Source: a bacterium (GTDB lineage Bacteria; Bacteroidota; Ignavibacteria; Kapaibacteriales; UBA2268). Taken from it: a stretch of DNA of 64,000 bases. The position numbers and the translations under genes were made by a program. Shown here one piece after another: positions 1 to 64,000 of the stretch. The stretch lies in NCBI GenBank assembly GCA_024711295.1, contig JANJTB010000031.1, positions 62,001 to 126,000 on the forward strand, in the 5' to 3' direction. The notes under the pieces are model-generated. The model was given only the letters and a program-made list of their open reading frames with translations. It ran no database searches and was not told the DNA's origin. Within the stretch, counting starts at the first letter, position 1. Each line of letters begins with the position of its first letter.

Positions 1-510
1 TAAATAATATGAATCTAAATCAGGATCTAGTATCAAACCAGAATTGTCATTTATTTTTTTTACCAGACTTAAATATGATTTATAAAAACTTAAATATGAT
101 GATGTGTTTACAGAATCTTTTGAAGAATTTATTTCATCCCAGTATTTAGATAGGTTTTCTAATTCATTCTTATAATTATCATTTTTGTAATCTTTATTTG
201 AAGAAGAAAAAATTTCCCTTTTATCAACAAAAGTTTTTTTTGACTTATTAAACTGGAGTTCGATTTCGCTTTCTAAAGAATTTAATATATCATAATTACT
301 GTTGTTGAGTTTGAGTAAGTTATGTTGCAAAACCTTTTCATTCAAAACAACCAACTCTTTCAATATGGAATTCCCTTGTTTTTCTCTAATTGATTTTTCA
401 ATGACTTCATTAAAAATTGAATTAAGATGATAAAATAATAAGCTTAATGGTATAAAGAAAATTAGCGTACTTAGAATCAGTTTATAGGATATTTTAAGGT
501 TTTTAAACAT
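1..510 (-). CDS. methyl-accepting chemotaxis protein, N-terminal part (cut by window edge)
   Basis: This is the first 170 codons of a gene that runs off the left edge of the window. Reading from the ATG at 508-510, residues 9-30 form a membrane segment, followed by a charged, helical, presumably periplasmic region. Near the edge is the stretch LILDPDLDSYYL. That motif is common in the sensor regions of bacterial chemoreceptors, which is why I call it a receptor. The HAMP and signalling domains would lie outside the window. The start is 14 bases after the stop of the next chemoreceptor, so the two are probably co-transcribed. The ligand cannot be told. Confidence 0.7.
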   Translation of the reverse strand, partial: MFKNLKISYKLILSTLIFFIPLSLLFYHLNSIFNEVIEKSIREKQGNSILKELVVLNEKVLQHNLLKLNNSNYDILNSLESEIELQFNKSKKTFVDKREIFSSSNKDYKNDNYKNELENLSKYWDEINSSKDSVNTSSYLSFYKSYLSLVKKINDNSGLILDPDLDSYYL

Positions 511-524
511 TCAAAATCCATTAA

Positions 525-2774
525 TTAAAGTTTAAATTTAGCAACTTCGAATTGAAGACCTCTTACAGCATCATTTAATTGTTCAGTAACTTTTTTAAAT
601 TCGTATAAAGACTCTTTAGTTTGGCCTGCTGTAATAGTTAGTTTAGTCATAGCATTGTATATGATTTCGGTATTATGTCTTTGGTTAATAATGTCATTAT
701 TTACAACATCAAAATCAGGGATTATTTGTCTAATTTTATCAATTACTTCACTTAAATTGTTGATACTATTAAATACAGACTCACTATTGGTTTTTACTTC
801 TACACCAAATTTATCAACCTCACTAACTCCGGATTGCACAGAATTTTGCATTTCATTTACCATATATTCAATATCTTTGGTGGCAATAGCAGTTTGTTCA
901 GCTAATCTACTGATTTCACGAGCTACTACTGAAAAACCTTTACCAAAATCTCCGGCTTTTTCAGCTTCTATGGCTGCGTTAAGTGATAATAAATTAGTTT
1001 GTTCAGATATTTTATTGATTGCTGTTACAACATTTGAAATTTTTGATGCTTTATCGTTAATTATTGATAGTTTCGTTGATATAAGTCCTGTTGAATGATT
1101 TAAATCTGACATTACTTTATGCATATTTTCTAAATTTGATTTTCCTTTGTCAGCAACTTTAGAAGTTTCAGAAATGTTAAGGATAATATCTTCAAATTTA
1201 ATAGAAATATGCTCACTCAGCTGTGAAATGTTTGATGTAACATTTTTAACTTCATGGGTTGAAGCGGCTTGCAGTGATACTGTTGATTCAAGTTCTCTGG
1301 CAGATGCTGAGATTTCAGTAGATGAAGTTGTTACCTGTATTCCAGATTTCTGTACTTGGCTTAGAAGTGAATAAAGATTATGTAGCATTCTTTCGAAAGA
1401 AACAACTAGTTTAATTGAGTCATCATTTACTGATCTGGAGTTATCCTTTAGTTTTAAACCGTCTTTAATCTGAGAAATTAAATTCGAAGCAGTAAAGATA
1501 TTGCCACTTGCAATAGAATCAGCAGTTTTTGTTAAAATGTTGAGTGGGGATGTCATCTTATTGGCAAGAATTGTTGTAGTGAATATTGCAATCATTAATA
1601 GACCTATCAACGTAACAACTTGTACTTGCTGTAATAATTCAAATTGATTTCTAATTTCATTTTTGGCATTATGAAAGTCTGATTCCGGAGCTACCGCGCC
1701 AATAATCCATTTCCAATTATCATAATATATTGCAGACGAAACATAATTTCTTTTTTGATCATTGATTAATGTTGTATAATTGAAGTTTTTGATTTTGTTA
1801 GGATTGGCTTTTATATCTTCTAAGATTGATTCGTAAACAGGCTTTCCAAATTCATCCTTTATTTGATTCGTATTTTTGTTGTCATCAAATCCTTTATTGG
1901 CAAGAATAAATTTTTTGTCATGTGGGGGAGTAGTGCCAATAATATAAATTGAGCCGTTTATTCCAACTTTCATATTTTTTAAAATATTTTTCAAAGAGCT
2001 GACTGAATTTAGTTTTTCTCCAACATAAATCATTCCAACTACATTCCCATCAATATTTTTAACTGCTTCGTAACAAGATACATACCAGTCATCAACAACA
2101 AAAGCTATACCTTCATATATTTCACCATTCATTATTTTTTCAATAACAGGATTTTTCTTGCCAATCTTATCAAAAGCAGGTATATATGTTCCAATAGCTC
2201 TACTCCCGCCTTGGTTAGGTACTGTAGTTGATATTCTCAACATATCACCTTTGTCATTCATTCTTTGAAAGATTGTTACTTTACTTCCAGTCAATTCAGT
2301 AATATCATCTGCTATCCCATTACGAATGTTGAAATCAAAAATCTTTTCAAAAGGTTTATTATTTAGAATTACCTGAGGTAATTTTATATTCTGAATTTCA
2401 CCGTTAAATTGATTTTTTGCATCCCAATCCAATAATATCTTATTATTAAACACAAAACCACCTGAGGAAGAAAACTCTTTTCTCAACATATTAAGAGCAA
2501 CTTTATTTTTTGCAATCAATAGCTCGTGCGAATTATCGCAAACACTATATGCATCCAATGCAATCTGATTAATTGATGATTGAGCAATCTTGTTTAGCTC
2601 AAGTGATGATTTTTCAAGGATAACATTTTGATAATAGTATGAAATAATTTGAAAGACTAATATTGGTATAATAGCCGAAGCAATTGTCATTACAATAACT
2701 TTCGTTCTAAAAGTAACATCAATCAATTTGTTATTCCCTTTAATAAACAATTTGAATCTGATTACCGTGCTCAA
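525..2774 (-). CDS. methyl-accepting chemotaxis protein with Cache-type sensor
   Basis: A complete 749-residue chemoreceptor. Residues about 26-48 are the first membrane segment. A large periplasmic region follows, resembling the Cache_3/Cache_2 sensor fold (motifs such as GTYIPAFDK and GMIYVGEKL), then a second membrane segment near 390-410 (LIGLLMIAIF). HAMP and a long coiled-coil signalling domain come next. The conserved hairpin tip lies near residue 600 (NAAIEAEKAGDFGKGFSVVA) and would contact CheA and CheW. No C-terminal pentapeptide tether for CheR/CheB is seen. The start overlaps the end of the upstream GAF/GGDEF-like gene by 35 bases, suggesting coupled translation. The ligand is unknown, but Cache receptors usually bind small organic molecules. 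Confidence 0.9.
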   Translation of the reverse strand: MSTVIRFKLFIKGNNKLIDVTFRTKVIVMTIASAIIPILVFQIISYYYQNVILEKSSLELNKIAQSSINQIALDAYSVCDNSHELLIAKNKVALNMLRKEFSSSGGFVFNNKILLDWDAKNQFNGEIQNIKLPQVILNNKPFEKIFDFNIRNGIADDITELTGSKVTIFQRMNDKGDMLRISTTVPNQGGSRAIGTYIPAFDKIGKKNPVIEKIMNGEIYEGIAFVVDDWYVSCYEAVKNIDGNVVGMIYVGEKLNSVSSLKNILKNMKVGINGSIYIIGTTPPHDKKFILANKGFDDNKNTNQIKDEFGKPVYESILEDIKANPNKIKNFNYTTLINDQKRNYVSSAIYYDNWKWIIGAVAPESDFHNAKNEIRNQFELLQQVQVVTLIGLLMIAIFTTTILANKMTSPLNILTKTADSIASGNIFTASNLISQIKDGLKLKDNSRSVNDDSIKLVVSFERMLHNLYSLLSQVQKSGIQVTTSSTEISASARELESTVSLQAASTHEVKNVTSNISQLSEHISIKFEDIILNISETSKVADKGKSNLENMHKVMSDLNHSTGLISTKLSIINDKASKISNVVTAINKISEQTNLLSLNAAIEAEKAGDFGKGFSVVAREISRLAEQTAIATKDIEYMVNEMQNSVQSGVSEVDKFGVEVKTNSESVFNSINNLSEVIDKIRQIIPDFDVVNNDIINQRHNTEIIYNAMTKLTITAGQTKESLYEFKKVTEQLNDAVRGLQFEVAKFKL

Positions 2775-4959
2775 ATGCTTTGTTTAGAGCTTTATCTGCA
2801 TCAGTTATCATAATATCAAAATTACTATCATTTCTATAATTACTAATTCCAAAACTTGCAGTCATGCTCAAGCTTGTACCTGAATAGTCAATCATTGTTT
2901 TTGCAATTTCACTTCTTATTTTTTCTACAATGAACTTTGTAGAATTGGAATCTTTGTTCACCATTAATATGCAATAAGTATCAGTGTTAATTTTGCCAAT
3001 CACATCATAAACCTTTAGAATTTCTGTAACTTTTTGAATCATAATATTTATGGCATATTCATATCTTTGAGGATACTTTTCAGGATCTAATGATGCATAT
3101 CTGTCAAACTTAAACATAACTAAGCTTAAAGGTGTCTTGAATTCTCTTGACCGCTCAATTTCTTCATTAATTCTTATAAAAAGTGCATAAGAATTAAGTA
3201 AGCCTGAATTTGTGTCATAAATTGCTGAATTATTTAAAGCATCTAACAAATACATTTTTTCAATATTGATTCCTGCATGACTTGCTATTAATTCAATGAC
3301 AGAAATATCGTATTCAGTAAACTTTTCGTTGTTATTCATCTCCATAAATACTGCACCAAATATCTGTGTGCTTGATTTGATAGGTGTAATGACAAATTCA
3401 CTCTTTAGTTTTGGCTCATCCGGATAAAGTAAAATACCACTTATGTTGTCGTTTAATTTTAAATGGTAAGTTTCGCAATTATATATACTGTTGCCTAAAT
3501 GTGTATTTTCAATAGAAATTGCTTTACCCAACAAATGGCTATCCGATCCACTGTATGATTTTATTATCCAGGATTCTGATGAACCGTCATAAGAAACTAA
3601 ACCCACTGAAGCATTTGGAAATATTGAAGCAAGCGTCTCGGTAATTTTATCCGGCAAATTGTCACTTTGAAGAGGACTGCTTGATAGTGAATAGAATAAG
3701 TTGACTGCCTCTAAAGTCTTTGAAGATTGCAACAAATCATATTTATGAGTATAACTTTTTATCAATGAACCAATTAATTTACTAAAATGGCCCATAAATG
3801 CTACAGTTGAAGCATTATAAGCATTAGAAGAATCAGTATCAGCAACTATTACTCCAACAATCCCATCTCCCATATAAACAGGAACGCCAACGAGTGAGCA
3901 TGTTGAGGTTGGAGTTTTGTAATATGGTATTATATCTAGTTCAGCAATAGGGTTGATATCGCTTAAGATTTGTGGCTTTCCATTTTTAACAATTTGGCTT
4001 ACAATATCATTTCCAATTGGAAAGCTTAATTTGGTTTTTAATGCCATGTGAACATTAGTTACATAAGATTCCAATATTATTGTGCTCTCTTTAGAATTTA
4101 CCAAAAATAATAATATTGATCTGGTATTTGTAGATGACCTTATGATTGTAAGGACTCTGGTTATAAAATACTCAAATTCTTTTTTTGGTTCATCACCAAG
4201 TATTTGGTCCACCTCGATAAAGTAAGAAATTGGAATGTCAACAGACTTCGGAGCAAAATCTTTTTTTTCATCTGATTTAACTACTTCTTCCACTTTATTT
4301 GTAGTGGTTGATTTTTGTAACTTATTAATGTCTTTGTTTTGTGGATCAATGTTTGTTTGTCTTACATAAGTATCATTATCTCTTTTATATGCAAGACTGG
4401 ATTGGCTCTTACTATTATTGGCTACTTCGTTACTCGTGTTTGGAGTAGCATTAGTGCTAGTAGGTGTAGATTTGATTTGAGGTCGAATATCTTGATTTCT
4501 GTTTACATTTTCATTTTTTGAATTAATAGTACCTACAATTCTCATACCTGAACCCAAATCATCTAATGCTGTTTTTTCCGACGGTTTAACAACAGTTTTC
4601 TGAGAAACCGGATTATTATCTATAATGCTTGGTTTGTTTGCGCTAGTGATAGGGAAATCGTCTTTGCCCCCAAATGTATTTTCAAAATCTTCTACAGTTT
4701 GACGCGTTGCTGTTGAATCCTTGGTTGTAGTAACTTTAAAATCAGTCTTTGAAAACCTTGGTTCAACAACTTCAGAAAGTCTTTGGGAAATTAACATAAA
4801 CATAGCAACAGAGCCTAAGATTGCTATACTAACACCTATCATCCTTATTGCAATTTCATCGAATAAAAAGGCGGTAATAATACCTATTAGTATAATCAAT
4901 ACCGCAAAAAAGTCGCTTGGTGTAATAAACTTGCTGAATTTTATATTCTTTTTGTTCAT
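2740..4959 (-). CDS. membrane GAF-domain protein with degenerate GGDEF domain
   Basis: A 739-residue protein with two N-terminal membrane segments (about residues 14-34 and 39-59), a low-complexity Ser/Thr/Asn/Lys linker to about 235, two GAF-like sensor regions (about 245-410 and 430-580), and a C-terminal domain with the overall pattern of a diguanylate cyclase. At the position of the GGDEF signature (about 655-661) it reads INTDTY, and the inhibitory-site RxxD is KVYD. Cyclic-di-GMP synthesis is therefore unlikely, and the domain is probably a GTP-binding or regulatory remnant. It heads an operon with two chemoreceptors, which suggests a sensory role tied to motility. A TACTTTTG promoter element lies 47 bases upstream of the start. 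Confidence 0.8.
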   Translation of the reverse strand: MNKKNIKFSKFITPSDFFAVLIILIGIITAFLFDEIAIRMIGVSIAILGSVAMFMLISQRLSEVVEPRFSKTDFKVTTTKDSTATRQTVEDFENTFGGKDDFPITSANKPSIIDNNPVSQKTVVKPSEKTALDDLGSGMRIVGTINSKNENVNRNQDIRPQIKSTPTSTNATPNTSNEVANNSKSQSSLAYKRDNDTYVRQTNIDPQNKDINKLQKSTTTNKVEEVVKSDEKKDFAPKSVDIPISYFIEVDQILGDEPKKEFEYFITRVLTIIRSSTNTRSILLFLVNSKESTIILESYVTNVHMALKTKLSFPIGNDIVSQIVKNGKPQILSDINPIAELDIIPYYKTPTSTCSLVGVPVYMGDGIVGVIVADTDSSNAYNASTVAFMGHFSKLIGSLIKSYTHKYDLLQSSKTLEAVNLFYSLSSSPLQSDNLPDKITETLASIFPNASVGLVSYDGSSESWIIKSYSGSDSHLLGKAISIENTHLGNSIYNCETYHLKLNDNISGILLYPDEPKLKSEFVITPIKSSTQIFGAVFMEMNNNEKFTEYDISVIELIASHAGINIEKMYLLDALNNSAIYDTNSGLLNSYALFIRINEEIERSREFKTPLSLVMFKFDRYASLDPEKYPQRYEYAINIMIQKVTEILKVYDVIGKINTDTYCILMVNKDSNSTKFIVEKIRSEIAKTMIDYSGTSLSMTASFGISNYRNDSNFDIMITDADKALNKAFEHGNQIQIVY

Positions 4960-5005
4960 TTTGTGTCAGATTATTTGTTTGTAGTTTTAAATATTATGTA
5001 TTATC

Positions 5006-5036
5006 CAAAAGTAATAATATTTTAAATGCTATTCAA
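5006..5036 (-). promoter_or_regulatory. Bacteroidota-type promoter of the sensory operon
   Basis: Read on the minus strand, TACTTTTG (5006-5013) fits the TAnnTTTG -7 element, with TTG 20 bases upstream (5034-5036). The start codon of the GAF/GGDEF-like gene is about 45 bases downstream. Confidence 0.5.
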
Positions 5037-5194
5037 GTTAATTTATGGATAAATTCAAGATTTATTTCTAAAAATGTTAGTTTTACTAAGAAATAAAATA
5101 GTAAAATCTTCTGACTGAATAAAATTAAAAATAAAAATCAATTTGAAAAGTTATAAAGTAATGTTTTGATAAAAATCTATAAAATGGAGAAATT

Positions 5195-5827
5195 ATGTCT
5201 GCACAAATATTGAATATTCATCAACAAACACCAGAAATCAATAAAATCGAAAAAGTAGTATCGGCTCTAAGGGATGGCGCCGTAATTTTATATCCTACCG
5301 ATACTCAGTTTACACTAGGCTGTGCATTATCTAATAAAGAAGCAATTTCTAGGTTAAGAAGTATCAGGCAATTGCCTGATAGTCAGTCATTGACATTTTT
5401 GTGTGACTCATTATCAAATGTATCAGAATTTGCAAAAGTAACAGATGAAGCTTATAAATTAATTAAAAGATTAGTACCGGGTCCTTACACATTTATTTTG
5501 CCTGCTTCCAAGCTTGTTCCAAAATTTGCACAGAATCCCAAAAGGTCAACTGCAGGAATCAGAGTGCCTGACAATAACTTAGCCCAGGCATTACTAAAGT
5601 CTCATGGCTTCCCGATTATTTCCATATCAGCTAAATTGCCTGAAAAAGACATAAAATCACCAGATGACATTATAGATTCTTTTTCAAAATTGGTTGATAT
5701 TGCCGTAAGTTCCGATAATTATAACTTTGTTGGCGAATCGAGTATTATAGATATGACAGCAGGTCAATTCGAAATCTTGAGAGAAGGTGCTGGAATGAAT
5801 AAATTGAAAGAATTTATTAATGAGTAG
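5195..5827 (+). CDS. yciO: YciO-type threonylcarbamoyl-AMP synthase-like protein (Sua5/YrdC family)
   Basis: A 210-residue single YrdC domain. Its sequence follows E. coli YciO more closely than TsaC: VILYPTDTQFTLGC near the N-terminus, then IRQLPD, PGPYTFIL and AGIRVPDN, and a C-terminal ILREGAG. TsaC/Sua5 enzymes make threonylcarbamoyl-AMP for the t6A modification of tRNA. YciO shares the fold but is reported to be a much weaker enzyme, so its job is less certain. The ATG follows a good ribosome-binding site (GGAGA). A probable terminator follows at 5846-5874. Whether a separate TsaC exists elsewhere cannot be seen here. Confidence 0.85.
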   Translation: MSAQILNIHQQTPEINKIEKVVSALRDGAVILYPTDTQFTLGCALSNKEAISRLRSIRQLPDSQSLTFLCDSLSNVSEFAKVTDEAYKLIKRLVPGPYTFILPASKLVPKFAQNPKRSTAGIRVPDNNLAQALLKSHGFPIISISAKLPEKDIKSPDDIIDSFSKLVDIAVSSDNYNFVGESSIIDMTAGQFEILREGAGMNKLKEFINE

Positions 5828-5845
5828 TATTAATTTTTTTTTTAT

Positions 5846-5874
5846 GGGTTGAATATCCTTTCAGCCCCCTTTTT
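5846..5874 (+). terminator. probable terminator after yciO
   Basis: An 8-bp stem with one G.U pair (5846-5853 with 5860-5867), a 6-base loop and a short T-run (5870-5874). The next gene starts 18 bases later. Confidence 0.5.
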
Positions 5875-5891
5875 ATTAACTTTTAATCTAT

Positions 5892-6371
5892 ATGAAAATC
5901 AAAATTCCAGTTACAACAGCTATAAGATTTCTTAATGATAATAAAGTTTTTTTTGAACCATACGAATATGATTACCAAGAAAAAGGTGGAACATCTCAAA
6001 CTGCTTCAGTACTCAATATTGATGAATATAGTGTAATCAAAACTTTAATATTTCAAGCAGATAAAGAAATTATTTGTGTATTAATGCACGGTAATTATGA
6101 GGTTTCTACTAAAGAATTGTCCAGAAATCTTAATGTTAAATTTATTGAGCAGGTTGATGAAAAAACGGCTTTCAATGCAACAGGATATAAATTTGGCGGC
6201 ACTAGTCCATTTGGCACAAGGAAAGCATTAAAAATTTATGTAGAAGAGAGTATTTTAAATTTAGATAAAATTTACATTAATGGAGGTAAACAAGGATTTA
6301 TAATAGCTATAAGTCCTGAATCTCTAGGATTATTAAATTATAAAACAGTTAATGTGGCAATTAAAAAGTAG
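5892..6371 (+). CDS. YbaK/EbsC-type aminoacyl-tRNA deacylase
   Basis: A 159-residue single-domain protein of the YbaK/ProX editing superfamily, which removes wrongly attached amino acids from tRNA (YbaK itself hydrolyses Cys-tRNA(Pro)). It has the family lysine in SVIKTLIF (K50) and the glycine-rich loop GYKFGGTSPFGTRK near residue 100, which resembles the GGISPLGQKK of YbaK. This loop favours YbaK over free-standing ProX. The length is normal. It sits 5 bases before the WG-repeat gene and may be transcribed with it. Specificity for cysteine is inferred from family resemblance only. Confidence 0.85.
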   Translation: MKIKIPVTTAIRFLNDNKVFFEPYEYDYQEKGGTSQTASVLNIDEYSVIKTLIFQADKEIICVLMHGNYEVSTKELSRNLNVKFIEQVDEKTAFNATGYKFGGTSPFGTRKALKIYVEESILNLDKIYINGGKQGFIIAISPESLGLLNYKTVNVAIKK

Positions 6372-6376
6372 GAATT

Positions 6377-7444
6377 ATGATAAGAGTTAAGATATTATTC
6401 GCGATTTTAGTTTATTTATTTATCTCAATAAATGCCATTTCAAAGCCATTGGCAGCATATAGGGTAGATAGTCTTTGGTATATCATAGATGAAGAGGGTA
6501 GAGGACTATTCAATCCTTTAAAGTTAAATGTTGTGGCAGGTTATTCCGAAGGTTTCTATAAAATCATGGCAGAGTCTGAAGGCTACAAATTTTGGGCTTT
6601 TATGAATGATAGTGGTGCAATAGCAGTTCCTCTTGCCGATGATATTAGATTGTTTAATGAGGGAATGTCAATGCTTATTGATGTCGTTGACCAAGAAACT
6701 GAGATGCGGCTTTATGGTTTTATTGATAAAAACGGGAAAATGGCAGTTCAGAAAAATTATCTTGATGCAACTGATTTTTCTGAAGGTTTAGCTTGGGTAA
6801 TGAATAGAGAGGAGCGTGGATATATAAATAAAAATGGAAAATTCGTAATTAAGTGGGATACTACAGGGTTTGGATCTGTTTTTAGTGAAGGATTAGCAGC
6901 TATTTCAGATACTTCAGACAGATTTGGATTTATTGATAAAACTGGTAATTTGGTAATTGATTATCAATTTGACGAAGTCACAAGATTCATCGAAGGAGTA
7001 GCTAGGGTTAATATTCTTAGTAAGTGGGGTTTTATTGATAAATCAGGTAAAGTAGTTGTTGACCCTAAATATGATTTTTCTTATGACTTCGTTGATGGTT
7101 TTTGTTTTGTAGGAATTCCTGACCCTGAAACACTAAATCCCTTGTGGGGTGTTATCAACAAGGGAGGAGGAGAGGTAGTTGATTTTCAATATTCAGATGT
7201 CAGAAACTTCAGCGAAGGTATTGGTGCAGTTAAGTTTAACGAAAAATGGAAATATATAGACTATTTTGGAAATCAGGTCATTAACAAACTTTTCAATAAT
7301 TGTGACTCCTTCAAAGATGGTTTAGCTTGGGCAGAAAGTGATGAAAATATTGGTTTTATTAATCCCTTTGGTGAATTTGAAGTTATTCTTCCTAAAGAAG
7401 CTGAACTGGTCATTGATTTAAGAATCAACAAAAAAGTAAAATAG
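6377..7444 (+). CDS. exported WG-repeat protein
   Basis: A 355-residue protein with an N-terminal signal peptide (about residues 4-24), followed by about seven tandem WG-type repeats of roughly 45-50 residues. The repeat theme is GFID-x-x-G-x-x-V followed by F-x-EG-x-A-x-V, as in YGFIDKNGKMAV, FGFIDKTGNLVI and WGFIDKSGKVVV. Such repeats form beta-structured modules of unknown function that are common in secreted or periplasmic Bacteroidota proteins. There is no lipobox and no T9SS sorting domain. It starts 5 bases after the deacylase stop. No enzymatic motif is visible. Confidence 0.8.
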   Translation: MIRVKILFAILVYLFISINAISKPLAAYRVDSLWYIIDEEGRGLFNPLKLNVVAGYSEGFYKIMAESEGYKFWAFMNDSGAIAVPLADDIRLFNEGMSMLIDVVDQETEMRLYGFIDKNGKMAVQKNYLDATDFSEGLAWVMNREERGYINKNGKFVIKWDTTGFGSVFSEGLAAISDTSDRFGFIDKTGNLVIDYQFDEVTRFIEGVARVNILSKWGFIDKSGKVVVDPKYDFSYDFVDGFCFVGIPDPETLNPLWGVINKGGGEVVDFQYSDVRNFSEGIGAVKFNEKWKYIDYFGNQVINKLFNNCDSFKDGLAWAESDENIGFINPFGEFEVILPKEAELVIDLRINKKVK

Positions 7445-7540
7445 TAATTACTGTTATTAAATTTGTGAATTTTGATTTTTTTTTATTATTTTAGTAATCT
7501 TATTTTTTCCTATTTCACATAACTTTCAAAATCTGGCATA

Positions 7541-8506
7541 ATGGCATCATTAAAACTCAAAAGAGCAGTTAATATTCTGCTGAAAGATTTTATTGGATTG
7601 TATGAAGACGAATCTATATTAATAATTTCTGATGATAAAAGGCAAGAATTAGGATTAACTCTGCTTGATTCTGCAAAAAAAGTCTGCGAAGAGGTATTTT
7701 ATCTTGAGCTAAAAGCAAAAGAAATTTATACTTACGAGCCTCCTGACGTAATTAAAGAGTCAATGAAGGCTGTTGATGTAGTTGTTAATGCGTCAGGTAT
7801 GAACTTTTTTGATACAAGAGCTCTTAGAGAAGTTTCTGCACTAGGCGTAAGAGTTGGATTGATTCCTAAAATTGATGAGGAAGCAATTTCAAGATGCTTA
7901 GGAATAGATCATGAGAAGATAACAAACTCAAGTGAAAAATTAAAAAGAGTCCTTGAAAAAGGTTCATTAATTCGAATTGAAACAAGATCAGGCACTGATT
8001 TGACTATTCCGATAAAGGACAGAGATGTAATTTCTACAACTGGTGTTCTAACAACAATAGGTGACACAGGTTTTATTCCTTCAGGTAAAGTATTTTTGGC
8101 GCCTGAACATGCTAAAATTAATGGAATATTAAACATAGATGGTTCTGTAGAGGGCATAGGTTTGATTAAGACACCTTATAAACTTGAAATAGTAAACAGT
8201 GAAGTAGTTAACGTGATTGGTGATGGAGCAGATGCTAAAGCATTCAATAAAATACTTTCAAAAGCAACTGATGATGCTAGACTTATTGGTGAATTCGGAA
8301 TAGGTACTAACTACAAAGCCACATTAACCGGTGAATATTACGAAGATGAAATAAGTACCGGAACATCATACATAAGCCTTGGACGCAACATACATATAGG
8401 TGGAAGAATTGATGTACCTTTTAGACTTGGTTGTGTGTTTAACAGACCAAACATTTTTGTAGATGATGATTTGATTCTTCACAATGGAAAATTAATTGTT
8501 GATTAA
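7541..8506 (+). CDS. M29 aminopeptidase-fold protein lacking most metal ligands
   Basis: A 321-residue protein resembling COG2309 leucyl aminopeptidases (peptidase family M29, AmpS/aminopeptidase T). Recognisable blocks are FIPSGKVFLAP (near 178), GEFGIGTN (near 250), GTSYISLG (near 275) and a C-terminal VDDDLILHNGKLIVD. In M29 enzymes two metals are held by Glu in GEVF, Glu in ELGIGTN, His in HxALG and an HxD motif near the C-terminus. Here only the second Glu is clearly kept: GEV reads GKV, the His is Tyr, and the HxD region reads VFNRPN. It is therefore probably not a normal metallo-aminopeptidase, and the real activity is unknown. A strong terminator follows. Confidence 0.65.
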   Translation: MASLKLKRAVNILLKDFIGLYEDESILIISDDKRQELGLTLLDSAKKVCEEVFYLELKAKEIYTYEPPDVIKESMKAVDVVVNASGMNFFDTRALREVSALGVRVGLIPKIDEEAISRCLGIDHEKITNSSEKLKRVLEKGSLIRIETRSGTDLTIPIKDRDVISTTGVLTTIGDTGFIPSGKVFLAPEHAKINGILNIDGSVEGIGLIKTPYKLEIVNSEVVNVIGDGADAKAFNKILSKATDDARLIGEFGIGTNYKATLTGEYYEDEISTGTSYISLGRNIHIGGRIDVPFRLGCVFNRPNIFVDDDLILHNGKLIVD

Positions 8507-8507
8507 T

Positions 8508-8536
8508 AAAAAAGCCGGTTTTAGACCGGCTTTTTT
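8508..8536. terminator. bidirectional rho-independent terminator
   Basis: A perfect 12-bp stem (8508-8519 with 8525-8536), with GCCGGT/ACCGGC at its core and A6/T6 flanks around a 5-base loop. It lies between two convergent genes and can serve both strands. Confidence 0.9.
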
Positions 8537-8559
8537 ATTGAGATAATTATTTATTTGTA

Positions 8560-9204
8560 CTAATTGACAGCTTTAGTACCATTTAGAAATCTGTTCCAAA
8601 TAACTAATTGCTCATCAGTTAGAAGTTCAGCAATTGAATCATAGAAAACTTTACGGCATCTTAAAATACCTTGTCTAACTTCCTCATGAATTGGGTTGTT
8701 CTGGAGTAAATTTTTAACTCTTTCATTAAGAACACGCATTTCTTTGGCAGCTTCTTCACGAGTCAATTCATTATTTCTAACTTTCTCCATAATGGATTTT
8801 CTTTCTTCTTGTGCTTTTCGGATTATACCATTTCGTACTTCCTGGAGTTTGCGTAACCATTGCATTTCGCAAAGCGTGTAAGATTTCATCAACTCGCGAA
8901 TTGCTAATTTTTGTTCTTCGCTAAGTTTCATTGCGGCAAAAACTTTACCTAATTCTATTCTTTTACCTAATTTCGGATTTGTATTATCCAAATCAGGTCT
9001 AAGTGGTTCAAACTCAGGAATAAAAATGTCATTTTCAAGAGTAGCTTCTTGTAATTCTACATTTTCAAAGCCATAATCATAAATTACATAATCAGCTTGA
9101 GTAGAATTTTTAGAATTGTTTACTGCGCTATCCTGACTACATGACTGAAACATAAATAATGAAAGCAATGAAAAAATTAAAGCAATCATTTTTAAGTCTT
9201 TCAT
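8560..9204 (-). CDS. Spy/CpxP-like helical lipoprotein
   Basis: A 214-residue protein beginning MKDLKMIALIF. I choose this ATG (9204) over one 13 codons upstream because GGAG lies 7 bases before it. A signal peptide ends in a lipobox-like FQSC, so it is probably a lipoprotein. The C-terminal two-thirds is charged and helical. It starts LSEEQKLAIRELM and ends LTDEQLVIWNRFL, like the LTxxQ motifs of Spy/CpxP and heavy-metal-resistor proteins, which are periplasmic chaperones or stress sensors. A full TTTG-N19-TAGGTTTG promoter lies upstream. Function is inferred from the helical pattern only. Confidence 0.65.
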   Translation of the reverse strand: MKDLKMIALIFSLLSLFMFQSCSQDSAVNNSKNSTQADYVIYDYGFENVELQEATLENDIFIPEFEPLRPDLDNTNPKLGKRIELGKVFAAMKLSEEQKLAIRELMKSYTLCEMQWLRKLQEVRNGIIRKAQEERKSIMEKVRNNELTREEAAKEMRVLNERVKNLLQNNPIHEEVRQGILRCRKVFYDSIAELLTDEQLVIWNRFLNGTKAVN

Positions 9205-9255
9205 ACAAACTCCATAAATTTTAATAATAAAAATAATTTTCAATTTTTAGACTTA

Positions 9256-9286
9256 CAAACCTAAGAAAAGGTTTAATCAATTCAAA
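9256..9286 (-). promoter_or_regulatory. Bacteroidota-type promoter of the Spy-like gene
   Basis: On the minus strand TTTG (9283-9286) is followed after 19 bases by TAGGTTTG (9256-9263), matching the TTTG/TAnnTTTG consensus. The chosen start codon is about 50 bases downstream. Confidence 0.65.
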
Positions 9287-9293
9287 GATTTTT

Positions 9294-10379
9294 TTAAATT
9301 TTTAGTAACTCATTTCTTATGGGATATTTCTTTCTAAAATCATCAAATTTGATCTTTTTTTCAGCTATATCTAATAATGCTACTTCTTTAAAGGATAAGT
9401 TATCATGTGATATTTTCCTTCTATTATCAATTTGAAGCACTAATTCGGATCTGCTAATAAATTCAGTTATAATATACTTCGTTGATTTATTTATTTCATC
9501 AAAAAGTAATGTCTTGTCAACTTCCAAATTTGAATATTCTTCAAATATCTCTATCATCTTTAGAGTACCGTTTAGTTTGCCTTCGTATGAGTGACCCGCA
9601 ATGTGTGGAGTTGCAATTAATGAAGTTTTTGCAAGTTCGGAATTAAAATCAGGCTCATTCTCCCATACATCAATAACTACAGACATTTCCTCGTTAAGAC
9701 ATTTATTTAATAAGGCATTTTCGGCCACTACATTACCTCTGGATGTATGTAAAAATAATTTGCACTTTTTTACTTTAGACATTTGAATAGTATCAAATAA
9801 CTGAAAGGTTTTATATTTTCCGGTAAAAGTTAATGGTACATGATTCGTAATAATATCTGACTCTATCAGTAAAGTATCAAAATCTACATAAGTAGTATAT
9901 TCCGGGAATGGAAAATTAGTATCATAAAGAGGTGGGTCATTAATTAGAACTTTTAAACCTATCAATTCAGAATACTTTGCAACAATTTTCCCGATATTAC
10001 CAAAGCCAACGATTCCAATTGTCAATTCATCAAAAGGTAAATCATTAGACACACAATACTTGATTACTGAATACAGTACAAATTCAGCTACTGAATTTGC
10101 ATTCGTACCCACCGCATCATAATATTTAATGCCTTGTAACTCTAAATATTCTATGTCAAAATGATCTGTACCTGAAGTTGCGGTTGCCACAACTTTTACA
10201 TTGGTTCCGTGCAGCAGGTTACCATTCACCTGAGTTTGTGACCTTGTAAATAAAATTTCACAACCGGATTGTTTCAAAATTTCATTCGTAATTTCTCGAC
10301 CTCTGAACTTATTAAATTCACAGTACTTGCCTAAAACGTTTTCGAGCATTATAATATTATCATCAGCAAAAACAACCAT
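9294..10379 (-). CDS. pdxB: 4-phosphoerythronate dehydrogenase
   Basis: A 361-residue D-isomer 2-hydroxyacid dehydrogenase that follows PdxB along its whole length. PdxB oxidises 4-phosphoerythronate, the second step of the DXP-dependent vitamin B6 route. Key stretches are an N-terminal block with RSQTQVNGNLL, TATSGTDHFD, the NAD-binding loop GIVGFGNIGK, NDPPLYD, SRGNVV (catalytic Arg), DVWENEPDFN (Glu) and ATPHIAGHSYEGK (His). The PdxB-specific C-terminal extension is present. The start overlaps the stop of the upstream reductase by one base (TAATG), so pdxB is the last gene of an operon whose other members look like polyprenyl-phosphoarabinose enzymes. There is no obvious metabolic link between them. 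Confidence 0.9.
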   Translation of the reverse strand: MVVFADDNIIMLENVLGKYCEFNKFRGREITNEILKQSGCEILFTRSQTQVNGNLLHGTNVKVVATATSGTDHFDIEYLELQGIKYYDAVGTNANSVAEFVLYSVIKYCVSNDLPFDELTIGIVGFGNIGKIVAKYSELIGLKVLINDPPLYDTNFPFPEYTTYVDFDTLLIESDIITNHVPLTFTGKYKTFQLFDTIQMSKVKKCKLFLHTSRGNVVAENALLNKCLNEEMSVVIDVWENEPDFNSELAKTSLIATPHIAGHSYEGKLNGTLKMIEIFEEYSNLEVDKTLLFDEINKSTKYIITEFISRSELVLQIDNRRKISHDNLSFKEVALLDIAEKKIKFDDFRKKYPIRNELLKI

Positions 10380-11119
10380 TACAATTTTAACCTTTTAAAT
10401 ATGCTTTCTGGAATAATTTTAATTATACACATTATCAATTGCCAGTATTTTGGAAGATAAACTATATCCTTTTTTTCTTCAAAAGCTTTAATAATTCCAT
10501 CCGCAATTACTTCAGGCTCAGTGAATAAGAAGTTCTTTTTGAGATGCGAAGTCATTGGAGTATTTACAAAACCGGGCTTAATAGTTATAATATTAATGTT
10601 GTTGTTAAACAACAGATTTCTTAGGCCTTGCAAAAATGCATCAAGCGAAGCTTTTGTAGTACCATAAACAAAGTTACTTTGGCGTCCTCTATCACCAGCT
10701 ACTGAGGATATAACAGCAATAGTTCCAAAATTTTGTACTTTTAAGTATGGAACTAATAAAGTTATGTATGACATAATTGACAGAGTATTGATTTCGAAAA
10801 GTCTCACAATTGAAATATGATCATTCATTATTTGGCTTTGGTCAGGCAATGATCCATGTGCGAACAAGATGAAATCTATTATATTGTGTTCATTAAAAAT
10901 TCTATTAATTAAATCTTTATGAGAATGAAATTCACTTGGTTCAAATATATACAAAGTAATATTAATATCAAGATAACGAACGAGTAAATCTAATTTGATT
11001 TCGTTAATTTTGCTGTAACTTCTACCAACTAAAATTAGATTATATTTCTGTTCTGCAAATTTCATGATAGTTGCTTGTGCAATTGATGATGTTGCACCAA
11101 AAATTAATGCTGTTTTCAT
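10379..11119 (-). CDS. dprE2: DprE2-like short-chain reductase (decaprenylphosphoryl-2-keto-erythropentose reductase)
   Basis: A 246-residue short-chain dehydrogenase. The ATG at 11119 is chosen because it overlaps the upstream stop as ATGA; a possible earlier start would add 7 codons. It has the nucleotide-binding loop GATSSIAQA, the Ser-Tyr-Lys triad (SSVAGDRGR, then YGTTK) and a C-terminus very like mycobacterial DprE2: NFVYGTTKASLDAF, KPGFVNTPMTSHLKK and IPESIFKRLKL. DprE2 reduces the 2-keto intermediate made by DprE1, completing epimerisation of polyprenyl-phosphoryl-ribose to the arabinose form. Adjacency to the DprE1-like gene supports this strongly. Lipid chain length cannot be predicted. 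Confidence 0.85.
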   Translation of the reverse strand: MKTALIFGATSSIAQATIMKFAEQKYNLILVGRSYSKINEIKLDLLVRYLDINITLYIFEPSEFHSHKDLINRIFNEHNIIDFILFAHGSLPDQSQIMNDHISIVRLFEINTLSIMSYITLLVPYLKVQNFGTIAVISSVAGDRGRQSNFVYGTTKASLDAFLQGLRNLLFNNNINIITIKPGFVNTPMTSHLKKNFLFTEPEVIADGIIKAFEEKKDIVYLPKYWQLIMCIIKIIPESIFKRLKL

Positions 11120-12408
11120 AAGATACTTACCCGCCTCCAAAAGTCGGATGAAAATTTGTTGTCAATGAATTTTGAAAAATGAATATGATTTGGATAGAAA
11201 GACATAAATGCTTTTTGGCTCATTCTTGCATCTTTTGCTATATAAACTCTACCACCTGCCTCAGCAACCAATTTATCAGCATAATCCAACCTTTTGAGTA
11301 AATTAAATCCTGTAAACTTGAAATCTATTGCTACTGTGACACCTTCCATAGGAAATGACATTAATCCTTTTGACTTAATTTGACCGAATGTTTTGATAAC
11401 AGTCAAAAAGGATGAATTGGTAAATGATGTAATTGATTTCAAAATCTTGCTAAGATACTTGTTCACAGATTCAAAAGGTATCACAAATTGATATTGTAAG
11501 AAACCTTTTTTTCCGTAGAATTTATTCCAATTGTTTATTTTATCAAGTGGATAAAAGAATGAGTCATAATGAATAATATTCTTTGATTTTTTCTCGAATT
11601 GTTTTGAGTAATATAATGTATTAAAGGTTTTTACAGTTAAAGGGTTAATGAAATCTAAGTTAAAAGGAATATTTATTTTTTTTCTTGAATGCAATATAGA
11701 AGGATAACTATCATCACGAATAAAATTGCCTCTCGAGAATATTCCTGAGTGTAGGTTATTTGTGTCGAGCCATGATACACTATACTCAAAATTCTCAGAC
11801 TCATTACTTAAATCTAAAAATTCTTCCAAAGATTTAAATTTTATACTTTCAGATTGGATGTAAGTCGAATTACATCTAATATTTCTGAATTTAATTTTTG
11901 TTATTAAGCCTGTAAGTCCAATTCCACCAATTGATGCAAAAAAAAGATCACTATTTATTTCTTCTGAGCACCAAAGTAAAGTTCCATCTGACCTTAATAA
12001 TTCAAATCCTAAAACATGATTACCAAAAGATCCTGCTTTATGGTGATTTTTCCCATGAACATCATTTGCAAGAGCTCCACCGACAGTGATAAGTTTTGTT
12101 CCTGGTGTTACAGGCAAAAACCAACCACGAGGTATCAAGAATTCCAGACATTCTTCGAGTGTTATACCAGATTCAACAGTTAGTTGTCCATTTTCATTAT
12201 CAAATTCAATCAATCTGTTTAAATTTCTGGTAACTATCAAATTATTATTTGAATTTAAACAGCTGTCACCATAACTTTTACCCAAGCCATAAGGAAGTAT
12301 AGAAATATTATCACTGAAATTTATATCGTCATCCAACCAATTTAAATAATAAATATTATTATGTTGTACCTTAGGATAATTGCCAAACGAACTTACAAAG
12401 TCTGTCAT
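11116..12408 (-). CDS. dprE1: DprE1-like FAD oxidase (polyprenylphosphoryl-ribose 2-epimerase oxidase subunit)
   Basis: A 430-residue PCMH-type FAD flavoprotein. The FAD block is close to DprE1: LGKSYGDS, then PVTPGTKLITVGGALANDVH and GKNHHKAGSFGNHV. Near the C-terminus, GGRVYIAKDARMS holds the catalytic lysine (K392, matching Lys418 of M. tuberculosis DprE1 as I remember it). The residue matching the benzothiazinone-reactive Cys387 is Ala360, in VAIDF. The enzyme oxidises the 2-hydroxyl of polyprenyl-phosphoryl-ribose. It lies between the HAD-UbiA and DprE2-like genes with 4-base ATGA overlaps on both sides. No signal peptide or membrane segment is seen. Confidence 0.88.
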   Translation of the reverse strand: MTDFVSSFGNYPKVQHNNIYYLNWLDDDINFSDNISILPYGLGKSYGDSCLNSNNNLIVTRNLNRLIEFDNENGQLTVESGITLEECLEFLIPRGWFLPVTPGTKLITVGGALANDVHGKNHHKAGSFGNHVLGFELLRSDGTLLWCSEEINSDLFFASIGGIGLTGLITKIKFRNIRCNSTYIQSESIKFKSLEEFLDLSNESENFEYSVSWLDTNNLHSGIFSRGNFIRDDSYPSILHSRKKINIPFNLDFINPLTVKTFNTLYYSKQFEKKSKNIIHYDSFFYPLDKINNWNKFYGKKGFLQYQFVIPFESVNKYLSKILKSITSFTNSSFLTVIKTFGQIKSKGLMSFPMEGVTVAIDFKFTGFNLLKRLDYADKLVAEAGGRVYIAKDARMSQKAFMSFYPNHIHFSKFIDNKFSSDFWRRVSIL

Positions 12409-13841
12409 AATGTTGCACCAATACCAATAACTATAATGATAAGTAATGAAATATAGCTTGATTTATCTTTTATAGCAAAAATAATTGGATCATCATTCAT
12501 ATTTCCTCTATGAGCAATGAACCAAAGTCTAAGAATCCAATGAAATAACACAGGTATAATCAGAAATAAAAGCTCTGGCTTTATGTATAATTCAACCACA
12601 GCTGGATTGTTAATATATAAGGCAAGAATTAAGGTTGACATAATACCCGAAGAAATTCCTAATGTCAGAATAAGTGGAATGTCTTCAATAAAATAATCTC
12701 TACCCCTAGTCTTGTTAATTTTTTTTGGATCAAGCCCTTTTAATTCGGTATATCTTTTAAGTGCTCCAAGTGAAAGAAAAATAAATAGAGAGAAACTAAA
12801 TAACCAAGGAGAAATTGTAGTTTCAGAAATTACACCACCAGCCAATAACCTCAACGTATATAGAAATGACAAAATAATTATATCAATAAGATACAACTTT
12901 TTAAGGTAAAATGAATATGCCAAACTCGTAAGAAAGTATATTCCTAACAAAAACATAAAGTCAATTGAGCTAGTGAAAAATGCAAGACCAAAACCAAATA
13001 CTATCAAAATTGGAATCAATTTAAATGCTGAAGAAATTTTTAATTTTCCTGATGCTATTGGTCTATTTTTTTTGGAGCTATGATTTCTATCAGATTCAAT
13101 GTCTGCTAAATCGTTGATTAAGTATATAGTTGAAGCTACCATACAAAGTGCAAAAAAACCAAAGATTGTTTGGTAAATACCATCTAATTCGAGAGTATGT
13201 GCAAGTATCATTGGAATAAATATAATTAAATTTTTTGTCCACTGATGTATTCTTATTTGAGATATAAAGACTGACCATGAGTTCTGTTCAGAATTAAAAA
13301 CCTTATCAAAAGTTACCTGACTCTTTAATTTGGAGAACAATTTATTGTTTATGTCAACCAGGTAAGATTTCCTTGCCGAAAACCATACAGGTACATCTTT
13401 TACTGAATCTCCAATATAATCGAATTGTTTAGCACCAAATATCTTATTTAACATTTCAGCTTTTTCAATGCCTAATAAATTGATATTGCTGCAACTGCTT
13501 ATTACATCATCAAAAATTTTCAAATACTCAGCAACTAAGTCTGCTAATGGTTTAGCCGTAGCAGTTACTAAAACAATTTTTCTACCTTTAGATTTTTCAA
13601 GCATAATGTAATTCAAAATCTCTTGATTAAATGGAAGAGATTTTACATTTATAATTACATATTCCAATAGTTTAAATTTAGTGAAGTACTTTCCTTTAAA
13701 TAACCAAAATGGAATTATGAAGATAAAAAATAAGTTCTTTTTTAATAAATAAATTATTGATTCAAAAAGTAAATCACTTTTAGTCAAAGTACCGTCCAAA
13801 TCAACACATAGTGGAATTGAAGAATCGTTTATAGTTGTCAT
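12405..13841 (-). CDS. HAD phosphatase-UbiA prenyltransferase fusion (polyprenyl-phosphoribose synthase)
   Basis: A 478-residue fusion. Residues 1 to about 170 are a HAD phosphatase (D14-x-D16-G-T, T94, K127, GDS at 144-146 with D149). Residues about 190-478 are a UbiA-family membrane prenyltransferase with the first Asp motif NDLADIESD (243-251), a second Asp region near YLIDIIIL and about eight membrane segments. In mycobacteria the UbiA protein Rv3806c joins PRPP to decaprenyl phosphate, and a separate phosphatase removes the 5-phosphate. The fusion could do both steps. It is the first gene of an operon with the DprE1/DprE2 pair, which fixes the likely product as polyprenyl-phosphoryl-ribose. 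Substrate choice is inferred from context. Confidence 0.85.
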   Translation of the reverse strand: MTTINDSSIPLCVDLDGTLTKSDLLFESIIYLLKKNLFFIFIIPFWLFKGKYFTKFKLLEYVIINVKSLPFNQEILNYIMLEKSKGRKIVLVTATAKPLADLVAEYLKIFDDVISSCSNINLLGIEKAEMLNKIFGAKQFDYIGDSVKDVPVWFSARKSYLVDINNKLFSKLKSQVTFDKVFNSEQNSWSVFISQIRIHQWTKNLIIFIPMILAHTLELDGIYQTIFGFFALCMVASTIYLINDLADIESDRNHSSKKNRPIASGKLKISSAFKLIPILIVFGFGLAFFTSSIDFMFLLGIYFLTSLAYSFYLKKLYLIDIIILSFLYTLRLLAGGVISETTISPWLFSFSLFIFLSLGALKRYTELKGLDPKKINKTRGRDYFIEDIPLILTLGISSGIMSTLILALYINNPAVVELYIKPELLFLIIPVLFHWILRLWFIAHRGNMNDDPIIFAIKDKSSYISLLIIIVIGIGATL

Positions 13842-14145
13842 TTCTACCGTTTGGATACAATATACTATTACAAAAATATGAAATTCTTTTATTTTTGATT
13901 ATAATTACTTTGTTTGAATTACAGAATAAATTATAAATAATTGTAGTAATATATTGATAAATAAACATATAATGTTAATTATTTATATTTGTTTTAATTA
14001 AATATTATAAATATATATTATTATAAAGATTAAGCGCATACTTCTCACACATATATATGAAAAATAAATTAAATTCTATACAAATTATGAAAATGATTTT
14101 ATAAAAGTTATTTTTGTATTTTGTAATTATTCAATTTAAATTGTA
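13842..14145. promoter_or_regulatory. divergent promoter region between the HAD-UbiA operon and the TPR lipoprotein
   Basis: 304 very A+T-rich bases with no gene. On the minus strand TATTTTTG (13871-13878) fits the -7 element for the HAD-UbiA operon, about 30 bases from its start. On the plus strand TATTTTTG (14109-14116) lies about 30 bases before the TPR lipoprotein gene. No clear TTTG -33 elements are seen. Long runs of alternating A and T at 13990-14060 carry nothing I can name. Confidence 0.5.
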
Positions 14146-14673
14146 ATGAATTTAGTGAAGTTGTTATTAGTAGTATTTTTAATCATTCCCATTATTTCAT
14201 CTTGCGGCTACGATATAGATGAAAAATTACTTTTGGCAAGAAGTAATATTAATAAGGGATCATTCGAAACTGCCAGATATTATTTAGAAACTGTAATAAA
14301 GGAGGACAGCAGCAGGGGAGAAGCTTATCTTCTATTTGGAAAATTAGAGAATAAAGAGGAAAATTTCGAGGCTGCCATAAGTCACCTAAATAAAGTAATT
14401 TCAGCCGATCCTACAAATCTAGAAGCATTCAAGGAGAGAGCATATTCTAATAGAAGACTTGGTCTTTATCAGAATGCTATCAAAGATTTGAGCAGATTAC
14501 TGATTATTTATGACAAAGATGGTTCAATATTTTTTGAACGAGGGAATGTGTACTTTGATAACAATGAACTTGATAATGCTTGCCAGGATTGGAAACGCGC
14601 TTTTGAGCTTGGATATGGTGAAGCAGACAGAGTATACCAGAAATTTTGTGTAAAAGTAGAAATATCTGAATGA
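14146..14673 (+). CDS. TPR-repeat lipoprotein
   Basis: A 175-residue protein with a signal peptide ending in a lipobox (IISSC, Cys20), followed by three to four tetratricopeptide repeats (for example AYLLFGKLENKEENFEAAIS and AFKERAYSNRRLGLYQNAIK). The last repeat, IFFERGNVYFDNNELDNAC, ends in the QDWKRAFELGYGEA motif seen in many Bacteroidota TPR proteins. TPRs mediate protein contacts, and no enzymatic motif is present. It is likely anchored in a membrane and faces the periplasm. A -7 element lies just upstream and another promoter follows the gene, so it is probably transcribed alone. Confidence 0.8.
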   Translation: MNLVKLLLVVFLIIPIISSCGYDIDEKLLLARSNINKGSFETARYYLETVIKEDSSRGEAYLLFGKLENKEENFEAAISHLNKVISADPTNLEAFKERAYSNRRLGLYQNAIKDLSRLLIIYDKDGSIFFERGNVYFDNNELDNACQDWKRAFELGYGEADRVYQKFCVKVEISE

Positions 14674-14699
14674 GTTTTTAAATTATTATAATTATTGTT

Positions 14700-14707
14700 T
14701 ACTTTTG
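14700..14707 (+). promoter_or_regulatory. -7 promoter element of pyrC
   Basis: TACTTTTG matches TAnnTTTG. It lies 27 bases before the ATG at 14734 and 15 before an in-frame TTG at 14722, and so favours the ATG as the start. No clear -33 TTTG is seen. Confidence 0.5.
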
Positions 14708-14733
14708 TAATATAAATTAAATTGATACAATCG

Positions 14734-16014
14734 ATGAATCTTGAAATAGAAAACATAAGACTTATTAATCCATATACAGATACTGATTCAATTGTAAATA
14801 TTATTATTCATAATGGAATAATACAACAAATTGGTCCTGATGTAAAGTTACCCAAATTATCTGATAAAATAAATGGTGAGGGTTTGGTTATCTCACCCGG
14901 GCTTATAGACATTCATGTGCATTTGAGAGAACCTGGTTATGAGTATAAAGAAACTATCAAAACTGGAACTGATTCTGCTGCAAACGGTGGCTTTACAGCA
15001 GTTGTTTGTATGCCAAATACTAACCCTGACATTGATAATATTGAAGTCATTAATTATATAAAAGAAAAAGCCCGTGGATTAGCTGTAGATGTATTAATTT
15101 CAGCTGCAATAACTCAAAAAAGGAAAGGGCAAGAGCTGACCGATATGAATGAATTGCATCAACATGGTGTAGTTTTGTTTACTGATGACGGTGCACCTGT
15201 TGATAGAGCTGATATAATGAGCTTTGCTTTCGAATATGCAAAAGAAAAAGATTTAATATTATCTCAACATTGCGAAGAAAGTAGTCTAACATCAAATTTT
15301 GTGATGAATGAAAGTGTGGTTTCACAAAAGCTGGGTTTACCCGGATATCCTAATATTGCTGAAGAAATTACATTATTTAGAGATGTTAAATTGGCCGAAC
15401 ATCATGGCAACAGAAGATATCATGCACAACACCTAAGTACTGCAGGTGCTGTCGAGATAATTAGAAACGCTAAGAGTAAGGGCTTAAGAGTTACCTGCGA
15501 AGTTACACCACACCATTTCATTCTAGAAGATACTAACTTAGAGTCTTTAAGCTCTGATTACAAGATGAATCCGCCTTTAAGAAGAGGAAATGATATTCAA
15601 AAAATCATTGAAGGGATAAAAGATGGTACTATTGATTGCATAGCTACTGACCACGCACCTCATTCTATTGAGGAAAAAAGCAGAGAACTTCACAAAACTC
15701 CAAATGGCATAATTGGCCTGGAAACAGCTCTGGGGCTTTCGATGACATTCTTAGTGCATAAGGGTTTAATTAGCATAAATGATCTCATTAAACTTATGTC
15801 TGTTAATCCAAGGAATATTCTTAACCTGGAACCAATCAATTTTGAAATCGGTGATAAGATAAATGCAACAATTTTTGACCCAAATGATGTATGGACAGTT
15901 AATAAAGATTTGTTTAGGTCTAAATCTAGGAATACTCCATTTAATAATTATAAATTGAAGGGAAAACCCAAATATATCTTAAATAATAATAAATTAGTTA
16001 AGTGTGAGTTGTAG
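14734..16014 (+). CDS. pyrC: dihydroorotase (class I)
   Basis: A 426-residue amidohydrolase that closes carbamoyl-aspartate to dihydroorotate in pyrimidine synthesis. Metal-binding motifs are all present: DIHVHLREPG near residue 60, the conserved CMPNTNP, CEVTPHH near 255, MNPPLR and ATDHAPHS near 305. The length and the HLREPG form fit class I dihydroorotase. An in-frame TTG 12 bases upstream is possible, but the promoter element at 14700-14707 makes the ATG more likely. No other pyr gene lies nearby, so it is probably expressed alone or with the small ORF that follows. Confidence 0.93.
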   Translation: MNLEIENIRLINPYTDTDSIVNIIIHNGIIQQIGPDVKLPKLSDKINGEGLVISPGLIDIHVHLREPGYEYKETIKTGTDSAANGGFTAVVCMPNTNPDIDNIEVINYIKEKARGLAVDVLISAAITQKRKGQELTDMNELHQHGVVLFTDDGAPVDRADIMSFAFEYAKEKDLILSQHCEESSLTSNFVMNESVVSQKLGLPGYPNIAEEITLFRDVKLAEHHGNRRYHAQHLSTAGAVEIIRNAKSKGLRVTCEVTPHHFILEDTNLESLSSDYKMNPPLRRGNDIQKIIEGIKDGTIDCIATDHAPHSIEEKSRELHKTPNGIIGLETALGLSMTFLVHKGLISINDLIKLMSVNPRNILNLEPINFEIGDKINATIFDPNDVWTVNKDLFRSKSRNTPFNNYKLKGKPKYILNNNKLVKCEL

Positions 16015-16026
16015 TAAGTATTAAGT

Positions 16027-16185
16027 ATGAGAAAGGAACTTGACAAATATAAAAATAATAAAATTGACAACAATGCAGAAAAGATTCAAATAAGGCAAGA
16101 GCAATTAAATATCATCGAAGATAAAATTAGATTAAATGATTCTAACGTGTTAAAGACATTGTTAAAATTAATAAAAGAAAAATAA
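16027..16185 (+). CDS. possible small charged protein
   Basis: A 52-codon ORF starting 12 bases after pyrC. The product is very rich in Lys, Asn, Glu and Ile (it begins MRKELDKYKN) and is predicted helical, possibly a coiled coil. There is no ribosome-binding site, signal peptide or recognised motif. Its position directly behind pyrC and its heptad-like pattern are the only arguments for it being real. In such A+T-rich sequence a chance ORF of this size is possible. Confidence 0.35.
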   Translation: MRKELDKYKNNKIDNNAEKIQIRQEQLNIIEDKIRLNDSNVLKTLLKLIKEK

Positions 16186-16268
16186 ATAATTGCAATATAA
16201 TCTATATTATGTAAACTAAAACAAATATTAAATTGACAAATTTTTCTAAATATATTAAGGTAAAGTTT

Positions 16269-16835
16269 ATGAAACTAACTAACAAAAATGTATTATTCGC
16301 CATCGGGTTGGTAGTAATCGCTTCCCTATCCCGATTATTTCCTATACTGCCAAATTTTCAACCACTCTTAGCCATAGCAGTTTTTTCTGGAATTATATTT
16401 TCAAGCAATTCAAAAATATCTTACTTAGTTCCATTTGGTGCTATTTTAATAAGCGATATTATGTTGCACTTTTTTAGTGAGTTAACACTAGGTTATTATG
16501 CAGGATTTCATAGTAGTATGTTCTCAGTATATCTCAGCTTAGCATTGATTGTATTTTTTAGCAAATCAATTAACAAAGAACTTAAGTATCTAAATATACT
16601 TGGTACATCATTGTTATCAGCAATACTATTTTTCTTAATAACTAATTTTTCTTATTGGTTATTTGGTTTAGATATTATGAACATGCCTTATTCTAAGGAT
16701 TTTAGTGGATTAATCAGATGCTATACTGAAGCTGTCCCATTCTTTAGATATACAGTTGGAAGTGTATTGCTTTATTCATTCATACTTTTCGGTGTATATT
16801 TGCCAATAAATAAAACAATATTATCAAAAGCTTAG
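16269..16835 (+). CDS. DUF6580-like integral membrane protein
   Basis: A 188-residue membrane protein with about five membrane segments. I start it at the ATG preceded by AAGG (ttaaggtaaagtttATG) rather than a TTG 12 codons upstream. The pattern PILPNFQPLLAIAVFSG, then LVPFGAILISDIMLH, resembles the DUF6580 group (PNFxPxxAxxLFxG ... PLxxMxxSD), which looks distantly like substrate-binding parts of vitamin transporters. The function is unknown. A terminator shared with the convergent gene follows. Confidence 0.65.
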   Translation: MKLTNKNVLFAIGLVVIASLSRLFPILPNFQPLLAIAVFSGIIFSSNSKISYLVPFGAILISDIMLHFFSELTLGYYAGFHSSMFSVYLSLALIVFFSKSINKELKYLNILGTSLLSAILFFLITNFSYWLFGLDIMNMPYSKDFSGLIRCYTEAVPFFRYTVGSVLLYSFILFGVYLPINKTILSKA

Positions 16836-16858
16836 TGATTCTGTAAAGATGTAATATA

Positions 16859-16887
16859 AAAAAAGCCTGATTTATTCAGGCTTTTTT
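16859..16887. terminator. bidirectional rho-independent terminator
   Basis: A perfect 12-bp stem (16859-16870 with 16876-16887), GCCTGA/TCAGGC flanked by A6/T6, with a 5-base loop, between convergent genes. Confidence 0.88.
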
Positions 16888-16888
16888 A

Positions 16889-17359
16889 TTATTTTGTCAT
16901 TTTACTACTGAATATTTTCAATCCTTTACTGACAGCACTTACCATTTTCGAAGCGTAACTGAATCCTGGTGAAACTTTAGAAATTGCAGTTTCAATTACA
17001 TGCTCTATTGGTTCAACTAGGTCTATAAATTTTCTTCCGGTAGATTCTATTGAATTAACTGAGCTTGTTATTTGATTACTCATTTTGTCGAAATGTTCGA
17101 GTGATTCAACTACTTTACCGTTAAGCACAGTTATCTCGTCAAGTGTTTCAGCAACTCTCTCCTTTATTTCAACCACAGCCCCAAGTGCAGTAACAGATTT
17201 TTCTCTTAAAATTTTGAATTCACTAACAACTGAATCAAGTTTAGATTCAACATTATCAATAACAGTTCCTGCTTTATTTAATGTTGATATCATAACAAAA
17301 ATGAGAAAAATCAGAGCTATAAGAGCAATAATTCCAAGTATTTGTAATGTAAGAACCAT
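16889..17359 (-). CDS. DUF948-like single-pass membrane protein
   Basis: A 156-residue protein. Residues 4-27 form one membrane segment (ILGIIALIALIFLIFVMI) and the rest is a long coiled coil rich in Val, Ser and Glu, ending near FSYASKMVSAVSKGLKIF. This is the layout of DUF948 proteins, which often sit beside YtxH proteins, as here. The function is unknown; envelope stress or general stress roles have been suggested for the pair. It lies downstream of the YtxH gene, separated by a hairpin that may tune read-through. Confidence 0.7.
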   Translation of the reverse strand: MVLTLQILGIIALIALIFLIFVMISTLNKAGTVIDNVESKLDSVVSEFKILREKSVTALGAVVEIKERVAETLDEITVLNGKVVESLEHFDKMSNQITSSVNSIESTGRKFIDLVEPIEHVIETAISKVSPGFSYASKMVSAVSKGLKIFSSKMTK

Positions 17360-17386
17360 AATTACATTCCTTCATTATTATTAATC

Positions 17387-17412
17387 AGGGCTGTTTTTTC
17401 AAATACAGCCCT
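17387..17412. other. intergenic hairpin between ytxH-like and DUF948-like genes
   Basis: An 8-bp perfect inverted repeat (AGGGCTGT at 17387-17394 with ACAGCCCT at 17405-17412) and a 10-base loop. There is no T-run directly after it on the minus strand, so it is more likely an attenuator or RNA-stability element than a full terminator. Confidence 0.5.
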
Positions 17413-17434
17413 CTTAAAATCTAAAAAACTCAAG

Positions 17435-17848
17435 TTAAGAACCTAACTCTTCTTTAAATGCATCCGCACCTGCCTTTGCAGCATCTCTGATATTTTCAAT
17501 CTTACTATGAAAGTTATCCTTAGTCTGTGATGCTTTTATTCTAGCATCTTTAAGCACATTCTCCGCATCATGCAAAATACCTTCAGCTTTATTGCGTGCA
17601 TTATCAATTATTACTGAAGCTTTCGCCTTACCTTCATTCATAGTTCTACTAACTTCATTTTCAACTTCTTTGAAATAATCAGATGCTTTGCCATACAAAT
17701 CAATTGATGTATCTGCTATTTCTTTTCTTAATTCAGCACCTGTTTTAGGAGCTAATAGAAGGGCTGCTACAGCACCTGCCAAACCACCGGCAATTGCACC
17801 TATAATAAATCCCTTTGCGAAGTTTCCTTGTTCATTTGAATTCGACAT
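17435..17848 (-). CDS. YtxH-domain protein
   Basis: A 137-residue protein starting MSNSNEQG. This ATG is chosen because a strong GGAGGA site lies just upstream, and a start four codons earlier would swallow it. A glycine/alanine-rich hydrophobic segment (FIIGAIAGGLAGAVAALLLAP, about residues 13-33) is followed by KTGAELRKEI, the YtxH signature, and then a long Ala/Lys/Glu-rich helix. YtxH proteins are small membrane-associated stress proteins of unknown mechanism. The gene begins 12 bases after the kdsC stop, so the two are likely one transcript. Confidence 0.8.
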   Translation of the reverse strand: MSNSNEQGNFAKGFIIGAIAGGLAGAVAALLLAPKTGAELRKEIADTSIDLYGKASDYFKEVENEVSRTMNEGKAKASVIIDNARNKAEGILHDAENVLKDARIKASQTKDNFHSKIENIRDAAKAGADAFKEELGS

Positions 17849-17860
17849 AATATCCTCCAT

Positions 17861-18388
17861 TTACCATTGTTCATGAATATTAATTGGCTTGTCTTGAGCT
17901 AAAAGAATTAATTCGCAAAATTCTCTTACTGCTCCGTTTCCGCCTTTATTTTTACATATATAATCTGAAATATTCTTAATAATTTTAACAGCATCTTTTG
18001 GGCATGCTGTTACACCAACAATTTTCATTATGTGTTCATCATTGACATCATCTCCGATAAACGCTATTTCATTCAAATCTAGTTTAGTTTTAGATGCGAT
18101 CAATTTAATTGAGCTCGATTTATCCTTCTCACCCAATACAACGTGCTCAATATTGAGTTTTTTTGCTCTTGCAGTAACAATTGCAGAGTTTTCACTAGTG
18201 ATAATACCTGTAGAAATTCCTGATTTCTGTAGTAAAGTAATTCCCATACCATCCCTTGTAGAAAATCTCTTCAGCTCTTCCCCATCTTTAGAAAAATACA
18301 TAGCTGAATCAGTCAAAGTGCCATCAACGTCCATAACTAACATTTTGACTTTTTGTAACTTGATTTTCAATTCTGAGCTTTTTGTCAC
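17861..18388 (-). CDS. kdsC: 3-deoxy-D-manno-octulosonate 8-phosphate phosphatase
   Basis: A 175-residue HAD phosphatase of the KdsC type, which removes phosphate from KDO-8-phosphate in lipopolysaccharide inner-core synthesis. It has DVDGTLTD (nucleophile Asp), a short cap replaced by the tetramer-type hairpin, TSENS (motif II), K-DKSSSI, GDDVNDEHIM (motifs III/IV) and the C-terminal KNKGGNGAVREFCE typical of KdsC. Its presence implies a Gram-negative outer membrane with KDO. The 5' end overlaps the nominal first codon region of the divergent prmA gene. It probably shares a transcript with the YtxH and DUF948 genes. Confidence 0.88.
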   Translation of the reverse strand: MTKSSELKIKLQKVKMLVMDVDGTLTDSAMYFSKDGEELKRFSTRDGMGITLLQKSGISTGIITSENSAIVTARAKKLNIEHVVLGEKDKSSSIKLIASKTKLDLNEIAFIGDDVNDEHIMKIVGVTACPKDAVKIIKNISDYICKNKGGNGAVREFCELILLAQDKPINIHEQW

Positions 18389-18407
18389 GAATATGCCGTT
18401 TATTTGT

Positions 18408-18415
18408 TACTTTTG
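18408..18415 (+). promoter_or_regulatory. -7 promoter element of prmA
   Basis: TACTTTTG fits TAnnTTTG, with a TTTG 23 bases upstream (18381-18384). It places the transcript start after about 18420, ruling out the upstream ATG at 18382 as the prmA start. Confidence 0.5.
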
Positions 18416-18468
18416 TAAATTCATACGTAAATAATAATGTTTATGTTTCAAAATTATTGGATATATAT

Positions 18469-19320
18469 TTGAAAACTGATTATTTTATCGTCAAAATCGC
18501 GATTAATGAAGAATACCAGGATTTAGCGATGTCTGTTCTTATGGATTATGATTTTGCCGGAGTAGAACAAAATTATGATGAACTTATCGTGAGTTTCACG
18601 ACTGAAAGTTACTGTAATATAAATATTGATGAACTAATAGCAGAAATTAAAGAAATTCTACCTGAAACGCAACTTAATTCTGTAGAAAAGATCTCTGATA
18701 GAAACTGGAATGAAGAATGGGAAAAACATGTACAACCAGTTATAGTTTCCGAACAAATCGCCATCACACCTACCCACCACAGTGATAATATTGATGCTCA
18801 AATAAAAATAATAATTGATCCTAAGATGTCTTTTGGAACCGGTCACCATAATACAACAAGACTCATGTGTAAATTAATGGAAAAAATTAATTTTAAGGAT
18901 AAAAAATGGATTGATGTTGGTACCGGAACTGGCGTTTTAGCCATTCTTGCTGCAAAATTAGGTGCTGAATACATTTATGCATTTGATAATAACGAGTGGT
19001 CTGTTGAAAATGCTGTCGAAAACATTGAGAAAAATGCTGTTTCAGATAAAATCAAGATAGAACTTGAAGATATTGAAAATGTTGAATTTGATGATTATGA
19101 TGGCGTAGCTGCTAACATCTTTTTAAACTTAGTTATACCTTCTTTGAAAAAATTTAAGATGGGAATTCTGAAGAGAAATGGTGATTTACTGATTTCAGGC
19201 ATTATGATTTATGACGAACAACAAGTAATTGATGAAGCAACAAAAGCAGGTTTAGTTTTAGCTGATAAGATTTATGAGGATGAATGGGTAGCATTTCATT
19301 TCAGGATTAAGGATAATTAA
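18469..19320 (+). CDS. prmA: ribosomal protein L11 methyltransferase
   Basis: A 283-residue SAM-dependent methyltransferase. A long open frame extends back to an ATG at 18382, but the promoter element and family length favour the TTG at 18469 (LKTDYFIVKI). It has the PrmA block PKMSFGTGHHNTTRLM, the SAM loop DVGTGTGVLAILAAKLGA, and ANIFLNLVIP as the active-site region. PrmA trimethylates ribosomal protein L11. The N-terminal 100 residues match the L11-recognition domain in size. The stop overlaps the start of the Ppx/GppA gene by one base (TAATG), so the two are translated together. Confidence 0.9.
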   Translation: MKTDYFIVKIAINEEYQDLAMSVLMDYDFAGVEQNYDELIVSFTTESYCNINIDELIAEIKEILPETQLNSVEKISDRNWNEEWEKHVQPVIVSEQIAITPTHHSDNIDAQIKIIIDPKMSFGTGHHNTTRLMCKLMEKINFKDKKWIDVGTGTGVLAILAAKLGAEYIYAFDNNEWSVENAVENIEKNAVSDKIKIELEDIENVEFDDYDGVAANIFLNLVIPSLKKFKMGILKRNGDLLISGIMIYDEQQVIDEATKAGLVLADKIYEDEWVAFHFRIKDN

Positions 19321-20234
19321 TGAAAAGAATTGCTTCTATTGATATTGGAACTAATACATTTCTGCTTTTGATTGCAGAAGCTAAGCCAAACAATGAATTA
19401 ATTGTGTTATATGAAGCCATAGAAATTGCCCGACTAGGTGAAAATGTCGATAAAATTGGTAAGATATCAGATTTAGCAGTTGAACGGGCAAATTCAATCC
19501 TCAAAGATTATGTAAATATATGCAACAAATTTGATGTCAATTTGATTCTTCCTGTTGGTACATCAGCTTTGAGAGATGCAACAAATTCTTGTGATGTAGC
19601 ATCAACTTTTAGTAACACAATTGGATTTCCAATTAATATTATAAGTGGAGAAAAAGAAGCTGAGCTGAGCTATCTAGGGACAGTTGAAAATGAAAATTCC
19701 AATATTGTTATTGATATTGGTGGCGGTAGTTCCGAAGTAATTATAGGCAATAAAAAGGGTATATTATATAAAAAAAGCTTGCAGATAGGTGCTGTTCGAT
19801 TAACTGAAAGATATTTTAAACAAACTCACCCACCTTCAGTTAATTCAATAACTTTAGCAAAAAAAGATATATTAAAACAACTAAGTGACTTTAAATCAAT
19901 AGAAGATATTGATACTACCTATGCCGTAGCCGGAACAGCAACCACTCTTGCAACAACTTTACTTGATTTAGACGATTTTGAAGTAGAAAGAATAAATGGT
20001 CTAGAAATTTCTTTTGAGCAAATCGAATCTTTGTTTACAATGTATTATGAGTCATCAATTCAAGAGATTATTTCAAAATTTAAAGTTCACCCCAAAAGAG
20101 CTGACTTAATATTGGCTGGTACTTTAATAATGAAAACTATCATGGAACAATTAGCACTCAGTAAAATAAAAGTCAGCACCAGAGGGCTTAGATACGGAAT
20201 ATTGATTGACTACATTCAAAAAAGTTTAAACTAA
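19320..20234 (+). CDS. Ppx/GppA family phosphatase
   Basis: A 304-residue protein of the exopolyphosphatase/guanosine pentaphosphatase family. ASKHA-fold motifs are present: DIGTNTFLLLIAE at the N-terminus, GTSALRDATNS, SGEKEAELSYLGT, VIDIGGGSSEVI and AGTATTLA. It is the short form lacking the C-terminal HD-like domain of E. coli Ppx, as is common in Bacteroidota. It may degrade polyphosphate or pppGpp, and which one cannot be told from sequence. It is translationally coupled to prmA. Confidence 0.88.
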   Translation: MKRIASIDIGTNTFLLLIAEAKPNNELIVLYEAIEIARLGENVDKIGKISDLAVERANSILKDYVNICNKFDVNLILPVGTSALRDATNSCDVASTFSNTIGFPINIISGEKEAELSYLGTVENENSNIVIDIGGGSSEVIIGNKKGILYKKSLQIGAVRLTERYFKQTHPPSVNSITLAKKDILKQLSDFKSIEDIDTTYAVAGTATTLATTLLDLDDFEVERINGLEISFEQIESLFTMYYESSIQEIISKFKVHPKRADLILAGTLIMKTIMEQLALSKIKVSTRGLRYGILIDYIQKSLN

Positions 20235-20236
20235 AT

Positions 20237-20268
20237 TTTGTATATGAGCAAAAAACACACTATTTTTG
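20237..20268 (+). promoter_or_regulatory. Bacteroidota-type promoter
   Basis: TTTG (20237-20240), 20 bases, then TATTTTTG (20261-20268): a full TTTG/TAnnTTTG match, about 49 bases before the lipoprotein gene at 20317. Confidence 0.65.
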
Positions 20269-20316
20269 TATCTTTTGTAATTTTATTAAACAATTTTTCT
20301 TTATCGGAGTATTTTT

Positions 20317-21021
20317 ATGAAATCATTTTATCAAAGCTCATTAGTTGCGTTGATAATGGTATTTGTTCTTTTGAGCTGTCAACCAGAGAAAAAAGAATCA
20401 AAGTTTTTGAGTGAAATAGTAACAAAACAAAATGTTACTTCAATTTTTAAGCAGTTAAGAGATGATAAAGATTTTACCACTCAGGATTACCAATACCTTA
20501 CTAATGGTATGACACGCCTTGTTACAATGAGTATTGACTCATTATTGGGAAAATCAGTTGGAGAAATCATCAAACTTCAACAGAACTTCGAAAGAGATCA
20601 AACTGCTGCAACGGCTGCTAATCAGGCTACAAAAGTTGAATTGGTAATGAACCACGATTTTAAGTATCTTGGCTTAAAACCTGAACTTATTGCTGAAACA
20701 CAAAAAGATGTTGACTTTTTGTACTACGAAGTAACAAATAAATCAGATAAAGAAATATCAAATTTGCAGGGTGTTTTGCAATTTATGGACACTCAAAATA
20801 ATATAGTTAAAATTTATCCAATAGTTTTATCGAACATAATCAAAGATGGTGTTATTAAGCCAGGTGAAATGAAAAGATTTATGCATCCTTTCGACCATGA
20901 TGCAGCAAATGTAAGAGACCAACAAATTAGAAATGATCACAGAAACTTGAGACCAATATGGATTTGTACTATGATTGAATTCAAAGATGGTTCAAAAATA
21001 AGTGTGACAAACACTCTATAA
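20317..21021 (+). CDS. putative lipoprotein of unknown function
   Basis: A 234-residue protein with a signal peptide and lipobox (VLLSC, Cys21). The mature part is charged and helical up to about residue 120, followed by a beta-rich C-terminal region (residues 130-230) with DFLYYEVTNKSDKEISNLQG, which resembles the immunoglobulin-like FxLYD/DUF folds of many envelope proteins. No catalytic motif is recognised. It has its own promoter upstream and a terminator downstream, so it is a single-gene unit. The ATG follows GGAG at a suitable distance. Confidence 0.7.
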   Translation: MKSFYQSSLVALIMVFVLLSCQPEKKESKFLSEIVTKQNVTSIFKQLRDDKDFTTQDYQYLTNGMTRLVTMSIDSLLGKSVGEIIKLQQNFERDQTAATAANQATKVELVMNHDFKYLGLKPELIAETQKDVDFLYYEVTNKSDKEISNLQGVLQFMDTQNNIVKIYPIVLSNIIKDGVIKPGEMKRFMHPFDHDAANVRDQQIRNDHRNLRPIWICTMIEFKDGSKISVTNTL

Positions 21022-21052
21022 ATTTTTATACTTATTTTTTACTTTATTCCCT

Positions 21053-21089
21053 TAAGGATTGGTTCCATAAAACCAATCCTTATTTTTTT
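21053..21089. terminator. rho-independent terminator
   Basis: A perfect 12-bp stem (21053-21064 with 21071-21082), TAAGGATTGGTT paired across a 6-base loop, followed by T7 on the plus strand. The stop codon of the convergent gene lies inside the right arm. Confidence 0.85.
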
Positions 21090-21460
21090 GCTTTATGATT
21101 GATTATTCCATATATTAAATAAAGAAAGCCCGGAAATGCAAAAACTAAAAATGCCCAACCTCTTGGGAATTGAGCTTGTAAAACATAGTGAAATATATAG
21201 AAAAGAGCTAAACCGGCAACTGACAAAATTCCGCCCCAAAGCTCTTTCTTGAATGCTAAAATGTAACCTGACAAAAGCATTAAAGGAAAAAATATTGATA
21301 AAATAAGTTCATTCATTGTAAATTTAAATGGATTAAAACCCTCACCTACCATGAATAACAATACAACGAACAGGGTTATAATAGATAATGAACGAGCAAT
21401 CCACAAAGTCAACTTGTTTATTGAGCTTCCAAGGTTTTCTTTTTTTGTATTTTTTTTCAT
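21080..21460 (-). CDS. small four-pass membrane protein
   Basis: A 126-residue protein with about four membrane segments (near residues 20-42, 51-68, 75-95, 100-120). The pattern GEGFNPFKFTMNELIL then ELWGGIL and GFLYLIYGII resembles a widespread family of small uncharacterised membrane proteins (DUF7670-like). No function is known. It lies 13 bases after the stop of the upstream acidic protein and probably shares its transcript. Its stop codon falls within the terminator hairpin. Confidence 0.6.
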   Translation of the reverse strand: MKKNTKKENLGSSINKLTLWIARSLSIITLFVVLLFMVGEGFNPFKFTMNELILSIFFPLMLLSGYILAFKKELWGGILSVAGLALFYIFHYVLQAQFPRGWAFLVFAFPGFLYLIYGIINHKAKK

Positions 21461-21473
21461 AATACACCTTCAG

Positions 21474-22505
21474 TTATTTTATTTTCTCTTCCAATACTTT
21501 GGCTATGTTCTGTAGTCTTGATTTAAAGTCAAAATTATCTTCATGTTTGACATCATTATCAATTAGAGTTACATCAAGAGGATTATACTCTGATATGTGA
21601 TCATTTTCATCAATTTCTGATGATTCAGTAGTGCCTTGGTAATTTAAATCAGACCTTAAATAACTTTCTTCTTGTTCTAAGTCACTTACGTCAACTTCAT
21701 AATCCAATTCATCAAACTCAATCACGTTAGGTTTTAACTCATGGAATTCATCATTAGATATTTGTTCGATGACAAAAGATAAGTCATCGATAGTAAAGTT
21801 ATTTACAGGCTGCTTTAAGTTTGATAATGCGGACACGATATTATATAATTTCAAATCATCATAAATAAGCATTAAAGAAGGAATCTTTAGATTTGAAAGA
21901 TTAAATTCTTCTAGGAAAATGAATAAATCACTACATAAATTTTTATGATAAATTATATTATCAAACTCATTGTTTAACAATTCATATAATTGATTACTAA
22001 CATAAGGTTTGGTGACATAATTGTATTTGGAACTGTTTGAATTGATTATATCTACTAATTTATCCAGTGCCTTTCCGATAGCTGAATTGCTTTTGACCAA
22101 TTCAGACTTTAACAAAAACTCTTGGTTTGATATTGTGTATGAATCCGAAAATACTTGTGATAAGAAAGTTGAAACCGGCTTTAATGCGAAATTAAATCTG
22201 AGTTCAACAATATTTGAAATCAATTTTTCGACATACCGATTATCTAAGTTGACGTAATCAAAAAATATGTTATGTAATTTTTTAATAAAGATTTCGCTAT
22301 GAAATGAATCCTTATCAATAAATTCAAGATTTTCTATACTTAAAATAAATTTAAAATTTGAGAATGCTGCATCTGCTTTAATTAAATCGGAATAACTTGA
22401 TTCAGTATCAAGCAAGTTTACTAATTTAGAGTAAGAATATTTGGTTTGATTGTCAAGTTTTGCAGTTAACCTATTTATTTCAATGCTTAATTCTTCTTCG
22501 AACAT
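21474..22505 (-). CDS. hypothetical acidic protein
   Basis: A 343-residue protein I do not recognise. Residues 1 to about 245 are predicted mostly helical with many Leu, Asn, Ser and Phe, and with no membrane segment or signal peptide. Residues about 246-325 are strongly acidic and low in complexity (VIEFDELDYEVDVSDLEQEE and similar), and a short basic helix ends the chain. It looks cytoplasmic and may bind another protein through the helical part. It is followed closely by the small membrane protein. No catalytic motif is seen. Confidence 0.6.
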   Translation of the reverse strand: MFEEELSIEINRLTAKLDNQTKYSYSKLVNLLDTESSYSDLIKADAAFSNFKFILSIENLEFIDKDSFHSEIFIKKLHNIFFDYVNLDNRYVEKLISNIVELRFNFALKPVSTFLSQVFSDSYTISNQEFLLKSELVKSNSAIGKALDKLVDIINSNSSKYNYVTKPYVSNQLYELLNNEFDNIIYHKNLCSDLFIFLEEFNLSNLKIPSLMLIYDDLKLYNIVSALSNLKQPVNNFTIDDLSFVIEQISNDEFHELKPNVIEFDELDYEVDVSDLEQEESYLRSDLNYQGTTESSEIDENDHISEYNPLDVTLIDNDVKHEDNFDFKSRLQNIAKVLEEKIK

Positions 22506-22585
22506 TTTTAATTCTACTTATTGTTGAAAAATAAATTACTAAATTATCAAATTTTTAACAAGTTAAAAAATATTTTTTTTAATCA

Positions 22586-23932
22586 TCAGAAAATATGTGA
22601 AAAGACTTGAGAAATTTTATCTACAGGATAAAGTTCGATTTCAAACTTGCGCTTAATTTTTTCGAAATTGAGCCTTGGCAGAAATAGTCTTTTAAAACCA
22701 AGTTTCTCAGCTTCAGAAATTCTTTGCTCTATTCCAGCAACTGATCTAACCTCACCTGTAAGTCCAATTTCACCAATAAGCACAATTTTGTGATCTATAG
22801 GTTCGTCCCGAAATGAACTGACAATAGCTGCAGCAATACCGAGGTCAACGGAGATATCATTCAGCGACATTCCTCCTGCTACATTCACAAAAACATCATT
22901 TTGCCTAAATATAAGTCCTAGTTTCTTTTCTAATACTGCCAAAATCATTTGTAACCTTTTATAATCAAATCCATTGGAAGTTCTTTGAGGTACATTATAA
23001 CCAGTAGGAGAAACCAGTGATTGTACCTCAAGTAAAAGTGGACGAGTGCCTTCGGTTGCTGATACTACAGCAATCCCTGACTCGTCAGTATTTCGTCGAG
23101 CCAGAAAAATTTCAGATGGGTTAATTACTTCCTCTAACCCATCTTCATTCATCTCAAATATTCCAATTTCATTGGTTGATCCAAATCTGTTTTTTATTGA
23201 ACGTAAAATTCTAAAAGCATAGTTCTTTTCACCTTCGAACTGTAACACAGTATCAACAGTATGTTCCAAAATCTTAGGACCTGCAATCATTCCGTCTTTG
23301 GTGACGTGTCCAACAATAAAAATAGCTTTTCCTGTTTGCTTAGATAGATTCATAAAACTGTTTGCGCATTCTCTAACCTGTGAAACGCTCCCGGGCGTTG
23401 AATCAACACTTGGTGAATATACAGATTGTATTGAATCAATAATTATTATATCAGAATTGCTTTTAAGAATAGCATTCGTTATGTTATCTAAATTAACTTC
23501 ACTCATTAATAATAAATCTTCTGGTATATTCTTTAACCTGGCTGAACGATACTTAATTTGTTTTAATGATTCTTCGCCAGTTATATAAAGGGGCTTATAA
23601 TTTTTTAAACCAGCGCACATCTGAAGCATTAATGTTGATTTTCCAATACCCGGGTCACCACCCACGAGTATTAATGCTCCTGGAATAATTCCACCACCTA
23701 AAACTCTATCAAACTCATTAATCCCTGTGCCTATTCTAAAATCACTTTCAGTTGATATGTCAGAAAGTTGCATGATCTGATATTCTGTTTTTTGGCTTGG
23801 CATTTTAACTCTGCCTTGTGATAAAGCAAGCTCTGAAATTGAATTCCAGGCACCACAATCTGAGCATTTGCCAGACCATTTTGGAAAAATTGCACCACAA
23901 TTGTTACATTCGAATTGAATTTTATTTTTCAA
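22586..23932 (-). CDS. radA: DNA repair protein RadA
   Basis: A 448-residue RadA (Sms), a RecA-like helicase that helps branch migration in recombination. It has the N-terminal zinc finger (C9, C12, C23, C26), Walker A GGDPGIGKST near residue 92, the RadA-specific KNRFGSTNEIG motif near 245, and a C-terminal Lon-like domain (DVFVNVAGGMSLNDISVDLG). All features are intact and the length is normal. A TATATTTG -7 element (23968-23975) lies about 36 bases upstream on the minus strand, in the short divergent region shared with the DinB-like gene. Confidence 0.95.
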   Translation of the reverse strand: MKNKIQFECNNCGAIFPKWSGKCSDCGAWNSISELALSQGRVKMPSQKTEYQIMQLSDISTESDFRIGTGINEFDRVLGGGIIPGALILVGGDPGIGKSTLMLQMCAGLKNYKPLYITGEESLKQIKYRSARLKNIPEDLLLMSEVNLDNITNAILKSNSDIIIIDSIQSVYSPSVDSTPGSVSQVRECANSFMNLSKQTGKAIFIVGHVTKDGMIAGPKILEHTVDTVLQFEGEKNYAFRILRSIKNRFGSTNEIGIFEMNEDGLEEVINPSEIFLARRNTDESGIAVVSATEGTRPLLLEVQSLVSPTGYNVPQRTSNGFDYKRLQMILAVLEKKLGLIFRQNDVFVNVAGGMSLNDISVDLGIAAAIVSSFRDEPIDHKIVLIGEIGLTGEVRSVAGIEQRISEAEKLGFKRLFLPRLNFEKIKRKFEIELYPVDKISQVFSHIF

Positions 23933-23967
23933 ATTTTTTCTTTGGGAATTTTAGTTCATAATTATTA

Positions 23968-23992
23968 CAAATATAATCGTTAATTACTTTTG
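23968..23992. promoter_or_regulatory. divergent -7 elements for radA and the DinB-like gene
   Basis: Minus strand: TATATTTG at 23968-23975 for radA. Plus strand: TACTTTTG at 23985-23992 for the gene starting at 24024. The two are only 9 bases apart, so polymerase binding at one would likely exclude the other. Confidence 0.5.
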
Positions 23993-24023
23993 TATTACAC
24001 ATAATTTTTAAAAAGAGGTAAAT

Positions 24024-24524
24024 ATGTATCACAAAGTTGAAGAATTTTTGCAAGATTGGCAAATGGAGTCAGAAAGCACCATAAAAGTATTCAAAGAATT
24101 AACAGAAAATTCACTAGGAGTTCAAGTATATAGCGAAGGCAGGAGTCTTGGTTTTATTGCTTGGCACATAGCAAATACAATCGGTGAAATGACAAGCAAA
24201 TGCGGACTTGACGTAACTCATTCAGAAGAAATTAATGATGAGCCAAAAAATGTTGGTCAAATCATTAACGAATATGAAAAACAATCTAATCAGTTAATTA
24301 AATCAATTAGAGAAAAATGGACAGATGATATGCTTTTTGAAGAAATTGAGTTATATGGAATGAAGATAACAAGAAATATGGCATTAGTAATGCTTGTTAA
24401 GCACGAGATTCATCATAGAGCTCAAATGACTGTCTTAATGAGACAAGCTGGATTAAAGGTGCCAGGTGTTTATGGACCTTCTAAAGAAGAGTGGTCTGCT
24501 ATGGGTGTTACAGCATTAAAATAA
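24024..24524 (+). CDS. DinB-like metalloprotein
   Basis: A 166-residue four-helix-bundle protein of the DinB/YfiT superfamily. The metal-binding triad is visible: H48 in AWHIA, and H127 and H131 in HEIHHRAQM. The C-terminal GVYGPSKEEW is typical of Bacteroidota members. Family members include thiol-dependent transferases such as bacillithiol S-transferases, and the substrate here is unknown. The ATG follows AAGAGG. The gene stands alone between its own promoter and a strong terminator. Confidence 0.8.
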   Translation: MYHKVEEFLQDWQMESESTIKVFKELTENSLGVQVYSEGRSLGFIAWHIANTIGEMTSKCGLDVTHSEEINDEPKNVGQIINEYEKQSNQLIKSIREKWTDDMLFEEIELYGMKITRNMALVMLVKHEIHHRAQMTVLMRQAGLKVPGVYGPSKEEWSAMGVTALK

Positions 24525-24537
24525 CCACACCTTAATA

Positions 24538-24587
24538 AAACAAAAACAGAAGCAGATTTTTTTTGAAATCAGCTTCTGTTTTTGTTT
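24538..24587. terminator. long-stem terminator
   Basis: A perfect 16-bp inverted repeat (24538-24553 with 24572-24587) with an inner partial stem, A-rich on the left and T-rich on the right. It lies after the DinB-like gene and before a convergent gene, so it may act in both directions. Confidence 0.8.
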
Positions 24588-24638
24588 AATAATTAAATAA
24601 ATTACAAACTTAATTGGTAATTTATTTTTCTACAAATT

Positions 24639-25171
24639 TTATTTAGTTAACTTCTCTATTCTTTTTATATTTTCTATATTTTTGCCAAAATCAAATAATG
24701 TAGCTTTGAATCTTGGAGAACAAATTAATTGGTAATCAAAATCTGAACCATTATTTGATTGCTGAATTATTCGAATTTCTTCTCCCCAAGAATACCAATC
24801 CATTTTAGACTTTAAAATTAGACCATTTTCAATTTCAGATAATTTCATTTTCTTAAATATGACGTCTGATATTAGTTTGTTTTTTATTTCTGACAAACTT
24901 AATTTTGAATTAAATCTTTTAGAATGTCTTACTCCGAAGTTCTGATCTGTAATATCATTTATTCCCATCTTTTTTAACCTGTATTTTTTCATGTAAAAGA
25001 AGAATAGAGACATTGCCGTTCCATAAAAAAAGATAATAAAATAAATTTCCAAAAGCTGAAACGATTGCTTTCTAATAAATCAAAACCCATCATTAAAATT
25101 CCATAAAACAGGCCAAAAGGAATACCTGTAAATATGAAATTTTGCATAAATAATTTTACAGTTATTGTCAT
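24639..25171 (-). pseudogene. two-pass membrane protein interrupted by a frameshift at a 7-T run
   Basis: Two overlapping minus-strand frames look like parts of one gene. The first starts at 25171 (MTITVKLFMQ, with GGAA upstream) and carries a membrane segment. It falls out of frame at a run of seven T on the coding strand (A7 at 25025-25031). The second frame, whose nominal start is only a TTG inside the first, carries a second membrane segment and a cytoplasmic basic tail to 24639. One extra T would join them into a protein of about 177 residues (FILLSFF running on to YGTAMSLFFFY). It may be a sequencing error, a real pseudogene, or slippage-controlled expression. The function is unknown. 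Confidence 0.55.
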
Positions 25172-25202
25172 GATAATATTCCATTATTCATCAATTAAAT
25201 AT

Positions 25203-27098
25203 TTAATTCGAAATAACAATCTTTTTGGTAGTATAAATGTTATTTGTTGAGACTTTAATAATATAAGAACCGGAAGACAAAGTTGAAGTATTTATTTTAT
25301 AATTATTAAGTCCAATTTCAAAATTTATATTACCTGATTCAAATAAAGTTTTACCATTCATGTCCAGCAGCTGGATACTACCTTTTTCAAAATACTCTGA
25401 AAAGAAATTAATACTTACCAAGTCACTGGCAGGATTTGGATAAATTTCATCAACATACAATTGATTCGACATAGACTTAACTTCTTCAACTGAAGTATGA
25501 GCATCAGGATCAAGTTTAAATTTCGCAAAATAAACGTTGATGTTGCCATTGTTAGTTCTTCCGTCAGCCCAGGTAGCATAAGCATAGTCACTGGTCATTA
25601 CAACGGAATTATATTCCCCTATACCAAATTGATTATTCGATATGCCAATTCTATCGAATCTTGAGGGCATCGAGCTGAGCACTTGATTATAAAAAGTATT
25701 GCCACCGTCGTACGAAACAGCAATGAAAAAATCTGTAAGATGTTGGCTAAAGACTTCTGTGGGTAAGTTTCTTCTATCATAAAAAGTTATAGCTATATAT
25801 CCCTTATCATTAACTGAGATATTTGAATAAAAATTTTGAACTCCAATTTTTCCGTCATTATTTACAACTAATGGTTGTGACCATGTTTTTCCTCCATCTG
25901 TGGATTTAGAAAAATAAATATCCATACCATTCAATAACCTACTGTTAATACCATTTGCAGACCATGTAATGTAAATGTTGCCTGCAGTACTAGTATTACT
26001 TTTGTCAACACACATATATGGTGATGGGTAAATTCTTTGAGCTGAAACACCGGGGACACTTTCAGTATTCTGAAATCCACGCATTGAACCTATTAAGTTA
26101 CTAATCTTCTTAGGTGTAGTAAAATTAACACCTCCATCAATGGATACGCAATGATATAATGACTGAGTTGTGCCATTACTTCCGAAAAAAGTATAATGAA
26201 CATTACCATTCATGTCAACGTCAATTGATCCAAATTGAACGACGCTCATCCCTGTTGTGTTAATTAATGCAGGTGTAGTCTCGAACGAATTCTGATTGGC
26301 ACGTTTACGGTAAATATGAATTTGTAATGGATTAAGGAAATTAGTTTGATTGATGAATAGAGCTGACGTATAGACAGAATTTCTAAATTGATTATCTGAG
26401 TGGTCTGCAGCCATCCATTGTTTATCTAGTAATTGGCTGATGTTTGGGTTTGAAGAATACCTTGTACTAAATACTCTTCCTCCAAAAACATTGGATTCAC
26501 TGAAGTTAAATGTTTTCCCACCATCAGCAGATTTCGCCCAAAACAACGCTGCTCTTAACGAATCAGGGGTCTGCCCGTTAAAAGTTACATAAAGATTAAT
26601 CCATGAAAAGTAAAGATTCCCATCTGCGTCAAACACAAATACAGGATCACCACCTCCCATAAGAGAAACTTGCTGCGAAAACGGTTTAGTAATAAATTCA
26701 CTCGATTTCCAAGTTGCACCACCATCAAAAGTGTAATATACAGGACAGGTAACTACACTTGTAGGGTGACCGGTATTTTGCTTTATAGGTGAAATGACAA
26801 TATTTAAAGGATTCTTGGGGTTGATTGCAGAATGAATCTCTGATTCTGGCAAACTTAAATTGGACACTAAAACTTCATTCTCAGTATTTAATAAATTATC
26901 TCCTATTTGAGTATAAGTTTTCTTAGTGTATTTTTCGGGATTCTGGAACCTATCAACCGCTTCTGCAGCTTTGATTCTGATTTTTTCGTGATTAATAAAA
27001 TCAATCACAGGATTACCTTGAGGATTCAATATTTCTTGTGATTGAAGTAAATTATTAAAAATAAATAAAGCTGACATTAAAATGATAATTCTTTTCAT
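25203..27098 (-). CDS. secreted BNR/sialidase-repeat protein with T9SS sorting domain
   Basis: A 631-residue protein. I start it at MKRIIILMSAL (ATG at 27098, preceded by AAGGAAAA) instead of 18 codons upstream. A signal peptide is followed by a beta-propeller-like region with at least five Asp-box motifs (TFDGGATW, SADGGKTF, SIDGGVNF, STDGGKTW, SYDGGNTF), as in sialidases and other BNR proteins. A C-terminal domain (from about YPNPASDLVSINF) is the type A T9SS signal. It is thus exported across the outer membrane and probably surface-attached. Catalytic sialidase residues were not identified, so carbohydrate binding or another role is possible. Confidence 0.8.
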   Translation of the reverse strand: MKRIIILMSALFIFNNLLQSQEILNPQGNPVIDFINHEKIRIKAAEAVDRFQNPEKYTKKTYTQIGDNLLNTENEVLVSNLSLPESEIHSAINPKNPLNIVISPIKQNTGHPTSVVTCPVYYTFDGGATWKSSEFITKPFSQQVSLMGGGDPVFVFDADGNLYFSWINLYVTFNGQTPDSLRAALFWAKSADGGKTFNFSESNVFGGRVFSTRYSSNPNISQLLDKQWMAADHSDNQFRNSVYTSALFINQTNFLNPLQIHIYRKRANQNSFETTPALINTTGMSVVQFGSIDVDMNGNVHYTFFGSNGTTQSLYHCVSIDGGVNFTTPKKISNLIGSMRGFQNTESVPGVSAQRIYPSPYMCVDKSNTSTAGNIYITWSANGINSRLLNGMDIYFSKSTDGGKTWSQPLVVNNDGKIGVQNFYSNISVNDKGYIAITFYDRRNLPTEVFSQHLTDFFIAVSYDGGNTFYNQVLSSMPSRFDRIGISNNQFGIGEYNSVVMTSDYAYATWADGRTNNGNINVYFAKFKLDPDAHTSVEEVKSMSNQLYVDEIYPNPASDLVSINFFSEYFEKGSIQLLDMNGKTLFESGNINFEIGLNNYKINTSTLSSGSYIIKVSTNNIYTTKKIVISN

Positions 27099-27163
27099 AA
27101 ATTTTCCTTTTTTCCCAAAATGATATACACTATATACAAAACAATAAGACAAAAGTTACAACT

Positions 27164-28357
27164 CTATCTTAAATTCTTGAAACCAAATTCTATCTCATCT
27201 GCTATACGCTTATAAACTTCATCGAATGTACCCTCGCCACTTATTATTGTAGAGCCGTGCAATTCAGTATATTTCTTAATAACAGGTACTGTTCTTTCTT
27301 CGTGATACTGAAGTCTTTTGATAATTGTTGACATACTTTCATCATAAGGCATCTTACTGTCTGTTTTACTTCGAATCTCTAATCGTTTGATTAATTCCAA
27401 AATTGGTACTTCAATTTCAATTACTTTAGTAATGGATGAAGTGTGCTTTCTTAATAATCCATCCAAAATATAAGATTGAACAAGTGTTCGTGGAAATCCC
27501 TTAAAAATAAATCCCTTGGCACCATTAAGATTTTGAAATTTCTTCTCAATTAATTGAACTACTATATCATCCGGAAAATTTTGACCGATAATACCATGTT
27601 CGAGCATTCCTTTCTCGTATAACTCCAAAATTTTCTTACCTAATTTAGTATTTTCAGACGCTTCCTTTGAAAGCAATTCACCTGTTGCAATAAATTCTAA
27701 ATCAAACTGCTTAGCAAGCGCTTTCCCTTGAGATGATCTTCCACTTCCAGGATAGCCAAATAGTACTATGTTTAGTAAGGACTTACTAAGTTCCTGCTTG
27801 ACAATTTTTGTAATATCAGTTTTGACATCCTCAATTCCATTTCTGCCGTCAACAGATTGATAAATACCTTTCTCTTTATAGAATTGAAGCACAGGTATAG
27901 TTTTTTCGTAATATTCCTTTAGTCTTGTTCTAATGACAGTTTCATTATCATCTGATCTACCAGATGTTTTACCACGATTAAGCAATCTTTGGATTGATTC
28001 TTCTTCAGGCAATTCAATGCTGATTAAACAGTTTAACTGAGTATTCAATTTAATCATTAACCCTTCGAGGATATATGCCTGTATATATGTTCTCGGAAAA
28101 CCATCGAATAAAAATCCATTATAACCCGGATTATCTGTTATTGATTTTTCGATAATTTGTACAATAATTTCATCAGAAACTAACCCACCTTGAGCTATAA
28201 TACTTTTAGCTTCTTCGCCGATTTTGGTGCCATCAGCAATTTCTTTTCTTAACAAATCACCTGTAGAAATATAAAATAAGTTATATTTTTTAATTAAAAA
28301 CTCTGATTGAGTACCTTTGCCTGCCCCCGGAGGTCCAAACAACGCAACATTTAACAT
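27164..28357 (-). CDS. adk: tandem adenylate kinase with inactive second domain
   Basis: A 397-residue protein made of two adenylate kinase-like domains. Domain 1 (residues 1 to about 190) is intact: GPPGAGKGTQ P-loop, FDGFPRT, and RGKTSGRSDD with the lid arginines. It should interconvert ATP+AMP and 2 ADP. Domain 2 (about 195-397) keeps the fold, but its P-loop is GYPGSGRSSQ (catalytic Lys to Arg), FDGFPR is FKGFPR, and the lid motif reads RSKTDSK. It is probably inactive and may be regulatory or structural. Most bacterial Adk proteins are about 215 residues, so this duplication is unusual. It lies 65 bases upstream of the BNR-protein start and may share its transcript. Confidence 0.85.
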   Translation of the reverse strand: MLNVALFGPPGAGKGTQSEFLIKKYNLFYISTGDLLRKEIADGTKIGEEAKSIIAQGGLVSDEIIVQIIEKSITDNPGYNGFLFDGFPRTYIQAYILEGLMIKLNTQLNCLISIELPEEESIQRLLNRGKTSGRSDDNETVIRTRLKEYYEKTIPVLQFYKEKGIYQSVDGRNGIEDVKTDITKIVKQELSKSLLNIVLFGYPGSGRSSQGKALAKQFDLEFIATGELLSKEASENTKLGKKILELYEKGMLEHGIIGQNFPDDIVVQLIEKKFQNLNGAKGFIFKGFPRTLVQSYILDGLLRKHTSSITKVIEIEVPILELIKRLEIRSKTDSKMPYDESMSTIIKRLQYHEERTVPVIKKYTELHGSTIISGEGTFDEVYKRIADEIEFGFKNLR

Positions 28358-28445
28358 AATACTTCTCTATATAAAAATTATTTAAGAATATAAAAAAATA
28401 CAAATCTAACAAATTGTTATCTAAAATCGCCAAAATATTTTAATA

Positions 28446-31289
28446 CTACTTATTAATTATGATTTTATTAATAAGGATGTTTTTATCATTTTGAATAGTT
28501 AAAGTATAAACACCTTGAGCTAAGCCATTACAATTAAAATAAATAGAGCTTGAAATGTCGTCTAACTCGTACGGTATTTCAATTTTATTTCCAATAACAT
28601 CAAAAATACTTATTTTCAGGTTTTGCAAACCCAAATTATTGATTTTTACTACAAAATTCTCTTTTGCGGGGTTCGGGTAAACTATTGAATGAACATTATC
28701 TTCCTTAATACTTACGTTTTCAACTCCACAATTATCTATACTAATTATCCCTCTCAATCTAATGTCTTTAGACGAAGCTCCTATTTCAACTTCATATTTT
28801 CCTGTTTCAATTATATATTTTGATTTTGAATCATCAAAGGAGTATAATTCACTTATACTAAGTGATAGAGTATCTAAGACTGATTGACCTGATTTTAGAT
28901 TAATTCTCTTAAATTGTTTAAGCTGCTTTATTGGTTGAGTTAATCTAGAATCCAGATTTTTAACATACAATTGTACTACTTCATCCCCATCATAATCACC
29001 AATATTCTTTAGATTATATATAAATTTCACTGAATCATTTTCGCAAAATTTTATAACATTTTGATCATACTTCAAATTAGAATACTCAAATTGAGTATAG
29101 CTGAGGCCGTAACCAAAAGGATAAAGAACCTCGCCATTATAATATCTGTATGTCCTGTTATTCATATCATAATTACTAAAATCAGGCAAGTCTTCTGCTG
29201 ATTTATAATAAGTTTGAGTTGTCCTACCTGCAGGATTATAATCTCCAAAAATCACGGATGCTACAGCATTACCAGCAACCTGCCCCAAATATCCAATATT
29301 CAGAATAGTAGGAATAATTTGATTTTCTATATTCAGGGCACAAGCCGTTCCGAGATTTATCATTATGGTTGGTGTGCCACTTTTGTGCATTGCTTCAACA
29401 ACTTTTGTTTGTAAACTTGGCAAACTTAGGATTGTTCGATCACCATTTTGAAAACCTTCGGTATCTAGAAAACTCTGTTCATTTTCCCAATCTGCCGATA
29501 AACCTCCAACAAAAATAGCAGCATCGAAATCTTTTGCCATTTCAGTAATTCTTGCTAATTGTTCAGCTCCTGTGTTTCTGTTACCAATCTCATATCTAAT
29601 GTTACCAGGTGCCCAATGTTGTAAATATTCAATTTTAATTCTATAATCTTTATCAGCTTCAAAATTAAAAAATCCTATTCTTGTTATTGATGAGTGGGGT
29701 GTATAATCATCAATTACGATTTTATCTCCAATTGTAAGTCTGGTTCCATCATCACTTGTAACTTTGAAAGTATATTCTCCTGATTCAGGAACTTTTATTA
29801 TGCCTGTCCATCTCACAGAAAATGAGTCAGCACTTACACCCGGAGCAGGATCAACAAATCCCCAATCAAAATCTAAAGAGGTATCAACTCTTGTATGTTT
29901 TGGTTCTCCTTCCATGAATCGGTTATTGAAGTATTCACCTAAAAATCCGGGTTGATTGTCATTAGTTCTTACATACTTTGGTGTTATAAGCTCTGTTAAC
30001 GAGCCACCAATTTCTATCTCTCTGCTATAAATAACTTCAGTTTCAGGTGACACAATTTTTTTGATCCCTTCCAAAATTGTAACAGGTTTAGAAGGCCAAC
30101 CTGTATAGCTACCAAGGTTTTCATAAAAAACATTTGCATTTGGACCTATAACAAGTATTTTTTTTAAGTCTTTTTTTAATGGTAAAGTATTTTTATCATT
30201 TTTTAGCAATATGATAGACTCTTTTCCGGTTCTTAAAGCCAGCTCGTCATGTTTAATTCCGTCAACCAATGAATCTGGTATGTTATTATAAGGTACTATA
30301 TTAGGATCATCGTATAACCCAAGCAAATGCTTTGCTCTATACAAGCGAAACACAGCGGTGTCAATAGTGCTTTCTGTTATGTAACCTTCATTTAAGGCAT
30401 TTTTCAGGTGCCATCTGAAGAAATCACCACATTCGGAATCAACTCCGCTAATCATAGCTAATGCTGCTCCTTCTCTCTCATTTTGTCCTACCTTGTGCTC
30501 CCAAAAACTATCACCGATAGCGTTACAATCTGTTGTAACAAATCCAAGAAATCCCCATTGATTTCTCAATATTTCTTGTAAAAGATAAGTATTGGTTACT
30601 ACAGGTCTTCCATTATAAGCATTAAAAGCCGCCATTATTGAAAATGCACCAGCTTCTTCAATTGAAGCTTTAAATGCAGGCATATATGTTTCCCATAAAT
30701 CTCTTGGTTTTACAATTGCATCAAATTGATGACGAATACCTTCCGGACCACTGTGAGCAACATAATGCTTTGGTGTTGCAATGGTTTTGAAGTAATCCGG
30801 ATGGTCACCCTGCATTCCCATTATATAAGCAACAGACATTCGCGAAGCTAAATAAGGGTCTTCCCCATAAGTTTCCTGGACTCTTCCCCATCTTGGATCT
30901 CTTGCAATATTAATTGCTGGAGACCAAAAATTCAATCCAACTGCTCCATGTCTAAATTTAACTCTTGCTTCATCAGAAATAGCTGAAGCGACCTCATGCA
31001 TCAACTTTGTATTCCATGTAGATGCTAAATTTATGGATTGAGGAAATACAGTCACATTTTCAATGCATAGACCATGTTCACTCTCATTATGCCATTGATA
31101 GTCTGGTATATCTAGTCTTGGGATACCTTGTTTATTAGCTGAAATCACAGTTGATATTTTTTCGTCAATAGTAAATTGTTTAATTAGATTCCATACTCTT
31201 GAATCAAACCTCTTGATTGAATTTGTATCTAATGAAAATAAATAGCTGTTGGTAAAAATTACTAATACTAAAAAAAGCAATCTTTTCAT
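28446..31289 (-). CDS. secreted GH3 beta-glycosidase with PA14 insert and T9SS domain
   Basis: A 947-residue glycoside hydrolase family 3 enzyme. After a signal peptide come the GH3 barrel (QGIPRLDIPDYQWHNESEHG near residue 60; nucleophile Asp near 253 in GFVTTDCNAI), the second GH3 domain split by a PA14 insert (about 440-580, with ESGEYTFKVTSDDGTRL), a fibronectin-III-like domain, and a C-terminal T9SS sorting domain (YPNPAKENFVVKI). This order is typical of beta-glucosidases and beta-xylosidases acting on plant or microbial glucans. The exact sugar cannot be told. It is likely displayed on the cell surface. Confidence 0.88.
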   Translation of the reverse strand: MKRLLFLVLVIFTNSYLFSLDTNSIKRFDSRVWNLIKQFTIDEKISTVISANKQGIPRLDIPDYQWHNESEHGLCIENVTVFPQSINLASTWNTKLMHEVASAISDEARVKFRHGAVGLNFWSPAINIARDPRWGRVQETYGEDPYLASRMSVAYIMGMQGDHPDYFKTIATPKHYVAHSGPEGIRHQFDAIVKPRDLWETYMPAFKASIEEAGAFSIMAAFNAYNGRPVVTNTYLLQEILRNQWGFLGFVTTDCNAIGDSFWEHKVGQNEREGAALAMISGVDSECGDFFRWHLKNALNEGYITESTIDTAVFRLYRAKHLLGLYDDPNIVPYNNIPDSLVDGIKHDELALRTGKESIILLKNDKNTLPLKKDLKKILVIGPNANVFYENLGSYTGWPSKPVTILEGIKKIVSPETEVIYSREIEIGGSLTELITPKYVRTNDNQPGFLGEYFNNRFMEGEPKHTRVDTSLDFDWGFVDPAPGVSADSFSVRWTGIIKVPESGEYTFKVTSDDGTRLTIGDKIVIDDYTPHSSITRIGFFNFEADKDYRIKIEYLQHWAPGNIRYEIGNRNTGAEQLARITEMAKDFDAAIFVGGLSADWENEQSFLDTEGFQNGDRTILSLPSLQTKVVEAMHKSGTPTIMINLGTACALNIENQIIPTILNIGYLGQVAGNAVASVIFGDYNPAGRTTQTYYKSAEDLPDFSNYDMNNRTYRYYNGEVLYPFGYGLSYTQFEYSNLKYDQNVIKFCENDSVKFIYNLKNIGDYDGDEVVQLYVKNLDSRLTQPIKQLKQFKRINLKSGQSVLDTLSLSISELYSFDDSKSKYIIETGKYEVEIGASSKDIRLRGIISIDNCGVENVSIKEDNVHSIVYPNPAKENFVVKINNLGLQNLKISIFDVIGNKIEIPYELDDISSSIYFNCNGLAQGVYTLTIQNDKNILINKIIINK

Positions 31290-31407
31290 GGAATTAAGTT
31301 TTTGGTTATTGAAAAACCTAAAAACGTTATTTGATACTACAAATTTTACTTAAATAAGTATTTGCTATTACCTATCATAAATAAATTAAAGTATGGCTTT
31401 TTTTACA

Positions 31408-32568
31408 TCACCAAATAATTGCATCTGCAGCACTTTTAGCTATAGTCCTTGCTTCTTCCTGCGATTGCGCGATAGCTGTAATGTGTCCCATTTTACGTCC
31501 ATTACGGGACTCTTTTTTATTATATAAGTGAAGAAATATCTTATTATGCATCAAAGTTGGTGTGATATTTTCAGGTACTCCAATACCTTGTCTTTCTCCC
31601 AATAAATTAATCATCACTGCAGCTGGTACATACATTTTTGAAGAACCAAGAGGAAGGTTGGCAACGGCTCTGATACAATTTTCAAACTGAGAACTGTAAC
31701 AAGACTCAATTGTATAGTGCCCGGAATTATGTGGTCTGGGTGCAATCTCATTGATAAGTATTTTTCCATCTTTAGTCAGAAACATTTCAACTCCAAAGAC
31801 CCCAACTCCGTTAATTGATTTAACACATTTTCCGGCTATTTTCTCAGCTTCATTTCTGATTGATTCATCAATTTCTGCAGGAGCTATTACCTCATGACAT
31901 ATATGTCTGTATTGGACTGTCTCAACACAAGGATATAATTCAACTTCATCTTTACTGTTTCTGGCAACAATCACGGCAAGCTCTTTTTGAAAATCAACAA
32001 ATGACTCACCCATCAAAGTTCTGTCCTTATTGCTTGTTTTAAATTTTTCAAATGCTTGAATTGCAGTTTCTTCTGAGAAAACAGTAGCGTTTCCGTATCC
32101 ATCATACCCATATTTCCTTGCTTTCATCACATAAGGGTATCCATATTTTTTGCCAAATTCTTTAGCGTCTTCAATACTGTCAATAATGGCAAAATTTGGT
32201 ACAGGAAGTCCGGCATCAAGAAAAGTATGTTTTTGAATATATTTATCCTGGACAAGTCTCATTGTATCGGGGCTAGGATAAACAGTTACTTTTTTATTAA
32301 TATAATCAAGAATTTCCGGATCAATAAACTCATTCTCTAACGTTACAATATCAGACTCTAATATAAAATTGTCAAGTGCTTCAGCAGATACCCATCCGGC
32401 ATCAAAATCAAGCTTTGTCATGTCTCCGGCTGGAGACAACTTATGATTTTCAATAATTGCGACATTTAGTCCTAATCTATATGCAGCGGATGCTAACATC
32501 TTAGCAAGTTGTCCACCACCTAAAATTCCTAGTGTAAAAGTTTTGTTGTTTTTGGTTGATTTTAGCAT
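31408..32568 (-). CDS. purK: 5-(carboxyamino)imidazole ribonucleotide synthase
   Basis: A 386-residue ATP-grasp enzyme of purine synthesis. It uses ATP and bicarbonate to convert AIR to N5-CAIR. Diagnostic stretches are LGILGGGQLAKMLA (N-terminal nucleotide-like loop), KARKYGYDGYGN, the ATP-grasp block ending in INEIAPRPHNSGHYTIE, and VMINLLGE. All look intact and the length is normal. The partner mutase PurE is not adjacent. A CAAAAATA (minus-strand TATTTTTG) promoter element lies about 33 bases upstream. Confidence 0.93.
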   Translation of the reverse strand: MLKSTKNNKTFTLGILGGGQLAKMLASAAYRLGLNVAIIENHKLSPAGDMTKLDFDAGWVSAEALDNFILESDIVTLENEFIDPEILDYINKKVTVYPSPDTMRLVQDKYIQKHTFLDAGLPVPNFAIIDSIEDAKEFGKKYGYPYVMKARKYGYDGYGNATVFSEETAIQAFEKFKTSNKDRTLMGESFVDFQKELAVIVARNSKDEVELYPCVETVQYRHICHEVIAPAEIDESIRNEAEKIAGKCVKSINGVGVFGVEMFLTKDGKILINEIAPRPHNSGHYTIESCYSSQFENCIRAVANLPLGSSKMYVPAAVMINLLGERQGIGVPENITPTLMHNKIFLHLYNKKESRNGRKMGHITAIAQSQEEARTIAKSAADAIIW

Positions 32569-32600
32569 CTAAATAGATTTATGAAATATTTGAACATAAA

Positions 32601-32608
32601 CAAAAATA
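32601..32608 (-). promoter_or_regulatory. -7 promoter element of purK
   Basis: Minus-strand TATTTTTG fits TAnnTTTG, about 33 bases from the purK start. It lies in the 235-base divergent region shared with the acyl-CoA dehydrogenase gene. Confidence 0.45.
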
Positions 32609-32737
32609 GTTAATTTAATTTAAATATTAAATTATTTTATAACCAAATTGACAATTAATATTAATTAGCATGTTGGTAAATGTTGATTTTTTTTTTGAAA
32701 CTAATATTTAATTATAAAAATATTTAACTATTTATAT

Positions 32738-32745
32738 TATTTTTG
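32738..32745 (+). promoter_or_regulatory. -7 promoter element of the acyl-CoA dehydrogenase gene
   Basis: TATTTTTG fits TAnnTTTG, 58 bases before the ATG at 32804. No clear -33 element is seen. Confidence 0.45.
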
Positions 32746-32803
32746 TAAAATTAACATTAGTTAATGACTAAAAGTTATTATTATTAATATATATGGTGTC
32801 TGA

Positions 32804-33946
32804 ATGTTTGAATTAGTTTTTACCGAAGAGCAAACAATGCTCAGAGAAATGGTCAGAGATTTTGTGAATAATGAGCTAAAACCAATAGCTTCACAAATTG
32901 ATGAAGAAGAAAATATTCCAAAAGAAATAACTTCCAAGATTGGAGAATTGGGTATTCTAGGGGCAGCATTTCCAGTAGAATATGGTGGTTCAGGATTTGG
33001 TGAAGTAGGATATTGTATAATTCAGGAAGAAGTTGGCAGAGCATGCTTATCAACAGCTACATTTATCGGTGCTCATGTTTCAATAGGTACAAACTCCATA
33101 TATTTAGGTGGAAGTGAAGATATCAGACATAAATATGTTACACCTTTGGCTACTGGTGAAAAAATTGCTGCATTTGCATTAACCGAAGAACGCGCCGGTT
33201 CAGATGCATTCGACCTGAAAACTAGAGCAGAATTAGATGGTGATGAGTGGGTTATCAACGGTGAAAAACTATGGATTACAAACGGTCCTATTGCTGATAC
33301 TTTTTCAGTATTTGCTCGCACGACAAGAGGTATAAGTGCCTTTGTTGTTGAAAAAGGTACACCCGGATTTACTCCAGGCGCATCTGAAAAGAAAATGGGT
33401 ATCAGAGGAAGTAAAACATCTTCGCTTACTTTTGACAATGTTAGAGTTCCAAAAGAAAATATGTTAGGATCGGAAGGCAGAGGGTTCCTATTGGCAATGA
33501 AAACACTTGACGCCGGAAGATTAGGTCTAGGTGCCGCATGCCTTGGAGCATGTAAGGAATTGTTGGAAATGTCAACCAAATATGCTAAAGAAAGAAAACA
33601 ATTTGGTGAACCTATTGCTAATTTTCAAGCAATTCAATTCATGATAGCAGAAATGACAACAATGATTTATGCCGCTGAATCATTAGTTTATCGAACAGCA
33701 GTTCTATATGATAAGCACGAAATGCTCTCAAGACAATCAGCCATGGTTAAACTTTATTGCTCAGAAGCTCTTGACAAATGTGTTGATTATGCTATGCAAA
33801 TTCATGGCGGAATGGGATTTTCTAGAGAGTTGCCAATTGAGAGATTTTATAGAGATGCTCGAATTAATAGAATTTTTGAAGGCACTTCTGAAATTCAAAA
33901 ATTAGTTATTGCAAGAGATATGATTAAGAGAAACGGAATCTTATAA
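32804..33946 (+). CDS. acyl-CoA dehydrogenase
   Basis: A 380-residue flavoprotein that oxidises acyl-CoA thioesters to enoyl-CoA. It has FALTEERAGSDAFDLKT (FAD and substrate contact), INGEKLWITNG, the IHGGMGFSRELPIERFYRDAR signature, and the catalytic Glu near residue 363 in IFEGTSEIQ. This placement of the Glu is that of short/medium-chain and butyryl-CoA dehydrogenases. The length is standard. Divergent from purK and followed by a strong terminator, it seems to be a single-gene unit. No electron-transfer flavoprotein genes lie nearby. Confidence 0.92.
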   Translation: MFELVFTEEQTMLREMVRDFVNNELKPIASQIDEEENIPKEITSKIGELGILGAAFPVEYGGSGFGEVGYCIIQEEVGRACLSTATFIGAHVSIGTNSIYLGGSEDIRHKYVTPLATGEKIAAFALTEERAGSDAFDLKTRAELDGDEWVINGEKLWITNGPIADTFSVFARTTRGISAFVVEKGTPGFTPGASEKKMGIRGSKTSSLTFDNVRVPKENMLGSEGRGFLLAMKTLDAGRLGLGAACLGACKELLEMSTKYAKERKQFGEPIANFQAIQFMIAEMTTMIYAAESLVYRTAVLYDKHEMLSRQSAMVKLYCSEALDKCVDYAMQIHGGMGFSRELPIERFYRDARINRIFEGTSEIQKLVIARDMIKRNGIL

Positions 33947-33965
33947 TACTTTTACATTTTCAGAG

Positions 33966-34006
33966 TAACCGGTCATCAATTAATTATGGTGACCGGTTAT
34001 TTTTTT
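33966..34006. terminator. rho-independent terminator
   Basis: A 10-bp perfect stem (TAACCGGTCA at 33966-33975 with its complement at 33990-33999) followed by T7 on the plus strand. The stop codon of the convergent mutS lies inside the right arm. Confidence 0.85.
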
Positions 34007-36630
34007 GCTTTTTTCTGAAGATCTACCAACAAATTAAAAGCTTGAATAGGCGTAATTTCATCAACTTTTATTTTTAGTAAGTCTTGTCTTAATGAATCAT
34101 CTCTAAATTCAAAAATGGCAAGCTGGTCATCGTTGTGAAGCTGTTTTTTTGATTTTATTGATTTAATATCAACTTTATTTGCATTAATATTTTCATTAGG
34201 TGAATCTGAATTTAGAGAATTCATTATTTCATTTGCTCTTTCAATCACAAAATAAGGTAGTCCTGCCATTTTTGCGACATGTATTCCAAAGGAATAATCG
34301 CTGCTACCCTTACTTACTTTGTGAGAAAATATTATGTTCGAACCGGTTTCAATTACTTCAACCCTATAATTAATTATCCCTTCATACCTATCAGCAAGCT
34401 CGTTGAGTTCGTGATAGTGAGTTGCAAATAAGGTTTTAGCCCTGATATTTGAATTCAGATACTCAGCAATTGACCATGCAATCGAGATACCATCAAAGGT
34501 AGCTGTGCCTCTGCCTACTTCGTCTAGCAAAATCAGGCTTTTATCTGTTGCATTATTAAGTATGTTAGCAGCTTCTTGCATTTCGACCAAAAAAGTACTC
34601 TCACCCGAAGCTAAATTATCCTGAGCTCCTACTCTTGTAAAAATCTTATCAACTAAACCAATTCGTGCATACTTTGCAGGTACGTAAGAACCGATTTGAG
34701 CTAACAGTACATTTACTGCAACTTGTCTTAAATAACAAGATTTACCACTCATGTTTGGACCGGTAATGATATGAATTTGCTCTTTTGAAGTATCTAAAAT
34801 CGTATCATTAGGCGTAAACTTTGCTCCAATAGGGAGATTTTTTTCGACAACCGGGTGCCTTGCTTCAATAAGTTCAATAATATCTGAGTCATCAACTAAT
34901 GGTTTTGTGAATGAATTTTCGTGTGCAGACTGTGAAAGAGACTGTAAACAATCAATTTCAGCAATCATATTTGAGTTATTCTGAATTTCATTTATATAAG
35001 AAGTTATTTTGATTTTCAATTCAGTGAAAAGAAAATTCTCTAATTCAGAAATTTTTTCTTCAGCTCCTAAAATTTTAGTTTCAATTTCTTTAAGTTCTGG
35101 TGTAGTAAACCTTTCAGCATTAGTAAGTGTTTGTTTCCTGTGATAATTATCAGGAACTTTGTTTGAGTTAATTCTCGAAACTTCAATATAATAACCAAAA
35201 ACGTTATTAAATCCAATTTTTAAAGTGTTTATTCCAGTTCTTTCTCTTTCTTCGGCTTGAACTTTTTTAATCCAGTCTGCCCCATTTCTTTTCGCTGAAA
35301 TATATGAATCAAGTTCTACACTATAACCTGGTTTGAATATCTGTCCAGATCCCAATTGCACAGTAGGATCTTCAAGCAATGTATTTTCTAATATATCTGT
35401 TAGCTCTTTTAATTCCAACATATTAGATATTGCATTTAACAAATTTGTATCGTTAGAATTACTTATTATCGCTTTAATTTCAGGAACTTGTAATAAACTA
35501 TTTTTTAAAGCAACGCAGTCTCTTGGATTTGCTCTATTTGATGAAATTTTTGAGACTAATCTATCCAAATCTCCAATTTTAGATAGTAATCCCCTCAACT
35601 GTTCTCTCAATAGATTATTTTTGTAAAGGGATTCTACTTTTAATTGCCTGTCTAAAATTTGATTTAGCTTAATCAATGGAAATGACACCCATTTTTTAAG
35701 AAGTCTGCCTCCCATAGATGTCATTGTTTTATCAATAACATTTAATAACGTGAAATCAGAATTATCGGAATATGTGATCTCAAGATTTTTTCTTGTTGAA
35801 TAATCAAGAGACATAAAATCACCGGTCTGAAATAAGCTAATTGATTTTAAATGACTTAAATTATTTGGCTGAGTATCGTTCAGATAACTGATGATACTTC
35901 CGGCAGCAGAAATGCCTGCAGCTAAATTTTCAACACCGAAACCTTTAAGTGAAAGTGTTTTAAATTGCTTTAGAAGTAAATCTAATGAAAAATCATACTC
36001 AAAAATCCATTCTTCAAGTTTAGTTATCAGTGGTTTCCATGACAATTTTTCAATTTCAGGTAATAAAACATCTTTTTGACTTTTTGAAATTATTATTTCA
36101 GAAGGATGAAATGTATTAAGTAAATCTCTTAAGCTATTGATGTTTATTTCACATACCTGGAATTCTCCTGTAGAAATATCACAAATGGAAATGCCTGTAA
36201 CTTTGCTAAAAGTTTTGTCATTTTTTAAGAAGATTGAGCAAAGATAATTATTTGAAGAATTGTCTAAGAGCTTATCATAGAAAGCCACTCCGGGAGTAAC
36301 TACTTCAACAACACCACGTTTTACTATACCTCTTGCTAACTTTGGGTCCTCAAGTTGTTCGCACACTGCTACTCTAAAGCCCGATTTAACAAGTTTTGGT
36401 AAGTATGTGTCAAGTTGATGATGAGGAAAACCAGCCAAAGGTACATCTGCTCCAGCACCATTATTTCTTTTTGTAAGTGTTATACCACATGCTTTAGCAG
36501 TCAAAACTGCATCATTTTCGAACGTTTCAAAGAAATCACCCATCCTAAACAATAATATCGTATCTTGATATTTTTGTTTTATTTGGCCATATTGCCTCAT
36601 TAATGGAGTTTCGGTTGATTTCAATTTCAA
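33997..36630 (-). CDS. mutS: DNA mismatch repair protein MutS
   Basis: An 877-residue MutS1. The mismatch-reading motif is present at the N-terminus (RMGDFFETF, the F-x-E contact), followed by the connector, lever and clamp domains. The ATPase domain has Walker A TGPNMSGKS near residue 625, ILLDEVGRGTATFDG (Walker B and signature) and the FATHYHEL switch. The C-terminal tail has a short AIFEF-like segment before the end. It starts within the stop codon of mtgA (ATGA overlap), so these two are coupled. No mutL is seen in the window. Confidence 0.95.
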   Translation of the reverse strand: MKLKSTETPLMRQYGQIKQKYQDTILLFRMGDFFETFENDAVLTAKACGITLTKRNNGAGADVPLAGFPHHQLDTYLPKLVKSGFRVAVCEQLEDPKLARGIVKRGVVEVVTPGVAFYDKLLDNSSNNYLCSIFLKNDKTFSKVTGISICDISTGEFQVCEININSLRDLLNTFHPSEIIISKSQKDVLLPEIEKLSWKPLITKLEEWIFEYDFSLDLLLKQFKTLSLKGFGVENLAAGISAAGSIISYLNDTQPNNLSHLKSISLFQTGDFMSLDYSTRKNLEITYSDNSDFTLLNVIDKTMTSMGGRLLKKWVSFPLIKLNQILDRQLKVESLYKNNLLREQLRGLLSKIGDLDRLVSKISSNRANPRDCVALKNSLLQVPEIKAIISNSNDTNLLNAISNMLELKELTDILENTLLEDPTVQLGSGQIFKPGYSVELDSYISAKRNGADWIKKVQAEERERTGINTLKIGFNNVFGYYIEVSRINSNKVPDNYHRKQTLTNAERFTTPELKEIETKILGAEEKISELENFLFTELKIKITSYINEIQNNSNMIAEIDCLQSLSQSAHENSFTKPLVDDSDIIELIEARHPVVEKNLPIGAKFTPNDTILDTSKEQIHIITGPNMSGKSCYLRQVAVNVLLAQIGSYVPAKYARIGLVDKIFTRVGAQDNLASGESTFLVEMQEAANILNNATDKSLILLDEVGRGTATFDGISIAWSIAEYLNSNIRAKTLFATHYHELNELADRYEGIINYRVEVIETGSNIIFSHKVSKGSSDYSFGIHVAKMAGLPYFVIERANEIMNSLNSDSPNENINANKVDIKSIKSKKQLHNDDQLAIFEFRDDSLRQDLLKIKVDEITPIQAFNLLVDLQKKAKK

Positions 36631-37337
36631 TTTTCCTTTTTGTCTTTTTTAGGAATAGCTACTGTATTCATACGATTCATTATCCATTCTACTCTTCTTT
36701 TGATATATTGTGTAGGTTTATCTGGTGACCAACGCCTTGGATTTGGTAGTACCGAAGCTAGTAATGCTGCCTCTCGCTTAGTTAATTTTACCGCACTTTT
36801 GTTGAAAAACTTTTGTGATGCTGCTTCAACTCCATATAGCCCGGGTCCCCACTCGACCACATTGGCATAAACTTCCAAAATTCTTTTCTTTCCCCAAATA
36901 TATTCAATAAGATAGGTAAAATAAACTTCAACAGCTTTCCTTACATAATTTCTGGCATGAGGAAGAAAAGTGTTTTTTGCTGTTTGCATTGTAATTGTAC
37001 TTGCTCCTCTTTTTTTTCTTCCTTTGTGTCTTTCATTATATCTTTTAGCGTCTTCAACGGCTCTCCAATCAACCCCATTGTGCCTCATAAATCGGGCATC
37101 TTCGGCACCAATGACTGCTCTAAAGACATTTGGGGATATTTCTTCGTATTGTACCCAATCTTTATCAATCCAAACAAGATTACCCTCGATAACACCTTCA
37201 AAAACTCTTATAATCATGTGTGGTGTAACAGGTGGCGGTACAAATTTGTAAAGTACAACCGTAAATACTGATAGAAACAGGAACAATACTCCTGAATATA
37301 ACAGTGATTTGAAGAGAACTGAAAAAAATCTTTTCAT
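36627..37337 (-). CDS. mtgA: monofunctional peptidoglycan glycosyltransferase
   Basis: A 236-residue family GT51 enzyme. It has one N-terminal membrane anchor (about residues 7-32), then the transglycosylase motifs GAEDARFMRHNGVDW (catalytic Glu), RGASTITMQTAKNTFL, RKAVEVYFTYLIEYIWGKKRILEVYAN and EWGPGLYGVEAASQKFF. MtgA polymerises lipid II into glycan strands in the periplasm without a transpeptidase domain. It starts just after the 115-residue protein (2-base gap) and overlaps mutS by 4 bases. The run from ileS to mutS therefore looks like one transcript. Confidence 0.93.
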   Translation of the reverse strand: MKRFFSVLFKSLLYSGVLFLFLSVFTVVLYKFVPPPVTPHMIIRVFEGVIEGNLVWIDKDWVQYEEISPNVFRAVIGAEDARFMRHNGVDWRAVEDAKRYNERHKGRKKRGASTITMQTAKNTFLPHARNYVRKAVEVYFTYLIEYIWGKKRILEVYANVVEWGPGLYGVEAASQKFFNKSAVKLTKREAALLASVLPNPRRWSPDKPTQYIKRRVEWIMNRMNTVAIPKKDKKEN

Positions 37338-37338
37338 A

Positions 37339-37686
37339 TTATAAATTATATGGAGAATAAGTTATTTTGAAAATAACACTATCAGGTTCATTGATACCTA
37401 AATTATCGAAAATCAGCCTCTGTTGCTTATTTCCATTTGGGAAAATATCCCCATAAGCTTTCTCAATTCTTTGAACTTCCTTTTGATTAGAATACGCCTG
37501 AGCAATTAAGATAACAAAGTAAGCAGGTTGCTCTCCGGTATTTTTGATTGTTATATCGAGGTAATACAATCCTTCTGAAGTACGACCTTCTGTTTTTTTG
37601 TCAATAAATACAAATGCTTCCTTTTGCAAAGAGCAAAATGGAAGCACTGTTAGAAACAACAAAATTATCAGTAATGCTTTTTTCAT
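37339..37686 (-). CDS. small exported protein with Ig-like fold
   Basis: A 115-residue protein with a signal peptide (residues about 4-20, MKKALLIILLFLTVLPFCS) and a mature part of about 95 residues predicted to be all beta (YYLDITIKNTGEQPAYFVIL, then DSVIFKITYSP). It resembles FxLYD-type domains found in exported proteins of unknown role. A cysteine at position 18 does not fit a proper lipobox. It lies between ileS (11 bases after its stop) and mtgA (2 bases before its start), so it is likely co-expressed. The function is unknown. Confidence 0.7.
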   Translation of the reverse strand: MKKALLIILLFLTVLPFCSLQKEAFVFIDKKTEGRTSEGLYYLDITIKNTGEQPAYFVILIAQAYSNQKEVQRIEKAYGDIFPNGNKQQRLIFDNLGINEPDSVIFKITYSPYNL

Positions 37687-37697
37687 AACATTAAAAC

Positions 37698-40600
37698 TTA
37701 AATCTGCTTTTGAATTTTCAATTTGATAGTAGAATCATTTAATTCAATCTCGTTAGAATTCTGAATGTTATTATTAAAAACTACATTATCAGCTAAAGTC
37801 TCAGAACAAATATATGAAATCATTGAATTTACAGAATTCTGAATATTACCGTCAGATGAATATTCAATAGTAATTCTATCTGTAACTTCATAGCCTGACT
37901 CTTTCCTTAAATTCTGCACTCTGTTAACAAACTCGCGAGCTATACCTTCATTGATAAGCTCTTGGTTGAGTGTTGTATCTAGAGCAACTGTAACTCCTAA
38001 TTCAGATGCAACAAGCCATCCTTCTATATCTTCGCTGTATATTTCAATATCCTCAATTGATAATTCAATTTCAATGCCATCAATGTTGAAAGTATGTTTA
38101 CCTTCACTTTCAATAATTTTAATTGTATCATTTTTTAAATCTTTGATAAAGCTAGCAACTTGCTGAGTTGATTTTCCAAATTTTTTGCCTATGACTTTAA
38201 AATTAGGTTTAGCAACTTTTTTAACAATATCTGAATTACTTTCTGACACAAATTCAATAGATTTGATATTTAATTCTTCCTGAATTATTTCAGAAACCAA
38301 TTGTATATCTCTTCTTTCAGATGGAGAATTTACCGGTATTAATATTCTGCTAAGAGGCTGTCTGACTTTAATATTAGCTTTTTCTCTCAGCATCCTAGCC
38401 AAAGAAGTGATTTTTTGGGCTGTCTCCATTCTTCGTTCCAGCTCAATATCAATCATACTATCATCCACAATAGCCATATCAGTAAGATGTATGGAAATTG
38501 GCTCATTTATGGTTCTTAATCTTTGGTAAATATCTTCGCTTATGAATGGTGCTTGCGGAGCAATTAGCTGCAACACCTTAACTAAAACATTTTTTAAAGT
38601 TTGGTAAGCGGCAATTTTTTCGTTATCCTTCTCCCCTTTCCAAAATCTTCTTCTGTTTCTTCTTATATACCAATTAGATAATTCATTGATTACAAAATCT
38701 TGAACTGAGCGTGGAGCTTTAGTTAATTCATAAGATTCCATCAATTCTCTGTAATTTTTCACTAAAGTATTCACTCTTGAAATTATCCATCTATCAATTT
38801 CTGGTCTTTCAGAAATTGGAATTTCAGGTTCATCGCCAGTAAATTCATCAATATTTGCATATAATGCAAAAAATGCATAAGTGTTAGTTAATGATCTTAA
38901 GAAATCTGAAATAACTGTTTTTGCTATGTCTTCCTGATTAAATTTTGTAGTTTTCCATGGTGGATTATTGACAAATAAATACCATCTAACTGCATCAGCC
39001 CCATATTTCTCCATTAATTCAAACGGATCAATAGTATTACCTAATCTCTTAGACATTTTGACGCCGTTTTTATCTAAGATAAGTTCGTTAACAACAATAT
39101 TTTTAAATGCAGGTTTGTCAAATAATGCAACAGCAATATTATGAAGTGTATAAAACCATCCACGTGTTTGGTCAATGCCCTCAGCAATAAAGTCACCTGG
39201 AAAAATTTTATCAAATAATTCTTTGTTCTCAAAAGGATAATGAAGTTGGGCAAACGGCATCGCACCTGAATCAAACCAAACATCAATAACCTCATGCACT
39301 CTTCTATACGTATTTTCATTTTTTCTGAAAATTACATTATCTGCAAATGGTCTATGCAGGTCCACCTCTATTCCACATTCTTTTACTGGTAGTTCACGAC
39401 CATCTTCAAATACATAAATACCTTCAGTTAACTCTTGTATTGAACCAATTGCGAAGTAATCACTCTTGTCATTCTCATTTACCCAAATTGGCAATGGAGT
39501 TCCCCAAAATCTGTCCCTTGATAATGACCATTCTTTAACTTCTTCCAGCCAATTGCCAAACCTGCCTTCACCAATTTCACTAGGTTGCCAGTTAATTTCC
39601 TTATTCCTGTCAATCATGTTGGATTTGTATTCAGGAGACTTGATAAACCAGGACTCACGGGCATAGTACATTATTGGATTACCGGTTCTCCAACAGTGAG
39701 GGTAACTATGGACATAATCATTTGTTGATCGGTAAATCTTATCTGCATATTTAAGAGCAATAACAATATCTTTATCAGCTCCTTCTTCAGTATGATCTTT
39801 GTAGGTAAATGTTTTGATAGCCCTTCCTGCAAATTCACCCATATCTTCGGTGAAATGTCCATTTGGAGTAACAGGTTGAACAAAAGGAATTTTGAATTTT
39901 CGTGACATTTGATAATCATCTTCACCAAATGCGGGCGCAATATGAACCAATCCAGAACCATCTTCGGTCGAAACAAAATCACCTGGTAAAACTGTCAGAG
40001 CTTGAGGAAATTCATCAAAGTTAATTTTAACATAAGGGAAAATTTGTTCATACTTAGTACCAAAAAGGTCACTTCCTTTAAACTCTTTGATAATCTCGTA
40101 TTCACCATCTAAAACTTGAAGTCTCGACTTTGCCAGTACAAGTTCATCAAGGTATTCTTCTTCCTTATTTTTTCGTTTATTTCTGACAAAAACATAATCA
40201 ATATCTTCTCCTGCAGCTAATGCAACATTCGCTAAAAGAGTCCAAGGAGTAGTTGTCCATACAAGTAATCTTGCTCCCAGAATTTCTGCAATCGGACTTG
40301 AAGTTATTTTTAGTTTTATGAAACAATTAGGATCCCTAACATCTTTATACCCTAGTGATAACTCATGAGAGCTAAGGGGAGTTTCGATGGTAGGTGATTG
40401 AGGTACAACTTTAAATCCACGATAAATATAACCTTTGTCAAAGAAAGTTTTAAGTGCCCACCAGACAGATTCTATATAGTCATTTGTACAAGTAATATAA
40501 GCAGATTTTAAATCAACCCAATATCCCATTCTCTCTGTTAAGTAACCCCAACCCTGATCTTTTTCAATATTTGAATAAACAAATTCCTTACAAGCATTAT

Positions 40601-40949
40601 TAAATTTCGTAATTCCAAATTTTTCGATATCAGCTTTGTCTTTAAGACCTAAGCGTTTTTCCAATTCAATTTCCACAGGTAAACCATGCGTATCCCAACC
40701 TGCCTGACGTCTTACATAATAACCGTTCATTGTTTTGTAGCGGCAAATTGTATCTTTGATTGTTCTTGCCATCAAATGATGAACCCCTGGATTACCATTT
40801 ACTGTTGGAGGTCCTTCGTAAAAACTGTAATATGGAGAATCTTTTCTTAAATCCAGTGATTTATCAAATACTTTATTATCTGACCAAAATTTAAGAATTT
40901 TGTGTTCTAATTCAGGATATGATAATTTTTCCGGTAATGGTGCAAACAT
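37698..40949 (-). CDS. ileS: isoleucyl-tRNA synthetase, type 2
   Basis: A 1083-residue class I synthetase. The HIGH-like motif reads GNPGVHH and the second signature is VKMSKRLGN. The editing domain and the tryptophan-rich block AGWDTHGLPVEIELEK are present. There is no C-terminal zinc-binding module of the type 1 bacterial form. The length and the long C-terminal tail place it with the type 2 (eukaryote-like) enzymes found in many Bacteroidota, which are generally insensitive to mupirocin. A minus-strand TATTTTTG element (40985-40992) lies about 40 bases upstream. It heads a likely operon with the small exported protein, mtgA and mutS. Confidence 0.95.
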   Translation of the reverse strand: MFAPLPEKLSYPELEHKILKFWSDNKVFDKSLDLRKDSPYYSFYEGPPTVNGNPGVHHLMARTIKDTICRYKTMNGYYVRRQAGWDTHGLPVEIELEKRLGLKDKADIEKFGITKFNNACKEFVYSNIEKDQGWGYLTERMGYWVDLKSAYITCTNDYIESVWWALKTFFDKGYIYRGFKVVPQSPTIETPLSSHELSLGYKDVRDPNCFIKLKITSSPIAEILGARLLVWTTTPWTLLANVALAAGEDIDYVFVRNKRKNKEEEYLDELVLAKSRLQVLDGEYEIIKEFKGSDLFGTKYEQIFPYVKINFDEFPQALTVLPGDFVSTEDGSGLVHIAPAFGEDDYQMSRKFKIPFVQPVTPNGHFTEDMGEFAGRAIKTFTYKDHTEEGADKDIVIALKYADKIYRSTNDYVHSYPHCWRTGNPIMYYARESWFIKSPEYKSNMIDRNKEINWQPSEIGEGRFGNWLEEVKEWSLSRDRFWGTPLPIWVNENDKSDYFAIGSIQELTEGIYVFEDGRELPVKECGIEVDLHRPFADNVIFRKNENTYRRVHEVIDVWFDSGAMPFAQLHYPFENKELFDKIFPGDFIAEGIDQTRGWFYTLHNIAVALFDKPAFKNIVVNELILDKNGVKMSKRLGNTIDPFELMEKYGADAVRWYLFVNNPPWKTTKFNQEDIAKTVISDFLRSLTNTYAFFALYANIDEFTGDEPEIPISERPEIDRWIISRVNTLVKNYRELMESYELTKAPRSVQDFVINELSNWYIRRNRRRFWKGEKDNEKIAAYQTLKNVLVKVLQLIAPQAPFISEDIYQRLRTINEPISIHLTDMAIVDDSMIDIELERRMETAQKITSLARMLREKANIKVRQPLSRILIPVNSPSERRDIQLVSEIIQEELNIKSIEFVSESNSDIVKKVAKPNFKVIGKKFGKSTQQVASFIKDLKNDTIKIIESEGKHTFNIDGIEIELSIEDIEIYSEDIEGWLVASELGVTVALDTTLNQELINEGIAREFVNRVQNLRKESGYEVTDRITIEYSSDGNIQNSVNSMISYICSETLADNVVFNNNIQNSNEIELNDSTIKLKIQKQI

Positions 40950-40984
40950 ATTGTATTATCCGCTGATTGTAAATAACAAAACAA

Positions 40985-40992
40985 CAAAAATA
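40985..40992 (-). promoter_or_regulatory. -7 promoter element of ileS
   Basis: Minus-strand TATTTTTG fits TAnnTTTG, about 36 bases from the ileS start codon. Confidence 0.45.
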
Positions 40993-41147
40993 CGAAATTT
41001 TCATCAAAAAATTTGAAAGTAAAAAAGATAATTAGTATTTTATATTTCAAATTATTATTTTAGTCGTATTAAAAAGAATTATTTGCAATTTCTAATTTTA
41101 TTTAGCGTGATATTTAATTTACTAAATATTTAATATTGGGATAGTTT

Positions 41148-43889
41148 ATGAAAAATTTATACATTTTATCAATCAATAGATTTTACATATTTTTTCTTAT
41201 TTTAATCAATTCATTGATATTTTGCTACAAAAGTTTGCCGGCTCAATCAACCAGATCAGGCATAGAAATCAATGCTGAAACTAATGAGCATCCCTTATCA
41301 TTTTTAATTTATTCAAACGCTCTGGTTGATGTTAACTCAATAACTATTGAGATTAAATCAAATAATGAGTTTTCATCATTTAATACAGTAAAAGAAAATA
41401 TTACTATTGTTCCATTAAATAACAAGAAACTTGAAATATTTTGTAAAAGTCAAGCAGGATCATTGTGTTTCATTTCTTCAGACATACCCTTACTAAGCTT
41501 TATGGTTGATAGCGCAACATTTGATACTGAGTATGAAATTACTTATTTAAACTTCAATTCTCAGGAAGTATTTTCAGAAAATGTAAATTTGAGAATTCCA
41601 TCTGACGTTCTATTGTCAAACAGATGTTCAAAAAACTTCATAAATCTGAATACAGGAGTTGGATTAGCAAATCAGCAAGTTGATCCAAATTGGATTACTT
41701 CGTATAATACCCCAGTTTATGTTGTGAGTCATAATTGGCCGGTTTCCAGTTCAAATGCAAATTGGGTAAATTATTATCCCTATAATTCAGGTAGAGAAAA
41801 TGATTCAATGATATATATTCGCAAGATATGTAGTAATAAAAATACCAATGGTAACATCAATCTGTGTATAGCCGCTGATAATAGTGCAAAGGTGTATTTT
41901 AATAATCAATTAATAGCTCAAACAACAAATGGTAACTTCGGATTTATGCAATTCTCTTGTTTCAATAATATTCCGGTAAATATCAACCAAGGTGAAAATG
42001 TGTTAAAAGTAAGTGTTTCAAATTTATTGGGAAACACCGGTTTTATAATAACTAATTCAAGCTTGGTATCAAATAGCCCAAGTGTAGGTTTATTATCAGA
42101 CAGTTGCTGTAGTTCATCTTCAAGAATTTGTGGTAGAAAAATTTGGGATAAAAACTGCAATGGGAAATCTGAAGCAGGTGATATTCCATTAAGTAATTGG
42201 CCAATCTCGCTGATGACTCCGGATGGAAATACAATCAATACAATTACCGATAATGATGGAAACTTTTGCTTTGACAATCTTTTACCAGGGCAATACATAT
42301 TGTCGGAACAGTTATTGGATAGCTGGACAGCAAGTAATTCATCAGGTCCTTTTTATGTTTCACTTGAACCTTATTCAATAATTATAAGGGATTTTTTAAA
42401 CTGTAAACCACCCAAGTGTGAGGAGCTTTTTACAGAATTAGAAAATTCAGATGAGTGCTGTCAAACCAAATTTGTAATTAATAATCATGATAATTCAGGT
42501 TTACAATCAATTACATATTCAGTTAGCGGTGGGGTTATTAATAGCATTACAAGCAGCCATTGCAATTATACATCAACACCAGCTAACTTAAACGGAACAT
42601 CAACAGGCACAATTAATTTTAACTCTCAGTGTACATCTCAAAATCCAATTTTATTCTTTGTTAATGCAAGTTCATCCACTGCCTCCGGAAATATATGTAT
42701 AACGTGGAACGCTAATTATGAGCAAGGTGGGCAAACATTCAGTTGTTCTTATATCACGTGCATTAATTGTGAAAGAGCACCCAAATTTTGTAATAATAAT
42801 CTAAATGCTTCGCCTAACATTTTTGCACCAACAAATACTGATTATAGAAAATTCATAATATCAAATTTAAAATTACCAACTTCACCAATAAAGTCAATTA
42901 AGATTAAATTTATTAATGAGCCAAATCCTAATCACATAGGAGGTGGACTAGTTGTAGATGGATTAAACAGAAATTGGACTTATAATAATTCAGGCGGCCC
43001 AACCAACCCATATACGAAAGTTGATTTAGCTTGTACCGGGCAAGAAGTTCATGGACCTTCCGCAGTAAATTCTGTTGAATTAAACTTGGGAGTTGACAAG
43101 ACATTAATCCCACCCTATTCGGGAATTGTTAGTTTTGAAATTGTACATTGCGATGGGGATACGTGCGAATTGAACTATACTTGGGAACCCCCTGTAATTA
43201 ATAATTCAAATTCTACTCTAAGAGTTACAGATTCTCCTCAAGCAAAAATAAAAGTTCTGGACCTGGATTTTGAATTACCTGAGGGGGCTCAATCTTTTGC
43301 CATAATGGTAGGAGATACAACTAATAAAATATTAGCGACCACACCTCCTGCTTATAATGCAGAAAATGAAAAATCAAATCTAGTCAATTTTAGAGTTGTA
43401 TCAAGTATAAATAAAGTTTTTTATCAACAGATTACAAGCAAACATTTAATAGATAATCGAAAGTACAAAATAACATTAGCAATAATTCATGGGGAAGAAA
43501 ATCAAAGTGATAAGATAAAAACTCTGGTAACTTATTTTGATGCAACTGGTAGAGAAATTGCATTTGACGAACAATTGATTTCAGGAATAAACATTGGAGC
43601 TCTAGATTCAAAGAATTCAATCAGTTTTAAAAATATTATGAATGTTTACCCAAATCCTACAGATAAACTAATAAATATAAATTTAACCCTTGATAAATCT
43701 ACAAGAATAATTTTAAAAATAGCTGATAATTTGGGTAATGAAATAACAAATTTGATTGATGATAAGTATGTTGAATCAGGTAATCATAATTATCAATTTG
43801 ATTTAAGTACATTACCAAGTGGATTATTTCAATTGGTTTTAAATTGCAGTGGAAATATATATTTTGAAAAATTTATCATTTCAAGATAG
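41148..43889 (+). CDS. large secreted protein with SdrD-B-like domain and T9SS sorting domain
   Basis: A 913-residue exported protein. After a signal peptide (residues about 10-33, ending LPAQS) come a beta-rich region, a lectin-like middle segment (NLCIAADNSAKVYFNN, about 240-300), and an SdrD B/Cna-B-like module near 320-420 (GRKIWDKNCNGKSEAGDIPL, then DGNFCFDNLLPGQYILSEQ). Cysteine-rich repeats follow, and the C-terminus is a T9SS domain (VYPNPTDKLININ). Such proteins are typically cell-surface adhesins or matrix proteins. No enzyme motif is seen. The many Asn and Ser residues are usual for this genome's exported proteins. Confidence 0.78.
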   Translation: MKNLYILSINRFYIFFLILINSLIFCYKSLPAQSTRSGIEINAETNEHPLSFLIYSNALVDVNSITIEIKSNNEFSSFNTVKENITIVPLNNKKLEIFCKSQAGSLCFISSDIPLLSFMVDSATFDTEYEITYLNFNSQEVFSENVNLRIPSDVLLSNRCSKNFINLNTGVGLANQQVDPNWITSYNTPVYVVSHNWPVSSSNANWVNYYPYNSGRENDSMIYIRKICSNKNTNGNINLCIAADNSAKVYFNNQLIAQTTNGNFGFMQFSCFNNIPVNINQGENVLKVSVSNLLGNTGFIITNSSLVSNSPSVGLLSDSCCSSSSRICGRKIWDKNCNGKSEAGDIPLSNWPISLMTPDGNTINTITDNDGNFCFDNLLPGQYILSEQLLDSWTASNSSGPFYVSLEPYSIIIRDFLNCKPPKCEELFTELENSDECCQTKFVINNHDNSGLQSITYSVSGGVINSITSSHCNYTSTPANLNGTSTGTINFNSQCTSQNPILFFVNASSSTASGNICITWNANYEQGGQTFSCSYITCINCERAPKFCNNNLNASPNIFAPTNTDYRKFIISNLKLPTSPIKSIKIKFINEPNPNHIGGGLVVDGLNRNWTYNNSGGPTNPYTKVDLACTGQEVHGPSAVNSVELNLGVDKTLIPPYSGIVSFEIVHCDGDTCELNYTWEPPVINNSNSTLRVTDSPQAKIKVLDLDFELPEGAQSFAIMVGDTTNKILATTPPAYNAENEKSNLVNFRVVSSINKVFYQQITSKHLIDNRKYKITLAIIHGEENQSDKIKTLVTYFDATGREIAFDEQLISGINIGALDSKNSISFKNIMNVYPNPTDKLININLTLDKSTRIILKIADNLGNEITNLIDDKYVESGNHNYQFDLSTLPSGLFQLVLNCSGNIYFEKFIISR

Positions 43890-43918
43890 AAAATTTTATA
43901 TTTCTATAAAAAGACAGT

Positions 43919-43926
43919 TACTTTTG
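43919..43926 (+). promoter_or_regulatory. -7 element directly abutting the start codon of the DMT transporter
   Basis: TACTTTTG fits TAnnTTTG and ends one base before tandem ATG codons (43928, 43931). If used, transcription would start at or just after the ATG, giving a leaderless message. Confidence 0.4.
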
Positions 43927-43927
43927 C

Positions 43928-44797
43928 ATGATGCAAAATCAAAAAAAATCTTACATATATGCATTTGTAACTGTTTTTTTATGGTCAACTGTAGCAAGTG
44001 CTTTCAAGATCGGGCTCGATTATTATAGCCCGGATTTATTATTATTGATTTCTTCAATAGTTTCTACCGTTTTTTTCTTTACATTGATGCTTAATCATTC
44101 CAAAAAGAATTTATATACAAAAGACAATATTTTTAAATCTTTATTTGCAGGTTTACTTAATCCATTTCTTTATTACTTAATTTTATTCAAAGCTTACGAT
44201 ATGATACCTGCTCAAGTCGCTCAACCTCTTAATTACACCTGGATTATCGTAGTTACAGTATTGATGAGCATTTCAAACAAAAAGCGACTTTCAATTATTA
44301 CTATTTCCGGTCTTTTAATAAGTTTTACTGGTGTTGTTGTAATAAGTGCTCAGGGGAACGCTTCGGGTAAGGAAATCAATATAATAGGAGTTGGACTTGC
44401 TTTAATTAGCTCTGTTTTTTGGGGTTTTTACTGGCTGATTAATTTAAAAGACACAAGGCAGGATGTTGAAAAACTTTTTATGAACTTTTTTGTGGGTACA
44501 ATTTTTATAAGCATTTATGTTTTGATTTTTTCAGATTTTAAATACTCCTTCGAAGGTACAATGGCAGGTATTTATATTGGTTTATTCGAAATGGGGGCAA
44601 CTTTTTTTGTATGGCTTAAAGCACTTAAATATTCTGAAGATACAGGCAAGACAGGTAATATAATTTATTTAACTCCCTTTATATCGTTAATATTTATTAG
44701 TTTGATACTTAAAGAAGTAATTTCAATCAACTCTTTTTTAGGTTTGATTTTAATTATTGGTGGAATTGTCATTACTTCAAGGGTAAAAAATATTTAA
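43928..44797 (+). CDS. EamA/DMT family transporter
   Basis: A 289-residue membrane protein with ten predicted membrane segments in two EamA repeats (first starting SYIYAFVTVFLWSTVASAF, second from NIIGVGLALISSVFWGFYWL). The second half ends in GLILIIGGIVITSR, as in many drug/metabolite transporters that export amino acids or other small molecules. The substrate is unknown. The two ATGs at 43928 and 43931 sit right behind a promoter-like TACTTTTG, so the message may have almost no leader. It is unlinked in function to its neighbours as far as can be seen. Confidence 0.88.
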   Translation: MMQNQKKSYIYAFVTVFLWSTVASAFKIGLDYYSPDLLLLISSIVSTVFFFTLMLNHSKKNLYTKDNIFKSLFAGLLNPFLYYLILFKAYDMIPAQVAQPLNYTWIIVVTVLMSISNKKRLSIITISGLLISFTGVVVISAQGNASGKEINIIGVGLALISSVFWGFYWLINLKDTRQDVEKLFMNFFVGTIFISIYVLIFSDFKYSFEGTMAGIYIGLFEMGATFFVWLKALKYSEDTGKTGNIIYLTPFISLIFISLILKEVISINSFLGLILIIGGIVITSRVKNI

Positions 44798-44888
44798 TAA
44801 TACCTTATTCATAGCAAAATCATTTTTGTAGATTGACCGAAATGATTAAATTTGAATTCAATTTTTTAACATAATCTAAAATTTAATA

Positions 44889-46793
44889 ATGGGAAATAAA
44901 AAAGTTAAGCAGAGTAGGAAAAATAAAATTGATAGTACAGTTCAATTATTCATTCCTAACCTAAAAATATTCAGCATTATCTTAGCTGTGATTTCAATTG
45001 CATTATATGCAAATACTATTAATCACGATTATGTATTAGATGATTATTCTTTAATCAAAGAAAATAGGTTTACAAAGGCAGGATTTGACGGAATTGGTGA
45101 CATATTGAGTAAAGATATGTTTGCCGGACATGTTGAAAACTATAATGCTGATTTAGCAGGGGGAAGATACAGACCACTTTCTCAAATTACTTTTGCAATA
45201 GAAGTTGAATTATTCGGACTAAACCCAAAAACTGGACACGTTGGAAATATCTTACTATTTTCTCTTACTTCAATATTTGTGTTTTTGTCATTAAGTCAAT
45301 TATTGAAAGATTTTAAATTTTACGATAATGAATGGTATTTGAATGTACCTTTTATAGCTGCTTTGATTTTTGCAATTCATCCAATACATACTGAAGCTGT
45401 TGCAAACATTAAAGGTCGTGACGAAATCATGGCTCTTTTGCTTATATTAGTATCTTTTTATTATTTCCTTAAGTATTATGATTATCAAAAAAGATCCTAT
45501 CTGATTGTTTCTGTTGTCGCTTTTTTCCTCGCATTGATGTCAAAGGAAAATGCTATTACTTACATGGCAGTATTACCACTGAGCCTTATATTGTTTAGAG
45601 AAGTTAAAATTTCCGAAAGCGTAAAATCTGTAATTTATCACTTTGTTGTCACAGCACTGTTTTTAATAATTAGGCAATCTATAGTTGGTACAGCAAAAGA
45701 ATTACCTATACCTGAATTAATGAATGAACCATTTTATGGCATGACTTTTATTGAAAAATACTCAACAATTTTTGCAACACTTCTATATTACATAAAATTA
45801 CTAATTATTCCCTACCCACTTACCTATGATTATTACCCCTATCACGTAGAAAAACTTAGCCTGATGAACTTCGATTTGGATACAATTTATGCCATACTTT
45901 TATATTCAGCAATTTTATTTTATGCAATTAAGTATTATAAATCAAACAAAATTATCAGCTTTTCAATTTTTTATTATATAATAACTATATCAATAGTTTC
46001 TAATTTACTCTTTACAATCGGCTCATTTATGAATGAACGATTTGTATTTATGCCTTCTGTTGCAATTGGTTTAGTTATTGCTTGGATTTTATCATATTAT
46101 ATATTTAACAGATTCCAAAATAAAATAGTTGTAATTGCATTAATTACTACAGTTTTCATGGCATATACTTACATTACTTTTAATAGAAATCAGGTTTGGA
46201 AAGATAACTTTACACTTATGACAACTGATGTTGAAACATCATCTAACAGTGCATTCGGTAATTTCGCTGCAGGTGGGCAATATTACATAAAAGGTCAAAA
46301 GGAGCAGAATCAAATTGAGAAGCAAAAATATTTCAACAAAGCAAAAAAGCATCTTTATAAATCTTTAGAAATATATCCAAGATATTCAAATGCAGCACTC
46401 AGTTTAGGAAATGTGTACTACACTGAAAGTAAAAATGCAGACAGTACTATAAAATATTATAAACTATCGTTTGACGTTTATTCTTACAATTACGAAACAG
46501 CTATTAATTTAGGAAGACTTTACCGAGATAGTAAGAAAGATTTTAAAAATGCAGAATTCTATTTCAAGCATTGCTTCAAAGTAAATCCTAACAGATTTGA
46601 AGCTTATAATGAGTTAGGTGTAATTTACTTCAACTCAAGAAACTTTTCAGAAGCCGCCTTGATGTTCGAAAATGCAATAAATAGAAATCCCTCTAATAAG
46701 TTAATATATAAGAACCTTCATGCAGTCTATCTTGCCTTAGGCAATAAGGAAAAAGCAGAAGAATACCTTTTGAGAGCAAATTCAATAAGATAA
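44889..46793 (+). CDS. TMTC-like multipass membrane protein with TPR domain
   Basis: A 634-residue protein. About eleven membrane segments in residues 25-430 are followed by three to four TPRs (about 455-634, for example AALSLGNVYYTESKNADS and AYNELGVIYFNSRNFSEAA). The N-terminal blocks NTINHDYVLDDYSLI and GGRYRPLSQITFAIE, and HPIHTEAVANIKGRDEIMALL in the fourth loop, match the TMTC/DUF1736 group. Eukaryotic TMTC proteins are O-mannosyltransferases that use dolichyl-phosphate-mannose. By analogy this is probably a GT-C glycosyltransferase using a polyprenyl-phosphate sugar and acting on exported proteins. The donor and target are not known. Confidence 0.78.
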   Translation: MGNKKVKQSRKNKIDSTVQLFIPNLKIFSIILAVISIALYANTINHDYVLDDYSLIKENRFTKAGFDGIGDILSKDMFAGHVENYNADLAGGRYRPLSQITFAIEVELFGLNPKTGHVGNILLFSLTSIFVFLSLSQLLKDFKFYDNEWYLNVPFIAALIFAIHPIHTEAVANIKGRDEIMALLLILVSFYYFLKYYDYQKRSYLIVSVVAFFLALMSKENAITYMAVLPLSLILFREVKISESVKSVIYHFVVTALFLIIRQSIVGTAKELPIPELMNEPFYGMTFIEKYSTIFATLLYYIKLLIIPYPLTYDYYPYHVEKLSLMNFDLDTIYAILLYSAILFYAIKYYKSNKIISFSIFYYIITISIVSNLLFTIGSFMNERFVFMPSVAIGLVIAWILSYYIFNRFQNKIVVIALITTVFMAYTYITFNRNQVWKDNFTLMTTDVETSSNSAFGNFAAGGQYYIKGQKEQNQIEKQKYFNKAKKHLYKSLEIYPRYSNAALSLGNVYYTESKNADSTIKYYKLSFDVYSYNYETAINLGRLYRDSKKDFKNAEFYFKHCFKVNPNRFEAYNELGVIYFNSRNFSEAALMFENAINRNPSNKLIYKNLHAVYLALGNKEKAEEYLLRANSIR

Positions 46794-46796
46794 AAA

Positions 46797-47498
46797 ATGA
46801 AACTTAACATACATTATTACCAGCATGTAAATCATGAAGGGTTAGCTGCCATTAATAAATGGGCTGATCTTAATGGTCATACACTATCAAAAACTAACTT
46901 CAAAAATAGCGACAAAATTCCAAATCCTGACCTTTACGATTTGTTAATCGTGCTTGGTGGTCCTATGTCGGTTAATGATGATAAAAAATTTCCTTGGTTG
47001 CTAGAAGAAAAAAAATCAATTAACAGAGCACTAAACGATGGAAAAAAGGTTTTGGGGATTTGTCTTGGAGCTCAATTAATTTCTGATGTTCTGGGTAGTA
47101 AAGTATATAAATCTAATGAATTAGAGATTGGTTGGCACAATGTAACGATGCAAAAGGATTACAAAAGTATTGAGTATTTTTCTGATTTTCCATCTGAATT
47201 TGAATCATTTCATTGGCACGGAGAAACATTCGAATTGCCAGAGGGAACGACTTTGATTGCTTCATCTCAAGCTTGTACTAATCAAATTTTTTCTTATGGT
47301 GATTTGGCTGTTGGATTTCAATTCCATTTAGAGCAAAATGCTTATTCAATAAACAGGATGATTGAACGGGCTAACGAAAAGCTAACCGGAACTGGATTTG
47401 TACAAACAAAAGAACAAATAATTGAAAATATTCATAATGCTGATATGAATAATAAACTTATGTTTAACTTTTTGGATAAGTTTACAGAGAAAATATGA
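46797..47498 (+). CDS. class I glutamine amidotransferase-like protein
   Basis: A 233-residue GATase1 domain of the GMP-synthase-like type. The nucleophile Cys87 lies in LGICLGAQL, the His near 177 in FQFHLEQN with Glu two residues on, and VLGGPMSVNDD forms the oxyanion region. Free-standing members of this group hydrolyse gamma-glutamyl bonds or serve unknown amide transfer reactions. It begins 3 bases after the TMTC-like gene and overlaps the following DCC-protein gene by 4 bases (ATGA), so the three form an operon. Its partner synthase, if any, is not evident. Confidence 0.85.
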   Translation: MKLNIHYYQHVNHEGLAAINKWADLNGHTLSKTNFKNSDKIPNPDLYDLLIVLGGPMSVNDDKKFPWLLEEKKSINRALNDGKKVLGICLGAQLISDVLGSKVYKSNELEIGWHNVTMQKDYKSIEYFSDFPSEFESFHWHGETFELPEGTTLIASSQACTNQIFSYGDLAVGFQFHLEQNAYSINRMIERANEKLTGTGFVQTKEQIIENIHNADMNNKLMFNFLDKFTEKI

Positions 47499-47866
47499 TA
47501 TTTGTTATATACGATGGTGACTGTGGTATTTGTACTTCATCAGCAAAATTAATTGATAAGCTAAATAAAAATTCAAAATTATCTACAATTCCCTCCTATT
47601 TATTTGATTTTGATAAATATTGTTTACCAGTTAGTTTTGCAAATGATACTGTTATCTATTTTGATTCAGATACGTCAGAATTATTTATTAAATTTAGAGC
47701 AATCGGTGAAATTTTTAAACATTTAGGTTTTATTCCAAAAGTACTTTCTTACATTCTCAGAAATCCATTCATTCCCTTTCTTATTAACCCCATATATGAC
47801 TTCATAGCTTCAAATCGAGCCCGAATTTCAAGCTGGCTTGGATTGAATACTTGCAAAATAAGATAA
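47495..47866 (+). CDS. DCC1-like thiol-disulfide oxidoreductase (DUF393)
   Basis: A 123-residue protein of the DUF393/YuxK group. Its signature, YDGDCGICTSSAKLI, holds the C10-x-x-C13 pair at the N-terminus. The fold is thioredoxin-like and a redox role is assumed rather than shown. The C-terminal YDFIASNRARISSWLG is typical. There is no signal peptide, so it is cytoplasmic. It overlaps the amidotransferase gene by 4 bases (ATGA) and closes that small operon. Confidence 0.85.
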   Translation: MIFVIYDGDCGICTSSAKLIDKLNKNSKLSTIPSYLFDFDKYCLPVSFANDTVIYFDSDTSELFIKFRAIGEIFKHLGFIPKVLSYILRNPFIPFLINPIYDFIASNRARISSWLGLNTCKIR

Positions 47867-47896
47867 TAAGTAGTTTATTTTAAAAAAAAATTTCTC

Positions 47897-47927
47897 TTTG
47901 CTATATTATTAAAATTATTTATTTTTG
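47897..47927 (+). promoter_or_regulatory. Bacteroidota-type promoter
   Basis: TTTG (47897-47900), 19 bases, then TATTTTTG (47920-47927), 40 bases before the ATG of the PepSY-TM gene. This is a full consensus match. Confidence 0.65.
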
Positions 47928-47966
47928 AATAAGATTATTTAGTCTGATTAAATATTTAATTTTAAT

Positions 47967-49499
47967 ATGAAAAAAATATATAAAATATCAAAATGGTTGC
48001 ACAAATGGACTAGCATAACAATTAGTGTAATTCTAATTTGGATGTCTTTATCCGGCATACTACTGAATCATCCTGAGCTCATCGAAAACATTTCTGTTCC
48101 TCAATGGATGTTACCAAATGAATATGATTTGGTTAATTGGAACCGAAGTTCAATAATTCAAGCTGAAAGTTCACAGTTTAATAATAAAAATATATACTTC
48201 TGTGGAAACGAAGGTGTATTTGCTTCGCTTGATGGTGGCTACACTTTTACTAATCTTAGTTTGAATGGTTATCCAAATTCAACATACCTTAAACGAACAA
48301 AGTCAATAGCTTTGGTGGAAAGTTCAGATAATCCTTACCTTTACGCTGGTACCTACGATGGTCTTTATGTTTTGAACAACACAAGCTCCTGGAAAAAATT
48401 AAATCTTCCTGAAAATGATTCAAAAATTGTTAAACTAGTTAAATTTGGTGATTCTTTACTTGTAGCTTCTGACTCACATATTTATGTTACTGATATTCAT
48501 GGCCAAAGCTTTGCTAAGTTGCCTTTAGAAAGAATTGACAATAACCCTAAAATGACAATGATTGAGTTCTTTTTTCAACTTCATTCCGGTGAATTATGGG
48601 GACTTCCCGGCAAAATTTTGTTTGATATTGGAGCTATAATACTTATTTTTCTTTCATTAAGTGGATTGTATATTTGGTTATCACCAAAGTACAGACATTT
48701 CAAACACAGAAAAAATTTAAAAGTTGGAGCTAGCCATATTGGATGGTTTTACAGAAATCATTTGAAAATTGGTATTTGGAGCTTTGTGATTCTTTTAGTA
48801 TTCGCAGTTACTGGTTTATTTATGAGGCCACCATTTATTGCTGCCTTGTTGGGAAGTGATATAGCTTATAAATATTTGCCTATACCCAAACCTACAAATT
48901 ACTGGCAGCATAGGATAAGGAATGTTGCTTTTGACCAATCAACGAATAAAATCATAATAGATACAAGAGATGGTTATTGGGTATCTGATAGTGGTTTGTA
49001 TGGTAAATTCAGCAACGAAATACCTCCTGTACCCATTTTTGCTATGGGAGCTACTGTTTTGAACAATGATAAAGATGGTAAATTATTGATTGGATCTTTT
49101 GCGGGGTTATTCAGGGTAGAATCATCAGGATATTATGCTGAGAATGTTATCGACAAAGACCAACCTATGGTTAGCTCAGTACGACCGGGAGCAAGCTTAA
49201 TTACAGGATATTTCACAGATTCGGATGGTGAAGAATTTATTACTACACACTTCAATGGACTACAAAATGTAAACAATCCGTATTATAAAACAAATAAATA
49301 TAAAATGCCAGATTTTCTCTTAGATAATTACTCAATGTCGTTGTGGAACTACCTTTTTGAAATTCACAATGGCAGAATATTTCAAGCTCTGATTGGCGAC
49401 TATTACATTTTATTTGTACCCTTACTGGCTTTAATTTTTATAATAGTAATCGTTACAGGAGTCTTTGACTGGATTTATTTGAAGCTTATTAGACACTAA
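47967..49499 (+). CDS. PepSY-associated transmembrane protein
   Basis: A 510-residue inner-membrane protein with four membrane segments (about residues 13-33, 214-234, 267-287 and 483-505) and two large periplasmic regions. The N-terminal SKWLHKWTSITISVILIW and the later LHSGELWGLPGKILFDIGAI follow the PepSY_TM family, some members of which reduce ferric siderophores or handle iron and haem. The periplasmic loops contain beta-propeller-like repeats (IYFCGNEGVFASLDGGYTF, LYAGTYDGLYVL), which is less usual. No TonB receptor is adjacent. Function is a family inference. Confidence 0.8.
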   Translation: MKKIYKISKWLHKWTSITISVILIWMSLSGILLNHPELIENISVPQWMLPNEYDLVNWNRSSIIQAESSQFNNKNIYFCGNEGVFASLDGGYTFTNLSLNGYPNSTYLKRTKSIALVESSDNPYLYAGTYDGLYVLNNTSSWKKLNLPENDSKIVKLVKFGDSLLVASDSHIYVTDIHGQSFAKLPLERIDNNPKMTMIEFFFQLHSGELWGLPGKILFDIGAIILIFLSLSGLYIWLSPKYRHFKHRKNLKVGASHIGWFYRNHLKIGIWSFVILLVFAVTGLFMRPPFIAALLGSDIAYKYLPIPKPTNYWQHRIRNVAFDQSTNKIIIDTRDGYWVSDSGLYGKFSNEIPPVPIFAMGATVLNNDKDGKLLIGSFAGLFRVESSGYYAENVIDKDQPMVSSVRPGASLITGYFTDSDGEEFITTHFNGLQNVNNPYYKTNKYKMPDFLLDNYSMSLWNYLFEIHNGRIFQALIGDYYILFVPLLALIFIIVIVTGVFDWIYLKLIRH

Positions 49500-49877
49500 A
49501 AATGCACGATTTTTATTGAATGCAACGTTGATTTATTAAGATAAGCTATAAATCATTTTAAATTACGCTTTTAAAACATAGACTAGATTGAATTCTTGTC
49601 GGGTTGCTGCTATATGATTTTTACTTCAACCATTCCATTTGAATTAATCTGAAGGTTTTTCTGCAATTTAGATTTGCTTTAATGTAAATACTAACTAAAT
49701 AAAAAAACTAAAATGAACAGTTTAGTTTTTCCCTTTGCCGTCAGGATAATATTCACTAATTTTGTAAATCAATTTATTGAGAATTCGTAGATAAGTGAAA
49801 TAAAGGATAAAAGTTATAACTGTAGTTTATACTAAAGAGTTTGCATACATTGAACAAGCAACATATTTAACGAATTT
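49500..49877 (+). promoter_or_regulatory. 378-base intergenic region with hairpin and promoter
   Basis: No gene is seen. An A/T-rich 10-bp hairpin with a T-rich right arm (49703-49712 with 49721-49730) may terminate transcription from upstream. Directly after it, TTTG (49734-49737), 19 bases and TAATTTTG (49757-49764) form a full Bacteroidota-type promoter, leaving a leader of about 110 bases before the protease gene. The first 150 bases hold nothing I can name. Confidence 0.5.
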
Positions 49878-51083
49878 ATGACTAAGACATTATTATTCAT
49901 ATTTCTTGTCTTCAATATTGAAGTAGTCGGGCAGAATCAGAGAATTATTTCTTATAATTTATTTGACAGAACAGTAGATACCCTAGACCTGGTTGATTTT
50001 GATTCGACTATTGTTAGCGAAATGACCGAATATTATATTGGAAATTTTAATAATGATATTAATCTTTTAAGCGAAAAAGCTCCAGTTGACAATGTTTTTC
50101 CTGGTAGCAATTTTACACGAAAAAGACAAGCTTCTTTAGACTTTGATATAAATAATTACCCTATTAGAACGACTGTTAAATTATTCAAACTTGAAAATGA
50201 TTCAATAAAGAGTAAATGTTCGGGAAGTTTAATTAGCCGAAAGCATGTATTGACTGCGTGTCATTGTGTTGCAAAAATTGATAAAGATTCATTATTATAT
50301 GATTCACTATTTATTTGTCCTGCTTTAGACAATGGAAGAACTAATAACAATTTTGAATGTAGTTGGGTAAAAAAAATATTTATTTTTGAAAATTGGAATA
50401 TCTCTAATTCTGACTTTTCAGTTTTAGAATTAGAAAAACCTATTGGAGATGATACAGGATGGATAAGTATTGGATTTGAATCTGATAATGCATCATTGTT
50501 GGATGGGATATTCTATAAGTTTTCATATCCTGCTACAACTATTCTCACATTAGATTCTAATTCATATAATGGAGATACTCTTTATTATGGCTACGGTATC
50601 GCTGATGTTGTAATGAATAATAGTTTTGGAGTAAAATATACCAATGGTATACCTGGAGAAAGTGGTAGTTCTTTGATAAAAATTAAGAATTATAAAACCT
50701 ATACTAGTTATGGAGTTCTTTCTTGGTCTAACAATTTAAATCATAGCAGATTGACAAATTGGAAATATTATGCACTAAAATCAATTATAAGTAATGACCT
50801 TGCTGAGTTAAACGATAATATCATAGACATACCAGAAATTTCAATCTTTCCTATTCCTACATCAGATTATCTTAATGTAATTTATTTAGCTGAATATAAA
50901 TTTAACAAACTCATACTTTTTGACTTAAATGGGAGAAAAGTCCTAGAAAAAACAAACCTAACAAATGAAATTCAATTAAATTTATCATTTCTACAAAGTG
51001 GAACATACATTATGATTATTTATTCTGATAAAAGGCATTTTGTAAATAAAATAGTTAAAACAACTGCTAATAACGATTATTAA
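49878..51083 (+). CDS. secreted trypsin-like serine protease with T9SS sorting domain
   Basis: A 401-residue protein: signal peptide (to about residue 19), a pro-region, a trypsin-fold domain (about 95-310) and a C-terminal T9SS domain (from about SIFPIPTSDYLNVIY). The triad reads H129 in LTACHC, D179 in NSDFSVLELE and S262 in GIPGESGSS (in place of GDSGG). A cysteine replaces the usual Ala before the His and could pair with another of the few cysteines. It is likely secreted to the surface or medium. Codon use is even more A+T-rich than nearby genes, and the long flanking gaps suggest an accessory gene. Confidence 0.82.
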   Translation: MTKTLLFIFLVFNIEVVGQNQRIISYNLFDRTVDTLDLVDFDSTIVSEMTEYYIGNFNNDINLLSEKAPVDNVFPGSNFTRKRQASLDFDINNYPIRTTVKLFKLENDSIKSKCSGSLISRKHVLTACHCVAKIDKDSLLYDSLFICPALDNGRTNNNFECSWVKKIFIFENWNISNSDFSVLELEKPIGDDTGWISIGFESDNASLLDGIFYKFSYPATTILTLDSNSYNGDTLYYGYGIADVVMNNSFGVKYTNGIPGESGSSLIKIKNYKTYTSYGVLSWSNNLNHSRLTNWKYYALKSIISNDLAELNDNIIDIPEISIFPIPTSDYLNVIYLAEYKFNKLILFDLNGRKVLEKTNLTNEIQLNLSFLQSGTYIMIIYSDKRHFVNKIVKTTANNDY

Positions 51084-51344
51084 AACATGAGGTTTAATGC
51101 ACATTGGAGCGTTGAAATATGCTCAATCTTATATGTAGGAAGACAGAAAACTAACACGCAGTCGTTAACTTAAAAAAAAACAACCCTTTTTTGCAAACTT
51201 TAAGAACATAAGCATCTAGAATAATAATACTTATTTGATAATTTTGACTTTGTTCAAGTGAACACAATATTAATATGTTATTTTCGAATTAAATTAATAG
51301 AAATCATATAATTATATTTTAAACAAAAGTATTAGGAAGAATTT
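51084..51344 (+). promoter_or_regulatory. intergenic region with candidate promoter for the 174-residue membrane protein
   Basis: 261 bases without a gene. TAATTTTG (51239-51246) fits a -7 element, with no good -33 partner. AGGAAG before the ATG at 51345 is a plausible ribosome-binding site. An imperfect inverted repeat (ATTGGAGC...GCTCAAT, 51103-51127) follows the protease gene. Confidence 0.35.
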
Positions 51345-51869
51345 ATGAAGAAGTTAATTTTCACAATTGTTCAAATTATAATGTACTTGTTCTTATTTAT
51401 TTCTGCTTTTACTCCTTTCACTATCAACTACTCTCCTTTTGATTTATTAATTTTGACAATATCCGAACCTTATATTACTTATATTTTATCATCAATCTCG
51501 CTAGTATTAGTTATATTTAGCATTTTATACAAATTTAAAATAGAATATCCAAAGGGCAGCATTGTAATATTTTATTCAATTTATTTTATATATTTATTTT
51601 TATGGCTTTTTTCTTTTATTCGAGAAAATGGATTAAATTTAACTATTGTAGTTGTCATTCCAACATTGGCGCATCTCTTGTATTTTTGGATAATACTAAA
51701 ACATAGAAATCGTAGATTGTTATTTCAATCTATATGTTTATCTTTTTCAATATTTCCAATTTTAGCTTTTTTATTGGATGGATATCTGGATTATGGAGCA
51801 TACTTATACTCATCAGCATTTCTTGGAGTCTTGATATTAAATATTATTGAAAATTTGATTGAATTATAA
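51345..51869 (+). CDS. five-pass membrane protein of unknown function
   Basis: A 174-residue protein, extremely hydrophobic, with about five membrane segments (near residues 4-22, 42-62, 68-90, 98-115 and 130-170). I recognise no family. It has a good ribosome-binding site (AGGAAG) and a candidate promoter about 100 bases upstream. It stands alone in a loosely packed stretch between the protease gene and the redox cluster. A hairpin (51951-51979) lies about 80 bases downstream. Confidence 0.55.
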   Translation: MKKLIFTIVQIIMYLFLFISAFTPFTINYSPFDLLILTISEPYITYILSSISLVLVIFSILYKFKIEYPKGSIVIFYSIYFIYLFLWLFSFIRENGLNLTIVVVIPTLAHLLYFWIILKHRNRRLLFQSICLSFSIFPILAFLLDGYLDYGAYLYSSAFLGVLILNIIENLIEL

Positions 51870-51950
51870 CAAAGGTAAAGTTATCATAATTATCCATCAA
51901 AAATATCAGATTATTTGTTTTCAAAATTGTGTTTGAATAGTAATTTATAG

Positions 51951-51979
51951 GTTCTTAATAATACCATCAGGTTAAGAAC
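51951..51979. repeat. inverted repeat downstream of the membrane protein gene
   Basis: Perfect 8-bp arms GTTCTTAA (51951-51958) and TTAAGAAC (51972-51979) around a 13-base loop. There is no T-run after it on the plus strand, so it may be a weak terminator or a protein-binding palindrome. Confidence 0.4.
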
Positions 51980-52060
51980 ATTAATCTGCATTATTCTGTT
52001 TGTAATTTTCAAGATGTAATTTTGAAGAAACTCAGTTTTTTGATTTTTTGCTAAGTTAAT

Positions 52061-52092
52061 AAAAAAAAGGCTGCCATTTTTGGTGACAGCCC
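52061..52092 (-). terminator. terminator of the redox cluster
   Basis: On the minus strand a GGCTG/CAGCC stem (52087-52091 with 52069-52073), extended by an inner CC/GG pair, is followed by T8. It lies 29 bases after the cytochrome c stop codon. Confidence 0.75.
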
Positions 52093-52120
52093 ATAAGAAA
52101 AATCAAATTTCAGAAAATGT

Positions 52121-52474
52121 TTATTTAGTTTCTGCTTTCAATGACATTAACCATTCTAACATGATTTTAAGGTCTTCATCGCTACCTTTGAAAGGAACTG
52201 GATGTTTTTTACCATTTAATACTTCGTCTTTTTTCATATACTTAGTAAAGAATTCCAAGTCTTTGTCAGCAGTAAGCGTAGATAAATCAGGTACTTTATC
52301 TGATTTTTTCTTAGCTTCGATGCTGGCAGCAGTTACACTATGGCAAGCAGCACATTTAGCGTCTTCAAAAATAGTCTTACCGTCTTTGCCTTCAGCAAAA
52401 GAGAATTGAACAAATACTGTAGCTAAAAAGCCCATCAAAGCTAAAATAGCAACTGTTGATTTGAATGTTTTCAT
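52121..52474 (-). CDS. small periplasmic monohaem cytochrome c
   Basis: A 117-residue protein: signal peptide (to about A27), then one haem c site C41-A-A-C-H45 in a class I cytochrome layout. Candidate axial methionines lie in the C-terminal half (MKKDEV, MLEWLM). A strong AAGGAG site precedes the ATG. It is the last gene of a minus-strand group with a Rieske protein, a haem-bearing porin and a hexaheme lipoprotein, and is a likely soluble electron shuttle in the periplasm. Its terminal oxidase or reductase partner is not in the window. Confidence 0.88.
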   Translation of the reverse strand: MKTFKSTVAILALMGFLATVFVQFSFAEGKDGKTIFEDAKCAACHSVTAASIEAKKKSDKVPDLSTLTADKDLEFFTKYMKKDEVLNGKKHPVPFKGSDEDLKIMLEWLMSLKAETK

Positions 52475-52510
52475 ATTTAAAATCTCCTTAAAAAAAAATG
52501 TTTTATAAAT

Positions 52511-52993
52511 TTAACTAGAAATAGTCAGTATTTTTTTTCCAGCATCATATTCTGTTTTATATAAAGTCATGTCGGTCGCTGTCGAAAATCCTTTGTTATC
52601 AACTGACTTGCCGTCCACAAAAGAAAAAGTAGCTCCGTGACACAGACAAGTCATTAAACCATCAGACGTATCAGGTAGCGAAACGTTACAATTCTGATGT
52701 CTGCACAATGCATCCATAACAGTAAAGGTGCCGTCAGCATTATGTTTGATTATTACAGGATCACCCCCATTCACCTTGTCAAATCTTAATACTTCGTGAT
52801 TTCCGGGAGTCTGCAATTTTGGGTATTGAGTTAAATCAACATCAAATGAATCACCTGGTTTTGGTTTTGGTGGCAATTCATCTTGCTCGCAAGAATTAAT
52901 TACACTCGAAAAAGCACCTGCAAACAACCCAAAACCAGCAACTTTACCTGTAGCTTTAAGGAATTCTCTGCGTTTATTATATTTATTAGTCAT
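52511..52993 (-). CDS. Tat-exported Rieske iron-sulfur protein
   Basis: A 160-residue protein. The ATG at 52993 is chosen because AGGGTG precedes it; a longer frame would add 26 non-homologous residues. The N-terminus carries a twin-arginine signal (KRREFLK) and a lipobox-like VINSC. The 2Fe-2S ligands are C97/H99 and C116/H119, spaced CxH-x16-CxxH, and C102 and C118 fit the disulfide pair of cytochrome-bc-type Rieske proteins. The usual Ser and Tyr that raise redox potential (CHGSxY) read CHGATF, so the potential may be lower. No cytochrome b gene is adjacent, so it may serve the outer-membrane cytochromes upstream. Confidence 0.88.
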   Translation of the reverse strand: MTNKYNKRREFLKATGKVAGFGLFAGAFSSVINSCEQDELPPKPKPGDSFDVDLTQYPKLQTPGNHEVLRFDKVNGGDPVIIKHNADGTFTVMDALCRHQNCNVSLPDTSDGLMTCLCHGATFSFVDGKSVDNKGFSTATDMTLYKTEYDAGKKILTISS

Positions 52994-53006
52994 AATCATC
53001 ACCCTA

Positions 53007-54233
53007 TTAATAAAATACATGTACTTGGAAAGCCCATTGAGCTGCATATCCTTCAAGATGAGTTTTATCATTGATTCGATATTCAGGCAGAAAAGCTATG
53101 TAAGGCAAAATATATGCCTTAGCACCAAATACATAATGGTTTGTTGTAAAATCACGGTTATCGGCGATATATTTGGTATTACCAGTTTCGAGACGTGCGT
53201 ATGCAATTAATGGCTCAAATACCTGATAATTTAGTTCTACAGTAAAGTTATTTGCTTCCAATAAGGTTTGTTTAACTGTACGCATATACTCAGTCATCAA
53301 AGCAAGTTTATCAACTAATCCTATATTAAAAAACACGTTACCTATATAGTAGTGTTCATTACCGAAATAAATGCCATTGTCAGTCTTTAATGGTGAATTA
53401 AAGAATAATGTACCACCTGCGAAAACATTTATACCAGGAGCGAGTTCTGGAGGAAATAATACTACTCTAAACACGCTTGACATGTGGTTACCATTAACAG
53501 GTGCTCCTGCACCCGAAAGTCCAATAGGAATTGATGTTTTTGATAAATTTTCAGAGCTGAACATTCCGAAACTGACGCCAAGCCATGATAATGCTTCGTA
53601 GTCAATCTGGAATCCTAACTCAGCATAATCATCAGGAACTACGGGAATACCTCTCTGACCTGAAGCAATTTGTCTGTTAAGCATGGTGTGGTCTTCGTAT
53701 TTTGTGCCTATCGTCGGTTGGAAATACCCTACTCTTATTATAGGTAAATCTTCACCTGGTTTAATAATAGCACTTGCTGCACCCGGTTGCTGACCAGGGT
53801 ACCTCATAATTGAGTGAATATCGTAACCAAAATTGTAAAGACCTTCGATTGTAAGCCACTCAGTAGGTTCGTAAGCTAAATAATTAGACCATTGCATTAC
53901 CATGTGCTTTCTTTCTGAAACACCTGATTGTGAGCCCCATCGAGCTGTTTGATAACGAAAGTCAAAACCATAAGTAAATTTATCGTCAAGAAATTGGTTA
54001 GTTTCCTGTGTTAAGTCAAAAAGACCTCTAAGACCAATAGACTCAGGATCAATCAATGCACTCTGATTTCTTGACATCCAACCTGGATTATTCCTGATAC
54101 CACCACCTTGAGTGTTAATATGGCAGCCGGTACATTTAGTACCGTAAGATTGAATTAACGAATATTGCGGTCTTGATTGAACATCCAATACCAGCAGTAC
54201 CGTTAGAATTATTATCAGAAAATATTTTTTCAT
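53007..54233 (-). CDS. outer-membrane porin-like protein with N-terminal haem c site
   Basis: A 408-residue exported protein. The signal peptide (to about residue 19) is followed at once by RPQYSLIQSYGTKCTGCH, a single haem c motif (C34, C37, H38) and GGGIRNNPGW. The remaining 340 residues alternate amphipathic strands as in a 14- to 18-strand barrel and end in aromatic VHVFY, as expected of outer-membrane proteins. The layout is that of Cyc2-type cytochrome-porin fusions and of a broader RPxYAxQxGxxCxxCH family near electron-transfer genes. The haem plug would let electrons pass the outer membrane. It is followed 13 bases later by the Rieske gene. Confidence 0.75.
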   Translation of the reverse strand: MKKYFLIIILTVLLVLDVQSRPQYSLIQSYGTKCTGCHINTQGGGIRNNPGWMSRNQSALIDPESIGLRGLFDLTQETNQFLDDKFTYGFDFRYQTARWGSQSGVSERKHMVMQWSNYLAYEPTEWLTIEGLYNFGYDIHSIMRYPGQQPGAASAIIKPGEDLPIIRVGYFQPTIGTKYEDHTMLNRQIASGQRGIPVVPDDYAELGFQIDYEALSWLGVSFGMFSSENLSKTSIPIGLSGAGAPVNGNHMSSVFRVVLFPPELAPGINVFAGGTLFFNSPLKTDNGIYFGNEHYYIGNVFFNIGLVDKLALMTEYMRTVKQTLLEANNFTVELNYQVFEPLIAYARLETGNTKYIADNRDFTTNHYVFGAKAYILPYIAFLPEYRINDKTHLEGYAAQWAFQVHVFY

Positions 54234-54290
54234 ATTTATCTCTTGTTATTTTCTAAATATTAAACGAAAATTTTGAAAAAAAGTAACACG

Positions 54291-54330
54291 GATGAAAGAG
54301 AGAAGCCTTTATAAAACTCCTCTCTTCATC
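54291..54330 (-). other. hairpin between the hexaheme lipoprotein and cytochrome-porin genes
   Basis: GATGAAAGAGAG (54291-54302) pairs with CTCTCTTCATC (54320-54330), with one bulged A. On the minus strand a T7 run follows 8 bases later. It may partly terminate transcription, so that the hexaheme gene is made in excess of the downstream genes. Confidence 0.5.
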
Positions 54331-54342
54331 ATGTATCTTTCT

Positions 54343-55410
54343 TTATTGCAATGCATTAATAGCATTTTTGATTACAGCTTTGATGTACTTAGGATTGTGT
54401 ATACCCCAGCTTTGGTCAGCTGCAGCCCAACGATAGTTGTACAAAGCAGCAGCATGTAATGTGGGGTATGAGCCTGGTACAGCTGCATCATGTTCCCAAT
54501 GACCATGACTGCTTGTTGTGTCAATCATTTTCTTGGTAACAAGAATTTCTCTTAATTGGGTTAAGAGATTTCTTGTTTCTGTTTGTGTACCATAAAAGTC
54601 AAAGTTTGTAACATTAGCATCAGTATGACAACCTTTACAAACAGATATATTATCAACTAAAGTAGTACCATTATCATATTTCATTTTCATTGTATGACCA
54701 CCAGCCTGAGCGCCATAAGCTTTGCCCATGTGACAATCAACACAAGAATTTTGCAATACGTTCATGTGAACAACAGTTTTATTGTATGGTTCGGGTCCGG
54801 GTATTTCGAAAGCACCATTACCAACAAATGCATTGGCTGCTGAACTGTAGTGAGGACCAAAATGTGATGAACCAACTCTATAAGTTGAGTCTGTTTTGGT
54901 AATGTCAATCATTGGTGATAAAGCCCTGGTTTGGTGACACATAGCACAAACGCTTCCTTTACCAAAATTGTGAGTTGTATTTGACATACGGAATTTTACA
55001 TCACCGGTATAAGTAAGTTCCCAATCTGTCTGATCGCTTTTTCTATGAACATGGTGACAGGTACGACAATTTTGACCTGTTGGATTCATAACTTCTGCTT
55101 TTGTGTTAAATTCACCGGAAGAAGCGACTTCAAGGAAACCGTCATTGGTGTGGCATGGCGCACATGTAGCAGCTGAACGCTCAAAAGAAGTACCCTTACC
55201 ATGTTGTGAGTTTTCCCATTGCAATTGTTTTGCAAATAACAGATTAGTTGAGTTATGACAAGTCGCGCATTGCTCTTGGCCATCTTTACCATCAGTACCG
55301 GCTAATCCGTCTTTTCCTGCAGGACCTTCGCAAGATGTTATAAACAATGTTACACTTGCTAATGTTGCTACCAGCAACATCGAAAAAATCTTTGACAAAA
55401 AGTTATTCAT
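54343..55410 (-). CDS. hexaheme c-type cytochrome lipoprotein with collagen-like stalk
   Basis: A 355-residue protein. A signal peptide ends in the lipobox ITSC27. The next residues are about six Gly-X-Y triplets (EGPAGKDGLAGTDGKDG), a short collagen-like stalk. Six CxxCH haem sites follow at about residues 48, 83, 115, 155, 223 and 258, with extra histidines (HHVH, THNFG, HFGPHY) as likely distal ligands. The C-terminal 70 residues (SSHGHWEHD, HAAALYNYRWAA) resemble the family of multihaem cytochromes with a histidine-rich tail. It is probably an outer-membrane-anchored electron carrier. GGAG precedes the ATG. It is the first gene of the redox cluster. Confidence 0.88.
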   Translation of the reverse strand: MNNFLSKIFSMLLVATLASVTLFITSCEGPAGKDGLAGTDGKDGQEQCATCHNSTNLLFAKQLQWENSQHGKGTSFERSAATCAPCHTNDGFLEVASSGEFNTKAEVMNPTGQNCRTCHHVHRKSDQTDWELTYTGDVKFRMSNTTHNFGKGSVCAMCHQTRALSPMIDITKTDSTYRVGSSHFGPHYSSAANAFVGNGAFEIPGPEPYNKTVVHMNVLQNSCVDCHMGKAYGAQAGGHTMKMKYDNGTTLVDNISVCKGCHTDANVTNFDFYGTQTETRNLLTQLREILVTKKMIDTTSSHGHWEHDAAVPGSYPTLHAAALYNYRWAAADQSWGIHNPKYIKAVIKNAINALQ

Positions 55411-55824
55411 AATAACTCCAAATAAATGATTAATACAATTGTTTTTAATTACTATTAAAATTAAAACTTTGTAAATTTACTCAATACTTTTATTAAATCA
55501 AAATTAATTTTTGTTTAATATTTAGGATATTCTATATATTGTTTTATCTTCATCAATAAATGTAGTTGAAAGCGTTTTTATTATAACTTAATCGAATCAA
55601 TATATACTCTATTTATTTAATATTCAGTCACTTAGTAGCATTTATTTATATTATTAATATATACTGTTTATTAGTCCCATTTCTGAATTAATTATTTTTC
55701 TACATATTACAACATATTACATATCAACAAATGTACACTCTTTACTAATTAAATTTGTCAATAAAAATCATCATAAAATTTTAGTTGCTTCTAATATATT
55801 AAATAGCTTATTAAAATTAATGTT
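55411..55824. other. 414-base A+T-rich intergenic region
   Basis: No gene is seen on either strand. A minus-strand TAATTTTG (55499-55506) could be a -7 element for the redox cluster, leaving an 88-base leader. A short direct repeat (ACATATTACA, near 55702 and 55711) lies further up and might bind a regulator. The rest is A+T-rich sequence with no structure I can name. Confidence 0.35.
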
Positions 55825-56823
55825 TTAAAAATCTAGCATTTCAATAGCAATATTATACACATCATCTACAGAAATTGAACTCATATCATCATTATATTTA
55901 CCAGATAATGTAATTGGTTCAGGCGAAAATATGTGACTTTTTGTCCATAATGGACCCCACCTTTTTGAAGACATGCTTGGAGTATTGGGGAAAAATGTTA
56001 AAACTGGTATTTGCATTGACGCTGCTATATGAAGTACACCTGTTGAATTGGCTACCAATAAATCAGACCTTCTGATCAACTTTATAAGTTGTTCCAAACT
56101 TAACAGTTCGTATAAATTAACAGTGTTAGCATTATTAGATAATAAGCTGCATATATCTTTATCTTGTCCGGTACCTGTAATGAAAATTAAAAGTTCTTCG
56201 AATTTACTTAGCCTTTTAATTAATTCATCGAGCTTTGATATTGGTATATCTAATGAAGAGCCTCTCGAGCCTGGATGTATAATCATTGTTTTTTTATTCT
56301 TAGGATTATACTTAGTTATCAGATTATTTATATCAAGTGATACATTATCACTTATAATTGGAATTACAGGTTTAGGATTATGTTTGGATTTAATTATGCT
56401 TTCAAACATTCTAAGATTATAATCTGCTTCGTGGTATTCAGAGATTTTTCGATGGTCATAGATTTTATGATTAAAAAAAATTGAGTAAAAACGGTATGCA
56501 CTGCCAATCCTTAATGGAATTCTGTTTTTGAATGCTGAGAATGCTTCATCAAATTTAGGCATAGGAAAAAAAGCGACATCAAATTGATTATTTTTAAATA
56601 CATTATCAATACCGTTTAATTTATCAACCAAAAAATATTTATCAACATATAAATTTTTCAATAAAGGTTCATTTACAGAATTCGCTACAATCGAAACACA
56701 TAAATTAGGGTTGTATTCCTTTAATGCTCTTGCAAGTGGTAAAGTCAGTACCATATCACCAATTTTGTCGGTTCGTACTATGACTATTTCACTTGAATTA
56801 TCAAACTTCTCAATAATTTTCAT
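55825..56823 (-). CDS. glycosyltransferase family 9 (heptosyltransferase-like)
   Basis: A 332-residue protein of the GT9 family, which adds heptose or other sugars to the lipopolysaccharide core. It has RTDKIGDMVLTLPLARALKE at the N-terminus, MIIHPGSRGSS in the middle and ANSTGVLHIAASMQIPVLTFF near residue 270, which binds the nucleotide-sugar. The length is normal. It is cytoplasmic or peripheral to the inner membrane. It is divergent from a WaaE-like glycosyltransferase with only 49 bases between the starts, suggesting joint control. KdsC elsewhere in the window fits an LPS pathway. Confidence 0.87.
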   Translation of the reverse strand: MKIIEKFDNSSEIVIVRTDKIGDMVLTLPLARALKEYNPNLCVSIVANSVNEPLLKNLYVDKYFLVDKLNGIDNVFKNNQFDVAFFPMPKFDEAFSAFKNRIPLRIGSAYRFYSIFFNHKIYDHRKISEYHEADYNLRMFESIIKSKHNPKPVIPIISDNVSLDINNLITKYNPKNKKTMIIHPGSRGSSLDIPISKLDELIKRLSKFEELLIFITGTGQDKDICSLLSNNANTVNLYELLSLEQLIKLIRRSDLLVANSTGVLHIAASMQIPVLTFFPNTPSMSSKRWGPLWTKSHIFSPEPITLSGKYNDDMSSISVDDVYNIAIEMLDF

Positions 56824-56872
56824 TATTTTTACAAAAGATTTCTTTATAATATTGTAAATATAATGATTTTCG

Positions 56873-57652
56873 ATGAAACAACCCTTAAGTGTTTGCTATA
56901 TATCCTATAATGAAAGCGATAGAATTGCAGTTTCAATTAATTCGGTAATTGACTTCGCCACTCAAATAGTAGTTATTGACTCATACTCAAGCGATTCTAC
57001 CAAAGAAATTGCAGAAAATTTAGGAGCTGAAGTTTTCTTATCGGAATGGAAAGGTTTTGTTGAGCAAAAGAATTTTGCTATCAACAAAGCAAATCAGGAT
57101 TGGATTCTGTTGCTCGATTGTGACGAAGTAGTAAGTGATGAATTAAAGCAAAGTATTATAGATGCTATAATAAATGACAAAATTGGATTTTATAGTATTA
57201 ATAGGAAAACTCATTATTTGGGAAAACTTATGAAATATTCATGGCAGCCGGACAGGGTTGTCAGATTATTGCATAAATCACTTAATCCCAAATTTACAGG
57301 TGAATTGGTACATGAAAAAATTGATATGAAAGATTATAAATCTAGCACGTTATCCGGTAACCTGATTCATTATTCTTACAGAAATATCAGGGAGCATTTT
57401 GAGAAAACCACTAAATACTCTGAATTGTCTGCTTTAAGTTACCAAAAAATAGGAAAAAAATCAAAATTAGTCAACCTAATAATTAATCCTTTATTTGCAT
57501 TTATTAACATGTACATCTTAAAATTAGGAATATTGGACGGATGGCGAGGAATAATCGCTGCTTTCAGCAGTATGACAGGTACATTTTTGAAATATGCAAT
57601 TTTGAGGGAACTAAATCAAACAACCAGTGCACACTTGCCAAAATCAAAATGA
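56873..57652 (+). CDS. WaaE/KdtX-like family 2 glycosyltransferase
   Basis: A 259-residue GT-A glycosyltransferase. It has SVCYISYNESDRIAVSINSV, DSYSSDSTKEIAENLGAEV, the D-x-D-like DCDEVVSDEL near residue 85, and a C-terminal amphipathic helix region (GWRGIIAAFSSMTGTFLKYA). This matches lipopolysaccharide core beta-1,4-glucosyltransferases of the WaaE/KdtX/LgtF type. It probably adds glucose or a similar sugar to the inner core. Its last 37 bases overlap the convergent transposase-like gene, an unusual arrangement for a complete gene. Confidence 0.87.
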   Translation: MKQPLSVCYISYNESDRIAVSINSVIDFATQIVVIDSYSSDSTKEIAENLGAEVFLSEWKGFVEQKNFAINKANQDWILLLDCDEVVSDELKQSIIDAIINDKIGFYSINRKTHYLGKLMKYSWQPDRVVRLLHKSLNPKFTGELVHEKIDMKDYKSSTLSGNLIHYSYRNIREHFEKTTKYSELSALSYQKIGKKSKLVNLIINPLFAFINMYILKLGILDGWRGIIAAFSSMTGTFLKYAILRELNQTTSAHLPKSK

Positions 57653-58752
57653 CATTCATTACTGAATAATGGTAATTCAAGTGACCTCGCAGTTACTTCC
57701 AAAAGTAATTGTTCCAAAAGTTTTGAACTATGTTTGTTAATAGTGTTACTACTAAATCTATGCCTTACATAGCTGTTAAAATCTAATTTAGAATAGTCCT
57801 GAGTATATAATGTAAGTCTTGAAATACCATTTTCATCCTTTAGAAGCATCTGGTTTGCTACCCAGCTATTAACTAAGGGTTGCGGGTCTTCCTTTAGAAG
57901 ATGAAACTTCTCAAATCGTTTTTGAAATAAATTCGGTAAATTGTCATTAAATATTTTAGTTCTGTTTTGTAATCTTTTTTTTACAATATCAAGAAAAAGA
58001 ATCTCTCTTTTGCACAAAAAATCTCTCAACTCAGACTCATCCTTGATACCAAGCTTGTTAGCAATCTTATTGTTTTTCATTGTAAAGTAAACTCTAGAAG
58101 CATCATTAATTAGCTTTTGTGAAGGGGAAACACGCGACAGACAGCATCCAAGTTCTCTATCACGATAGTTCTTATGATAATTTATTTTAAGATCTGATGC
58201 GGGATAAATACTCTTTACTGAAACGATGCTTTTTTCGGATCCGTTTGTAAGAAAAGAATTACTTACGATGCTTCTTTCCTTCAGATTATTTAATAATTCC
58301 ATCCATATATCGACAGTTTCGTCAAAGCACACTTTATAAGCAAGAACAAAACCAGTTAAAGAGTCAATTGCAAATGCAATGTACATTTCATTACAGTCAC
58401 TTCTATTCCAGGAGCAATGGAATTTCTTGCCTGAAAGGTAAATTTGCCTCGGTGTGTGATTATTGACAGACAAATCAACAAACTCATGCCAGTCTGGTGC
58501 TCTTTTCAGGTAGTCTCTTATGATAGTATTTATTCTTGTTGGAGTAGAATGATACTGTTTAGATAATTCACGAATTGTTTTACCATTTAAGTAGTCATGA
58601 GCCATTTTTGGCAAATTCTTAATGTTATGATAATTCGTTTTGCTTGACCAAGTTTTACCACATGTAAAACATCGGTATCTCTGAACTCCCAAAGAAGTTT
58701 GTCCATGACGAATAATATCTGTGCTGCGACAATAAACGCAAGACTTTACCAT
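57616..58752 (-). mobile_element. orphan transposase-derived gene, probably inactive
   Basis: A 378-residue protein (ATG 58752; a TTG four codons earlier is possible). It has an N-terminal zinc ribbon with two CxxC pairs (CVYCRSTD and CFTCGKTW), a helix-turn-helix (LNGKTIRELSKQYHSTPTRI) and a DDE-type core (MYIAFAIDSLTGFVLAYK), as in IS1/ISXO2-like transposases. Two positions where related enzymes carry catalytic Asp read Ser (IYLSGKKF) and Asn (FLTNGSEK). No inverted terminal repeats or target-site duplication were found, and its 3' end overlaps the convergent glycosyltransferase gene by 37 bases. It is therefore either a decayed element or a domesticated DNA-binding protein. Which one is not clear. 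Confidence 0.65.
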
Positions 58753-58958
58753 AATGAAACTCAATCAACAAAAAAATATAATTTTAACAAGAAATTCATT
58801 AAATAATTTACAAATTAAACGAAAAAATAATTATTATCAAAATAATATATATTCATTTCTTGATATTTAGATAAATTATTTTGTATTTTTTTCATAGCAT
58901 ATTTGGGCATAAATTTTGATAATGCTAAATTATATGAAATAATAATACAAAAATTCTA

Positions 58959-59510
58959 ATGACAGGTACAATATTAAAATATATTTTGATTGTTTTGATT
59001 GCCGGAGTTTTCTTTAATTCTTGCCAATCAACAATAAGGTTTTCATCCAAAACTACCTCAACCAAAAAAATCAAAGCCAAAAATGTTATCAAGACTGAGA
59101 TAAGCGATAATGAAAATGTTAAAATATATGAAGATAGTGAAATTTGTTTAGTAGCTGAAGAATGGATAGGTACACCATATAAATTTGGTGGTACAGATCG
59201 TAGCGGTATTGACTGTTCTGGATTAGTTCAACAAGTTTTTAGTACACTCGGAAAAGAATTACCTCGTACATCACAGCAACAATATGATTTTGTAAGTAAA
59301 GTAGAATTTCTAGATAAAAAAGCAGGAGACCTGATATTCTTTAAGAACAAAAAGTCAATAAATCATGTTGGTATTTACGTTGGTAATGGATATATGATAC
59401 ACGCTTCTACATCATCCGGTGTAATCAGACAATCAATTTTTGAAAATTATTTTGTCAAAAATCTTGCAGGAATTGGCAGAGTTAAAATTTCTTCGGGCCA
59501 AAGTGATTAA
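58959..59510 (+). CDS. NlpC/P60 cell-wall hydrolase lipoprotein
   Basis: A 183-residue protein with a signal peptide and lipobox (FFNSC, Cys22), a Lys-rich linker and an NlpC/P60 domain. The catalytic Cys86 lies in GIDCSGLVQ, His136 in INHVGIYVG, and the third polar residue His148 in MIHAST. The fold is the Spr/NlpC type, a peptidoglycan endopeptidase that cuts stem peptides and is anchored in the outer membrane. The gene ends 2 bases from the convergent arsM stop. The domain is complete, so it is probably active. Confidence 0.9.
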   Translation: MTGTILKYILIVLIAGVFFNSCQSTIRFSSKTTSTKKIKAKNVIKTEISDNENVKIYEDSEICLVAEEWIGTPYKFGGTDRSGIDCSGLVQQVFSTLGKELPRTSQQQYDFVSKVEFLDKKAGDLIFFKNKKSINHVGIYVGNGYMIHASTSSGVIRQSIFENYFVKNLAGIGRVKISSGQSD

Positions 59511-59512
59511 TA

Positions 59513-60301
59513 TTAAGGTTTGTATGCTTCAATATAAGCAGAAATAACAAAATCACTTATGTTGGTATTAGGTACCCACTCCTTCATAAACTCCTTACTT
59601 TCTTCTTTAGGTTCAATTTTGATTTGATCGAAACCACTATTTAACAAATAATTTTTCAATTCAAGTACAGTTGAAGCACCAGATATACATGCCGAGTGAT
59701 AAAAAAGGTCACTCTTGAATTTTTCCGGTATTTCGCCAGATGCTACAACATCAGAAATAGCTAATCTCCCACCCTTTTTTAATACTCTGAAACACTCATC
59801 AAAAACTCTTTGTTTCTCAGGTGATAGATTAATAACACAATTTGAAATAATAACATCTACATAATTATCAGAAATAGGCAAATTCTCTATTTCACCCAAT
59901 CTGAATTCAACATTAGTGAAACCACCCTTTATTACATTATTCCTTGCTTTACTTACCATATCTGGTGTCATATCTACACCAATAACTTTACCGAATTTTC
60001 CAACTTCTTTAGAACATAAAAAAGCATCAAATCCACCACCGCTGCCTAAATCGAGAACGTATTCACCAGTTTTGAGTGAAGCAATGGCTCTTGGATTCCC
60101 GCAACCCAAACCCATATTTGCGCCTTCTGGTACAAATTTAACATCATCATCTGAATATCCCATTCCCAATGACAGACTTGATTCCGAAACAATATTGTTG
60201 GAGGGTGAGCAACATGAATTGCCACCCAAAACATTAAGTGCTACATTTGCGTAATTCTTTCTCACACTAGCTCTGATCAAATCATTTTTATTATCAATCA
60301 T
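59513..60301 (-). CDS. arsM: arsenite methyltransferase
   Basis: A 262-residue SAM-dependent methyltransferase of the ArsM type, which methylates As(III). It has SAM motifs DLGSGGGFDAFL and GVDMTPDMVSKAR, the conserved LGCGNP (C67), ISNCVINL (C155) and SACISGA (C205). The three cysteines correspond to the arsenite-binding set of ArsM, and C30/C31 add an N-terminal pair. Its start overlaps the murF stop as ATGA. Why an arsenic gene should be coupled to cell-wall synthesis is not evident, and no arsR, arsB or arsC is nearby. Confidence 0.9.
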   Translation of the reverse strand: MIDNKNDLIRASVRKNYANVALNVLGGNSCCSPSNNIVSESSLSLGMGYSDDDVKFVPEGANMGLGCGNPRAIASLKTGEYVLDLGSGGGFDAFLCSKEVGKFGKVIGVDMTPDMVSKARNNVIKGGFTNVEFRLGEIENLPISDNYVDVIISNCVINLSPEKQRVFDECFRVLKKGGRLAISDVVASGEIPEKFKSDLFYHSACISGASTVLELKNYLLNSGFDQIKIEPKEESKEFMKEWVPNTNISDFVISAYIEAYKP

Positions 60302-61701
60302 TTACATTCTCCTCTTAACATATTTATAATGATTTCCATTTTCATTCCTCTTGAACCTTTTACTAATACAGAGTCATTTTCCTGAAGATGATTTTTTAAA
60401 TAGTTTGAAACTTGTTCATGAGAGTCAAACGTTAACACTTTATCAGAATTCATACTTCTATGAGCTTTTTTAAATTCATCTCCTAGAATAATAATTTGCT
60501 CACATACTTCCTCGGCAAACCTAAGAACATTTTTGTGCTCTTCTTCTGCAGAATCACCTAACTCTTTCATATCTCCTAATATTGCAAATTTTCTACCTAT
60601 TGAGTTTAGCAATCCGATGTTTTTTAATGCAGCAATCATAGAGTCAGGATTTGCATTATAAGTGTCATTGTAAAAAGAAAAATCTCCAAGATTGACTTTT
60701 GCCATTCTTCCATAGCTGTCATTTGCCTGTAGAGGTTCGAAACTTTCCAAAGCTTTTATTATATCTACTTTTGGAACCCCAAAATGCAAACCTACAGTAA
60801 TTGCAGCTATTGAATTAAGTGCAGATGTATAGCCTATTGTATTAAGATTTACTTCAAAACCTTCACTAATTTGAAGATACTTTACTTTGGGATGTAAGTC
60901 TCCATCAAGCTCATATATAAATTTATGTTGAGCATGTTCATGAATACCATATGTTGTGAATTTACCCATAACATGACCATATTTGTTGAGTCTTTCATCA
61001 TCATAATTAATAAATGCAAATCCATCGCTTCGAACTGATGAAAAAAGATATGTTTCCTCTAATTCTACTCCATCCAAATCAATAAGAAATTCCAAATGTT
61101 CTTTACCAATATTTGTAATTAAGGCGTGTGTAGGATTAACAATATTTGCAAGTGTATAAATTTCACCAGGTGTATTAGTTCCAATTTCCAAAACTGCCAT
61201 ATCATAAGTATCATCAAGTTGCATAAGCATAAGAGGTACACCAATTTGATTGTTGTAATTTCCGTATGTTTTAAGAACATTAAATTTACAAGACAGTACT
61301 CTAGAAATCATCTCCTTGGTAGTAGTCTTACCGTTCGACCCTCCTACTCCAATAATTGGTAACTTGAATTTTAACCTGTGAAATTTTGCAATTTCACCCA
61401 AAGCATCAATTGTATTTTCAACAGCAATAAAGGATTTGTCATCGAAATATTCAGAGTTTTTTTCCAAATATTCCCGGTTGATTATGCAAATTGAAGCACC
61501 ATCATTGTATGCTTTATGAACAAAGTCATGACCATCATATTTTTCTCCTTTGATTGCTACAAATATATTTCCATTTTCAATTTCTCTTGAATCGGTAGTT
61601 ACACCGATAATCTTTGAAGTTTCATCAATTCCCGAAATTATTGAATTTTCAAAAATAGCACTCAATTCAATTCCATTTAGCTCGACATTGTTTTTAAGCA
61701 T
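60298..61701 (-). CDS. murF: UDP-MurNAc-tripeptide:D-alanyl-D-alanine ligase
   Basis: A 467-residue Mur ligase that adds D-Ala-D-Ala to the UDP-MurNAc-tripeptide. It has the N-terminal uridine-binding part (GVTTDSREIENGNIFVAIKG), the ATP loop GVGGSNGKTTTKEMI, LEIGTNTPGEI, and DTYNANPDSMIAAL. All are intact and the length is normal. No other mur genes lie beside it, unlike the usual division and cell-wall cluster, and it is translationally coupled to arsM downstream. Confidence 0.93.
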   Translation of the reverse strand: MLKNNVELNGIELSAIFENSIISGIDETSKIIGVTTDSREIENGNIFVAIKGEKYDGHDFVHKAYNDGASICIINREYLEKNSEYFDDKSFIAVENTIDALGEIAKFHRLKFKLPIIGVGGSNGKTTTKEMISRVLSCKFNVLKTYGNYNNQIGVPLMLMQLDDTYDMAVLEIGTNTPGEIYTLANIVNPTHALITNIGKEHLEFLIDLDGVELEETYLFSSVRSDGFAFINYDDERLNKYGHVMGKFTTYGIHEHAQHKFIYELDGDLHPKVKYLQISEGFEVNLNTIGYTSALNSIAAITVGLHFGVPKVDIIKALESFEPLQANDSYGRMAKVNLGDFSFYNDTYNANPDSMIAALKNIGLLNSIGRKFAILGDMKELGDSAEEEHKNVLRFAEEVCEQIIILGDEFKKAHRSMNSDKVLTFDSHEQVSNYLKNHLQENDSVLVKGSRGMKMEIIINMLRGECK

Positions 61702-61763
61702 AAAAAATCAAAAAATATTTAATAAAAACACTTTTGACGTTTTTTATTAGCTTAAATTTAAAT

Positions 61764-61771
61764 TACTTTTG
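61764..61771 (+). promoter_or_regulatory. -7 promoter element of the 61.8-64 kb run
   Basis: TACTTTTG fits TAnnTTTG, 40 bases before the TTG start at 61812. It is in the short region divergent from murF. Confidence 0.45.
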
Positions 61772-61811
61772 TAAATAAATTTTATGTGAATATATGCAGG
61801 TATAATAAAAA

Positions 61812-62333
61812 TTGAAAAAAGTTTTATATTTTCTTTTTGCATTAGGGTTTATAATTTGGTTTGGTGGTTCAATTGTCAGAAATGTTATAATTTTTGATTT
61901 ATTTGTGCCTGCTCAGGAATTAACCTTCGAGCCGAAGTATGATGATTCAATAATCAATTATAATATTGAGTTATATGTTGCAACGTCACTATATACTAAT
62001 GTTTCTTATGCAGTAATTTTTGTAATATCATTAATTTTGCTTTATTCTGAAAGAAGAAATCTCCGGCAACATGGCTGGTTGTTTATGTCATTTATTGTAT
62101 TCTTTATTGCTTCTCCCATAATTATCTATAATATTTATTTAGATTTAGGATTAAGTTTTGCAATTTTTTATCATGACTTCTCATTCCTGAATTATGACAT
62201 AAAAACAGAAATTTTTAACAGATACAAAAGTAATTTAAATACTGTTTTGTCAGGTATATCATATTTAAGCACAATTACAATATTGTTTTATGTTATATGG
62301 AAACCATTGAAGAATCCGAATGATAAAACATAA
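61812..62333 (+). CDS. four-pass membrane protein of unknown function
   Basis: A 173-residue membrane protein with about four membrane segments (near residues 4-27, 61-81, 88-110 and 145-165). The start codon appears to be TTG, since no in-frame ATG precedes it and the frame is open only to here. I recognise no family for certain. It overlaps the next gene by 14 bases and begins a tightly packed run of genes that ends with a YbbR-like protein. Confidence 0.6.
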   Translation: MKKVLYFLFALGFIIWFGGSIVRNVIIFDLFVPAQELTFEPKYDDSIINYNIELYVATSLYTNVSYAVIFVISLILLYSERRNLRQHGWLFMSFIVFFIASPIIIYNIYLDLGLSFAIFYHDFSFLNYDIKTEIFNRYKSNLNTVLSGISYLSTITILFYVIWKPLKNPNDKT

Positions 62334-62577
62334 TTATCACAAAGACTTAAAGTCCTTATGTAATAATTTGGGTATAAAAATACTATCACTTAAAGAACCC
62401 GAAGAAATTGGACTATGTGTTGTAAACGGAGTAAAATATATCATTCTTGACAAAGAATTTAATGAACTCACAAAAGCTGAGCATCTAGCAATCGTAATAA
62501 GCTCAATTGGTATTGATAATTTATATATTCCGCCCTATTTACGAGAATTCATTGAAATTTCTACGAGAAAAAATTGA
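62320..62577 (+). CDS. small conserved hypothetical protein
   Basis: An 85-residue soluble protein. Its pattern, LGIKILSL then GLCVVNGVKYIILDKEF and IGIDNLYIPPYLREFIE, resembles a small Bacteroidota/Chlorobiota family of about 90 residues with the theme GGxCxV-x-IINK ... IxxxIREFIE, for which no function is known. It overlaps both neighbours (14 bases with the membrane protein upstream, 4 bases with the permease downstream), so the three are translated as a unit. Confidence 0.6.
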   Translation: MIKHNYHKDLKSLCNNLGIKILSLKEPEEIGLCVVNGVKYIILDKEFNELTKAEHLAIVISSIGIDNLYIPPYLREFIEISTRKN

Positions 62578-63317
62578 TATTTGAACACTATATATTACTT
62601 CTTGCGGTTGGAGTATTTTCCGGTTTTATTAATGTAGTTGCCGGGGGTGGTTCAATACTAACTGTGCCATCACTGATTTATGTTGGATTGGAAGCTACCG
62701 TAGCAAACGGAACAAACAGAATTGCTATTTTTATCCAAAGCATTACTGCTGTAGGTACTTTATGGAAAGAAGTTAGGGATAATTTGAATTTTTATATTAA
62801 GCTTTCCTTGATTACTATTCCAGGCTCAGTTGGTGGAGCAATTGCGGCAACTAAAGTCTCTAATGATTTGCTTGAAATAATAATAGGTATTGTGATGATT
62901 ATGATAATTGCAACAATTCTATATCCTGTCAAAAAGTTGAAACAAGTAGAACCTAATCCCAAAATCACTCTAAATGTAGCATTAGTTCTACTTATTGCAG
63001 GAGTTTATGGAGGATTTTTACAAATAGGTGTGGGTTTTATATTAATGGCAATTTTTCATAGATTAATGAATTATGATTTAGTTCGTGTAAATATTATGAA
63101 GGTTTTCGTGGTAACATTTTTTACATTGCCTGCAATAATTGTTTTTTTGATGCAGGGGAAAATTGTCTATTTACCAGGCATTATTCTTGCAATAGGCAAT
63201 GCAATAGGTGCATGGGCGTCTGCTAAAATTTCTATGAAAAAAGGAGAAAAATTCATTAAGTTTTTTCTAATTGTTGCAATTTTGATGATATCAATGCAAT
63301 TGCTGGGAATATTTTAA
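62574..63317 (+). CDS. TSUP family permease (TauE/SafE)
   Basis: A 247-residue membrane protein of the sulfite exporter TauE/SafE family. It has about eight membrane segments, with the N-terminal repeat GVFSGFINVVAGGGSILTVP and the second repeat beginning LLIAGVYGGFLQIGVGFIL. Both GG-containing motifs are typical. The start is a TTG that overlaps the previous stop (TTGA). Members export sulfite, sulfoacetate or other organosulfur anions, and the substrate here cannot be told. The YbbR-like gene starts 1 base after its stop. Confidence 0.85.
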   Translation: MIFEHYILLLAVGVFSGFINVVAGGGSILTVPSLIYVGLEATVANGTNRIAIFIQSITAVGTLWKEVRDNLNFYIKLSLITIPGSVGGAIAATKVSNDLLEIIIGIVMIMIIATILYPVKKLKQVEPNPKITLNVALVLLIAGVYGGFLQIGVGFILMAIFHRLMNYDLVRVNIMKVFVVTFFTLPAIIVFLMQGKIVYLPGIILAIGNAIGAWASAKISMKKGEKFIKFFLIVAILMISMQLLGIF

Positions 63318-63318
63318 T

Positions 63319-64000
63319 ATGAGACATAAAATTAAGACTATACTTTTCAGTAAATCATATATCGGAGCTTTACTTTTTGCTTTAGCACTGTGGGCTTATA
63401 CAGCGCTTAGTGGGCACTACTCTACATTAGTGAATATGCCTCTGAAAATTATTTTACCAGAAAACCGTGCATTTGAAGAGCCTCCACCCAAAAGCATACT
63501 TTTGGAAGTAAAAGGAACCGGATGGAATTTGTTCAACTTTCTTTTCTTTAACAATTCAAAGCAAGTAATGGTAGATTTGTCAGATTCCAAAATTATTGAT
63601 AGTGAATTTTCTGTTCAACGTTCCAATTTATTAAAAGGTATTCAAGGTATGGAAAAAGTTGAACTATCTGATATATTAACTGAATCCATTACAGTGCATA
63701 CTGGAAAAGTTACCACTTACGGAGTAAAAGTCGAGCCTGATATCAGGGTTGAGCCAGCTGACGGCTTTACGCTGGTAGGTAATGTTAAGGTTTATCCTGA
63801 TATGGTTGAAATTCGTGGAAATGATAAAATTGTTAGCAAAATTCAAAGTTGGAAAACCAAATATGCATTTTATGAAGATGTAAACAAGTCATTTTCAGAG
63901 TCTATCGAACTCTCAGACTCACTTGATGGAATTGTAAATATTAATCTAAAGAAGGTTGATTTCATTGCAAATGTTCAACAAACATGTGAAATTACATTCA
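63319..64000 (+). CDS. YbbR-like domain protein (cut by window edge)
   Basis: The first 227 codons of a gene running off the right edge. It has a membrane segment near residues 14-28 (IGALLFALALWAYTAL), then two YbbR-like beta domains. The text NMPLKIILPENRAFEEPPPKSILLEVKG and later VKVYPDMVEIRGND follow this family. YbbR proteins include CdaR, which regulates the diadenylate cyclase CdaA in Firmicutes. A cyclic-di-AMP link in this organism is only a guess. The gene is directly behind the TSUP permease. Confidence 0.78.
   Translation, partial: MRHKIKTILFSKSYIGALLFALALWAYTALSGHYSTLVNMPLKIILPENRAFEEPPPKSILLEVKGTGWNLFNFLFFNNSKQVMVDLSDSKIIDSEFSVQRSNLLKGIQGMEKVELSDILTESITVHTGKVTTYGVKVEPDIRVEPADGFTLVGNVKVYPDMVEIRGNDKIVSKIQSWKTKYAFYEDVNKSFSESIELSDSLDGIVNINLKKVDFIANVQQTCEITF

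Follow-up and report, generated by a model that had tools for sequence, protein, structure and literature searches.

The mycobacterial decaprenyl-phosphate-arabinose pathway, which comprises Rv3806c, Rv3807c, DprE1 and DprE2 and has AftB as a user of the donor, and the three-component pentofuranose system of Citrobacter youngae O1/O2 are among the closest described counterparts of the locus considered here. In Citrobacter, ORF15 is a HAD-UbiA fusion for which both activities have been shown in vitro, with polyprenyl-phosphate-ribofuranose as the product, and its motif residues (N247, D248, D251 and D255, as well as R366 and E369) have been tested by mutation; the same work reported DprE1/E2 homologues in Araf-containing loci (Kelly et al. 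2024, PMC11127046). The noe genes of Azorhizobium and Rhizobium IRBG74 serve Nod-factor D-arabinosylation, with noeC, noeH and noeO as counterparts of steps of decaprenyl-phosphate-arabinose synthesis (PMC5080398, PMC2443382), and Pseudomonas PSPA7_6245-6251 are genes for a D-Araf glycan on pilin (cited in PMC12369383).

An operon of this type is therefore already known in other bacteria. The original prediction had presented a polyprenyl-phosphoarabinose operon outside Actinobacteria as new, and had remarked that the fusion would join two steps carried out by separate genes in mycobacteria. The operon is anticipated by the Azorhizobium noeCHOP and Pseudomonas pilin D-Araf operons, and the fusion by the biochemical proof obtained in Citrobacter, by the existence of the NCBI model NF006088, and by Rhizobium and Azospirillum plasmids that carry such a fusion. 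What the present analysis adds is the conserved Bacteroidota neighbourhood of the operon, in which Glf, a flippase and a GT-C resembling AftB are found.

Results

The window, by which we mean the whole 64,000-nucleotide stretch of DNA that was analysed, carries on its minus strand a head-to-tail run of four genes that reads from 13841 down to 9294. It begins with a HAD-UbiA fusion gene (12405..13841, 478 aa), continues with a DprE1-like FAD oxidase gene (11116..12408, 430 aa) and a DprE2-like SDR reductase gene (10379..11119, 246 aa), and ends with a gene for a PdxB-like 2-hydroxyacid dehydrogenase (9294..10379, 361 aa). The fusion gene overlaps the DprE1-like gene by 4 bases, the latter overlaps the DprE2-like gene by another 4 bases, and the DprE2-like and PdxB-like genes share 1 base. 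For the reductase, the ATG at 11119, which creates the second 4-base overlap, is a more likely start than the TTG at 11140 of the mechanical open reading frame. The three overlapping donor genes had been predicted correctly together with their coordinates (open reading frames 12405-13841, 11116-12408 and 10379-11140), whereas the fourth gene had been overlooked. Its product scores 273 bits with NF001309, below the cut-off of 434, and among the neighbourhoods read it adjoins the DprE2-like gene only in the three genomes of its own genus; a role for this protein in the pathway is doubtful. Matches to sigma-70 promoters numbered 47 as against 37.3 (sd 6.1) in shuffled sequences, which is too near chance.

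In the fusion protein, a HAD domain (approximately residues 14-151; Pfam score 29.8 bits, cut-off 27) is followed by a UbiA domain (approximately residues 190-475; 77.5 bits), and NF006088, a curated NCBI model of the whole HAD-UbiA fusion, recognizes it with 561.8 bits against a cut-off of 351, covering model positions 8-480 of 482. The HAD nucleophile motif DLDGT is found at D14, the UbiA part keeps N243, D244, D247 and D251 together with R363 and E366, and these catalytic motifs match those mutated in Citrobacter ORF15. The sole credible match of the fusion in the PDB is mycobacterial DPPRS (decaprenyl-phosphate phosphoribosyltransferase; 9e-23), and the mycobacterial DPPRS models (PRK12324) NF008976-NF008978 were all missed, with 115.6, 141 and 141.7 bits against cut-offs of 474, 234 and 207. 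The same genome has two other UbiA genes, which are candidates for quinone- or haem-type roles.

The oxidase belongs to the Pfam family FAD_binding_4 (80.9 bits) and the reductase to adh_short (91.8 bits), and the latter contains a YxxxK motif. Their closest PDB entries are DprE1 (2e-68, the next FAD oxidase following at 1.6e-9) and DprE2 (4.5e-32, the next SDR at 1.4e-14), respectively. With the NCBIfam model of DprE1, NF053785, the oxidase reaches 327 bits, as against 49 for the next family, and stays below the cut-off of 500, which was reached in none of 119 related genomes; the reductase obtains 177 bits with the DprE2 model NF053786 (cut-off 250) and 258 bits with its best NCBIfam model, the uncharacterised SDR model NF005489 (cut-off 267). 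DPPRS, DprE1 and DprE2 are the closest solved structures; the oxidase, the reductase and the UbiA part all fall below the NCBI cut-offs for the mycobacterial equivalogs. In maximum-likelihood trees, the oxidase grouped with M. tuberculosis DprE1, apart from GlcD/GlcE (support 100/99), and the reductase with M. tuberculosis DprE2, apart from four E. coli SDRs (support 100/98). As only a few outgroups with long branches were used, and the mycobacterial proteins entered as partial sequences copied by hand from printed alignments, both trees address grouping and not fine branching; within this scope they put the two proteins with the mycobacterial pair, and not with the unrelated FAD oxidases and SDRs whose company had been named beforehand as the refuting phylogeny.

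At the DprE1 positions compared, which we take to be the important ones (M. tuberculosis numbering), the oxidase keeps H132, K134, W230, Q334, Q336, K367 and K418, while Y314, N385 and C387 are replaced by Phe, Thr and Ala. C387 is the cysteine attacked by benzothiazinone drugs, and the oxidases of this order, lacking it, thus become natural comparison enzymes. Taken together, the three proteins are credible relatives of polyprenyl-phosphate-phosphoribose synthase plus phosphatase, of DprE1 and of DprE2, and owing to this kinship the donor pathway reads as complete, in agreement with the original prediction.

The genome searches, which rest on draft assemblies, found the NF006088 cut-off to be passed in 84 of 119 genomes of the same Bacteroidota order and in 51 of 395 genomes of a phylum-wide sample. 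Across the 119 genomes, counted as independent, UbiA and DprE1 occurred together in 90 and were both missing from 26, and three genomes were discordant; their joint presence and absence is not chance. Families f2 and f8 include some genomes with a UbiA protein without the HAD domain. In 18 of the 20 neighbourhoods read, a DprE1-like gene lies a short distance downstream of UbiA, and a DprE2-like gene does so in 13. The donor operon is sound and well conserved; it is near-universal in one Bacteroidota order, which points to an unstudied sugar coat. A UbiA search of a wider contig collection returned mostly UbiA proteins of Chloroflexi.

Outside the window, on contig C2 of the same genome (G000, 25254-26822), lies a gene for a GT-C protein that is AftB-like by profile match. 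The profile of this family, made from 17 proteins, matched AftB (9dlf) in the PDB at 1.4e-4 and nothing else below E=1. In the profile alignment, which stops at AftB residue 317 and thus before R372, D61, the nucleophile D62 and two residues of the donor pocket, E172 and R221 (roles according to PMC12041299), are identical, and T91 and T274 are Ser; R329, which is invariant in the GT-C family, is a candidate counterpart of R372. UbiA is present in 32 of the 33 GT-C-positive genomes (Fisher p ~0.001, genomes counted as independent), and at the threshold used the GT-C family was found in only 32 of the 92 UbiA-positive genomes and was absent in 60. In three genomes (G017, G020 and G034) the GT-C gene is accompanied by DUF3467 and GH57, apart from the donor genes.

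Upstream of the fusion gene, relatives of the same family carry genes for a TPR lipoprotein, a DUF3467 protein, a GH57 branching-enzyme-like protein, a PF01943 flippase and Glf (UDP-galactopyranose mutase); judged by coordinates, 19 genomes from 10 genera have Glf directly next to the fusion gene. A single gene run that unites the donor genes, Glf, a Wzx-like flippase and the GT-C occurs in one genome, G006, where the fusion and its Glf and flippase neighbours are joined by a GT-C gene between DUF3467 and GH57 and by an EamA transporter gene after DprE2. In the window's genome, contig C38 carries the DUF3467-GH57-flippase genes, whereas Glf is encoded on C25 and the GT-C gene is located on C2, with scores of 448 bits for the flippase, 423 bits for Glf and 280 bits for the GT-C. 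In relatives the PF01943 flippase gene neighbours both Glf and the fusion gene, and the flippase-Glf pair is also found without donor genes in two genomes (G004 and G035), so that this flippase may serve another, galactofuranose, glycan. Among the other candidates, a GtrA-type (Rv3789-like) flippase was over the cut-off in only one of the 119 genomes, with none over it in the window's genome, and a 638-aa membrane protein near Glf that was considered as a GT-C is ComEC-like instead.

Discussion

We consider it quite probable that the product of the operon is a D-arabinofuranose donor linked to a lipid, and that a flippase and an AftB-like GT-C encoded outside the window would export and transfer the sugar. 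The kinship of the enzymes is plain from their sequences, and from it we infer the chemistry, the lipid and the epimer as follows. The donor lipid would most likely be undecaprenyl phosphate; the UbiA part would load it with phosphoribose from PRPP; the fused HAD domain would remove the 5'-phosphate; the DprE1-like enzyme would oxidise C2 and the DprE2-like enzyme would reduce it with inversion, thus giving polyprenyl-phosphate-D-arabinofuranose. The predicted cargo of the MOP-family flippase (contig C38) would be this lipid-linked sugar, which would thereby reach the periplasm, where the AftB-like GT-C (contig C2) may transfer arabinose to an envelope glycan, possibly one with galactofuranose (Glf, contig C25); the linkage, the acceptor and the final product are likewise to be read as predictions.

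Could the fusion make polyprenyl-phosphate-ribose that the oxidase and reductase turn into another pentofuranose, for example xylose by inversion at C3, or leave without net change? Citrobacter O2 does convert its ribose donor into xylofuranose with the help of an extra SDR epimerase, and in our locus the reductase scores higher with NF005489 than with DprE2, and two DprE1 residues, Y314 and N385, are changed. However, xylose formation in Citrobacter relies on one SDR epimerase that acts without an FAD oxidase, the oxidase and the reductase here fall with DprE1 and DprE2 in the trees, and DprE1/E2 homologues were found in the Araf loci (PMC11127046); we therefore regard this outcome as improbable. 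That an unrelated FAD oxidase and SDR came by chance to lie beside a prenyltransferase, with UbiA acting on an aromatic or quinone substrate, strikes us as very improbable indeed: although UbiA, FAD_binding_4 and adh_short are each large families with many functions, the PDB gaps to the next family amount to many orders of magnitude, the trees agree with them, the gene order is conserved, UbiA and DprE1 are absent together, and the genome already has its two other UbiA genes as candidates for quinone- or haem-type functions.

As for the user of the donor, the original prediction had speculated on the TMTC-like TPR protein at 44.9 kb (44889-46793), which could perhaps act with the EamA transporter encoded at 43928-44797 in place of the AftB-like GT-C. 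The two genes are adjacent and on one strand, EamA-type transporters are candidate flippases, and an EamA gene with 43.7% identity directly follows DprE2 in G006. Nevertheless, the AftB-like profile gave no match to the TMTC-like protein at E<=1, the related TMTC-like proteins seen in the neighbourhoods share no more than 23-25% identity with it and do not stand beside the donor genes, G001 having one at a distance, and it is the AftB-like GT-C that is found within the G006 gene run. On these sequence comparisons the AftB-like GT-C, encoded elsewhere in the genome, appears to be the better candidate, and there is only a slim chance that the TMTC-like protein uses the donor.

If the reading of the operon as a source of D-arabinofuranose donor is right, lipid-linked D-arabinose would be almost a core trait in one order of Bacteroidota, beyond mycobacteria and a few proteobacteria. 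With the conserved surroundings (Glf, the flippase and the AftB-like GT-C), what had been a general guess at a surface glycan becomes a pathway with named partners that can be tested. It is conceivable that the order builds an arabinogalactan-like envelope glycan, in which Glf would supply galactofuranose and the AftB-like GT-C would add D-arabinofuranose in the periplasm, in parallel to the mycobacterial wall; this extension is tentative, and we judge it rather unlikely.

Among the known systems, the mycobacterial pathway would share the same order of reactions and provides the closest solved structures for all three operon proteins and for the GT-C, but the phosphatase here is a fused HAD domain and not Rv3807c. 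Azorhizobium noeCHOP and Rhizobium IRBG74 noeCNHOP are single operons that, as here, combine genes of the UbiA, DprE1 and DprE2 types, and they differ in their acceptor, the Nod factor, and in noeP, the proposed transferase. Pseudomonas paraeruginosa PSPA7_6245-6251 also combines UbiA with DprE1/E2-type D-Araf donor enzymes and has a GT-C user, TfpW; it differs in its separate phosphatase of another structural family (PMC11127046) and in its acceptor, the type IV pilin. HAD-UbiA, DprE1-like and SDR genes form one run on plasmids from three alphaproteobacteria, R. tumorigenes (NZ_CP117262.1), A. thermophilum (NZ_CP029359.1) and Rhizobium sp. N324 (NZ_CP013632.1), which, unlike our locus, have a GtrA-family gene in that run, and a Flammeovirgaceae plasmid (Bacteroidota) carries a UbiA gene without HAD together with DprE1-like and SDR genes. 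The Citrobacter youngae O1/O2 system has in common with ours the fusion of HAD(PRP) to UbiA(PPPRS), with identical catalytic motifs, and its partners, a flippase of the MOP superfamily and a GT-C, have candidate counterparts here; these, by contrast, are encoded on other contigs, the GT-C resembles AftB in the profile comparison, the host belongs to Bacteroidota, and in relatives Glf, GH57 and DUF3467 genes accompany the system. The operon and its partners would work like the pentofuranose systems described by Kelly et al. 2024, of which they probably represent a member from Bacteroidota.

Results and Discussion

Downstream of the operon's DprE2-like reductase gene, and overlapping it by 1 base, is a PdxB-like gene (window 9294-10379). 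Among the neighbourhoods read, such a gene stands next to the operon only in the three genomes of the window's genus (48-54% identity), and it could be no more than an ordinary pyridoxal-phosphate gene carried along with the operon. The HAD-UbiA fusion, for its part, appears divided in one relative, G023, where the HAD and UbiA matches occupy separate, overlapping frames (C107:7062-8512), either because the gene is split or because the assembly is faulty there.

On contig C2 of the window's own genome, G000, the AftB-like GT-C gene, our candidate arabinose user, lies side by side with and convergent to an ArnT-like GT-C gene (L147:9246-10838 and 10840-12501), the product of the latter scoring 97.8 bits against NF009784, which is under that model's cut-off. 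Immediately upstream of the TMTC-like protein gene, the window itself carries an EamA transporter gene (43928-44797), whose product shares 43.7% identity with that of an EamA gene directly following DprE2 in the related genome G006 (L115:4227-5132); this transporter could be a lipid-sugar flippase. Across the family, the genes for DUF3467 and a GH57 branching-enzyme-like protein stay together with that for a PF01943 flippase, even away from the arabinose genes (L150:7752-11249; also L083, L085, L108, L115, L116 and L117).

Glf in G000 (C25, about 72.9-77 kb; L102/L103) adjoins genes for a GT10 fucosyltransferase-like protein and for an acyltransferase of the HGSNAT type, an order common to the relative G002 (L106). 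Three window proteins bear the type IX secretion sorting domain Por_Secre_tail (28446-31289, 41148-43889 and 49878-51083); one of these is a GH3 enzyme that also has a PA14 domain, and another is trypsin-like.

Finally, the DprE1-like protein (window 11116-12408) has Ala at the position of Cys387 of Mtb DprE1, the target residue of benzothiazinones, so that, judging from this substitution, natural benzothiazinone insensitivity would be expected.

Follow-up and report, generated by a model that had tools for sequence, protein, structure and literature searches.

We think it likely that four genes on the minus strand of the window (the whole 64,000-nucleotide stretch of DNA analysed, from a bacterium of Ignavibacteria/Kapabacteria affiliation), HEX, BAR, RIE and CYTC, form the outer-membrane half of an electron-transfer chain, probably serving extracellular respiration with an outward flow of electrons. 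The genes lie where a preliminary description had placed them, and its proposal of a trans-outer-membrane electron-transfer cluster lacking MtrABC and having a dedicated Rieske protein is backed by synteny, by homologues of an inner-membrane module, by the sequence profile of BAR, by the fold of HEX and by natural swaps of RIE. Its wording, a "wire" to the "cell surface", holds as far as an electron-transfer cluster is meant, but both terms go beyond the evidence: with one haem in BAR, a continuous haem wire across the outer membrane is not evident, and HEX may sit on either face of the membrane. The features of the locus are the following.

55411..55824, minus strand: 414-bp intergenic region 5' of HEX, expected promoter place
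54343..55410, minus strand: HEX, hexahaem c-type cytochrome lipoprotein (355 aa, six CXXCH, lipobox)
54286..54334, minus strand: probable terminator or attenuator between HEX and BAR (stem-loop, then U-rich stretch)
53007..54233, minus strand: BAR, mono-haem cytochrome fused to a 16-strand outer-membrane barrel (408 aa)
54120..54134, minus strand: haem-binding motif CTGCH of BAR, residues 34-38
52511..52993, minus strand: RIE, Tat-exported Rieske [2Fe-2S] lipoprotein (160 aa)
52958..52972, minus strand: twin-arginine motif RREFL of RIE, residues 8-12
52637..52705, minus strand: ligand region of RIE, C97-x-H99 ... C116-x-x-H119, with the C102/C118 disulphide pair
52121..52474, minus strand: CYTC, exported monohaem cytochrome c (117 aa, one CXXCH)
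52068..52092, minus strand: intrinsic terminator 3' of CYTC

Gene Order and Transcript Structure

The genome survey suggested in the preliminary description found all four genes on a single strand and in the order HEX-BAR-RIE-CYTC in a further 20 genomes from the family to which the source genome belongs. This conservation, together with a pN/pS of about 0.2-0.5 for each of the four genes (against same-genus orthologues), indicates that the cluster is not a product of chance. A 186-aa open reading frame considered for RIE is an over-extension of the 160-aa gene.

The terminator claimed for the end of the cluster is present 3' of CYTC (52092-52068). A strong hairpin between HEX and BAR (z = -4.8) had been missed, and hairpins occur at the equivalent position in the same-genus genomes L031 and L125; judged by the sequence, HEX is probably terminated separately. 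The four genes may consequently not form a single, equal transcript. A promoter scan of the region 5' of HEX gave weak consensus matches only.

The One-Haem Barrel BAR

BAR possesses a hydrophobic N-terminus (a predicted signal peptide), one CXXCH and a C-terminal aromatic residue, Y408. Its AlphaFold model has 16 strands (pLDDT 83.7), with the haem domain (residues 12-45) as the low-confidence part, and the best PDB matches of the model are porins, including OprP/OprO. Among 76 homologues, C34/C37/H38, R47, G51, R93, M113 and D181 are invariant. Pfam and NCBIfam contain no family for BAR, a single-sequence PDB search returned no match, and a scan of genome contigs with one BAR sequence detected two loci only. 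When profiles were compared using hhalign, BAR matched the FARKY one-haem barrels (98.1%, E 8e-14) and, less strongly, Chlorobi-type Cyc2 (60.9%, E 8e-5), whereas a haem-less porin control gave no match (5.6%). BAR therefore appears to be a remote relative of Cyc2 and of fused one-haem cytochrome-porins. An MtrB-type identity is ruled out, as the genome has no match to the MtrB/PioB family PF11854, and the earlier statement that MtrABC is missing agrees with this.

BAR shares several traits with the iron oxidase Cyc2: a signal peptide, a single N-terminal CXXCH, a length of about 400 aa, a 16-strand phosphate-porin-like barrel, and P-x-(F/Y)...C-x-x-C-H in the same register (PMC8406198). BAR also exceeds the 365 aa set as the minimum length for Cyc2 proteins with one N-terminal CXXCH. 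However, the Cyc2 motif AXPXFAR[Q/K][T/Y] upstream of CXXCH is absent in BAR (SRPQYSLIQSY; family consensus ALPQFSLL), and a pattern search of the source genome gave no site of this kind. The PXL motif, expected 4 aa after CXXCH, is also absent; BAR reads CTGCHINTQGGGIRN there. Instead of these two motifs, BAR has CxxCH-x-N-x-x-G-G-x-x-R-N. With two defining motifs failing, BAR cannot be filed as Cyc2 despite the remote kinship. Unlike Cyc2, BAR, known here from sequence and a model, is accompanied by a hexahaem lipoprotein and a Rieske protein.

With the Mtr and Pcc systems, including the Ignavibacterium Pcc (PMC4245776), the locus shares an outer-membrane barrel and an MtrC-domain-like multihaem lipoprotein, HEX, whose placement in the outer membrane is putative. 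Homologues of HEX are also found within Pcc-type clusters in related bacteria. Those systems pair a porin that has no haem with a multihaem cytochrome as a distinct periplasmic protein, while BAR carries its own haem; the locus has only the monohaem CYTC and, in contrast to Mtr and Pcc, no multihaem cytochrome inserted in the barrel (PMC4245776).

The Hexahaem Lipoprotein HEX

In HEX, the lipobox cysteine (Cys27) is followed by a collagen-like GXY stretch that forms a linker, and then by CXXCH motifs at residues 48-52, 83-87, 115-119, 155-159, 223-227 and 258-262. Across 41 homologues the spare histidines 70, 122, 187, 239 and 338 are invariant and H215 is at least 90% conserved. One such histidine is available for every haem, and an open catalytic site is therefore not expected. 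A single-sequence PDB search gave no match; an MtrC/MtrF-like domain was detected (7e-13), and the top fold match is OcwA (PDB 6i5b; E 1.2e-5, prob 1.00, 20% identity), with modest TM-scores of 0.46/0.35. OcwA of Thermincola, the closest solved structure to HEX, is a surface terminal reductase with nine haems, two of them five-coordinate sites (PMC6703420), whereas HEX has six that are apparently all bis-His. HEX also differs in being a Gram-negative lipoprotein.

RIE and CYTC

RIE carries the Tat motif RREFLK, a lipobox (Cys35) and a Pfam Rieske match (3.5e-9). The cluster ligands C97/H99/C116/H119 are conserved in 100% of homologues, and in the Tat motif R8 is conserved in 93%, R9 in 97% and F11 in 98%. 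As the preliminary description had remarked, this is a Rieske protein without cytochrome b: no bc-type PF00033 match occurs anywhere in the genome, which is 100% complete. RIE adjoins BAR across the order. In six genomes it is replaced by a different small lipoprotein, which bears haem in four of the six, as expected if RIE is an electron relay. A wider, order-level form, BAR-small protein-YceI-RIE, lacks both HEX and the 13-haem cytochrome described below, and BAR and RIE thus have a use independent of HEX.

CYTC matches Pfam Cytochrom_C (4.3e-8) and has an invariant histidine, His91, at the position of the methionine ligand of class I cytochromes. This substitution suggests a low potential, and CYTC is probably a bis-His cytochrome.

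Inner-Membrane Partner Module and Proposed Direction of Electron Flow

In about 18 loci of relatives, the four-gene cluster is followed by the gene of a 13-haem membrane-anchored cytochrome, and this often by a cytochrome b561-type gene, with or without a NapC-like protein. Judged by their sequences, these genes are an inner-membrane quinol module. Among 20 relatives, eight have both the 13-haem gene and this type of cluster, none the cluster only, one the 13-haem gene only and 11 neither (Fisher p = 7e-5, kinship among the genomes ignored). The source genome has homologues of the 13-haem/b561 module at C8:123648-125773 and C7:194467-200865, unlinked to the HEX-BAR-RIE-CYTC locus. The partner loci bring together many c-haems and a membrane domain of the diheme b type (b561/HydC-like), as CbcL-type quinol oxidases do, although the 732-aa partner form has b561 first and then the NapC-like part, a domain order different from that of CbcL, and the 13-haem anchored protein of the partner loci is separate, unlike in CbcL (PMC6295460).

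In the chain that we infer, quinol would be oxidised at the inner membrane by the b561-type/13-haem module from the other loci, and electrons would cross the periplasm via CYTC and the membrane-tethered RIE and reach BAR at its haem plug. BAR would work like Cyc2, as a one-haem cytochrome-porin, and HEX, with its collagen stalk and six bis-His haems, would pass electrons to or from a final partner, which may be a mineral, a metal, a humic substance, an electrode or another cell. The analysis shows the identities of the genes, their cofactor motifs, the synteny, the inner-membrane homologues, a barrel fold by prediction and a remote homology to fused cytochrome-porins; where the carriers sit and in what sequence they act, the outward face of HEX, the direction and the substrate are all inferred. 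Outward flow is favoured over uptake.

Flow in the opposite direction, as proposed for Cyc2, is unlikely but the strongest competitor. Fe(II) or another soluble donor would enter the pore of BAR and be oxidised at the haem, RIE and CYTC would deliver electrons to the alternative complex III/haem-copper oxidase system, and HEX would extend the donors to solids. The kinship of BAR with Cyc2 and FARKY fits this, as does the disulphide of RIE, typical of higher-potential Rieske centres; the genome also encodes three COX1 and two NrfD proteins, with one NrfD gene flanked by COX1 genes on both sides on C25, which would allow oxygen to serve as the sink. Against it, the partner module in relatives is of a quinol-oxidising type (b561, NapC-like, multihaem), the putative low potential of CYTC and the resemblance of HEX to terminal reductases point outward, and BAR lacks the FAR and PXL motifs.

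It is rather improbable that no electron leaves the cell at all, with BAR admitting a small soluble molecule, HEX on the inner leaflet and the redox reaction confined to the pore or periplasm. The single haem of BAR, a sorting of HEX that is open to either leaflet, and the widespread order-level form without multihaem cytochromes would suit such an arrangement, but the fold and domain relatives of HEX are surface cytochromes, and its homologues sit inside Ignavibacteria-type clusters of related bacteria that encode porin and 14-haem conduits.

HEX is very improbable as an NrfA-like reductase of nitrite or nitrogen oxides fed by BAR, RIE and CYTC. A weak Pfam Cytochrom_C552 match at its C-terminus (3.2e-7) and second-rank fold matches to NrfA and octahaem reductases recall such enzymes, yet OcwA ranks first in the fold search, the catalytic CXXCK is absent among the six CXXCH of HEX, and the ligand count, with six spare histidines, rules out NrfA-like catalysis; HEX looks like an electron carrier. 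That RIE is a stray bc/b6f-type subunit or oxygenase ferredoxin present by chance is scarcely credible: its best PDB sequence matches are b6f/bc and dioxygenase Rieske proteins, but the lack of cytochrome b rules out a bc-complex origin, and its place in the 20 HEX-type clusters and beside BAR across the order, with Tat and lipobox signals, also speaks against it.

A Possible New Outer-Membrane Conduit with a Rieske Protein

In the outer-membrane conduits known so far, multihaem cytochromes lie within or next to a barrel (Mtr, Pcc), or a porin with one haem works alone (Cyc2). It is quite possible, if short of probable, that the locus represents a distinct class: a Cyc2-like one-haem porin, a Rieske [2Fe-2S] lipoprotein connecting it to the periplasm and swappable in evolution for a small, often haem-bearing lipoprotein, and an OcwA/MtrC-related hexahaem lipoprotein outside, which with the 13-haem/b561 module would make a full extracellular respiration chain. 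Searches of the open-access literature gave nothing relevant on Rieske proteins as parts of extracellular electron conduits, nor on Kapabacteria as agents of extracellular electron transfer. The employment of a Rieske protein for electron transfer at the outer membrane appears to be new. If this reading is true, the conserved set, with its Cyc2-like porin, iron-sulphur relay and hexahaem lipoprotein of surface type, would stand architecturally between these known designs, and the Rieske centre would join the list of extracellular-respiration parts. The cluster would also provide a marker of electroactivity for a little-cultured lineage, one that MtrB-based and many-haem-cluster screens would overlook.

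Finally, the C102/C118 disulphide pair varies among RIE homologues, with both cysteines in 33, neither in 23 and one odd case, and this natural presence and absence offers a ready-made series for the tuning of Rieske potential.

Cluster organization and transcription

The preliminary description placed four genes in succession on one strand, and this is indeed their arrangement, from 55410 to 52121 on the minus strand. In transcription order, the features are:

55410-54343, minus strand: hexahaem lipoprotein (HEX), first
54233-53007, minus strand: one-haem 16-strand porin (BAR), second
52993-52511, minus strand: Tat Rieske lipoprotein (RIE), third
52474-52121, minus strand: small monohaem cytochrome c (CYTC), fourth
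52092-52068, minus strand: intrinsic terminator, 3' of CYTC

The cluster would be of the porin-cytochrome conduit kind, and the proposed trans-outer-membrane electron transfer finds support in sequence, synteny, and predicted structure. The source genome (3.45 Mb; estimated completeness 100%, contamination 0.29%) has no match to MtrB/PioB, in line with the suggested absence of MtrABC, and none to cytochrome b (PF00033), which bears out a Rieske protein without this partner. In the open-access papers that we checked, a Rieske lipoprotein as a conduit part is apparently unreported.

The intergenic gaps are 109 bp (HEX-BAR), 13 bp (BAR-RIE), and 36 bp (RIE-CYTC). A strong hairpin directly 3' of HEX (z = -4.8) tempers the earlier view of a single unit closed by the final terminator. 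Two genomes of the same genus have hairpins at the equivalent position, and the one following HEX at the same-genus locus L031 has the classic form of a terminator, U-run included. HEX is therefore probably expressed on its own or at a surplus over the other three, whose expression probably lies behind an attenuator or their own promoter. Some genera have a HEX-BAR gap of -14 to 26 bp, which would fit a single operon.

Conservation across genomes

BAR occurs in 38 of the 54 genomes of the family and in 39 of the 296 genomes sampled across the phylum; the complete order on a single strand is found in 20 genomes besides this one. Purifying selection acts on each of the four genes. In six family genomes (L136, L141, L142, L143, L149, L151), the place of RIE is taken by a lipoprotein of about 122 aa; in four of these genomes it has a single CXXCH. 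Elsewhere in the order, other families have a cluster without HEX, comprising BAR, a membrane protein of only about 97 aa, YceI, and RIE (L032-L066, e.g., L034 8403-9855); YceI belongs to a lipid/quinone-binding family. A third BAR subtype (L161-L167) has a 150-180 aa one-CXXCH protein upstream and mostly no adjoining Rieske gene.

The four proteins

The HEX lipobox (Cys27) precedes a short collagen-like GXY stretch. The protein's six CXXCH motifs align across 41 homologues, with a CX3CH variant in a few. Additional His residues are invariant at 70, 122, 187, 239, and 338 and present at 215 in at least 90%, giving each haem one spare His, the pattern anticipated if all six are bis-His haems that carry electrons. 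Pfam assigns the MtrC/MtrF domain II/IV (7e-13) and, more weakly, Cytochrom_C552. The best PDB match of the predicted model (pLDDT 87.4) is OcwA (E 1.2e-5, prob 1.00, TM 0.46/0.35), a terminal reductase at the cell surface with a fold of the NrfA-like group (PMC6703420), followed by NrfA/octahaem reductases and an undecahaem S-layer cytochrome. A second homologue (40% identity) lies elsewhere in the genome (L114, C11:110766-111809), beside a murC-like gene and away from any redox gene.

BAR matches no family in Pfam or NCBIfam. Its 16-strand model, of low confidence in the N-terminal haem region, matches porins including OprP and OprO, as published earlier for Cyc2 (PMC8406198). Among 76 homologues, C34, C37, H38, R47, G51, R93, M113, and D181 are invariant and H182 is kept in 93%; M113 or H182 may be the distal haem ligand. 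We compared BAR with proteins of the same phylum carrying the published Cyc2 motif, which split into true FARQT Cyc2 and FARKY one-haem barrels. Profile comparison gave 98.1% with the FARKY set (E 8e-14, 322 columns), 60.9% with FARQT Cyc2 (E 8e-5), and 5.6% with haem-less Pcc porins. These comparisons place BAR in the broader group of one-haem cytochrome-porin fusions, but both motifs that define Cyc2 fail to match, which rules it out as a Cyc2; we therefore describe it as working like Cyc2 without being one. The FARKY barrels (L188-L207; G160, G296, G283) appear to form a large group close to Cyc2; one family of the phylum has several in each genome, and motif matches also occur among members of the family studied here.

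RIE carries an RREFLK motif and a lipobox. Its Rieske ligands are invariant across 57 proteins (RIE counted once, a few bc-type proteins from other loci included), of which 33 have both cysteines of the C102/C118 disulphide pair, 23 neither, and one half of it. CYTC, a small cytochrome resembling class I, has an invariant His91 (30/30) in place of the usual Met ligand, which suggests bis-His ligation and a low potential.

Inner-membrane partners and proposed electron flow

At about 18 loci, the cluster continues with a gene for a 13-CXXCH protein that is anchored in the membrane at its C-terminus. A cytochrome b561-type protein is often encoded next, either as a stand-alone form of 267 aa or as a fusion of about 735 aa that includes a NapC-like domain and six CXXCH. 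The 13-haem gene tracks the HEX-type cluster in 20 relatives (8/0/1/11; Fisher p 7e-5, kinship ignored). Neither the 13-haem nor the b561 gene is in the window; homologues lie elsewhere in the genome, at C8:123648-125773 (52% and 54% identical, respectively) and at C7:194467-200865 (19-haem, 13-haem, b561, and NapC-like parts). The b561/NapC-like gene of this genome (C7; L176 10725-12893) is broken by one TAA into ORFs of 184 and 479 aa, and is a split gene, a pseudogene, or an assembly error. The genome also encodes alternative-complex-III-like NrfD proteins and three COX1 proteins.

The most economical chain would run from quinol through b561/13-haem, CYTC/RIE, the BAR haem, and HEX to an extracellular partner; we infer the membrane side of HEX, carrier order, direction, and substrate. 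Outward flow is favoured because the partner module is of quinol-oxidising type, HEX relatives are reductase-like, and the CYTC potential is probably low. The single BAR haem is the weak link: for electrons to cross the membrane, either HEX or some other partner would have to dock near this haem, or a soluble donor or acceptor would have to enter the pore, as proposed for Cyc2.

Other genes in the window

Near the cluster, a transposase-like ORF with an N-terminal zinc-ribbon (57616-58764) overlaps the end of a glycosyltransferase-like gene. A methyltransferase resembling arsenite methyltransferase (ArsM-like CC motifs) is encoded at 59513-60301, and a 397-aa protein, apparently two adenylate-kinase-like domains fused in tandem, at 27164-28357.
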